From the NCBI GenBank assembly GCA_030609055.1, contig JAUWCZ010000018.1, positions 1-32,016 on the forward strand: DNA of 32,016 bases. The letters run 5' to 3'. The DNA is from Chloroflexota bacterium. GTDB lineage: Bacteria > Chloroflexota > Anaerolineae > Anaerolineales > UBA11858. This document shows, piece by piece, positions 1 through 32,016 of the stretch. The translations under genes and the position numbers were made by a program. The notes under the pieces are model-generated. The model had not been told where the DNA came from. It did no database searches and saw only the letters and a program-made list of their open reading frames with translations. Position 1 is the first letter of the stretch. Every line of letters starts with the position of its first letter.

Positions 1-808
1 GATAGCTCATATTTTCGATAACCCCTAAGATCGGTATCTCTAATTCCTGGAACATATTAATCCCGCGCAGGGCATCATCCAGAGATACCTGCTGGGGCAG
101 GGTCACAATTAGTCCGCCTTGCAGCTCCAGAGTCTGATTTAAGCTGAGCTGGACATCTCCAGTCCCCGGGGGAAGATCAACCACAAGATAATCTAATTCT
201 CCCCAATCAACATCCGAAATGAATTGTTTAATCGCGGAATGAAGCATTGGACCACGCCAGATCAACGCCTGCTCAGGTTTTACCATGAAACCAATTGACA
301 TGACCTTCACACCATGACCTTCTCCGGGGAGGATTTTTTCATCTTTCATACCACCCAGTCGATCGACGCCCATCATGGTGGGAATATTCGGTCCATATAT
401 ATCAGCATCCAGCAAACCCACCTGAGCTCCTTTCTGCGCCAGAATAACCGCCAGATTTACAGCAACAGTGCTTTTTCCCACACCGCCTTTACCGGAAGCA
501 ACAGCAATGACATTTTTGATATTGGAAGGCGCAGATTTCTTTTGACCTACTGGCACCTTGGCACCCATATCGATATTCACTTCACTAACTCCATCAATTG
601 CCCGGATTGCTGCCAAGGCACTGTCTTTAATTTCATCCCGTAATGGGCAGGCAGGCGTGGTGAGATTTATCGTAAAATTAACTTTTTTTCCATCCACTTC
701 CACATTATCAATCATGCCTAAACTGACCAGATCTCGGCCAATTTCGGGATCTTTGACTTCTCCAAGAGCTTTCATAACCGCTTCGCGGAGTATATCGTTT
801 GAAGCCAT
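1..808 (-). CDS. mrp: Mrp/ApbC-type Fe-S cluster carrier ATPase, 5' part (C-terminus outside window)
   Basis: My own translation of the minus strand, absent from the ORF track because the frame leaves the window. It starts MASNDILREAVMKAL, and an AGGA sits about ten bases upstream of the ATG. Residues 1-80 form a MIP18/DUF59 domain (DPEIGRDLVSLGMI, then TTPACPLRDEI). A ParA/MinD-like P-loop ATPase follows, with a deviant Walker A SGKGGVGKST, then LLDADIYGPNIPTMMG and the Walker B region VVDLPPGTGD. This order is typical of Mrp/ApbC proteins, which bind and transfer Fe-S clusters in the cytoplasm. The CxxC cluster-binding pair of the family would lie in the missing C-terminal part. About 269 codons are visible of the usual 350 or so. 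The family assignment is firm; its client proteins are unknown. Confidence 0.95.
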   Translation of the reverse strand, partial: MASNDILREAVMKALGEVKDPEIGRDLVSLGMIDNVEVDGKKVNFTINLTTPACPLRDEIKDSALAAIRAIDGVSEVNIDMGAKVPVGQKKSAPSNIKNVIAVASGKGGVGKSTVAVNLAVILAQKGAQVGLLDADIYGPNIPTMMGVDRLGGMKDEKILPGEGHGVKVMSIGFMVKPEQALIWRGPMLHSAIKQFISDVDWGELDYLVVDLPPGTGDVQLSLNQTLELQGGLIVTLPQQVSLDDALRGINMFQELEIPILGVIENMSY

Positions 809-988
809 ATTCAACCATCCTGATTTGAGATCTAAAATTACCAGCCTCCATTCTAACATTAATAACTCAAATCATTCTCAAAATTGTATTAGAATAAATC
901 TCCCCAGAACAACAAAGACCAAAGTCTTCCTCCAAAATAATCAAAGATTGAAAGAGAAATCCCTTTTCCCCTGATCATTCAAGACAGA

Positions 989-1017
989 CTGACAAGAAAG
1001 CCAAGATATTATATAAT
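989..1017 (+). promoter_or_regulatory. Sigma-A-type promoter for the GrpB-family gene
   Basis: CTGACA at 989-994 and TATAAT at 1012-1017 are separated by 17 bases, a near-consensus promoter. Transcription would begin near 1024, giving an untranslated leader of about 86 bases before the ATG at 1110. It is the clearest promoter in the 301-base gap between mrp and the GrpB gene. Confidence 0.7.
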
Positions 1018-1020
1018 TAT

Positions 1021-1082
1021 GAGGTGGACTGAGATCCTCAGGCAACACTTGAAAAGTCATTCTCAGCCTCGGTGAGGACCTC
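1021..1082 (+). other. Structured 5' leader with crossing complementary arms
   Basis: Three sets of complementary arms lie in the predicted leader: GAGGT (1021) with ACCTC (1078), CTGAGA (1029-1034) with TCTCAG (1061-1066), and TCCTCA (1035-1040) with TGAGGA (1073-1078). The second and third pairings cross, so they would form a pseudoknot or exclude each other. No known riboswitch class is recognised. It may be a regulatory leader or chance pairing. Confidence 0.3.
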
Positions 1083-1109
1083 TACCTTGTCAAAAAGAGA
1101 GTTATTTCT

Positions 1110-1691
1110 ATGACTGATGCCGAACACAACACTCCAGAACAGCGGGAAGTAGAACTGGTACCGCATAATCCGGAATGGTCACAATTAGCTGATGAAGAAG
1201 CCCAGCTGATCCAGGATCATCTGGCAATAAATGTGGTCGATATTTACCATATCGGCAGTACTTCTGTCCCGGGGATTAAAGCAAAACCCATTCTGGATTT
1301 TGTTATCGAAGTGGAAAACCTGGATGATGTAATCCAGTCCGTTGATGCCCTTGAAACACTGGGCTATTCCCCCAAGGGGGAGCATGGGATTCCAGGCAGA
1401 CAGTTTTTCACTAAAGATACCAATGACGAACGCAGCCATCACCTGCATATCTTTCAGACAGGTCACCCGGATATTGAAAGACATCTGGTGTTTAGGGATT
1501 TTCTCCGTGCCAATCCAGAGGCTGCCCGTGAATATGAAAAACTGAAGGAAAAACTCGCCAAGCGATTCCCAAAAAGAAGCGGCAGCTATACTGAAGCCAA
1601 ATCTGATTTTATCCTGGGTATGGATGAAGTAGCCCGATACTGGTTAGAACAACAGAACTTCGGAAAAGAATCCCCAGATCAAGATTTCTGA
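1110..1691 (+). CDS. GrpB/UPF0157 family protein (nucleotidyltransferase-fold)
   Basis: The 193-residue protein has the GrpB-family blocks VELVPHNPEWSQLADEEA, YHIGSTSVPGIKAKPILDFVIEV and HLHIFQTGHPDIERHLVFRDFLRANP. The GS-(x)n-KPILD segment is the nucleotidyltransferase-like core with its metal-binding acidic residue. Length fits the family (about 170-200). In some proteins this domain is fused to dephospho-CoA kinase; here it stands alone and its substrate is unknown. The start is the first ATG after the predicted promoter, with only a weak purine-rich AAAGAGAG ahead of it. A kinase gene of the aminoglycoside/hydroxyurea type follows on the same strand after about 130 bases, so the two may be co-transcribed. 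Confidence 0.9.
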   Translation: MTDAEHNTPEQREVELVPHNPEWSQLADEEAQLIQDHLAINVVDIYHIGSTSVPGIKAKPILDFVIEVENLDDVIQSVDALETLGYSPKGEHGIPGRQFFTKDTNDERSHHLHIFQTGHPDIERHLVFRDFLRANPEAAREYEKLKEKLAKRFPKRSGSYTEAKSDFILGMDEVARYWLEQQNFGKESPDQDF

Positions 1692-1821
1692 TCAGTATCT
1701 TTTTTATCCTACCCCACGGCTCCCATTCTCCCAATCATTTCGTCTCTAAATCTCCCAGTCTATTGCCGTTCAAACCTGAAATTGCTAATGGATTTCTTTT
1801 ACCTATCAAAATAAGCTAGCA

Positions 1822-2739
1822 ATGAAAGCACTTCCCTCAGATTTTATTAACCGGATTTCAAAGGTTTACGGTGATGCAGGAGAATCCTGGCTGAACCAGC
1901 TGCCGGAATTGCGGAAATCCGTTCTGGATCGCTGGTCCCTTACAGGTGGCGATCCACTTTACCCTCTAACGTACAATTACCTGGAAAACGCAGAGGATAG
2001 GAATGGAACAGCTGTCATTCTGAAACTTGGCGTTCCCAGCCCGGAACTCACCACTGAGATCCTGGCACTCCAGCAATATAGCGGGAAGGGTGCTGTCCGG
2101 ATTATCCAGGGAGATCCAGAGCAGGGAGCTCTATTGCTGGAAAGGGTTTATCCAGGGACAAACCTGTTAGGGATTGAAAATGATGAGATAGCTACCCGGA
2201 CTGCTTGCCAGGTCATGCAGCGAATCTGGATTGAAGCACCTGATGGCGGGTTTTTCCCCAACATGGCAGATTGGTGCCGAGGATTTAATAGATATGGGAA
2301 ACAATACCCCGGGGACAGCGGTCCCCTACCCAAAAATTTGATTCATCGGGGGGAAGCATTAGCTCAGGAACTGCTCCAAAACCAAAACACATCGCTGTTA
2401 TTGCATGGGGATCTTCACCATATGAATATCCTGCTGGGAGAGGGGGGATCCTGGATCGCGATCGATCCTAAAGGAGTAATTGGAGAGCCCAGTTTTGAAG
2501 TCGGTCCGCTGCTTACTAATCCGACGTCGGATTTGATAACCTACCCCAACCTGGAACAGGTTCTCAGCCGCCGGTTGGATATTCTGACTGAAACCCTGGC
2601 GCTGGACCGGTTCCGCATGGCTGCCTGGAGTTTCACCCGGGCTGTTCTATCGGCTGTGTGGGTGGTTGAGGATCAAGGAGACAACTGGGTATATTGGACT
2701 ACGATAGCGGAGTGTATGCGCGTATTAATTCCGAAATAA
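1822..2739 (+). CDS. Aminoglycoside/hydroxyurea antibiotic resistance kinase-like protein (APH(6)/StrB family)
   Basis: A 305-residue cytoplasmic kinase-fold protein. The Brenner-type motif LLLHGDLHHMNILL (near residue 190) holds the catalytic Asp and the metal-binding Asn, and AIDPKGVIGEPSFEVGPLL supplies the DxxG-like metal-binding Asp. Both are characteristic of the APH_6_hur family, which phosphorylates streptomycin at position 6 or hydroxyurea. The N-terminal lobe (AVILKLGVP, ALLLERVYPG) also fits. Homologues are common on environmental chromosomes, so resistance is not implied and the natural substrate may be a small metabolite. The upstream GrpB-family gene is probably in the same transcript, and a strong hairpin follows the stop. 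Confidence 0.88.
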   Translation: MKALPSDFINRISKVYGDAGESWLNQLPELRKSVLDRWSLTGGDPLYPLTYNYLENAEDRNGTAVILKLGVPSPELTTEILALQQYSGKGAVRIIQGDPEQGALLLERVYPGTNLLGIENDEIATRTACQVMQRIWIEAPDGGFFPNMADWCRGFNRYGKQYPGDSGPLPKNLIHRGEALAQELLQNQNTSLLLHGDLHHMNILLGEGGSWIAIDPKGVIGEPSFEVGPLLTNPTSDLITYPNLEQVLSRRLDILTETLALDRFRMAAWSFTRAVLSAVWVVEDQGDNWVYWTTIAECMRVLIPK

Positions 2740-2744
2740 TCAAT

Positions 2745-2781
2745 AAACTCCCAGTACGCAGGAATCTGGGAGTTTTATTTG
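2745..2781. terminator. Bidirectional rho-independent terminator between the APH-like gene and glmS
   Basis: AAACTCCCAG and CTGGGAGTTT form a perfect 10-bp stem around an 11-base loop. On the plus strand it is followed by TTTTATTTG and on the minus strand by TTTATTGATTATT. It sits between the two convergent stop codons and can end both transcripts. Confidence 0.85.
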
Positions 2782-2782
2782 T

Positions 2783-4624
2783 TTATTCTACTGTGACAGA
2801 TTTTGCCAGGTTGCGTGGCTGATCTACATCCAATCCTCGCTGTGCGGCGATGTGGTAAGCCAGTAACTGTAACGGGATCACAGTGGTGACAGGACTTAAC
2901 ATCCAGGGCGTATCAGGCACATTAAGTACATGATCAGCCTGGGATAGGATTTGCTGATCCCCTTCAGTCGCAACCGCGATGACCCGTCCTCCCCGGGTTT
3001 TGGCTTGCTCAATCTGATTAATCATCTTTTCATACCAGGGATCACGGGGAGCAATAACTACAACCGGAAGACCAGAATCAATTAATGCAATTGGTCCATG
3101 TTTCATCTCCCCGGCCGGATATCCTTCGGCGTGGATATAGGAAATCTCTTTCAGTTTCAGGGCACCCTCATAGGCAGTGGGCATATTGATACCTCTGCCC
3201 AGGTAGAGTGCATTTTGGACTTCCAGTAGATTATCTGCGACCAGCTTTACTTCATTCTCTTTATCAAGACACCGGCCTGCTAAATCTGGGACCAGTCTTA
3301 AATCATCAACCAACTGACGGCGTTGATTTTCATCAATTGTCCCTCGTAATTCTCCCAACAGAATCGCCAGCATATACAAATCAACCAAGGGTGCTGTATA
3401 GGCTTTGGTTGAAGCCACTCCGATTTCCGGACCAACCTGCATAGAAATGTAACCATCAGCGATGCGCATCGCTTGTGATCCAATTGCATTCACAATCGAC
3501 CACAGGGTTGCACCTTTCCGCCGTCCTTCTTCCATCGCAGCTAATGTATCAGCTGTTTCCCCGGATTGGCTGATTGCCAGGACAACCATTTTCTCATCCA
3601 CTATAGGATCCTGATAGCGGAATTCAGATCCGATTTCCACCTCTACCGGGATGCGGGCGATACGTTCTATCAACACTTTACCCACCATACCTGCATAGGA
3701 CGCCGTTCCACAGGCAATAATGAAGATTTTGCTGATTTCCTTTACCATAGCCGGGGATACATTTAAACTTGGCAACTGAATTGAACCCAACTCGTAATCT
3801 ACTCTTCCAGCAATGGTTTCAGTGAGTGAGCGGACCTGCTCATGGATTTCTTTGTGCATAAAATGGCGGTATTCACCCTTCTCAGCCGATACCGGATCCC
3901 AGGGGATATTATGCACCTCCGGCTGGATTCCCTTCCCCTCCAGTGTCAACACTTCCACTCCTTCACGGTTGACAACCGCCATCTGTCGGGATTCAAGGAA
4001 TATCATTTCCCGGGTATGTTCCAGTATGGCAGGTAAATCGGATGCAATATACATTTCATCCTTACCCTGCCCGATGACAACTCCCCCGGCATTCCCAATT
4101 CTGGCAGCAATGATTTTATCCGGTTCAATTCTGCTCATCACAACGATGCCGTGGGCACCTTTCAGGTGGAGCAGCGCTTTTTGCACAGCAGTTGTGATAT
4201 TCCCTCCCCCGGAGAGGTATCGCTCGATCAAGTGGACAATCACTTCCGAATCAGTTTCAGATTGGAATACTACCCCTTCGCTTTCCAATTCATCCCGAAG
4301 GATGGAAAAATTCTCCACAATCCCATTGTGAACCACAACAACATCCCCTGTCATTCCCAGATGAGGATGCGCATTTCTAGTATTCGGTTCCCCGTGGGTT
4401 GCCCAGCGGGTGTGTCCAATTCCGATATTCCCCGTTACTGGCGATTCCTGAACCAGTTGGCTCAACCGTTCCAATTTACCGGCATCACGTCTGATTTCAA
4501 TCTTGTCATTCTCAAGAACAGCAATGCCAGCCGAGTCATACCCTCGATACTCAAGCTTTTTCAACCCATTCATGATAATGGGCGTGGCATTTTGGGGTCC
4601 GATATAACCTACAATTCCACACAT
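2783..4624 (-). CDS. glmS: Glutamine-fructose-6-phosphate aminotransferase (isomerizing)
   Basis: Makes glucosamine-6-phosphate from fructose-6-phosphate and glutamine, the first step towards UDP-GlcNAc. The 613-residue protein starts MCGIVGYIG; Cys2 becomes the N-terminal nucleophile of the glutaminase domain after Met removal. The ORF-track start lies 36 codons upstream and is wrong: GGAGGG at 4633-4638 is 8 bases ahead of this ATG. Further motifs are GHTRWATHGEPN and HNGIVENF (glutaminase), two SIS sugar-isomerase domains (IIACGTASYAG, AISQSGETADT, VASTKAYTA; then YLGRGINMPTAYEGALKLKEISYIHAEGYPAGEMKHGPIAL), and the canonical C-terminus RNLAKSVTVE. No key residue is missing. A glmS ribozyme lies in its leader, implying feedback control by the product. 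Confidence 0.98.
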   Translation of the reverse strand: MCGIVGYIGPQNATPIIMNGLKKLEYRGYDSAGIAVLENDKIEIRRDAGKLERLSQLVQESPVTGNIGIGHTRWATHGEPNTRNAHPHLGMTGDVVVVHNGIVENFSILRDELESEGVVFQSETDSEVIVHLIERYLSGGGNITTAVQKALLHLKGAHGIVVMSRIEPDKIIAARIGNAGGVVIGQGKDEMYIASDLPAILEHTREMIFLESRQMAVVNREGVEVLTLEGKGIQPEVHNIPWDPVSAEKGEYRHFMHKEIHEQVRSLTETIAGRVDYELGSIQLPSLNVSPAMVKEISKIFIIACGTASYAGMVGKVLIERIARIPVEVEIGSEFRYQDPIVDEKMVVLAISQSGETADTLAAMEEGRRKGATLWSIVNAIGSQAMRIADGYISMQVGPEIGVASTKAYTAPLVDLYMLAILLGELRGTIDENQRRQLVDDLRLVPDLAGRCLDKENEVKLVADNLLEVQNALYLGRGINMPTAYEGALKLKEISYIHAEGYPAGEMKHGPIALIDSGLPVVVIAPRDPWYEKMINQIEQAKTRGGRVIAVATEGDQQILSQADHVLNVPDTPWMLSPVTTVIPLQLLAYHIAAQRGLDVDQPRNLAKSVTVE

Positions 4625-4735
4625 ATGGTGTACCCTCCCTGAACATTTCAGCCTGGCCTGACATTCTGGACCAGTAAGAAGATTGCCGAGCTCACAGGAC
4701 AAGAGAAGTAAGCTGAATTCTATTAAAGTCACCTA

Positions 4736-4980
4736 GGATGATGTTGTCCCACCGGTCACCCGGGGTTTTATCATCCGTTTAGATTGGAGGGAAAAATCGG
4801 AGTGTGACAATCTCCGGAGGGCTTCCGCTGATGGTTCGATTTTCCTGACTTGTATCTCCCCCAGTCAGTTAGCCTCCACAATTGGAGGAACCCTCATCCT
4901 CGTCAACTCAAGATGCAGTACGATGCAGATTTGGATCACTACCTATCCAGTGTGCTTTCAATCTTGAGCCCTTGCGCTAT
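4736..4980 (-). ncRNA. glmS ribozyme / riboswitch in the glmS leader
   Basis: Read 5'-3' on the minus strand, the leader has the glmS ribozyme landmarks in order: AGCGC with the expected cleavage site between A4978 and G4977; P1 arms CTCAAGAT (4968-4961) and ATCTTGAG (4914-4907); the signature AGTTGACGAGGAT; GAGGGTT; ATCGAACCATCAGCGG followed by AAGCCCTCC; P3 arms CGGAG/CTCCG; and GGATGAT-AAAACC, a GTGA-capped P4.1-like hairpin, then ATCATCC closing P4. Known glmS ribozymes are cofactor-dependent: glucosamine-6-phosphate bound in the active site triggers self-cleavage and loss of the downstream mRNA. The glmS ATG lies 111 bases after the 3' end. P1 is capped by about 45 bases, and about 50 bases with two further hairpins are inserted between GGGTT and ATCGA. 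Assignment rests on remembered consensus, not a covariance search. Confidence 0.92.
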
Positions 4981-5105
4981 TTCCCTAACCCAAAGTATTC
5001 CTTTCACCTCCTTCCTGGTAAAAATCCCCAAAGAAATCGTTAAAAATTCAGATTCCCTAGCGGTTGTTATCTTACTCGAAGAAGCAATTTCCTGCAAGTC
5101 CTGCC

Positions 5106-5585
5106 TCAGGCAACTACACTTGCATCTTGGATCACGTCACCCTGCTCAATGCTATCTACTACATCTTCTCCCTTGATGACTTTTCCGAATACTGTGTGTT
5201 TTCCATCCAAATGCGGCTGAGGAAGATGGGTGATAAAGAATTGACTGCCGTTTGTATTCGGACCTGAATTGGCCATGGAAATAACTTTACTGACATGTTT
5301 AAGTGGGTTGCTGACAAGTTCATCCTCAAATTTGTACCCTGGATCACCACTGCCGGTTCCAGTTGGATCTCCTCCCTGGATCATGAAATTCTCGATTACA
5401 CGGTGGAAAGTAATCCCATCATAATATTTTTCTTTCACTAAAAAAATATAATTGTTAACCGTTTTCGGGGCATGTTCTGGGTATAATTCCAGCTGAATTT
5501 CCCCTTTGTTGGTTTCCAGTTTTACCACATAAACCTGATCCTCAAGGATTGTCAATGCCGGCGGGGTTTCCCATTGTTTGGTCAT
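5106..5585 (-). CDS. Cyclophilin-type peptidyl-prolyl cis-trans isomerase
   Basis: A 159-residue single-domain cyclophilin, cytoplasmic (no signal peptide). Visible family motifs: [36 protein letters not shown] with the catalytic Arg of [19 protein letters not shown], and [14 protein letters not shown]. The position that is Trp121 in human cyclophilin A is His here (LDGKH), usual for bacterial types and linked to weaker cyclosporin binding. It catalyses prolyl isomerisation during protein folding. SD GAGGA precedes the ATG. It has its own promoter with an adjoining palindrome. The glmS ribozyme leader begins about 125 bases after its stop, so read-through into glmS is possible. Confidence 0.95.
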
Positions 5586-5629
5586 ATTTCCTCACTTTGT
5601 TGTATTCCAAACCCTCATAAGTTCAGGCT

Positions 5630-5664
5630 ATTATATCATTCAAATTGTGGGAAAGATCTTTCCC
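5630..5664 (-). promoter_or_regulatory. Extended -10 promoter of the cyclophilin gene with a 16-bp palindrome at -35
   Basis: On the minus strand TGATATAAT (5638-5630) is an extended -10 element with no recognisable -35 hexamer. In the -35 position lies the perfect 16-bp palindrome GGGAAAGATCTTTCCC (5649-5664), centred near -34 relative to the predicted start. This placement suits a dimeric regulator acting as activator or repressor. The regulator is unknown. Confidence 0.55.
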
Positions 5665-5675
5665 GGATCATCTTA

Positions 5676-5713
5676 GTTAAAAAAGTACCAGATTTCAAGA
5701 AGAAATCTGGTAC
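5676..5713 (-). terminator. Rho-independent terminator after the DUF5666-repeat gene
   Basis: GTACCAGATTTC and GAAATCTGGTAC form a perfect 12-bp stem with a 5-base loop, followed on the minus strand by TTTTTTAACTAA. It lies about 50 bases after the stop codon of the 5765-6889 gene. Confidence 0.9.
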
Positions 5714-5764
5714 CAGGAGCAGATCATAAGGTCCCGTGCTGGCAACCGCTAACTATTAAGGAGA

Positions 5765-6889
5765 TTATCGAGGATCAAAAGGTCCGGGGTCAGGCGGTCG
5801 CTTAGGGGCCACATCGGCATCCGGACGACCGGGAGGGGCATCAGCATCAGGCCGCTCTGGACGCGGCTCCCCAGCCACAACCAGGCGGGCTAAAAGGGAT
5901 CCATCAGCTTGTTCTATTGCCACAACACCGGCTCGCATATCTTTCTCCAGATCTCCCAGATTCTCCACCTGACCACGGAATTTAGTATTTTCATCTACAA
6001 AGATAGTCAGTACAGTCCCATCGGGTTTGGTTAGTTTAAATTTACCAGCACCGACTGCTACACTGAAAACTGTTCCCTTTGCTCTGATAATCTCCGGGCG
6101 GTCGCCGGCGATGACCATCACCGCCCAGAGTTTGCCATCTTCATCAGCTTTGGCAGCCACTCCAGCCTGCCAGCCAACTTGCATCTCATCCAGGCTGGAT
6201 AACTGACCCTGGTAGCGGGTTTTATCGTTTACAAATAATCTCATCACCCTTCCGTCCGATGTTTCGATTTCAAAATTTCCTGCCCCGGGATCAACAGCTG
6301 TCACTACACCCTTAGCCTTGATCAATTCGGGTGCTTCTCCTGCAATCAGGGCTTTGGTCATCAATTTCCCATCTTCAGTTTCTATAGCTGCGACACCAGC
6401 CTTCCAACCTACCTGTAGTTCCTCTAATCCACTGATTTGACCCCCGTAGCGGGTGTTTTCATCCACAAAAAAGGTTATGATATTCCCGTCCGGATTTTTT
6501 ATCCGGAACTTTCCAGCAATAGGATCCACTTCCGTAACCTCTCCCCGCACCTTAACCAACTCCGGGGGGTCGCCGGCTATCACGAGTACAGCTAGTAAAT
6601 TGCTACCTTCCCCCTCACGGGCGGCAACACCAGCTCTCCAACCTACTTGAAGGTCTTCCAAGCTCTCCAGTTCCCCCCGGAAACGAGTATTCTCATCTAC
6701 AAAAAATGTCATCACCGTTCCGTCTTGTGTTTCGAGCCGGAATTTTCCTGCCGCGGTATTAACAGATATCACTTCTCCCCGAGCTTTAACTAATCCAAGG
6801 GGGTTTTCCTCCTCGGCAAAAACAGTCCCGCTGACGGATACTGCGATTACCAGAGCTGCCAGAACAGATAAAAGCATTTTCTTTAACAT
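5765..6889 (-). CDS. Secreted protein with four tandem DUF5666-like repeats and a Pro/Asp-rich tail
   Basis: A 374-residue exported protein of unknown function. Residues 1-26 are a Sec signal peptide (MLKKMLLSVLAALVIAVSVSGTVFAEE). The ORF-track start four codons upstream is unlikely because its ATG overlaps the GGAGGT Shine-Dalgarno that serves this ATG. Four repeats of about 78 residues follow, each running [LI][VI][KR]xxGxV..V....GKF.[IL]...DG.[VI].TFFVDENT[RK][FY].GQ..L..LQVGW.AGVAA........A.VIAG. They resemble the small beta-rich DUF5666 fold. The last 30 residues are low-complexity RPDADAPPGRPDADV. There is no membrane anchor, so it is likely soluble outside the cytoplasmic membrane or wall-associated through the acidic/Pro tail. 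It is monocistronic, with its own terminator. Confidence 0.85.
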   Translation of the reverse strand: MLKKMLLSVLAALVIAVSVSGTVFAEEENPLGLVKARGEVISVNTAAGKFRLETQDGTVMTFFVDENTRFRGELESLEDLQVGWRAGVAAREGEGSNLLAVLVIAGDPPELVKVRGEVTEVDPIAGKFRIKNPDGNIITFFVDENTRYGGQISGLEELQVGWKAGVAAIETEDGKLMTKALIAGEAPELIKAKGVVTAVDPGAGNFEIETSDGRVMRLFVNDKTRYQGQLSSLDEMQVGWQAGVAAKADEDGKLWAVMVIAGDRPEIIRAKGTVFSVAVGAGKFKLTKPDGTVLTIFVDENTKFRGQVENLGDLEKDMRAGVVAIEQADGSLLARLVVAGEPRPERPDADAPPGRPDADVAPKRPPDPGPFDPR

Positions 6890-6995
6890 GGTTACCTCCA
6901 TTAAAATGGGCTATTCTTAATCTTCAGCTCTAGCATACGAAATCTCTGTAAATATGAATCAATCAGGATGTAAAAACGATGTAAAAAAATCAACC

Positions 6996-7034
6996 AAAAA
7001 CACTGTCGGATGGTACTACTCCAGCAGTGTTTTT
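6996..7034 (-). terminator. Rho-independent terminator after the deoxynucleoside kinase gene
   Basis: AAAAACACTG and CAGTGTTTTT form a 10-bp stem around 19 bases. On the minus strand it is followed by GGTTGATTTTTTTAC. It lies 35 bases after the kinase stop codon. Confidence 0.8.
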
Positions 7035-7068
7035 ACCAATTGGTTTGGATAGTAATTTGGGTAGAGAA

Positions 7069-7713
7069 TTACTTCGCCGGGAATACTACTTCTTCTTTAC
7101 CGGTTAGTTTCTCCTGGACAAGGTCGGCAACAATATCCAGATGACCTTTCTTATGGACAAAGTCCAAGTTATCCGAGCGGATTTTTAGTACAGGACAGAG
7201 ATCAAAGGTTTCCATCCAATCATCATAAAATGAATCCAGCAGCGAAAGGTATTCCAGTGTGATTCCAGATTCCATCTTTCTCCCCCTCTCTTCAATCCTT
7301 TTTAGAAGAATTTCCGGTGGGGCTACCAGGTATATCAAGAGGTCTGGTTCAGGCAAATGATTGGCGATTTGGTGAAACACCCTTCGGTAGGACATAAAAT
7401 CCCGTTCGGACAGACTGCCCTGATGAAATAACGCCCGGGCGAATATTTTTACATCCTCGTATATACTTCGGTCTGCGATCGCAGATCTGCTGTCCCTAAC
7501 AAGCTCGAGATACTGTTGTGCCCTGTGACCCAGGAAATAAATCTGCAGGTGAAATGACCAGGCACCCATATCCTGATAAAAGTCGCTCAGGTAGGGATTA
7601 TCAATCACGGACTCAAAGGCTGCCCGCCATCCCAACCTGTCCCCCAACCGCTCGGTCAGGGAGGTTTTCCCGGTGCCGATATTCCCTGCCACTAGAACCA
7701 GTTTTCCAGTCAT
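7069..7713 (-). CDS. Deoxynucleoside kinase (dGK/dAK/dCK family)
   Basis: A 214-residue cytoplasmic salvage kinase that phosphorylates deoxynucleosides to their monophosphates. It has the P-loop GNIGTGKTSL at residues 10-19, the substrate-binding stretch ESVIDNPYLSDFYQDMGAWSFHLQIYFL, the DRSIYED motif (the DRS signature with the Arg that contacts substrate), and the LID region KRIEERGRKMES. The chosen start MTGKLVLVAGNIG is 12 codons inside the ORF-track frame. GGAGGG lies 7 bases upstream of it, and the track's ATG overlaps the -10 box of a good promoter (TTGAAC-N18-TATAAT). Which deoxynucleoside is preferred cannot be read from the sequence. Confidence 0.92.
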   Translation of the reverse strand: MTGKLVLVAGNIGTGKTSLTERLGDRLGWRAAFESVIDNPYLSDFYQDMGAWSFHLQIYFLGHRAQQYLELVRDSRSAIADRSIYEDVKIFARALFHQGSLSERDFMSYRRVFHQIANHLPEPDLLIYLVAPPEILLKRIEERGRKMESGITLEYLSLLDSFYDDWMETFDLCPVLKIRSDNLDFVHKKGHLDIVADLVQEKLTGKEEVVFPAK

Positions 7714-7747
7714 TGATTTACCCTCCAGCGATGGCTGAACTTTTCCC

Positions 7748-7777
7748 ATTATAACCTTAACCCTTTCAGGTGTTCAA
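7748..7777 (-). promoter_or_regulatory. Promoter of the deoxynucleoside kinase gene
   Basis: On the minus strand TTGAAC (7777-7772) and TATAAT (7753-7748) are 18 bases apart. Transcription would begin near 7741, 28 bases before the ATG at 7713. It is back-to-back with the promoter of the methyltransferase gene; the two -35 boxes are 7 bases apart. Confidence 0.7.
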
Positions 7778-7784
7778 ATATGAG

Positions 7785-7814
7785 TTGACAGGTTCAGGTG
7801 GTTGGGTATACGAT
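7785..7814 (+). promoter_or_regulatory. Promoter of the isoaspartate methyltransferase gene
   Basis: A perfect -35 box TTGACA (7785-7790) and TACGAT (7809-7814) are 18 bases apart. Transcription would begin near 7821. This falls after the ORF-track start at 7802 and supports the ATG at 7856. Confidence 0.65.
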
Positions 7815-7855
7815 TAATACACCAATTATTCCGACCAATTCTAAAGAGGAAAGAA

Positions 7856-8638
7856 ATGAAATCACAGCGAGGTTTTCCTGGGTTCGGTTTTGTTCTGGTT
7901 TTGCTTATAACCCTAAATATCAGCTGCCAGCCTGCCGCAACAGATCAAGAGGCAATCCAAAATAAGGGAACAACACAGCCAGCGCCGTCATCCACACCTG
8001 ATATAGATCTAACCACTGAAGAGCGGGAAAAAATGGTTAGCAGCCAGATCAAAACCCGAGGAGTGAAGGATCCCCAGGTTTTAACAGCAATGGAAACCGT
8101 TCCCCGTCATGAATTTGTCCCTGATCAATACCTCTCCCAAGCCTATGAAGATCACCCTTTGCCTATTGGGTATGGACAAACCATCTCCCAACCCTTTATC
8201 GTCGCCTTGATGACCGAGGTTCTGCAGCTGGAAAAGGGAGATCGCGTCTTAGAAATCGGGACAGGCAGCGGATACCAGGCAGCTGTCCTGGCTGAAATGG
8301 AGACAAAGGTCTTCACAATCGAGATTATTCCAGAATTGGCAGGCAAGGCGGAACAGAGACTGGACAAGCTCGGTTATACAGACATTGAGGTTCGCTATGC
8401 CGATGGGTATTACGGCTGGGAAGAACATGCTCCGTTCGACGCGGTTATCGTTACAGCTGCCCCGGATCATTTGCCGCTACCGCTCATTCAGCAACTGGCT
8501 GAAGGCGGACGTTTGGTGATCCCGATCGGTCCTATAGGCGCAGTTCAGACACTCTGGTTGTTTGAAAAAATCGAGGGGGAATTACTTGCAAAGAATCTAG
8601 GTGCAGTTCAGTTTGTCCCCTTTACCGGGAATCATTAG
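7856..8638 (+). CDS. Protein-L-isoaspartate O-methyltransferase with N-terminal export signal or lipid anchor
   Basis: A 260-residue SAM-dependent methyltransferase that repairs isoaspartyl residues. The catalytic domain (about residues 55-260) shows QTISQPFIVALMTE, motif I VLEIGTGSGYQAAVLAE, the post-motif acidic TIEI, FDAVIVTAAPDHLP and GGRLVIPIG, all typical of PCMT. The ATG at 7856 has AGAGGA upstream. Its first 23 residues (MKSQRGFPGFGFVLVLLITLNISC) look like a signal peptide ending in Cys. The Ser-Cys pair suggests a lipoprotein, but the -3 residue is Asn, so the lipobox is imperfect. A Thr/Pro/Ser linker follows. Most PCMTs are cytosolic, so this placement is unusual. The stop codon overlaps the convergent neighbour's stop by 4 bases. 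Confidence 0.9.
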   Translation: MKSQRGFPGFGFVLVLLITLNISCQPAATDQEAIQNKGTTQPAPSSTPDIDLTTEEREKMVSSQIKTRGVKDPQVLTAMETVPRHEFVPDQYLSQAYEDHPLPIGYGQTISQPFIVALMTEVLQLEKGDRVLEIGTGSGYQAAVLAEMETKVFTIEIIPELAGKAEQRLDKLGYTDIEVRYADGYYGWEEHAPFDAVIVTAAPDHLPLPLIQQLAEGGRLVIPIGPIGAVQTLWLFEKIEGELLAKNLGAVQFVPFTGNH

Positions 8639-11058
8639 TCCCCCAGGGTTTCAAGGATAACCCAGGCACCAAGATAGAAACAACCACCCAGGATCAGAAC
8701 CAGTGGATATCCGGCTTGCAGCGATAGGATGGCTGTTCCAACTGATGCAACCACAGAAGCACTCCCATTAATTGCCCACGCCCAGGGAACCATATCTGGC
8801 AATGATTTTTTTATCCAGGAGATCCCCTGTGGGAAAAAGGTGCCCATACTGAAACCTAGGGGAGATAAACCCAAACAAACAACCAGGGATCGAATCCAGA
8901 AGGGACAGCTCAGTATCAGGTCCTTTTCTAGAGTGCAAAAAATAACAAATCCCCCCCCTAAAAGAAATAGTAATCGAAATATAAGAGTCCGATGACGCCA
9001 GGGTTGATTCACAACCATGCTTCCCAGACCCGAAGAAAGCAGCAAAACCCCAACTACAAGGGAGAAGGCAGCAATTGGCGTGCTTAAGAACAATGTCCAT
9101 TGGCTGATGAGGGGAATCTCAAGAAACATAAAACCAATCCCAATAAACCCGAAATAAAGCAGTATCCGGGTTTTTCCTGGAAGATCCTCACTCAACCAGC
9201 TCCTCCCCCGCAGGAACAGAGGGAGCAGGATCATCAGACAACTTAACAAGATCACCAGTGCTAAAAGGAAAAGCAGTAAGAAGAAACCACTGCCGCCAAA
9301 CGGCTGCCAGGTTTTACCTAAGGCATCTAAAATATAAGGAGCCTGGCTCCAGGTGAAAAAATGGAAGAAAAAGGGATGGTTATCTGAGGGAGGTGTGATG
9401 TTAAATGTGTAGGACGAATAATACTCCCTCCGGTTTGATCCCTGGAACAATTCCTTGACTGCTTGATGATAATCCGGCTCAGGCAGCTGATTCCATTGAT
9501 TAAGCTCATCCAATTCGAGATCTGGTGACCAGACCAGGTCAAAGCGGCAACGTTCTAAAAATGACCTGAGGGATTTTAACTCTGAATCACTCCATCCATC
9601 CGGCTTAATCACCACCGTGATGGTTTGGATTCCCCGGTAGATCACAAAAGTATCCGGGGGAAAACGAATCCCAAGATTCTCAAGGGATTCATAGCTTGTT
9701 GCAACCAATCGTATTCCTTCACTGGGTGGGTTTTGAAGCCACCGACTACTCACAAACACTCCCCCGGGATTTAAACTACCCAAAGCAGTTTGAATTCCTT
9801 CTTTTGTCAGGAAGTAGTTCTCTGAGATACTGTAGACTCCGGTTGCAACCGGTTGATAGGCATCGGTTAACGGGATAAAGACAACATCATAAGTATCTTT
9901 TGTCTGCTGAAGAAAAGCACGGGAATTCCCGATCTGCATATCTACTTGAGGGTGATCAAAAATTGTGAATTCAGGCGCTGTCCTGTGAACACCTTCCACA
10001 ATTAACCGGTTTTGAACCACAGCAGTAACTGATTCCGCATCACCTGCGATTGCTTGCAAAACACCCAATCCCGCACCAGGATTCAGGACAAGGACATCAG
10101 GATTAGTTTGGGTCGAAAAGACCCACCATTCTGGCAACCACTCCCCCACTGTAAAATCTCCTGGCGCTGTTAACGTAATCGGTTGGAGGGGACCAGCATC
10201 TATTGATAGTCCATATTGCCGGGGTGGTTCAGCAGGGTACATATAGCTTAAGCCTGGAACGCGGCGAGTTCCAGCATCCGCCATCACGTCTATCCGGGAT
10301 GTGGCATTCCATTTCGCAAATAACGATTTCGAACCCGGAAAACGGCGGGCATAAGCGAGTTCTTTATAAGGAGAAATTACAATGCCAAGCGGTGATTTTC
10401 CTTTGATATTTAGAACAGAGAGGCAAATCCAAGCTACCAGGCAAACTGTCAAAAACAAGCTGCTAATGATCTTCGGGGTTTGAGGTTTGGTTCGATCCGT
10501 TTTAATAAGCATCCAGCAACCAATACCCATCATCCCGCAAATAAGCATAACGCCAAGAATCCCTGATATTGCCAGAACAACAGGAGCCAGGATTACTCCC
10601 AATCCAGATCCAATTAGGTTTGCGCCATAGACAAGATTGTGTTTTTCATCGATGATCGCTAAAGCTGTACCCAAACCCAAGCCACTTACCAGGAAGGGAA
10701 GGGATAGAGAAAAATAATACAGGATAAAATAGAAAATTTGACGTCGTTCCCAGGCAATGCTATAGGAATCAAATGGAAGCCAGTTCACAACTGCGTACGC
10801 CACCCAGATACTGAGGACAAACCCGATCCCTACTCTTGAGAGGGTATTTTCCAGAGGCACGTTCTGTATCTGCGGGAAAATGGAGAGGAGAGTCCCACTG
10901 GCTCCAAATCCAAGCAACGCCAGGCTGACCACCAGGAATGCAAAATGATAAAACTGAGCTACTGCTAAAAATCTAGTAAGCACAGTTTCAAACATTAAGG
11001 TCCCTGACGAGAGCAAACCAATTACGAGGACAACCCGGGAAAATTGGTATGTTTTCAT
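8635..11058 (-). CDS. Polytopic membrane protein with a spermidine-synthase-like (Rossmann) domain
   Basis: An 807-residue protein. Its N-terminal half has about six to eight hydrophobic spans (from VVLVIGLLSSGTLMFETVLTRF through LFLTVCLVAWICLSVL). A soluble spermidine-synthase-like domain follows (about residues 300-570), then further spans (FFLLLFLLALVILLSCLMILLPL, FGFIGIGFMFLEI, and others). This architecture is common in Chloroflexota and other bacteria. The active site is degraded: LVLNPGAGLGVL replaces the Gly-rich GGGDG loop, VVQNR lacks the acidic residue after strand 2, and FIPLTDAYQP replaces the catalytic D-[ST]-[ST]-D-P. Polyamine synthesis is therefore unlikely. Neither possible start (TTG at 11112, ATG at 11058) has a clear SD; I chose the ATG just before the first span. 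Confidence 0.8.
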   Translation of the reverse strand: MKTYQFSRVVLVIGLLSSGTLMFETVLTRFLAVAQFYHFAFLVVSLALLGFGASGTLLSIFPQIQNVPLENTLSRVGIGFVLSIWVAYAVVNWLPFDSYSIAWERRQIFYFILYYFSLSLPFLVSGLGLGTALAIIDEKHNLVYGANLIGSGLGVILAPVVLAISGILGVMLICGMMGIGCWMLIKTDRTKPQTPKIISSLFLTVCLVAWICLSVLNIKGKSPLGIVISPYKELAYARRFPGSKSLFAKWNATSRIDVMADAGTRRVPGLSYMYPAEPPRQYGLSIDAGPLQPITLTAPGDFTVGEWLPEWWVFSTQTNPDVLVLNPGAGLGVLQAIAGDAESVTAVVQNRLIVEGVHRTAPEFTIFDHPQVDMQIGNSRAFLQQTKDTYDVVFIPLTDAYQPVATGVYSISENYFLTKEGIQTALGSLNPGGVFVSSRWLQNPPSEGIRLVATSYESLENLGIRFPPDTFVIYRGIQTITVVIKPDGWSDSELKSLRSFLERCRFDLVWSPDLELDELNQWNQLPEPDYHQAVKELFQGSNRREYYSSYTFNITPPSDNHPFFFHFFTWSQAPYILDALGKTWQPFGGSGFFLLLFLLALVILLSCLMILLPLFLRGRSWLSEDLPGKTRILLYFGFIGIGFMFLEIPLISQWTLFLSTPIAAFSLVVGVLLLSSGLGSMVVNQPWRHRTLIFRLLFLLGGGFVIFCTLEKDLILSCPFWIRSLVVCLGLSPLGFSMGTFFPQGISWIKKSLPDMVPWAWAINGSASVVASVGTAILSLQAGYPLVLILGGCFYLGAWVILETLGD

Positions 11059-11169
11059 AACAAAGCCGGTTGTTGATTTCGGGTTCGTTTTTACCTTACT
11101 GATACTATTCAAAGATTATTAACTATGAAACCTCAATGACTGAATAGTTACTGTCTGGATGAAACCTAC

Positions 11170-11337
11170 TCAACGTTTTTCAACCGCAACCGCACAGACT
11201 TTATAATCAGGAATCTTTGCCTGGGGATCCCTTGCATCCAGGGTTAAAATATTTGCCGCCTGGTTACAGATTATATCAACAGTGAAGGAACTGACCAATC
11301 TATCTACTTGTTCGGGAAAACCGTTCCGCTCTAAAGA
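11170..11337 (-). pseudogene. Decayed C-terminal fragment of a formate-dehydrogenase-like molybdopterin oxidoreductase
   Basis: The frame ends AANILTLDARDPQAKIPDYK then VCAVAVEKR and a stop. This matches the C-terminal end of the molybdopterin-dinucleotide-binding domain of formate dehydrogenase alpha subunits, which typically read ANxLTxxALDPxAKIPEYKxCAVxVE. Only about 29 residues are clear; the 20 or so before them are not recognisable. The ORF-track start lies inside a transcription terminator, no SD precedes it, and the rest of a protein of some 700-900 residues is absent. I therefore call it a gene remnant. It sits between the terminator of the S1-protein gene and the large membrane-protein gene. 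The homology is from remembered family sequences and is not yet searched. Confidence 0.65.
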
Positions 11338-11370
11338 AAAAAGGCTGCGTATTGTAACGCAGCCTTTTTT
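11335..11370 (-). terminator. Rho-independent terminator after the S1-domain protein gene
   Basis: GGCTGCGT and ACGCAGCC pair around a 6-base loop, flanked by A and T runs on both sides. On the minus strand TTTTTTCTTTAG follows the stem. It lies 25 bases after the stop of the S1-domain gene and could also work in the other direction. Confidence 0.9.
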
Positions 11371-11394
11371 ATTCAAACCTATATGAATTGCGTG

Positions 11395-12063
11395 TTAATT
11401 TTCCAGTTCTGAGAGGAGATCCGCCAATTGATTATCGCCATCACTTGCATCCATTGCCTTCCGGATAGCTGCCTCAAACGCGGTAGGAGTTTCTTCTCTA
11501 ATCTCGTCTTCGTCTTCTTCTATTACAAAGGTTTCCTGGGGCGATTCCTCAAGCGCTTTCATGCTCAACTTTATTTGTTTCTTGCGGTGATTGACCTTGA
11601 TGACTTTTACTTGCACTTCATCACCCTTCTGGACGATATCGGTTGGGGTACGGACGTATCCGTGCGCCATTTCACTGATATGAACCAGACCGGGTCTCTC
11701 GGCGTCAATATCCACAAATACCCCGTACTTTTCTATCCGAGTAACTTTCCCCACACACTCCATATCGGGTGTGAGCTCCCGCCAGTCCAACCCTACTGGT
11801 TCCAGCATGGTCAATTCGATCTTTTTATTCTCCGCGTCAATGCGTTGAATCCAGACTTCAATTTCCTGGCCTACCTGTAATACATCAGCAACGCGGGTCA
11901 CTGATCCTTTTTTAATCTTTGAGATATGGATTACACCAGGAACTTCGACACCAACATCAACAATCGCTCCAGCCAGGGAGGTTTTTAATACCTTTCCAGC
12001 AACCTTCATCTTAGGTTCTATGTCTTCAATTGTTTCTGGCGTCTTTAACTCATCATTCGCCAT
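11395..12063 (-). CDS. S1 RNA-binding domain protein (two S1 domains)
   Basis: A 222-residue cytoplasmic RNA-binding protein. The first S1 domain (residues 18-90) reads KVAGKVLKTSLAGAIVDVGVEVPGVIHISKI...IEVWIQRIDAENKKIELTM. The second (about 100-175) reads ECVGKVTRIEKYGVFVDIDAERPGLVHISEM...VQVKVIKVNHRKKQIKLSMK. An acidic tail rich in Glu/Asp follows (FVIEEDEDEIREETP). This is a short ribosomal-protein-S1-like protein; a full S1 would have four to six repeats, so a role in mRNA binding or translation is inferred only. The start MANDELKT has GGAGAG six bases upstream. The ORF-track start 12 codons earlier coincides with the predicted transcription start and is rejected. It has its own consensus promoter and terminator. 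Confidence 0.9.
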   Translation of the reverse strand: MANDELKTPETIEDIEPKMKVAGKVLKTSLAGAIVDVGVEVPGVIHISKIKKGSVTRVADVLQVGQEIEVWIQRIDAENKKIELTMLEPVGLDWRELTPDMECVGKVTRIEKYGVFVDIDAERPGLVHISEMAHGYVRTPTDIVQKGDEVQVKVIKVNHRKKQIKLSMKALEESPQETFVIEEDEDEIREETPTAFEAAIRKAMDASDGDNQLADLLSELEN

Positions 12064-12105
12064 TAAACACTCTCCAAAGTTCACTTCATTTTCCAACAAG
12101 CGTCA

Positions 12106-12136
12106 ATTATACCTTTGACACCTGGGATTGTCAAAG
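12106..12136 (-). promoter_or_regulatory. Perfect consensus sigma-A promoter with an overlapping operator-like inverted repeat
   Basis: On the minus strand TTGACA (12134-12129), a 17-base spacer and TATAAT (12111-12106) match the sigma-70/A consensus exactly. CTTTGACA and TGTCAAAG (arms at 12113-12120 and 12129-12136) form a perfect 8-bp inverted repeat with an 8-base centre, covering the -35 box and most of the spacer. A dimeric repressor bound there would block polymerase. Transcription would start near 12099, 36 bases before the S1-protein ATG. Confidence 0.8.
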
Positions 12137-12161
12137 AGCGGGGGAATTGATCTCGAGTAGT

Positions 12162-15100
12162 TTAATATGAGGTTAATCCTTCCAGGATGTTAAGCAAATT
12201 CTTCACCCACTGTCTGTTTTTTAGATCCAGCGGAATCCAAACTGAGGATTCACCAAATCGAACCCTGGTCTCAAATTCCCAAGGTTGCGGAAGGGGTTTT
12301 CCCTCCGGATATTGCAGATTGATTTGTCCACTTTGGACTGATATGCCCTCCAATCCAGCTTTTTCAGCAAGCAGTTTAATTTCGAGTTGAATAAGCAAGT
12401 TTTCTACCGTTTCCGGAATCGACCCAAACCGATCAGTGAATTCCTTTTTGAGTTGTTGGATCTCCTCCCTCTGAAGAATCGAAGCTGCCCGGCGGTACAA
12501 ACCCAACCGAACTGAACGGTCCGCTATATAATCCTCCGGGATCCCTACCGGCAATGGGAGGTCAATCTGCACCAGCGGGCGGAGGATTTGGAAGGGCAAC
12601 TCCTGATCGCCCATAGAGCCAGGTTTTTGTTTATTCATTCGTTTGACTGCATCCGCTAACAGCCGGGTATAAAGATGAAAACCAACCGCAGCAATGTAAC
12701 CATGCTGACGGGTACCAAGAATATCACCGGATCCCCGGATTTCAAGATCACGCATGGCAATGGAGTATCCGGCACCTAAAGCTGTATGCTCTAATATCGT
12801 TTCCAGGCGCTGGCGACCTTCCAGCGTAGGAGAATTTTGGCGCTGCTTAAAGAAATAGGCATAGGCACGTTGCGCCCCCCGACCAACCCGACCACGTAAC
12901 TGGTAGAGCTGTGCCAGTCCAAACATATCCGCCCGGTCTACAATCAGAGTATTGGCATTAGGTATATCCAAACCCGATTCGATAATCGATGTAGAGAGCA
13001 GTACATCAATCTTTCCTGCTGTAAATTCCCGCATTCGCTCAGCTAAGTCTTTTTCAGCCATTTGCCCGTGGGCAATACCAATCCTGGCTTCAGGTACCAA
13101 GTTTGCCAAATGGGATTTCATAGCTTTAATGGTTTTTACCCGGTTATGGACAAAAAACACCTGCCCTCCCCTCTCCAGCTCCCGCCAGATCGCTTTTTGG
13201 ATCAGCTCCGGATCATAGGGACTGACATGGGTAACAACCGGCAATCGCTCCTCCGGAGGTGTATTAATCCGGGAAATATCTCTCACTCCGGTTAAGGCCA
13301 TATACATGGTCCGCGGGATGGGTGTGGCTGTCAATGTCAGGACGTCGATGGCTGTCCTTATCGTCTTAATCTTTTCCTTATGGGAAACTCCAAAGCGCTG
13401 CTCTTCATCCACAATCATCAAACCCAGATCGTGAAAAACCACATCCTCTGAAAGCAGACGGTGGGTAGCAATCACAATATCCACCGATCCTTTGACCAAC
13501 CCGGTCAATATTACCTGCTGCTGTTTGGGGGTCCGGAAGCGGGATAACATCCGGATTTCAATTGGAAATCCACCCATACGCTCTAAAAAGGTATCATAAT
13601 GCTGCTGAGCCAGCACTGTGGTCGGGACAAGAATAGCAACTTGTTTTCCATCCATCACCGCTTTAAACGCAGCTCGGACGGCAATTTCAGTCTTTCCGTA
13701 ACCAACATCACCGCAAATCAACCGGTCCATTGGTTTCGGAATCTCCATATCCCGTTTCACCTGAGATAAAACCTGCAGCTGATCCTCAGTCTCAATATAG
13801 GGAAAACTGGCTTCCAACTCCTGCTGCCAGGCAGAGTCAGGACTGAAAGCATAGCCCTGAACGGTTTCCCTCCGGGCATAGAGCTGGAGTAAGTCCTCGG
13901 CAACTTTTACTACCTCTTCCTTGACCCGGGATTTTATTGACCCCCAGCGGTCGCTTCCCAGACGAGTAATTTTGGGATTTGTGTGATCTGGACCTACATA
14001 GCGTGTGAGCCGGTCTGCCTGAGGAGCCGGCACATACAATTGATCCCCATCGGCGTACTCTACAGCCAGGTATTCCCCTTCTGTGTCACCTAATTGGCGG
14101 TACACCAAGCCTGCAAATCTTCCGATCCCGTGATCTAAATGCACAACCCAATCCCCTTCATTAAAATCACTATAATCAAATTCAGGCGCTAAAGCTCGGT
14201 GGACAGGTCTCCTGCGGGGTTGAATCCGTCGCCAACCGAAGATTTCCCCATCGGAGAAAACATGGACCTCATTCCCTAATTCAGGCTTTAATATCCATCC
14301 ACCCTCGATGTTGCCCTTAAGAAACGCTGGTTTTTTTAGAAGATTTGTGCGCTCCTTCCAAATTTCCTGGAGTCGAGCCGCCTGGCGGGAAACAATCACC
14401 AGATCCCCTCCGGATCCAAGAATCCCGGCAATGTGGGAAACAAACGATTTCAACTCTCCCCCAAAGCGTTGATTAGGGGAAAACATGCCTGCTAATCCGG
14501 GTTCTAGCACGGACATCACCGGTCCAAGTGAGATCGGGTTACGCTGCTCAAGGGTAGCAACAAGGTCAACCCAGGACAGATAAGGCAATGGAAACCCTTC
14601 CGGAAGAACCCCTTCCTGTTCATATACCTTACGCAAGGATTCTGCCTGACCAGAGATCTCAAGACTTGTTTCCTGCAGGAGTTCCTCATCATCCAAAAAA
14701 ATAAGGGTCTCCTGCGGTATGTAATTCAGCAGAGTAGACACTTCCTGATGAAGTATAGGGATGTGGAATTCAGTAATTTCCCCTTGCCCCCTTGCCGAAG
14801 TATCAAGATGTGTTTCAGGCAATAAAAATTCCCTTGCCGGGGTAACTAACAAAGAATCAATAATTTCAATGGTCCTTTGATTTTCTGGCTCAAAACGCCG
14901 CAGCATTTCGATCTTGTCACCGAAGAATTCAATCCGGGTGGGAAATCGATCTCCGGGCGGCCAGATGTCGAGAATACCTCCCCGCCGAGCAAATTGACCC
15001 GGGGATGTAACTATGGCTGCAGTTTCATAGCCAATCTTGATCCATTCAGCTGCAAATGCTTGGGGAGCGTAAAGCTGGTCTACTCTGATTAACCGGGATG

Positions 15101-15539
15101 ATTTCAGGAATTCCCGCCGCGGTAAGGTTCTGGTCATTACTCCCCGGATCGGAGATACCAATAAGGGGGGAATTTCTAATGAACTCGATCCTGGCATTAA
15201 AGATAAAGACAGCTGGGCGAGTACTCTTAACCGTTCCCGTCTGGTTTTCCTACTCCAGGCGATTTTCTCATAATATAGTGGATCCGGCTCTGGAAACAAT
15301 TCCAAGTTCTGATCTGGCACCCAAAAATGCCATTCATCTTCCAGAACCAGGGCATGGTCAATCCTGTCTGTAATCAAGAGAATAGGGCGTTTCAGGGCAA
15401 TCCTTAAGGCGGCAAGAACTGGCAGCCGGACAGATCTTGGCAATCCTAGCGGGACGGGTTTATTACCCAACTCGATTTCGGCAACCAGCGCCTGAAATGC
15501 AGGTTGGTCATGAATTCTACTAAGAAGTTCTTGCTGCAT
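12162..15539 (-). CDS. mfd: Transcription-repair coupling factor
   Basis: A 1125-residue DNA translocase that removes RNA polymerase stalled at lesions and recruits UvrA. Order of domains: UvrB-like N-terminal module (FARRGGILDIWPPGDRFPTRIEFFGDKIEMLRRF near 180), CarD-like RNA-polymerase-interaction domain (GDWVVHLDHGIGRFAGL, about 458-530), superfamily-2 motor with Walker A GDVGYGKTE (about 609), DEEQ box (about 709), TLTATPIPRT and QLRGRVGRG, and the C-terminal TRCF domain. Length and motifs are complete. The ATG lies 13 bases after the pth stop and lacks an SD, so it is probably translated by coupling to pth. The ORF stops about 25 bases upstream of the S1 gene's promoter. Confidence 0.98.
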   Translation of the reverse strand: MQQELLSRIHDQPAFQALVAEIELGNKPVPLGLPRSVRLPVLAALRIALKRPILLITDRIDHALVLEDEWHFWVPDQNLELFPEPDPLYYEKIAWSRKTRRERLRVLAQLSLSLMPGSSSLEIPPLLVSPIRGVMTRTLPRREFLKSSRLIRVDQLYAPQAFAAEWIKIGYETAAIVTSPGQFARRGGILDIWPPGDRFPTRIEFFGDKIEMLRRFEPENQRTIEIIDSLLVTPAREFLLPETHLDTSARGQGEITEFHIPILHQEVSTLLNYIPQETLIFLDDEELLQETSLEISGQAESLRKVYEQEGVLPEGFPLPYLSWVDLVATLEQRNPISLGPVMSVLEPGLAGMFSPNQRFGGELKSFVSHIAGILGSGGDLVIVSRQAARLQEIWKERTNLLKKPAFLKGNIEGGWILKPELGNEVHVFSDGEIFGWRRIQPRRRPVHRALAPEFDYSDFNEGDWVVHLDHGIGRFAGLVYRQLGDTEGEYLAVEYADGDQLYVPAPQADRLTRYVGPDHTNPKITRLGSDRWGSIKSRVKEEVVKVAEDLLQLYARRETVQGYAFSPDSAWQQELEASFPYIETEDQLQVLSQVKRDMEIPKPMDRLICGDVGYGKTEIAVRAAFKAVMDGKQVAILVPTTVLAQQHYDTFLERMGGFPIEIRMLSRFRTPKQQQVILTGLVKGSVDIVIATHRLLSEDVVFHDLGLMIVDEEQRFGVSHKEKIKTIRTAIDVLTLTATPIPRTMYMALTGVRDISRINTPPEERLPVVTHVSPYDPELIQKAIWRELERGGQVFFVHNRVKTIKAMKSHLANLVPEARIGIAHGQMAEKDLAERMREFTAGKIDVLLSTSIIESGLDIPNANTLIVDRADMFGLAQLYQLRGRVGRGAQRAYAYFFKQRQNSPTLEGRQRLETILEHTALGAGYSIAMRDLEIRGSGDILGTRQHGYIAAVGFHLYTRLLADAVKRMNKQKPGSMGDQELPFQILRPLVQIDLPLPVGIPEDYIADRSVRLGLYRRAASILQREEIQQLKKEFTDRFGSIPETVENLLIQLEIKLLAEKAGLEGISVQSGQINLQYPEGKPLPQPWEFETRVRFGESSVWIPLDLKNRQWVKNLLNILEGLTSY

Positions 15540-15552
15540 AGGAGTTATATAC

Positions 15553-16140
15553 CTAGGGTGGACTCTGATTAAAAGTCGTCATGGCTTGATTGAGACCCAG
15601 CTCCACAAATGTGAGAATTGCATCGGAGGCCTGGTTAAGAATAAACGGGAGGTTTTCCGCTTCCTGATCAGAGAAATCCAGCAAAACATAAGAACTGACT
15701 GACATTCGACCAGGCGGACGGTTGATTCCAATTCGCAGGCGGGGAAACTGCTTGGTCCCCAATTCCTGAATTATTGATCGAACCCCTTTTTGCCCCGCAT
15801 CACCACCATTTGGCCGCATCCTCAAAGTTTGGAATGGTAAATCCACATCATCATAAACAACCAGCAGGTTTTCCAGGGGAAGTTTATAAAAACGGACAAA
15901 GGAGGAAACAACTTTTCCAGATAAATTCATATAGGTCTGCGGTTTGATGAGGATCAGTCTATGGGGTTTGTATTTCACCGCAGTCACTAGTGCGTTCATT
16001 CTCATTCTAGAGAAGGAGGTTTCAAATCTTTCGGCCAGTTGATCGAGGACCAAAAACCCAATATTATGCCTATTATTACGGTATTCACGGCCTGGATTTC
16101 CCAATCCGACGACTAAAAATGGTTTTTGTCTTCCAAGCAT
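15553..16140 (-). CDS. pth: Peptidyl-tRNA hydrolase
   Basis: A 195-residue cytoplasmic enzyme that releases peptides from peptidyl-tRNA that has dropped off ribosomes. It starts MLGRQKPFLVVGLGNPGREY; the catalytic His is in NRHNIGF. Further family residues are PQTYMNLSGKVV (substrate Asn), VVYDDVDLPFQTLRMRPNGGDAGQKGVRSI and the conserved FPRLRIGINRPPG. Length matches the family. mfd follows after 13 bases and a membrane-anchored protein gene ends 31 bases upstream, so the three form one transcription unit. Confidence 0.98.
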   Translation of the reverse strand: MLGRQKPFLVVGLGNPGREYRNNRHNIGFLVLDQLAERFETSFSRMRMNALVTAVKYKPHRLILIKPQTYMNLSGKVVSSFVRFYKLPLENLLVVYDDVDLPFQTLRMRPNGGDAGQKGVRSIIQELGTKQFPRLRIGINRPPGRMSVSSYVLLDFSDQEAENLPFILNQASDAILTFVELGLNQAMTTFNQSPP

Positions 16141-16171
16141 TGTCTGATTTATCCCCTAAATCGCTTAAGGA

Positions 16172-16819
16172 TTACCTTTCTCTATTTTTTATCCGCAAGT
16201 ATACACCACCAAAGATAAAGACCACAAATACTAGGATCCCACTGATCAAAAGGATCCTGTAGAGAACCATCGACTCCAGAACTGCGGGATTATCGGGTAA
16301 CGGTGTGGGAGTTTTAGTAGGATAAGTCCGTATTGTAGGCATAGGGGTCGACAGCTCCGCATCCCGGATTTCCTCCGGGGCGGGAGTTGAGGTTTCCACA
16401 GCTGTATTATTCCGGATCCTCAAATTCGGAATCAATTCAAAAATAGTTGCCCTACCTTCATAATCCGCAATCACGCGGAGATGATAATTTCCATCTGTAA
16501 TCTGTGTGGTATCCCATTCCACTGTGAAAGAAGTCTGGGAACTCTCCTCCACCTCAGGGATGATATCGGCGATAAAAAACCAGGTCTCTGCACCCTCCCC
16601 GGCATAGCTGAAAGATAGTTTACCGGAGATCAATCCTTCTCCTCTGATCTTTCCTTCAATGAGTTCTACTCCCTGAAGTGGCTGTCCTTCTCTAGGGTTC
16701 TGAATAAAGATACTGGGAGAAATAGTAGGAGCCAGCGCAGCTGCCGGCTGAACCCGCTGGAAAATGCTCAGAACCAGAAGCGGACCAGATATTAAGAAGA
16801 AAAAGGACATTCTTTTCAC
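16172..16819 (-). CDS. Exported, C-terminally membrane-anchored protein of unknown function (Ig-like)
   Basis: A 215-residue protein that I cannot assign. I place the start at GTG 16819, giving a basic n-region (M)KRM before the hydrophobic SFFFLISGPLLVLSIF signal peptide; ATG at 16810 is the alternative. The ORF-track start 49 codons upstream runs through the promoter and is rejected. Residues 30-125 look like a beta-sandwich (IFIQNPREGQPLQGVELIEGKI, FTVEWDTTQITDGNYHLRVIADYEG), the pattern of Ig-like or fibronectin-type surface domains. A Thr/Pro linker (TPTPLPDNP) follows, then one membrane span (ILLISGILVFVVFIFGGVYL) and basic RIKNRER at the cytoplasmic end. It is the first gene of the unit with pth and mfd. 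Confidence 0.75.
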   Translation of the reverse strand: MKRMSFFFLISGPLLVLSIFQRVQPAAALAPTISPSIFIQNPREGQPLQGVELIEGKIRGEGLISGKLSFSYAGEGAETWFFIADIIPEVEESSQTSFTVEWDTTQITDGNYHLRVIADYEGRATIFELIPNLRIRNNTAVETSTPAPEEIRDAELSTPMPTIRTYPTKTPTPLPDNPAVLESMVLYRILLISGILVFVVFIFGGVYLRIKNRER

Positions 16820-16826
16820 GACCTTG

Positions 16827-16855
16827 AGTGTAGCATGGTGATGTTCGCTGGTCAA
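16827..16855 (-). promoter_or_regulatory. Promoter of the anchored-protein/pth/mfd unit
   Basis: On the minus strand TTGACC (16855-16850) and TACACT (16832-16827) are 17 bases apart, with TGC before the -10 box forming an extended -10. Transcription would begin near 16820, essentially at the GTG start codon (16819). Confidence 0.65.
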
Positions 16856-17136
16856 ATGTCCTGTGAGGGAGTAAGTAGTAGTAAGTAAGTAGCAACTAGA
16901 TATTGGATGTCTTTGAGTAGAGCGGAGAACAGCTTTCAGACCCTTCGGTCCACTCTCACGGCTCATTCAGTAGGGGTCCCTCGACTTCACTTTGAACAGG
17001 TCTGACATCTCATCAAAAATTCCCTAATATTGCATAAGATTCAAGGCTCCAAGGGAATGGTAGACACTCCCAGAAGACTAGTTATCGATTTTGTGAGGGA
17101 GAGCCCCTGAATATGATTATATTGAAAAAGATATGG
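16856..17136. other. Intergenic stretch without a gene, with a short TAAGTAG repeat
   Basis: Together with the flanking promoters this is a gap of about 360 bases between divergent genes. It holds GTAAGTAGTAGTAAGTAAGTAG (16870-16893), an irregular short tandem repeat, and a G-poor stretch around 16960-17010 with no open frame of note. I see no RNA gene in it. Confidence 0.4.
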
Positions 17137-17142
17137 TAAACT
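17134..17142 (+). promoter_or_regulatory. Possible extended -10 promoter of the Roadblock gene
   Basis: TGGTAAACT matches the TGn-TAnnnT extended -10 pattern, with no good -35 box. Transcription would begin near 17149, about 35 bases before the ATG. Confidence 0.35.
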
Positions 17143-17183
17143 CAAGGGAGAGTTAGACCTGCTGTCATCAAGGAGAATCTGAT

Positions 17184-17558
17184 ATGGCCACTTCTAAAGC
17201 TGAAGAAATGGTTAAGCGCCTGAGAGAGATGCAGGCTGCGACACCTGAAATTGAAGCTTCGGCAGTAGTTTCAGTAGATGGACTAACAATCGCCTCAGCG
17301 CTTCCGAAAGATGTTGAGGAGGATCGAGTATCGGCAATGTCGGCCGCCATGCTGAGTTTAGGTGAGCGGATTGCATCAGAACTAAAAAGAGGAAGTTTGG
17401 ACCAGGTTTATATTCACGGCGATGATGGATATGTTATTCTCTCAGCGATCGGCGAAGAAGCTGTATTGACCGCCCTTGCAAAGGAGCGAGCAAAATTAGG
17501 TTTGGTTTTCCTGGAGATGCGACGAGCCGCGGAAGATCTTAGTAAATATGTAGATTGA
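17184..17558 (+). CDS. Roadblock/LC7 domain protein
   Basis: A 124-residue cytoplasmic single-domain protein. The pattern IEASAVVSVDGLTIASALP, then SAMSAAMLSLGERIASELKRG, YIHGDDGYVILSAIGEEAVLTALAKERAKLGLVFLEMRRAAEDL is the Roadblock/LC7 fold. In bacteria such proteins bind Ras-like GTPases of the MglA group as regulators or GTPase-activating partners. No GTPase gene is in this window, so the partner, if any, is elsewhere. AAGGAG lies ahead of the ATG. A GC-rich hairpin separates it from pyrG. Confidence 0.9.
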   Translation: MATSKAEEMVKRLREMQAATPEIEASAVVSVDGLTIASALPKDVEEDRVSAMSAAMLSLGERIASELKRGSLDQVYIHGDDGYVILSAIGEEAVLTALAKERAKLGLVFLEMRRAAEDLSKYVD

Positions 17559-17589
17559 TGAATAAATCACTAAACGTAGATAATTTCGC

Positions 17590-17625
17590 GGGGAGGTCTG
17601 GAGTCCAAGTCCTCCCCTCTTCATT
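17590..17625 (+). terminator. Hairpin between the Roadblock gene and pyrG (terminator or attenuator)
   Basis: GGGGAGG (17590-17596) and CCTCCCC (17611-17617) form a strong 7-bp stem with a small inner TGG/CCA extension. TCTTCATTT follows, a weak T tract. It may end the Roadblock transcript. It lies about 77 bases before the pyrG ATG, so attenuation of pyrG is also possible. Confidence 0.5.
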
Positions 17626-17693
17626 TATAGAAGAAGAATCCGAGGAAGAGGATCCTAAACATTCATACCAGGGTTTATATTTCGAGGATATAA

Positions 17694-19304
17694 ATGAAAA
17701 CTAAATTTATTTTTCTTACAGGCGGTGTCTTAAGTTCTGTAGGGAAAGGAGTAACTGCTGCGGCATTGGGCAGGTTGCTTACGGAACGGGGATACAAAGT
17801 TGCCATCCAAAAACTAGATCCATATATCAATGTTGATCCAGGCACCATGAGTCCCTACCAGCATGGTGAGGTTTTTGTACTAGATGATGGTGCAGAAACC
17901 GATCTTGATTTGGGCCATTACGAACGATTTATCGATACCAGTTTAAACCAGGTCTGCAATGTTACAACCGGACAAGTATATGAAGAAGTGATCATGCGGG
18001 AAAGACGGGGAGATTATTTGGGCGGAACCATACAAGTCATTCCCCATATCACAGATGTCATCAAACGCAGGATCAGGCTGGTTCCCAAGACCACTGGAGC
18101 GGAAATAGTCCTGGTGGAAGTAGGCGGGACCGTGGGTGATATCGAATCCCTGCCCTTCTTAGAAGCCTTCCGGCAAATGAGAGGTGATCTTGGTAAGAAA
18201 AACAGTTTCTATATCCACGTCACCTGGCTGCCTTTTATCGGTGCCACGGGGGAATTAAAAACCAAACCTACCCAGCATTCCGTCCGGGAACTGAGGTCAA
18301 TCGGTATCTCTCCTGATATGATTATCGCCCGCTCGGACCATCCGGTTCCTGAAGAGCTGCGGGACAAAATCGCCCTTTTCTGTGATGTGGATTTACAGGC
18401 CGTTGTGCCCATGGAAACTACAGATATCCTCTATAACATCCCTTTGATTCTGGAAGATGCGGCTGTAGGTGAGTTCATCTCCGATAGAATGAAATTAAAG
18501 AAACGCCAGGATCCCGACTGGAAATCCTGGAGAAAAATGGTCACTGCGATGCGGGAACAAAAACCAACTGTCAATGTGGCTTTAGTAGGCAAATATGTCG
18601 AACTTCAGGATGCGTACATGAGTGTTCGCGAAGCGCTGCAGCATGCTGGGACGGAAAATGGTGTGGAAGTAAAGATCACCTGGATCCACTCATCAAAACT
18701 GGAAAAAGACAAGGAGCTCTCTCTTCTAGAGGCTGTGGATGGAATTGTAGTGCCAGGCGGTTTTGGCGAACGGGGGATCGAGGGGAAAATAAACGCCATC
18801 CGATATGCACGGATTCAACAAGTACCCTACCTGGGGTTGTGCCTAGGAATGCAGGTAATGGTAATTGAGCTTGCCAGATATCACTTTGGTGAGGAAGGGG
18901 CCAACTCAACTGAATTTAATCCCTCTACTCCCCATCCTGTGATTGATTTAATGCCTGATCAGCGAGATATAACAGACAAAGGCGGGACTATGCGTCTCGG
19001 ATTGTATCCCTGTCAGTTACAATCAGGTACCATCGCTGCCGAAGCATATCAGGAAGACTTAGTTCAGGAACGGCACAGGCACCGATTTGAATTCAACAAT
19101 GCCTACAGGGATGAATTAAGCAAAGCAGGTATGGTCTTTTCTGGTTTATCCCCGGACGGCAACCTGGTTGAAATTGCTGAATTGAAGGACCATCCATTTA
19201 TGCTCGGAACGCAATTTCATCCGGAATTTTTATCCAGGCCCTACCGAGCTCATCCGCTCTTTGCATCTTTTATTAAAGCGGTTATAAAACATGCTGGAAG
19301 ATAA
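17694..19304 (+). CDS. pyrG: CTP synthase
   Basis: A 536-residue cytoplasmic enzyme that aminates UTP to CTP with ATP and glutamine. The N-terminal synthase domain begins MKTKFIFLTGGVLSSVGKGVTAAALGRLL with the P-loop-like SSVGKGV, then KLDPYINVDPGTMSPYQHGEVFVLDDGAETDLDLGHYERF and EVGGTVGDIES. The C-terminal class-I glutaminase domain (from about 285) has GGFGERGIEG, the nucleophile Cys in YLGLCLGMQ and the catalytic His-Glu in GTQFHPEF. Length is usual. GAGGA sits six bases before the ATG. eno follows after about 90 bases. Confidence 0.98.
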   Translation: MKTKFIFLTGGVLSSVGKGVTAAALGRLLTERGYKVAIQKLDPYINVDPGTMSPYQHGEVFVLDDGAETDLDLGHYERFIDTSLNQVCNVTTGQVYEEVIMRERRGDYLGGTIQVIPHITDVIKRRIRLVPKTTGAEIVLVEVGGTVGDIESLPFLEAFRQMRGDLGKKNSFYIHVTWLPFIGATGELKTKPTQHSVRELRSIGISPDMIIARSDHPVPEELRDKIALFCDVDLQAVVPMETTDILYNIPLILEDAAVGEFISDRMKLKKRQDPDWKSWRKMVTAMREQKPTVNVALVGKYVELQDAYMSVREALQHAGTENGVEVKITWIHSSKLEKDKELSLLEAVDGIVVPGGFGERGIEGKINAIRYARIQQVPYLGLCLGMQVMVIELARYHFGEEGANSTEFNPSTPHPVIDLMPDQRDITDKGGTMRLGLYPCQLQSGTIAAEAYQEDLVQERHRHRFEFNNAYRDELSKAGMVFSGLSPDGNLVEIAELKDHPFMLGTQFHPEFLSRPYRAHPLFASFIKAVIKHAGR

Positions 19305-19369
19305 ACACTAAGCCGATCTTGTGGTATTTATTAATCCCTTCTGATAGACTAAAATAGGCGGCGGAATAA

Positions 19370-20683
<1,314 letters not shown>

Positions 20684-20702
20684 GACTACTTGGAATATAA
20701 GC

Positions 20703-20742
20703 GAGACGGATTCCTCCCAGGAGTCCGTCTCCTTGTCTTTAA
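20703..20742 (+). terminator. Rho-independent terminator after eno
   Basis: GAGACGGA-T-TCCT and AGGA-G-TCCGTCTC form a stem of about 13 bp with a CCC loop, followed by CTTGTCTTTAATT. It starts 19 bases after the eno stop. Confidence 0.85.
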
Positions 20743-20743
20743 T

Positions 20744-20778
20744 TAATAAGATCCCTAATCCTGAGAGGATTAGGGATC
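20744..20778 (-). terminator. Terminator-like hairpin after the zinc-ribbon protein gene
   Basis: GATCCCTAATCC and GGATTAGGGATC form a perfect 12-bp stem with a 5-base loop. On the minus strand TTATTAATTAAAG follows. It pairs with the eno terminator between the two convergent genes. Confidence 0.7.
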
Positions 20779-20790
20779 GTGATATTCTTT

Positions 20791-21345
20791 TTATAACTCG
20801 CTTATCAGGGTCTCATCATCCAGATCATCAAGGTTGTCCAGTTCATCCAATTCTTTGATCTCCACGGATTGGACTGCTTCTTTGACCGAAATGTCCTCTC
20901 TGCGTTTTCCGGGCTCTGGCGTGCCACAATAAGGACATAAACTCCAGGGGAGTTTCATCGGACGATCGCAGGCTTGGCAATTCTTCATCAGCTTGGTGTG
21001 ACAGTTTGGACATACGATCCAGTCTTCCGCTGTATGCCGGCCGCAGCCGGGGCAGGCTGAGCGTTCCTCAATGGCTTGGAGTAGGGCTTCTTCTTCCAGC
21101 ATATGCTGGTATTCCTCTTCCATGGTTTGGGGCGGACGCAAAATCAAATAAACCACCAGCCCGGGTAAAAAAAGGACTGCCACTACCAGGACCGCCAGGA
21201 TCCTCACCAAGAGATCTTTTGCCCTGGAGCGGATATCCCGGTAGGTCCAGACCAGCAGGCTGAGCCATAAAGCGGCCAGAAATGCCCCTCCCCAAGCGGC
21301 GGCGATTAAAAGAAAATTATTAAGAGATGAAGAATCAAATATCAT
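20791..21345 (-). CDS. Membrane-anchored double zinc-ribbon protein with acidic tail
   Basis: A 184-residue protein. Two N-terminal membrane spans (NNFLLIAAAWGGAFLAALWLSLLVW and VRILAVLVVAVLFLPGLVVYLIL) are followed by a cytoplasmic helix (EEEYQHMLEEEALLQAIEER) and a double zinc ribbon with four CxxC pairs: CPGC, CPNC, CQAC and CPYC, spaced about 10 residues within each ribbon. The C-terminus is an acidic repeat, KELDELDNLDDLDD. Such proteins recur in Chloroflexota; the function is unknown. GGAGA precedes the ATG, and a TATAAT box lies about 20 bases upstream. It is divergent from radC. Confidence 0.85.
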   Translation of the reverse strand: MIFDSSSLNNFLLIAAAWGGAFLAALWLSLLVWTYRDIRSRAKDLLVRILAVLVVAVLFLPGLVVYLILRPPQTMEEEYQHMLEEEALLQAIEERSACPGCGRHTAEDWIVCPNCHTKLMKNCQACDRPMKLPWSLCPYCGTPEPGKRREDISVKEAVQSVEIKELDELDNLDDLDDETLISEL

Positions 21346-21365
21346 CCAATTTCTCCTCGACCAGG

Positions 21366-21371
21366 ATTATA
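21366..21371 (-). promoter_or_regulatory. -10 box of the zinc-ribbon protein gene
   Basis: TATAAT on the minus strand, 20 bases before the ATG at 21345, without a clear -35 box. Transcription near 21359 leaves a leader of about 14 bases holding the SD. Confidence 0.45.
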
Positions 21372-21428
21372 CCTTATTTCATTATTTCACATATCAGGGG
21401 GCCTCTCCAGCGCGAAAACTGAATCCGC

Positions 21429-21457
21429 TTGCCCTTTCCAGTTTTCTCCGGTATAAC
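21429..21457 (+). promoter_or_regulatory. Promoter of radC
   Basis: TTGCCC (21429-21434) and TATAAC (21452-21457) are 17 bases apart. Transcription would begin near 21464, which rules out the ORF-track start at 21429 (that TTG is part of the -35 box). Confidence 0.6.
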
Positions 21458-21491
21458 AGGGGAAAGTGGGGTTATTTATAAGGAGGATGAA

Positions 21492-22199
21492 ATGGAGCGG
21501 GGATTACCATCCTATCGAATCAAAGACCTGGATCACAACGAAAGACCAAGAGAACGGTTGGCTAAAATGGGCGCGCATGTCCTGAGTACAGCTGAGTTAT
21601 TGGCTATTCTGCTGCGGGTAGGCGTGGAAGGGGAAAACGCGATTCAGGTAGGCCAGCGCCTGCTGAAAGATTTTGACGGCTTAGGTGGATTACAGAGGGC
21701 AACCTATCCTGAAATCTGCGCCCAGCATGGAATTGGAGAAGCAAAAGCAGCTCAAATCAAAGCAGCCATTGACCTTGGAAGACGGCTTTCCGCGCAGTCG
21801 CCAGAGGATCGACCGATCATTCACAGCCCGGAAGATGCTGCTGACCTGGTACAGTACGAAATGAGCTCCTTGGAACAGGAGCATCTCCGGGTGATCCTGT
21901 TGAATACCAGAAACCATGTCCTGGCCATCAGAACTATCTACCAGGGTTCCTTGAACTCATCTCAGGTTAGGATAGGTGAATTGTTTAAACCTGCCATTAG
22001 GGAAAACGCGGCCGCAATCATTGTTATTCATAATCACCCCAGTGGAGATCCATCCCCCAGCCCAGATGACGTAGCGATCACCCGGGCAATCATAGAAGCC
22101 GGAAAGTTATTGGATATCCAGGTGTTGGATCACCTGATTATCGGACAAGGTCGATTTGTCTCTTTAAACAGAAGGGGATTGGGGTTTACAGAAGATTAA
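21492..22199 (+). CDS. radC: RadC family JAMM-domain protein
   Basis: 235 residues. The start [23 protein letters not shown] has GGAGG five bases ahead and fits the RadC N-terminus. A helix-hairpin-helix-like segment ([30 protein letters not shown], about 65-95) precedes the MPN+/JAMM metalloprotease-like domain. That domain shows [48 protein letters not shown] with the His-x-His and Asp zinc ligands, and LDHLIIG. Although named for DNA repair, the biochemical role of RadC proteins is unsettled. The stop codon overlaps the convergent acylphosphatase stop by 4 bases. Confidence 0.95.
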
Positions 22200-22489
22200 A
22201 GGGTAGTTCTGACTGAAAAACCGTGATACTCTCCAGTCCCTTCCAACCATTCCTCACGGACTGCGCTGACAACGGATGATCTTGATCCTCTCTGTAAAAC
22301 ATGTACTAATTGGATCAGTTTATCTCTTTCCCCCTCGGCAATCACCTCGACGGATCCATCAAGACGATTTCTCACCCAGCCTGTAAGTCCCAGATCACCG
22401 GCTTCTCCTATGACAAAATACCGGAATCCGACGCCTTGCACCCGACCCTCTACCCGGGCATGCACCCGATAATTCTGTCTCTCATTCAT
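22196..22489 (-). CDS. Acylphosphatase
   Basis: A 97-residue single-domain enzyme hydrolysing acyl phosphates such as carbamoyl phosphate and 1,3-bisphosphoglycerate. The signature [27 protein letters not shown] carries the catalytic Arg (FRY) and Asn (VRN). The start [10 protein letters not shown] is chosen because its ATG overlaps the upstream gene's TGA (ATGA), which implies translational coupling. It is the last gene of the cluster that runs down from the decarboxylase. Confidence 0.95.
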
Positions 22490-23697
22490 CGATTGGTATC
22501 CCATTCCTGTTCAAGCTGGTTTCCCTGATATTTACTGATGATAAAAATCCCCAGTAATACTAACAAGATAAACAGAACCCCACTAAGAATATAGATATAC
22601 ATCAGGTATTTTCCTCTGGAAAAAACATCCCGCTTCCATTCTTTTTCAAGCTCCTCAAGAGTTGTTCCCAGAGAAATTTCCACACCACGTTCACAGCTAA
22701 CCCCCTGATCATAGGCATAAATCATCGCCTGAATACCTGTCACACCGTATTCCCGTTGAATGTAATCCAGTAATGAATCCGCTTGGGCATAAGAAAGCAG
22801 AGCCAGATCCGGATCAGCAGGGAAGGCTAGGCAAAGATGGGAAAACGGGATCAATCCCCTCTCTCCATAAGCTCTTTCCAGGATCAGGGGGTAATCCGGA
22901 TGGGAATAGAATTCCATCCGGGATGCAATACCTTCCTTAAACCAGGCTGGAAGATACTTGTATTCATCCCCCATAAATCTATAAAGCAGGATGTGGGTGA
23001 TTTCATGCGGAATCAAACGCTGGATCTCAAGGGATTGGTCAACCCCGGGTGGCAGGGAAACTACAACCGACCCCAACTCAGGATCCGCGTGTCCTCCTAC
23101 CCAAGTCTGACCTATGCTGGTCAGGGTGGACTGTAATTCCTCATCTGAGCTGTAAACAAGAATATCTATAGGTTGATCACTAGCGGGCTGTTGGAGCAGC
23201 TCCAATACTCGATCATATCCGTTGTTGGCAGCGTCCAGGACTCCCTGTGCCAGAGTGATCTCTCCCTCATACCAGTAAATCATAAAGGGCTCTTCGATCA
23301 GTTCCTGCCAGTTAAAACGGTTATCCAGATAAGTAAAGGAATATGTGGGCGTCTCAACCTGATCCCCATTTTCCAGAATGATGAGATAGCTATAGGTAAT
23401 AGATGAAAATGCTGGTAATGGTCTTTGGGCTAGATCATATACAAACTGGGCTTGGCCCGGCGAGATAATCAACACCTGACCGATAAAACCAGGGATTCCG
23501 GGGGCTTGAAGGACCAGATTAATCTCGCTGACTGGGATTTCGCTTTGGAGCCAGATTTGGAAGACAATTTCCTCCCCAAAAGTGTACTCCATTTCTTCTG
23601 ACAACACCTCCACCTCCCCATCTGCCAGGACAGGCGGGGGGACTGAACAGATCAAGAGTAGAAATAAGAGAATAAGAAAGTAGAGAGGTTTTTTCAT
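22486..23697 (-). CDS. Secreted, membrane-anchored MA-clan zinc metallopeptidase-like protein
   Basis: A 403-residue protein. Residues 1-25 are a signal peptide (MKKPLYFLILLFLLLICSVPPPVLA). A beta-rich segment of about 130 residues follows, then a peptidase MA-like domain: RLIPHEITHILLYRF carries HExxH near residue 230, and LPAWFKEGIASRMEFY supplies the downstream Glu ligand typical of gluzincins. A membrane span (YLMYIYILSGVLFILLVLLGIFII, about 365-390) and a short charged tail end the protein, so the catalytic domain faces outside. No substrate is known. The stop overlaps the acylphosphatase start; the HEAT-repeat gene ends 67 bases upstream. Confidence 0.87.
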   Translation of the reverse strand: MKKPLYFLILLFLLLICSVPPPVLADGEVEVLSEEMEYTFGEEIVFQIWLQSEIPVSEINLVLQAPGIPGFIGQVLIISPGQAQFVYDLAQRPLPAFSSITYSYLIILENGDQVETPTYSFTYLDNRFNWQELIEEPFMIYWYEGEITLAQGVLDAANNGYDRVLELLQQPASDQPIDILVYSSDEELQSTLTSIGQTWVGGHADPELGSVVVSLPPGVDQSLEIQRLIPHEITHILLYRFMGDEYKYLPAWFKEGIASRMEFYSHPDYPLILERAYGERGLIPFSHLCLAFPADPDLALLSYAQADSLLDYIQREYGVTGIQAMIYAYDQGVSCERGVEISLGTTLEELEKEWKRDVFSRGKYLMYIYILSGVLFILLVLLGIFIISKYQGNQLEQEWDTNR

Positions 23698-23764
23698 GGA
23701 TGCAGATACAGGGTTGATTAATATTAACAGTGGTCAGCTGTTTTGAATTTGTAATAGATTTCGC

Positions 23765-24871
23765 TTATTCCATCCATAGATCATCATCCAGCTTAAGATC
23801 ATCCCGATCATAATCGAATCCATCCTGATCAAGGTCAAATCCATCCTGACTATAATCCAATTTATCCCGATCATAATCAATATCATCCAGGTCATACTCA
23901 TCCTGATCAGTAAATGGAAGATCAAACATAGCCAGATTTAGACCATCCTCCAGGAAATCCAGTCGTTCCAGAGCTTGCTGGATAAGTTCAGCTTCGTCCT
24001 CACTCACATCATCCTCGAGAAGTTGATGGATTGCCGGACCTGCTTCCTCGCCACCAATTTGGGACAGGGACCAGATGGCTGCGCCCCGGATTTCAGGGAG
24101 ATCATCCAGTAAATCCAGAATAACTGGTACTGCGTCTTCAATGGTTAACTCCCCACAGGCGCGGACGGCTTCCAGCCGGACTTTGGGAGAAGTATGCTGA
24201 AGTTTGTCACAAACCAGTTCGCCGTAGTGATGATCAAGGGATCGGCCCATGGCGAATACTGCACTGGAGATCCAATCCTCAAGGTCACTTTTATAAGCAT
24301 TAAGAATATGCTCCTGGACTTCCGGGCGGGAGGAATAACTGATGGCTTCCAGAGCCCGCTGTTGAATCTGGTGAGGCTGGTCGCTTTCCAGAATTCCCAA
24401 GAGTTTATCTTCTATTTGCTCTTTCTCCACAGGGTTGATTTTGTCCATTTCTCCCCGGAAGATATACTTACCCAGAACGGATGCTGTCACCGCCCGGACA
24501 TCTATAAACTCTTCCTCGTCCAAGACAGATAAAAAGAAGGGGATCAAGTCATCCGTATCAAACACTTCGATTGCCCGGGTCGCAAAGAATCTCACCTGAT
24601 CATCAGGATCCTTCAGGGCGAACCTGAAAATGGGTTCAAAAGATAGAAGATTATTGGTATCTGTCAGCTGTTCAAGATCCTCAATCAACCCCCTCCTCCG
24701 ATCCACATTAACATCCGACCAGATTCCGGCCAGGTCAGATAGATTCTCCTGGTTGATATCCGATAATCTGTAAAGATTGAGGGGATCAAGAATCTGGTCA
24801 AGGTCCAGCAAAGCTGAAATGATCTCATCAAACGGTAATTCTTCCAGGGGAGATAAGAATTGTTCTTCCAT
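23765..24871 (-). CDS. HEAT-repeat protein with an acidic heptapeptide-repeat tail
   Basis: A 368-residue cytoplasmic alpha-solenoid. HEAT/PBS-lyase-type units are visible from about residue 80: VRFFATRAIEVF, VRAVTASVLGKY, IQQRALEAISYSS, ISSAVFAMGRS, VRLEAVRACGEL, IRGAAIWSLSQIGGEEAGPAI. Such proteins are scaffolds; the partner is unknown. The last 45 residues are a seven-residue repeat (EYDLDDI-DYDRDKL-DYSQDGF-DLDQDGF-DYDRDDL-KLDDDLW), encoded by a 21-base tandem repeat. The ATG overlaps the RseP stop (TGATG), so translation is coupled to the protease. Confidence 0.88.
   Translation of the reverse strand: MEEQFLSPLEELPFDEIISALLDLDQILDPLNLYRLSDINQENLSDLAGIWSDVNVDRRRGLIEDLEQLTDTNNLLSFEPIFRFALKDPDDQVRFFATRAIEVFDTDDLIPFFLSVLDEEEFIDVRAVTASVLGKYIFRGEMDKINPVEKEQIEDKLLGILESDQPHQIQQRALEAISYSSRPEVQEHILNAYKSDLEDWISSAVFAMGRSLDHHYGELVCDKLQHTSPKVRLEAVRACGELTIEDAVPVILDLLDDLPEIRGAAIWSLSQIGGEEAGPAIHQLLEDDVSEDEAELIQQALERLDFLEDGLNLAMFDLPFTDQDEYDLDDIDYDRDKLDYSQDGFDLDQDGFDYDRDDLKLDDDLWME
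23768..23898 (-). repeat. 21-base tandem repeat coding for acidic heptapeptides
   Basis: About six degenerate 21-base units such as ATCATCCCGATCATAATC-like blocks (plus strand reading) encode the Asp-rich heptads at the C-terminus of the HEAT-repeat protein. The periodicity is visible in both DNA and protein. Confidence 0.7.
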
Positions 24872-25926
24872 CAGGGCAATTGAATAGGTGATGTGAAATC
24901 CAAGATATTAAAGTAGATTAACAACAGCACAACACTGATAAAACCCACCGCATTAACAATATTTTGTACCTGCTGGGACACTCTTTTACCAATTATCAAT
25001 TCTGGCAGGACAAATAAGATCCTTCCTCCGTCCAGCGCAGGGATTGGAAGCAGGTTTAAGACTCCCAGAGATACCGTGATTGAGATCATAAACAGCAGCA
25101 CATTTATGGTCGATGAAGTCCCGGGTAAAAGCTGCTGGTCCTTGGCGCCTGCATAGATATCATACATGCCCTTGTAGCCCACGGGTCGGCCAACTTCCTC
25201 GGCTGATCCTTGTATATAGGCAGCAGGCAATCTTAATACGGCAATGCTATGCTGGACAGTTGCAGAGATACTCAACGGCAGCGCCTGGAACCAATTGATA
25301 TCTCTTACCGGGCTAGTCATAACAATACCAATTGCACCTTCATTTTCCGGCGGATTAACTCTTGGTATCAGCAATATCTGGTCAATCTTCTCATGCCGTT
25401 GGTATTCAATCAGGATTTCTTCACCCAGGTTGGCATAGATTTCATCCCTCAGCTCCTCATAACTTTCCACCTCGTTATCATTAATACTGAGGAGAAGATC
25501 ACCGGGAAGAAGACCAGCTTGTTGGGCGGGCGAATTCTGAATGACTTCCTGTACCTCGATTATTGACATATCAGGAATGCCAAGTTGGCTGATTATAATT
25601 CCATAAATAGCAACAGCTGCTAGTAAATTCATAAACGGTCCCGCCAGGTACACACCAATTCGCACCAGGGGTTTAGCTGCTGCCAATCCGCCTTCAATAT
25701 CAGGTTGACTTTCGCCGAGGGGTTTTACAAAACCTCCCAGGGGAACCCAATTCAGAGTGTATTCCGTGCCTTTGAATTCAAACAGCTTGGTTATTCTCGG
25801 GGGGAATCCAATCCCAAACTCTTCTACTTTCACACCAAATATCTGGGCAGCAATAAAGTGCCCCAGCTCATGCAGAATAATTAGAGCAGCCAGCACACCA
25901 ATAAACTGTAACAGGTTAATTATCAT
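24871..25926 (-). CDS. rseP: RseP-type site-2 protease (M50, with PDZ domain)
   Basis: A 351-residue intramembrane zinc protease. The first span holds HELGH (ALIILHELGHFIAAQIFGVKVEEFGIGFPPRI, about residues 18-22) with the zinc-binding His pair and catalytic Glu. A PDZ domain follows (VIQNSPAQQAGLLPGDLLLSINDNEVESYEEL). The last spans contain LLPIPALDGGRILF, the third zinc ligand motif. The family cleaves anti-sigma factors and residual signal peptides within the membrane. The start at 25926 is preferred over the TTG four codons upstream. It overlaps the HEAT-repeat gene by one base and follows the decarboxylase gene. No dxr, ispG or cdsA neighbours are seen, unlike many genomes. Confidence 0.95.
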   Translation of the reverse strand: MIINLLQFIGVLAALIILHELGHFIAAQIFGVKVEEFGIGFPPRITKLFEFKGTEYTLNWVPLGGFVKPLGESQPDIEGGLAAAKPLVRIGVYLAGPFMNLLAAVAIYGIIISQLGIPDMSIIEVQEVIQNSPAQQAGLLPGDLLLSINDNEVESYEELRDEIYANLGEEILIEYQRHEKIDQILLIPRVNPPENEGAIGIVMTSPVRDINWFQALPLSISATVQHSIAVLRLPAAYIQGSAEEVGRPVGYKGMYDIYAGAKDQQLLPGTSSTINVLLFMISITVSLGVLNLLPIPALDGGRILFVLPELIIGKRVSQQVQNIVNAVGFISVVLLLIYFNILDFTSPIQLP

Positions 25927-26009
25927 AGTATTTTCCAAGATAGGTTTTGCTATCGTTCTGTTTTCTAATCATCGGACATTCGTAATTCAATTGTCCGGGG
26001 TTAAAAAAA

Positions 26010-27002
26010 TTATACCCCAGAGATTTCTGGATCGAGAAGGTGGGCAGGACCACCCGGATGACATTCTAATATCGAATTAACACTCTCAAGAGCCCCCAGT
26101 TTTCCCTTTACTTTTCCTGCCTCAGCAGCCGGGCAAAGGACATGAACGTTGGGACCAGCATCAATTGTGAAACAAACCGGTAAACCATCCTTCCGCCAGG
26201 ACCGCACAGCCCGTATAACTGCTAACGTTTCCGGAAGCCAGTAGTAAAGAGGAGGATTAGAGGTCATCATTACAGAGTGCATCAGGGTGCTGTCCTGTTC
26301 GACGATACCCGCAAATTGTTGAAAATCTCTCTCTAGAAGGGCTTTCCGGCAGATCTCCAACCGTCGATTTGCATCTTCCACTCTGATCTTCTGAAGGGGG
26401 CTGGTCTCGGCCAGCTGGTGGCCCTGGGACGAACCAGTTTCTTTATGCTCCAGGCTGACGAGGACGATCAGATCCACCAGATCCCAATGATCAGGATCGG
26501 CAATGGAAAAAGCAAAGGAAGAACCATGATCCTCACCCGCCTGCCATTCCACAAATCCTCCTGGGATGGATCGACTGGCTGAGCCGGATCCCGTCCGGGC
26601 CAGCTGGGAGAGTTCTCTCTCAGAGAGATTCAATCCAGCGGCGCTGCTGGCCGCACAGCTCAAAGCAGCGAAGGCGGAAGCGGAGGAGGCAATTCCAGTT
26701 CCAGTGGGGAAATTGTTCTCACTTTCCACCCTGGCAAAGAAATCAATTCCAGCCATTTTCCTGATCCGCTCTAACAGGATGCTAACCCGCTCCAGACTCG
26801 TCCCGCTCTCCAGACTCTCATTCAAGAATAAATGATCTTCCTTAAGGGTTGAATCAAAACTAACCCGTGTTTGGGTCTCCAATTCCTTTAAATTCATAGA
26901 GAGAGAGCTGTTGGATGGGATCCTTAACGCCTGATCCCTGTTTCCCCAGTATTTGATAAAAGCGATATTTGGATGGGCGGTTGCGAACGCAGTTGAATTC
27001 AT
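26010..27002 (-). CDS. mvaD: Mevalonate diphosphate or phosphomevalonate decarboxylase (GHMP kinase family)
   Basis: A 330-residue GHMP-family enzyme of the mevalonate pathway: ATP-dependent decarboxylation to isopentenyl (di)phosphate. Motifs: ATAHPNIAFIKYWGNRDQALRIPSNSSLSMNL, the ATP-binding GTGIASSASAFAAL, GSGSASRSIPGGFVEW, and the catalytic Asp in FTIDAGPNVHVL. The usual IKYWGK of diphosphomevalonate decarboxylases reads IKYWGN (Asn21). Some Chloroflexi use phosphomevalonate decarboxylase plus isopentenyl phosphate kinase instead (shown for Roseiflexus), so the substrate is undecided and the gene symbol is provisional. It lies 16 bases downstream of the anchored-protein gene and leads into rseP. 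Confidence 0.9.
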   Translation of the reverse strand: MNSTAFATAHPNIAFIKYWGNRDQALRIPSNSSLSMNLKELETQTRVSFDSTLKEDHLFLNESLESGTSLERVSILLERIRKMAGIDFFARVESENNFPTGTGIASSASAFAALSCAASSAAGLNLSERELSQLARTGSGSASRSIPGGFVEWQAGEDHGSSFAFSIADPDHWDLVDLIVLVSLEHKETGSSQGHQLAETSPLQKIRVEDANRRLEICRKALLERDFQQFAGIVEQDSTLMHSVMMTSNPPLYYWLPETLAVIRAVRSWRKDGLPVCFTIDAGPNVHVLCPAAEAGKVKGKLGALESVNSILECHPGGPAHLLDPEISGV

Positions 27003-27018
27003 AGAAAGCTCTTTGAGA

Positions 27019-27771
27019 TTACTCGATAGGGAGGGTAAGGGTTGGGAATAAACAGCTTATTCCACCTTGCCAATTTTGGTAAAAATCCAGCGGGGTTGTG
27101 CCGCTGATTAGACTATGTCCTGAAAAACCCTCCAGGAAACGCTGCAACAATTCATTTTGATTGGGCAGCGGCAGCTGAGCGCACAGATCCCGGATAAAAA
27201 GAGCCTGGTTCTGTTGGACCTGAACTCGTTTTTCAGTCTCATAAGACAATCCAGCAACTTGATCGATGGTTAAGTTGTAGGCTCCCGGGTTGGTTTCCTG
27301 GAGAATCAACCCAATTTCAATCACTGCAGATGTATCCAGGATATAGATATAATTCCAGGACAAATTGCGGTCTGTCAGGATGCTTAGGAAGCGATTGGAA
27401 GGTTGATTGGGATCCTCCAGCCAAAATGCCCCGCGCAGGTTCAAGTCCCGCTGGAGACCATCCTCTGCCTGGGAAGGAAAGAGGGGGAAAAAAAGTTTTA
27501 TGGCTATCGACTCGCCAGATCGACTCAACCAGACACCCTGAAGGAGCGGTTCCTTTTTCGACAAATCATCCACGAATATCAATAGCGTAAACGGTTCTGA
27601 TGAAACAGGTTCCTCCTGCTGTTCTTCAAGTAGAACGGGGACAGGGGTTTTTTGGCCCATCTCCCTTGGTTCATCCCCATCAGCAAATAGAATCTGGCTG
27701 GCCTTGATCCCCAAGAACAGGAAAAGGCTGAAAGAAACAGCAAACAGGACCAGCATGAGTTTGGATTTCAT
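27019..27771 (-). CDS. Membrane-anchored extracytoplasmic protein of unknown function
   Basis: A 250-residue protein. The N-terminal MKSKLMLVLFAVSFSLFLFLGIKASQILF is a signal anchor. The outer part has FTLLIFVDDLSKKEPLLQGVWLSRSGESIAIKLFFPLFP, WNYIYILDTSAVIEIGLIL and LCAQLPLPNQNELLQRFLEGFSGH. The order resembles a shortened LytR-CpsA-Psr (LCP) domain (statement about a value, then a threshold-like Asp, then a late helix), but the conserved LCP Arg/Asp residues are not visible, so this is only a hint. The ATG at 27771 follows GAGG; the ORF-track start seven codons upstream uses TTG. It is first in the unit with the decarboxylase and rseP. Confidence 0.65.
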   Translation of the reverse strand: MKSKLMLVLFAVSFSLFLFLGIKASQILFADGDEPREMGQKTPVPVLLEEQQEEPVSSEPFTLLIFVDDLSKKEPLLQGVWLSRSGESIAIKLFFPLFPSQAEDGLQRDLNLRGAFWLEDPNQPSNRFLSILTDRNLSWNYIYILDTSAVIEIGLILQETNPGAYNLTIDQVAGLSYETEKRVQVQQNQALFIRDLCAQLPLPNQNELLQRFLEGFSGHSLISGTTPLDFYQNWQGGISCLFPTLTLPIE

Positions 27772-27965
27772 AATCCTCACAAAACCGTACAAACTCCATC
27801 AGGATAAATGTCGCTGACAGGAAAATATAATAGCTTTCTTTGATTTGAATCATACCACTACCAATGATTTTATCGAATCATCACCTCAATACAATTCTGC
27901 AAATCCTAACCCAGAACCGAAGGGAAATTCTCCCCTACTTCACCTCTGGTCTTTTAAATCAAAAC

Positions 27966-28014
27966 CGGGCTGGTTATCCCTCTTGTGCTAGCCAGTGAGG
28001 TGATAATCAGCCCG
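27966..28014 (-). terminator. Long hairpin at the end of the ftsZ unit
   Basis: CGGGCTG-GTTATC and GATAAT-CAGCCCG, with an inner CCTC/GAGG, give a stem of about 17 bp. On the minus strand GGTTTTGATTTAAAAG follows. It is the stronger of two hairpins after the 28070-28276 gene, inside a gap of about 300 bases that is otherwise empty. Confidence 0.65.
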
Positions 28015-28041
28015 AATCTGTGAATTTAATAAAGAAGATTC

Positions 28042-28062
28042 TGCTGGGAATATTTTCCAGCA
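28042..28062 (-). terminator. Short hairpin just after the last gene of the ftsZ unit
   Basis: TGCTGG and CCAGCA pair around nine bases, eight bases after the stop codon at 28070. On the minus strand GAATCTTCTTTATT follows. It is a weak terminator or an mRNA 3'-end stabiliser. Confidence 0.5.
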
Positions 28063-28069
28063 AACCGTT

Positions 28070-28276
28070 TTATTTCACAACTACCGCTAATAATCCCAGG
28101 AGAATTCCCATCGGAAATCCCACCAGAGACCAGGCCAGGTAGGGAGCAGCATCTTCCCGCATCTCCCACATCTCCCGGAAGCGAGGCAGCAGACCCCGCA
28201 CAAACTCGGATTCATCCAGTAATCTAATGTGAAAACTCCACCAGGTATATTCAAGTCTCTCCAAAACAACTTTCAT
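28070..28276 (-). CDS. Small single-span membrane protein downstream of ftsZ, unknown function
   Basis: A 68-residue protein, not recognised. It starts MKVVLERLEYTWWSFHIRLLDESEFVRGLLPRF and ends with one hydrophobic span, YLAWSLVGFPMGILLGLLAVVVK, making it a tail-anchored protein with its N-terminal 45 residues probably in the cytoplasm. AGGAG lies six bases before the ATG, and the gene begins 13 bases after the previous stop, so it is part of the ftsZ transcript. Its size and position suggest an accessory of the divisome, which is inference only. Confidence 0.75.
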   Translation of the reverse strand: MKVVLERLEYTWWSFHIRLLDESEFVRGLLPRFREMWEMREDAAPYLAWSLVGFPMGILLGLLAVVVK

Positions 28277-28289
28277 GCCCTACTCCTGT

Positions 28290-28520
28290 TCATTTTGAGG
28301 TTGATATCTTTTTGATCTTTCCCTTCTCATCAGCGACTGCACGCACAATGCGGTTGATTTTTTTCCCACCGGGACCAGAGACTTTTTTCTGGTAAATCAG
28401 CAGAGTATCCGATGATTTTTCGCCTTCCCGGGGGGTAATCTTGGGTTTAACACCCTTCAGATCCGGGTGTTTCTGATATACCTCTTGGGAGATTTTATCA
28501 ATCAATTTGGACTGCAGCAT
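28290..28520 (-). CDS. Small basic protein downstream of ftsZ, unknown function
   Basis: A 76-residue basic cytoplasmic protein, not recognised: MLQSKLIDKISQEVYQKHPDLKGVKPKITP, then SSDTLLIYQKKVSGPGGKKINRIVRAVADEKGKIKKIS. The last 35 residues look like a small beta-hairpin-rich domain. GGAAGG lies six bases before the ATG. It starts 15 bases after the ftsZ stop and precedes the small membrane protein by 13 bases, so the three are an operon. Confidence 0.8.
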   Translation of the reverse strand: MLQSKLIDKISQEVYQKHPDLKGVKPKITPREGEKSSDTLLIYQKKVSGPGGKKINRIVRAVADEKGKIKKISTSK

Positions 28521-28535
28521 ATCCTACCTTCCTGT

Positions 28536-29714
28536 TTATTTCGAGAGCGGGGAGTTGGCGTATGCTCTCCTGCGCATGAAGGCGGGCACATCCAGCGGAT
28601 CCCTTCCCATCTCAAATCGCTGGGGAGTTTCCTCCTCGATATCTTCCCCTTCTTTAACCATTTTCCTCGTGATTGGTGCTGGAGTCTCTCTTTCTTCTTT
28701 CGGAAAGGAACAGAAGACATCTTCAAAGGTAGTGGCGCCCAGACCGGTAACGATTAGATTTACCTGCACCTGTCCCTGGAGTCTTTCATTCTGAGAAGCG
28801 CCAAAGATCAGCTCCGCATCGGGGGGAATCTGCTCCTGTAAATAATTAAGCGCCTGTCCTATATCCGAAAGTGTTAAATCCATTCCAGCGGTGAAATTAA
28901 CAATCAGCCCAGAAGCATTAACCAGTGAGATATCTTCCAGGAGAGGGTGATAAAGAGCCTGTTTGACCGCGTTAATGGCCTTATTTTCACCGGATGCCTG
29001 GCCTATACTCATAAGGGCACCGCCGCCCAATTCCATCATGCGTTGAATATGGGCAAAATCGACATTGATAATCCCGGGTTCAGTAATAAGCTCGGTTATG
29101 CTCTGCACTGCCTGGCGCAGCACATCATCTGCCAGGTGAAATGCTTCTGAGAGGGTGGCTTTTTCGGAGACCGTCTGCAACAGCCTTTCATTGGGGATCG
29201 TGATCAGGGTATTAACATGAGGCTGGAGTTTCATTAATCCTTCGGCTGCATTATTCTGGCGACCACCTACTTCAAAGGCAAAAGGTTTGGTGACCACGGC
29301 GATAGTAGCGATGCCCATATCCTTGGCAATTTGCGCGGCAACGGGAATGGATCCCGTCCCTGTTCCTCCACCCATACCGGCGGTTAGAAACACCATATCC
29401 GCACCTTCCAGGGCCAGGGCGATTTCACTTTTGCTTTCCAGGGCTGCCTGCTCCCCCACTTCTGGATCTCCCCCGGCGCCCAGGCCGCGGGTTAGCTGGG
29501 GTCCCAACTGGAGTTTCACCGGCGCCTGGCTGAAAGCCATCGCCTGGCGGTCAGTATTGGCAATAATAAATTCCACTCCAGACAGTCCAAAATGGATCAT
29601 GCGATCGACTGCATTGCTTCCTCCACCACCCAATCCCATTACTTTGATAACCGGAGAATAGGGAGGATCTTCCCAATCTCTTAATCGCTGATCAAACACC
29701 TCTTCGTTAAGCAT
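28536..29714 (-). CDS. ftsZ: FtsZ family cell-division GTPase with a His in place of the T7-loop catalytic Asp
   Basis: A 392-residue tubulin-fold GTPase that polymerises at the division site. GTP-binding loops are intact: GLGGGGSNAVDRM (T1), NTDRQAM (T3), the tubulin signature GMGGGTGTGS (T4), and TKPFAFEVGGRQ. The C-terminal FtsZ peptide LDVPAFMRRRA, which binds FtsA/ZipA-type partners in other bacteria, is present after a short charged linker. The T7 loop, however, reads NVDFAHIQRMM: the second Asp (Asp212 in E. coli, needed for GTP hydrolysis) is His222 (codon at 29051-29049). The ATG at 29714 is used; the GTG three codons upstream lies directly on the GAGGAG SD. Two small genes follow in the same unit. 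Confidence 0.93.
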   Translation of the reverse strand: MLNEEVFDQRLRDWEDPPYSPVIKVMGLGGGGSNAVDRMIHFGLSGVEFIIANTDRQAMAFSQAPVKLQLGPQLTRGLGAGGDPEVGEQAALESKSEIALALEGADMVFLTAGMGGGTGTGSIPVAAQIAKDMGIATIAVVTKPFAFEVGGRQNNAAEGLMKLQPHVNTLITIPNERLLQTVSEKATLSEAFHLADDVLRQAVQSITELITEPGIINVDFAHIQRMMELGGGALMSIGQASGENKAINAVKQALYHPLLEDISLVNASGLIVNFTAGMDLTLSDIGQALNYLQEQIPPDAELIFGASQNERLQGQVQVNLIVTGLGATTFEDVFCSFPKEERETPAPITRKMVKEGEDIEEETPQRFEMGRDPLDVPAFMRRRAYANSPLSK

Positions 29715-29775
29715 TGTGGTCACTCCTCTGACTTGAACCCGGAAAACCCGGGAAGCCTCTGGAAAATAATCTCAT

Positions 29776-31014
29776 TTAGATTGCAGCCAATAAAGATGCA
29801 ACTTTTGTACCATCTCCATCAATTCTCCTCACCATACAACCCTGGCTGCGGAGCTGGTTAATTTCCTCTTCAGTAAATAACTCTTCCCCACCCAGAACAG
29901 TGACCTGGTCCGCCCGAGTGGCTTCCTCGAGGGAAAATCCAATCGTGGGTTGATGCCGTTTAATAAAACTCCTCGTCACTTCCAGGTGCCAATCGGCAAT
30001 CCCCCACTCAAAGGTCGGAAGCAGTAAATAATGTGAAAATCGAAAATCACCTGGGGACTTTTCTACTGTTTTCCGCTCACCATGCAGAAAATGATCCACG
30101 ATGGGTTTGGCTCTGCCATTCGGATAAAACCAGCTGTGCTCCCCCGCACAACAACTTTCCTCTGCTGTCAGGACCCAGAAAGCGCCGCCCAGGACTTGTT
30201 CCGGTAATGGTTTCATTCCCTCCATCTCCTGGCGGGAGATCAAATTAACACCCTCCAGCAGGGTTTGAGGTAGATCCTGATTATCATGCGCCGGACCTCG
30301 AATCCCCAGCATAAGCAGGGGAAGTTTCTTTTCCAAGATTGTTTCCGATATGGTTAGATACCACTCTGCAATCCGGAAACAACGTTGATCTTCTGAGCTC
30401 TCCGGTGTGTCATAAGGCTGTGTATCCGGCCAGTTTTCTGGTCCGCCAACACCCCATGAGAGAGGTTTTCCATTTAACCCTGCATAGGCACTAAGCAGGA
30501 GACGTTCCAGCAGCGGTTTGGATGCCCGACGTTGGATCCCATCCAGGCAGCCGCGGAGAAAGGTCGTATCCCAGTAATCCCCCCCCGGTTCCAGGGGCGG
30601 AAAGACGGGCATCAATCCTACCGCTACCGCTGCTTCAGCCAGGGGAAGAAAACCATCCAGGAAACGTTCGGTAAGATCGGGGTGCGCCCAGGATTCAACT
30701 CCCCAGCTTTCCTGCAAGTTGGGTCGGTCAAATAATATGGCATATTTCACACCCCATTTCTGATAAGTCTCAAACAATAAAATCATCTCATCTAGAATAG
30801 GGAGAACCTCAGGACTGAGTTGAAAATGAAGCACAGGTTCAATCCCCTCTTCCTTTAATCGGGTGATAAAGAATTCCGGAATAGCCCTACTGACCGGTGC
30901 CTGAAGGACAACCCAGGTTGCCTTAAATGCTTTTAATTTGGGCAACCAGAGAGCCAGATCTTTCTCAGAGTAGTGGTCACAGTCCGGGCGATAATGAAAG
31001 CCGACTTTTTCCAT
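29776..31014 (-). CDS. Cytoplasmic TIM-barrel-like protein of unknown function (possible glycosidase fold)
   Basis: A 412-residue protein without signal peptide. The alternation of strands and helices (VGFHYRPDCDH, KATWVVLQAPVS, EPVLHFQLSP, WGVKYAILFDRPN, VGLMPVFPPLEPGGDYWD, LLLSAYAGLNGKPLSWGVGGPENWPD, LPLLMLGIRGPAHDN, GGAFWVLTAEES) matches a (beta/alpha)8 barrel of the glycoside-hydrolase-like type. The C-terminal 90 residues (LLPTFEWGIADWHLE, TIGFSLEEATRADQVTVLGG, RRIDGDGTKVASLLA) look like a small Rossmann-like domain with nucleotide or glutaminase-like features. I cannot name a catalytic pair. It lies 61 bases upstream of ftsZ and may share its transcript. Confidence 0.6.
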   Translation of the reverse strand: MEKVGFHYRPDCDHYSEKDLALWLPKLKAFKATWVVLQAPVSRAIPEFFITRLKEEGIEPVLHFQLSPEVLPILDEMILLFETYQKWGVKYAILFDRPNLQESWGVESWAHPDLTERFLDGFLPLAEAAVAVGLMPVFPPLEPGGDYWDTTFLRGCLDGIQRRASKPLLERLLLSAYAGLNGKPLSWGVGGPENWPDTQPYDTPESSEDQRCFRIAEWYLTISETILEKKLPLLMLGIRGPAHDNQDLPQTLLEGVNLISRQEMEGMKPLPEQVLGGAFWVLTAEESCCAGEHSWFYPNGRAKPIVDHFLHGERKTVEKSPGDFRFSHYLLLPTFEWGIADWHLEVTRSFIKRHQPTIGFSLEEATRADQVTVLGGEELFTEEEINQLRSQGCMVRRIDGDGTKVASLLAAI

Positions 31015-31133
31015 AATTATTCTCTACTTTCCAGGTTAATTTCAGGATACTTCCTTTTAGATGCAAGGTTTATGCCAGCAAAGGTAATATTGAGAAGCGC
31101 TGGAAAGTGTGACAGCGATTGAAAAAAATCTAG

Positions 31134-31142
31134 TGCTATAAT
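31134..31142 (+). promoter_or_regulatory. Extended -10 promoter placing the transcript start at the ATG (leaderless)
   Basis: TGCTATAAT is a perfect extended -10 element with no clear -35 at the right distance. Transcription would begin at about 31149-31150, on the ATG at 31150. No SD is present upstream. Confidence 0.65.
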
Positions 31143-31149
31143 GCGGGAC

Positions 31150-32016
31150 ATGAAGAAGATCCTGATCACCGGGGCAACAGGATTTATAGGCAGAGCTCTC
31201 ACCCGTCATCTGTCAGAAACCGATTTCCAGATTAAGGTGTTAATTCATCCTTCCCAGAAATCCCCCGATCTGCCGAAAGGCATTGCAGTGGAAGCTGCCG
31301 TATCGGGGTTAAATGATCAACGCGGTTTACGAGCCGCTTTGGCCGAGGTGGATATCCTCTACCACCTAGCCAGCCAGGAAGCCCTGGGGGCGAGAGGTAA
31401 CTTGCTGGAAACGGATATCCAGGGTACCAAAAACCTGGTAGAAGCCGCCCAGGAGTCCGGGGTGGATCGGTTCTTTTTCCTCAGCCATCTTGGTGCGGAC
31501 CGGGCTTCAGCTTACCCGGTCATGACCGCCAAAGCCATTGCAGAGGACCATATCCGTAAGAGCAACCTGGATTACACTATTCTGCGCACTGCCCTGGTGT
31601 ACGGACCCAATGACCGCTTCACCACCAACCTGGCGCGACTGATCCGTTCGGTTCCTCTGATATTTCCTCTACCTGACGAAGGAGATACCCTGCTGCAGCC
31701 CCTCTGGATAGAGGACCTGGCCAATATCCTACTCTGGTCCCTGGATAGCGAGGGTACAAGACGGCAGCTGTATGAAATTGGTGGACCAGAACAGCTCACT
31801 TTCCGGGAGGTGGTCAGCACAATCCTGGAAGCTATGGGCAAAAAACGCTACCTGCTGCCAGTTAACACTCCAGCGATCCGGTTTGCGACTGTGCTGGCAG
31901 ATTACCTTTCCATCAATATTCCTACCAATATTTTCTGGCTGGATTACCTGGCGACCAACCGCACCTGTTCTCTGAACTCAGTGTCCCATACCTTTAACCT
32001 GCTTCCCAGCCAATTT
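31150..32016 (+). CDS. NAD(P)-binding epimerase-like atypical SDR protein, 5' part (runs off window)
   Basis: My own translation, absent from the ORF track because no stop lies in the window. It begins MKKILITGATGFIGRALTRHL with the Rossmann GATGFIGR motif. Then come YHLASQEALGARGN, DIQGTKNLVEAAQESGVDRFFFLSHLGADRASAYPVMTAKAIAEDHIRKSNLDYTILRTALVYGP and YEIGGPEQLTFREVV. These are features of atypical SDRs in the NmrA/NDUFA9/UDP-sugar-epimerase-like group. The classical YxxxK is YPVMTAK here, so catalysis is uncertain. 289 codons are visible. The mRNA is probably leaderless. Confidence 0.9.
   Translation, partial: MKKILITGATGFIGRALTRHLSETDFQIKVLIHPSQKSPDLPKGIAVEAAVSGLNDQRGLRAALAEVDILYHLASQEALGARGNLLETDIQGTKNLVEAAQESGVDRFFFLSHLGADRASAYPVMTAKAIAEDHIRKSNLDYTILRTALVYGPNDRFTTNLARLIRSVPLIFPLPDEGDTLLQPLWIEDLANILLWSLDSEGTRRQLYEIGGPEQLTFREVVSTILEAMGKKRYLLPVNTPAIRFATVLADYLSINIPTNIFWLDYLATNRTCSLNSVSHTFNLLPSQF

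Follow-up and report, generated by a model that had tools for sequence, protein, structure and literature searches.

According to a 2011 survey, nearly all members of the glmS ribozyme family are reportedly located before the glmS gene. Glucosamine-6-phosphate (GlcN6P) is the catalytic cofactor of this class, cleavage leads to decay of the mRNA by RNase J, and the canonical fold is largely unchanged by the ligand (PMC11476745). The class as reviewed has no expression platform (PMC10907184, PMC13273304), and a 2026 study that sought glmS variants with such a platform detected no overlap supported by covariation (PMC13273304). Control of glutamine synthetase genes by RNA is shared with the glutamine riboswitch (glnA motif, RF01739), the fold of which differs from that of the elements described here. 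Our literature search found no glmS ribozyme before glnA, glutamate synthase or amt genes, nor any for Chloroflexota or Anaerolinea.

Here we describe relatives of the glmS ribozyme that precede ammonia-assimilation genes and appear to carry an added termination switch, a combination that is not described in the literature we found and would be new. They constitute a clade, termed N-type, that was found with a covariance model (R1) built from 14 glnA copies. The elements share with the glmS ribozymes of B. subtilis and T. tengcongensis (RF00234) the cleavage site, the double-pseudoknot core, the catalytic G, the ligand pocket, and the P3/P4 domain. The copy from which the analysis started also resembles them in its position before glmS, whereas the N-type copies stand before glnA, gltB or amt, have the P2.2 bulge at position 4, and carry a pyrimidine tract between P3 and P4.

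The glmS leader and a second copy before glnA

The window analysed here is a 32,016-nt stretch of a Chloroflexota contig (JAUWCZ010000018.1), in which cmscan detected RF00234 as the sole RNA family (45.6 bits, E=1e-7; gathering score 37 bits). The match spans model positions 1-167 and is not truncated; the same element was recovered by a search of the host's own genome (Table 1). A preliminary description made from the sequence alone had placed a glmS ribozyme at 4736-4980, which lies inside this match, and all conserved blocks that it named on the minus strand, from AGCGC to the GNRA-capped P4, were located. It was also right about the complete glmS gene behind the leader, which is separated from the ribozyme by 100 nt. 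The window copy has the A-1/G1 site, the ACGAGG block with the catalytic G, the AUCG pocket, and GCGG; the hairpin loop of P1 is unusually long. The catalytic G corresponds to G42 in B. subtilis and G40 in T. tengcongensis, and the roles of residues in the P2.1/P2 strand follow PMC11602151, while those of the AUCG pocket strand and the GCGG P2.2 strand follow PMC11602151 and PMC7125110. Judged by the covariance model and the conserved core, the element is a genuine glmS ribozyme with predicted self-cleavage. The gene upstream of it encodes a cyclophilin, and the gene at 1822-2739 (+), adjoining glmS, encodes an aminoglycoside/hydroxyurea kinase domain (PF04655, 150 bits).

Table 1. Positions of features in the window glmS leader and, in coordinates of locus L002, in the glnA leader of the same genome
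Feature	Positions	Strand	Basis
glmS ribozyme (RF00234), full length	4725..4989	-	cmscan and own-genome search
Predicted self-cleavage site, A4978 (A-1) / G4977 (G1)	4977..4978	-	AGCGC block, RF00234 alignment
GTTGACGAGGATGAGG / GUUGACGAGGAUGAGG: P2.1 5' strand, catalytic G, P2 5' strand	4892..4907	-	sequence
AAAATCGAACCATCAGCGG / GGAAAAUCGAACCAUCAGCGG: ligand-pocket strand (AUCG) and P2.2 3' strand (GCGG)	4825..4845	-	sequence
P3 hairpin	4798..4816	-	sequence and Rfam alignment
Tract alpha, CCCUCC, between P3 and P4	4786..4791	-	exact complement of glmS Shine-Dalgarno
P4 region, AAAACCCCGGGTGACC..GGACAAC, with GUGA (GNRA) tetraloop and conserved AAAA / GGACAA purines	4743..4769	-	sequence and Rfam alignment
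glmS Shine-Dalgarno GGAGGG, potential partner of alpha	4633..4638	-	sequence
glmS, 613 aa, glutamine--fructose-6-phosphate transaminase	2783..4624	-	TIGR01135 778.9 bits; ATG start at 4624 by MCGIVGYIG
L002: alpha	1385-1391
L002: beta	1490-1503
L002: terminator	1526-1545
L002: glnA start	1624

The same description had proposed that, should the host be a member of Chloroflexota, metabolite-controlled self-cleavage is hereby extended to that phylum. The host does belong to Chloroflexota, within the order Anaerolineales, and relatives that match the sequence pattern are nearly all from Anaerolineales, Anaerolineaceae or Chloroflexi; as news the extension did not hold up, RF00234 matches being present in 152 of 298 sampled genomes of the host's class. 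Given this abundance, the window copy is one unremarkable representative of the many RF00234 elements in the class. That description did not notice the complementarity between alpha and the Shine-Dalgarno sequence, nor did it include the expression platforms or the paralogous copies in front of glnA, glutamate synthase and amt genes.

A second RF00234 match in the host genome (G000:C3:1240-1453, plus strand) scores 31.5 bits, under the 37-bit cut-off, and its core ends 188 nt upstream of glnA (TIGR00653, 518 bits). This glnA copy is preceded by a promoter, TTGACA-17-TAAAAT, at 1182-1210, which is aligned in most glnA leaders of the host's family. RF00234 matches occur in 20 of the 21 genomes of the family, mostly as two copies each, and tblastn sorts them into pre-glmS and pre-glnA sets. 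Some N-type copies of the family exceed the Rfam cut-off (43.3, 40.6, 40.4, and 37.4 bits), and others score as low as 24 bits. The glutamine riboswitch RF01739 gave no match at E<=1 in the host's glnA leader. Just upstream of this leader lies a selenocysteine tRNA (RF01852, 70.8 bits; L002 826-918, minus strand).

The N-type clade in Anaerolineales

Matches to R1, the E-values of which are rough, were found in 216 of 251 Anaerolineales genomes. Among the matches listed, approximately 100 of these genomes reach the threshold of E<=1e-27, and among the matches inspected at this level only N-type copies occur; the matches inspected outside the order precede glmS or amino-sugar genes. An N-type pattern scan of GTDB contigs returned records that are nearly all labelled Anaerolineales, Anaerolineaceae, Anaerolineae or Chloroflexi, including the isolates Longilinea arvoryzae, Bellilinea caldifistulae, and Levilinea saccharolytica. 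R1 confirmed 107 of the 108 Chloroflexota stretches with the pattern and none of the 11 others; the pattern matches in Paucibacter, Dakarella, Rhizobium, Sphingomonas, Clostridia, Planctomycetota, Archangium, Verrucomicrobiales, Deltaproteobacteria, Lysobacterales, and one other bacterium were rejected for lack of covariance support. Contamination of metagenome-assembled genomes cannot account for the N-type pattern, which is shared by isolates and by about a hundred genomes.

The genes behind the N-type leaders belong predominantly to ammonia assimilation, as counted over loci, with some leaders counted twice. GlnA is the first downstream gene in 84 leaders, and an ada-eamA-glnA arrangement follows 28; for instance, in family f2 (L117, L122, L203, and others) one leader is followed by genes for an Ada-like methyltransferase and a DMT-family exporter, with glnA in the third place. 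A split or fused glutamate synthase (PF01645 185.9 bits, NF008730) is encoded behind more than 20 leaders, and in one genus the glutamate synthase gene is preceded by MOSC and DinB genes after the ribozyme leader. In one genome, the N-type copy precedes amt (PF00909, 405 bits), directly followed by a PII gene (amt-glnK). One Longilinea arvoryzae copy has no large gene behind it, only a 46-codon ORF ending in ATGG (L195 1102-1239), which has no Pfam match and a partial relative of which stands behind another N-type copy (L263 5053-5106, minus strand).

In an RNA tree built with the P2.2 trait columns removed, the glmS copies are all separated from the 63 N-type rows, which group together as a single clade (SH-aLRT 100). 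Outside this clade lie three fusions of glutamate synthase from another family, which have the canonical P2.2; therefore, their recruitment was separate. Other gene contexts were also seen: glmS ribozymes above the Rfam cut-off precede a PseC-like DegT aminotransferase gene in two distant Chloroflexota genomes (L304 690-2268; L307 1907-3513, minus strand), and a glmS ribozyme of 62.2 bits precedes a single ORF that fuses YvcK/GlmR-like and GlmM-like domains (L303 1043-3739).

The core of the N-type copies, numbered after the T. tengcongensis core of PMC7125110, is nearly invariant. Among 139 distinct sequences, many of them selected by a pattern in which AGCGRCUG and ACGAGG are fixed, ACGAGG, which includes the catalytic G, is present in all 139, the residues A-1, G1, C2, and G3 are conserved in 136-139, and AUCG and GCGG in 136-137 each. 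The residues that touch GlcN6P in the crystal structures are G1, C2, the AU of AUCG, and the last G of GCGG. Because of the fixed pattern, a fair test of P2.2 is provided by the sequences that the model found outside its training set, 41 of 46 of which have R4-C5-U6, whereas C4 is present in 33 of 33 glmS copies. In the N-type copies, the canonical P2.2 (C4-G54) is replaced by a bulged R4, and the helix with CAGCGG opposite comprises C2-G56, G3-C55, C5-G54, U6-A53, and G7-C52. By sequence, the P2.2 bulge has thereby moved from position 6 to position 4; in a mutant study, such bulge-shifted P2.2 helices were inferred to be better than mismatched ones (PMC7125110). Both sides change in 27 of 40 helix pairs of the N-type (716 compensatory cells versus 184 in shuffles), and three of four pairs between L3 and the GUGG after P4, here named P3.1, covary.

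These data bear on two alternatives. If the N-type copies were decaying duplicates without function, a score under the Rfam cut-off, as for the host's glnA copy, would be expected; the order-wide conservation, the invariant active site, the 716 compensatory cells, and the conserved promoter and terminator make such decay highly improbable. Alternatively, the N-type may be a derived class in which the glmS fold serves as an aptamer, possibly without cleavage, for a different ligand (glutamine or some other nitrogen signal that bears an amine). In its favour are the target set (GS/GOGAT/Amt), the consistent P2.2 change that separates the N-type from the glmS copies, and a nitrogen-sensing niche that seems open, as a PII protein was not found in the host genome and strong PII matches (E<1e-18) occur in only 9 of 251 Anaerolineales genomes. 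Eight of these nine lack a match of N-type strength, an anticorrelation that we give as context and do not use as evidence, the cases being too few and phylogenetically non-independent. We nevertheless judge another ligand unlikely: the GlcN6P-touching residues are unchanged in the N-type, and the glutamate synthase fusions of one family combine the canonical P2.2 with the same expression platform (see below). Because the pocket is unchanged, GlcN6P is most likely still the ligand of the N-type.

Putative expression platforms of the N-type and glmS leaders

Of 135 N-type leaders, 99 have an intrinsic terminator downstream of the ribozyme, versus 3.1 expected from shuffles; among leaders with GlmS as the first gene the count is 2 of 54. 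Nine of the ten pairs of the terminator stem (GGYAYGCC..GGCRURCC) covary. Between P3 and P4, within the N-type ribozyme itself, lies the pyrimidine tract CCCUUCC (alpha), which is complementary to GGAAGGGC; the latter can alternatively pair with the 5' arm of the terminator. The beta element, GGAAGGGCUGCC, is usually found 50-100 nt past the ribozyme, and the terminator arms are named gamma (the 5' arm) and delta. Where a terminator is present, alpha and beta can form six or more Watson-Crick pairs in 97 of 99 leaders, and in 2000 of 2000 permutations the strands of one leader matched each other better than strands exchanged between leaders; shuffled downstream regions give an alpha pairing of at least six in roughly a quarter of cases, pyrimidine and purine tracts pairing easily by chance. 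The compensated alpha:beta variants are CCCCUCCU:AGGAGGGG, CCCCUC:GAGGGG, CCCUCC:GGAGGG, and CCCUUC:GAAGGG. Column covariation of alpha:beta is absent from the alignment, in which the helix hardly varies, and support for this pairing therefore comes from a few variant lineages.

The remaining part of beta is able to pair with gamma, and the minimum-energy fold of the beta-to-gamma region contains this pairing in 67 of 69 leaders (median -13.2 versus -8.9 kcal/mol for shuffled sequences), with marginal column covariation; the energies are -15.4 kcal/mol for the terminators and -12.0 kcal/mol for alpha:beta. By these criteria the N-type leaders have what appears to be a standard attenuator layout, namely mutually exclusive antiterminator and terminator linked to a ribozyme domain. 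The order of exclusive helices (alpha:beta, beta:gamma, and gamma:delta) is that of transcription-attenuating riboswitches in general, from which the N-type differs in that its sensor domain is, by sequence, a self-cleaving ribozyme fold. It also departs from the known glmS class, having predicted terminator/antiterminator or Shine-Dalgarno pairing and nitrogen genes as targets instead of cleavage-only control of glmS. RNAalifold pairs the catalytic strand ACGAGG with alpha, which suggests how alpha could be masked, although purine-pyrimidine pairing is cheap.

Terminator and beta are both missing from a subset of Anaerolineaceae glnA leaders, and in the terminator-less leaders L205 and L219 alpha can pair with a Shine-Dalgarno-like sequence. 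In the glmS leaders, including that of the window, alpha is CCCUCC, complementary to the Shine-Dalgarno sequence of glmS. At least six pairs, and up to 10, are possible in 31 of 44 glmS leaders; changed partners include UUUUCUCCUC:GAGGAGAAAA and UUUCCCCC:GGGGGAAA, and the own fit is 5.9 versus 5.4 for swapped partners. Because any Shine-Dalgarno sequence is purine-rich, the case for this putative pairing is weaker than the terminator case in the N-type.

Alternatively, the N-type and glmS copies may all be ordinary ribozymes that destroy the glnA, gltB, amt, and glmS mRNAs at high GlcN6P, the terminator being controlled otherwise (e.g., by an RNA-binding antiterminator protein) and alpha:beta representing a structural extension. 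This would agree with the retention of all catalytic nucleotides in the N-type, with the RNase J encoded in the host genome (584.5 bits), and with the action of the described glmS ribozymes by cleavage. However, it does not readily explain why a tract inside the ribozyme complements beta, with compensated variants, why beta overlaps a strand able to pair with the 5' arm of the terminator, and why some alpha tracts in leaders lacking a terminator (L205, L219, and the glmS leaders) pair with Shine-Dalgarno-like sequences. We therefore regard control by cleavage only as rather doubtful.

A proposed switch and its significance

The reading that we prefer, and consider probable, is that the ribozyme domain was duplicated in Anaerolineales and that the N-type copy, set before nitrogen genes, works like a conventional riboswitch through its expression platform, whether in addition to cleavage or in its place. 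The closed ribozyme core would be stabilised by GlcN6P or by another amine rich in nitrogen; with the ligand bound, alpha would be free to pair with beta, the terminator would form, and nitrogen assimilation would be reduced. At low ligand levels, alpha would be masked, perhaps through pairing with the purine strand of the core in its unfolded state, the beta:gamma antiterminator would form, and the gene would be read. In the glmS leaders, including that of the window, alpha would pair with the Shine-Dalgarno sequence in place of beta. Self-cleavage followed by RNase J decay probably acts too; which way the switch operates and what cleavage contributes in the N-type are put forward as proposals. 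GlmS makes GlcN6P from glutamine, and GlcN6P could therefore report nitrogen sufficiency. Ligand control of alpha is left unexplained by the known structure, because the canonical fold barely changes with the ligand.

As a more far-reaching possibility, which we hold only tentatively, the N-type may represent a riboswitch class of its own on the glmS fold, which responds to a nitrogen signal other than GlcN6P (or to GlcN6P without needing cleavage), controls GS/GOGAT/Amt by termination, and replaces PII-type control in much of the order.

The Chloroflexota leaders appear to carry an expression platform, the switching strand of which lies within the ribozyme itself. The N-type copies also offer a way to examine, in natural sequences, the bulge-shifted P2.2 that was put forward on the basis of mutant libraries (PMC7125110). 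If the proposed duplication and switch are correct, a catalytic RNA has been turned into a switch of both transcription and translation, and central nitrogen assimilation across the order Anaerolineales would be tied to an amino-sugar phosphate or a new ligand.
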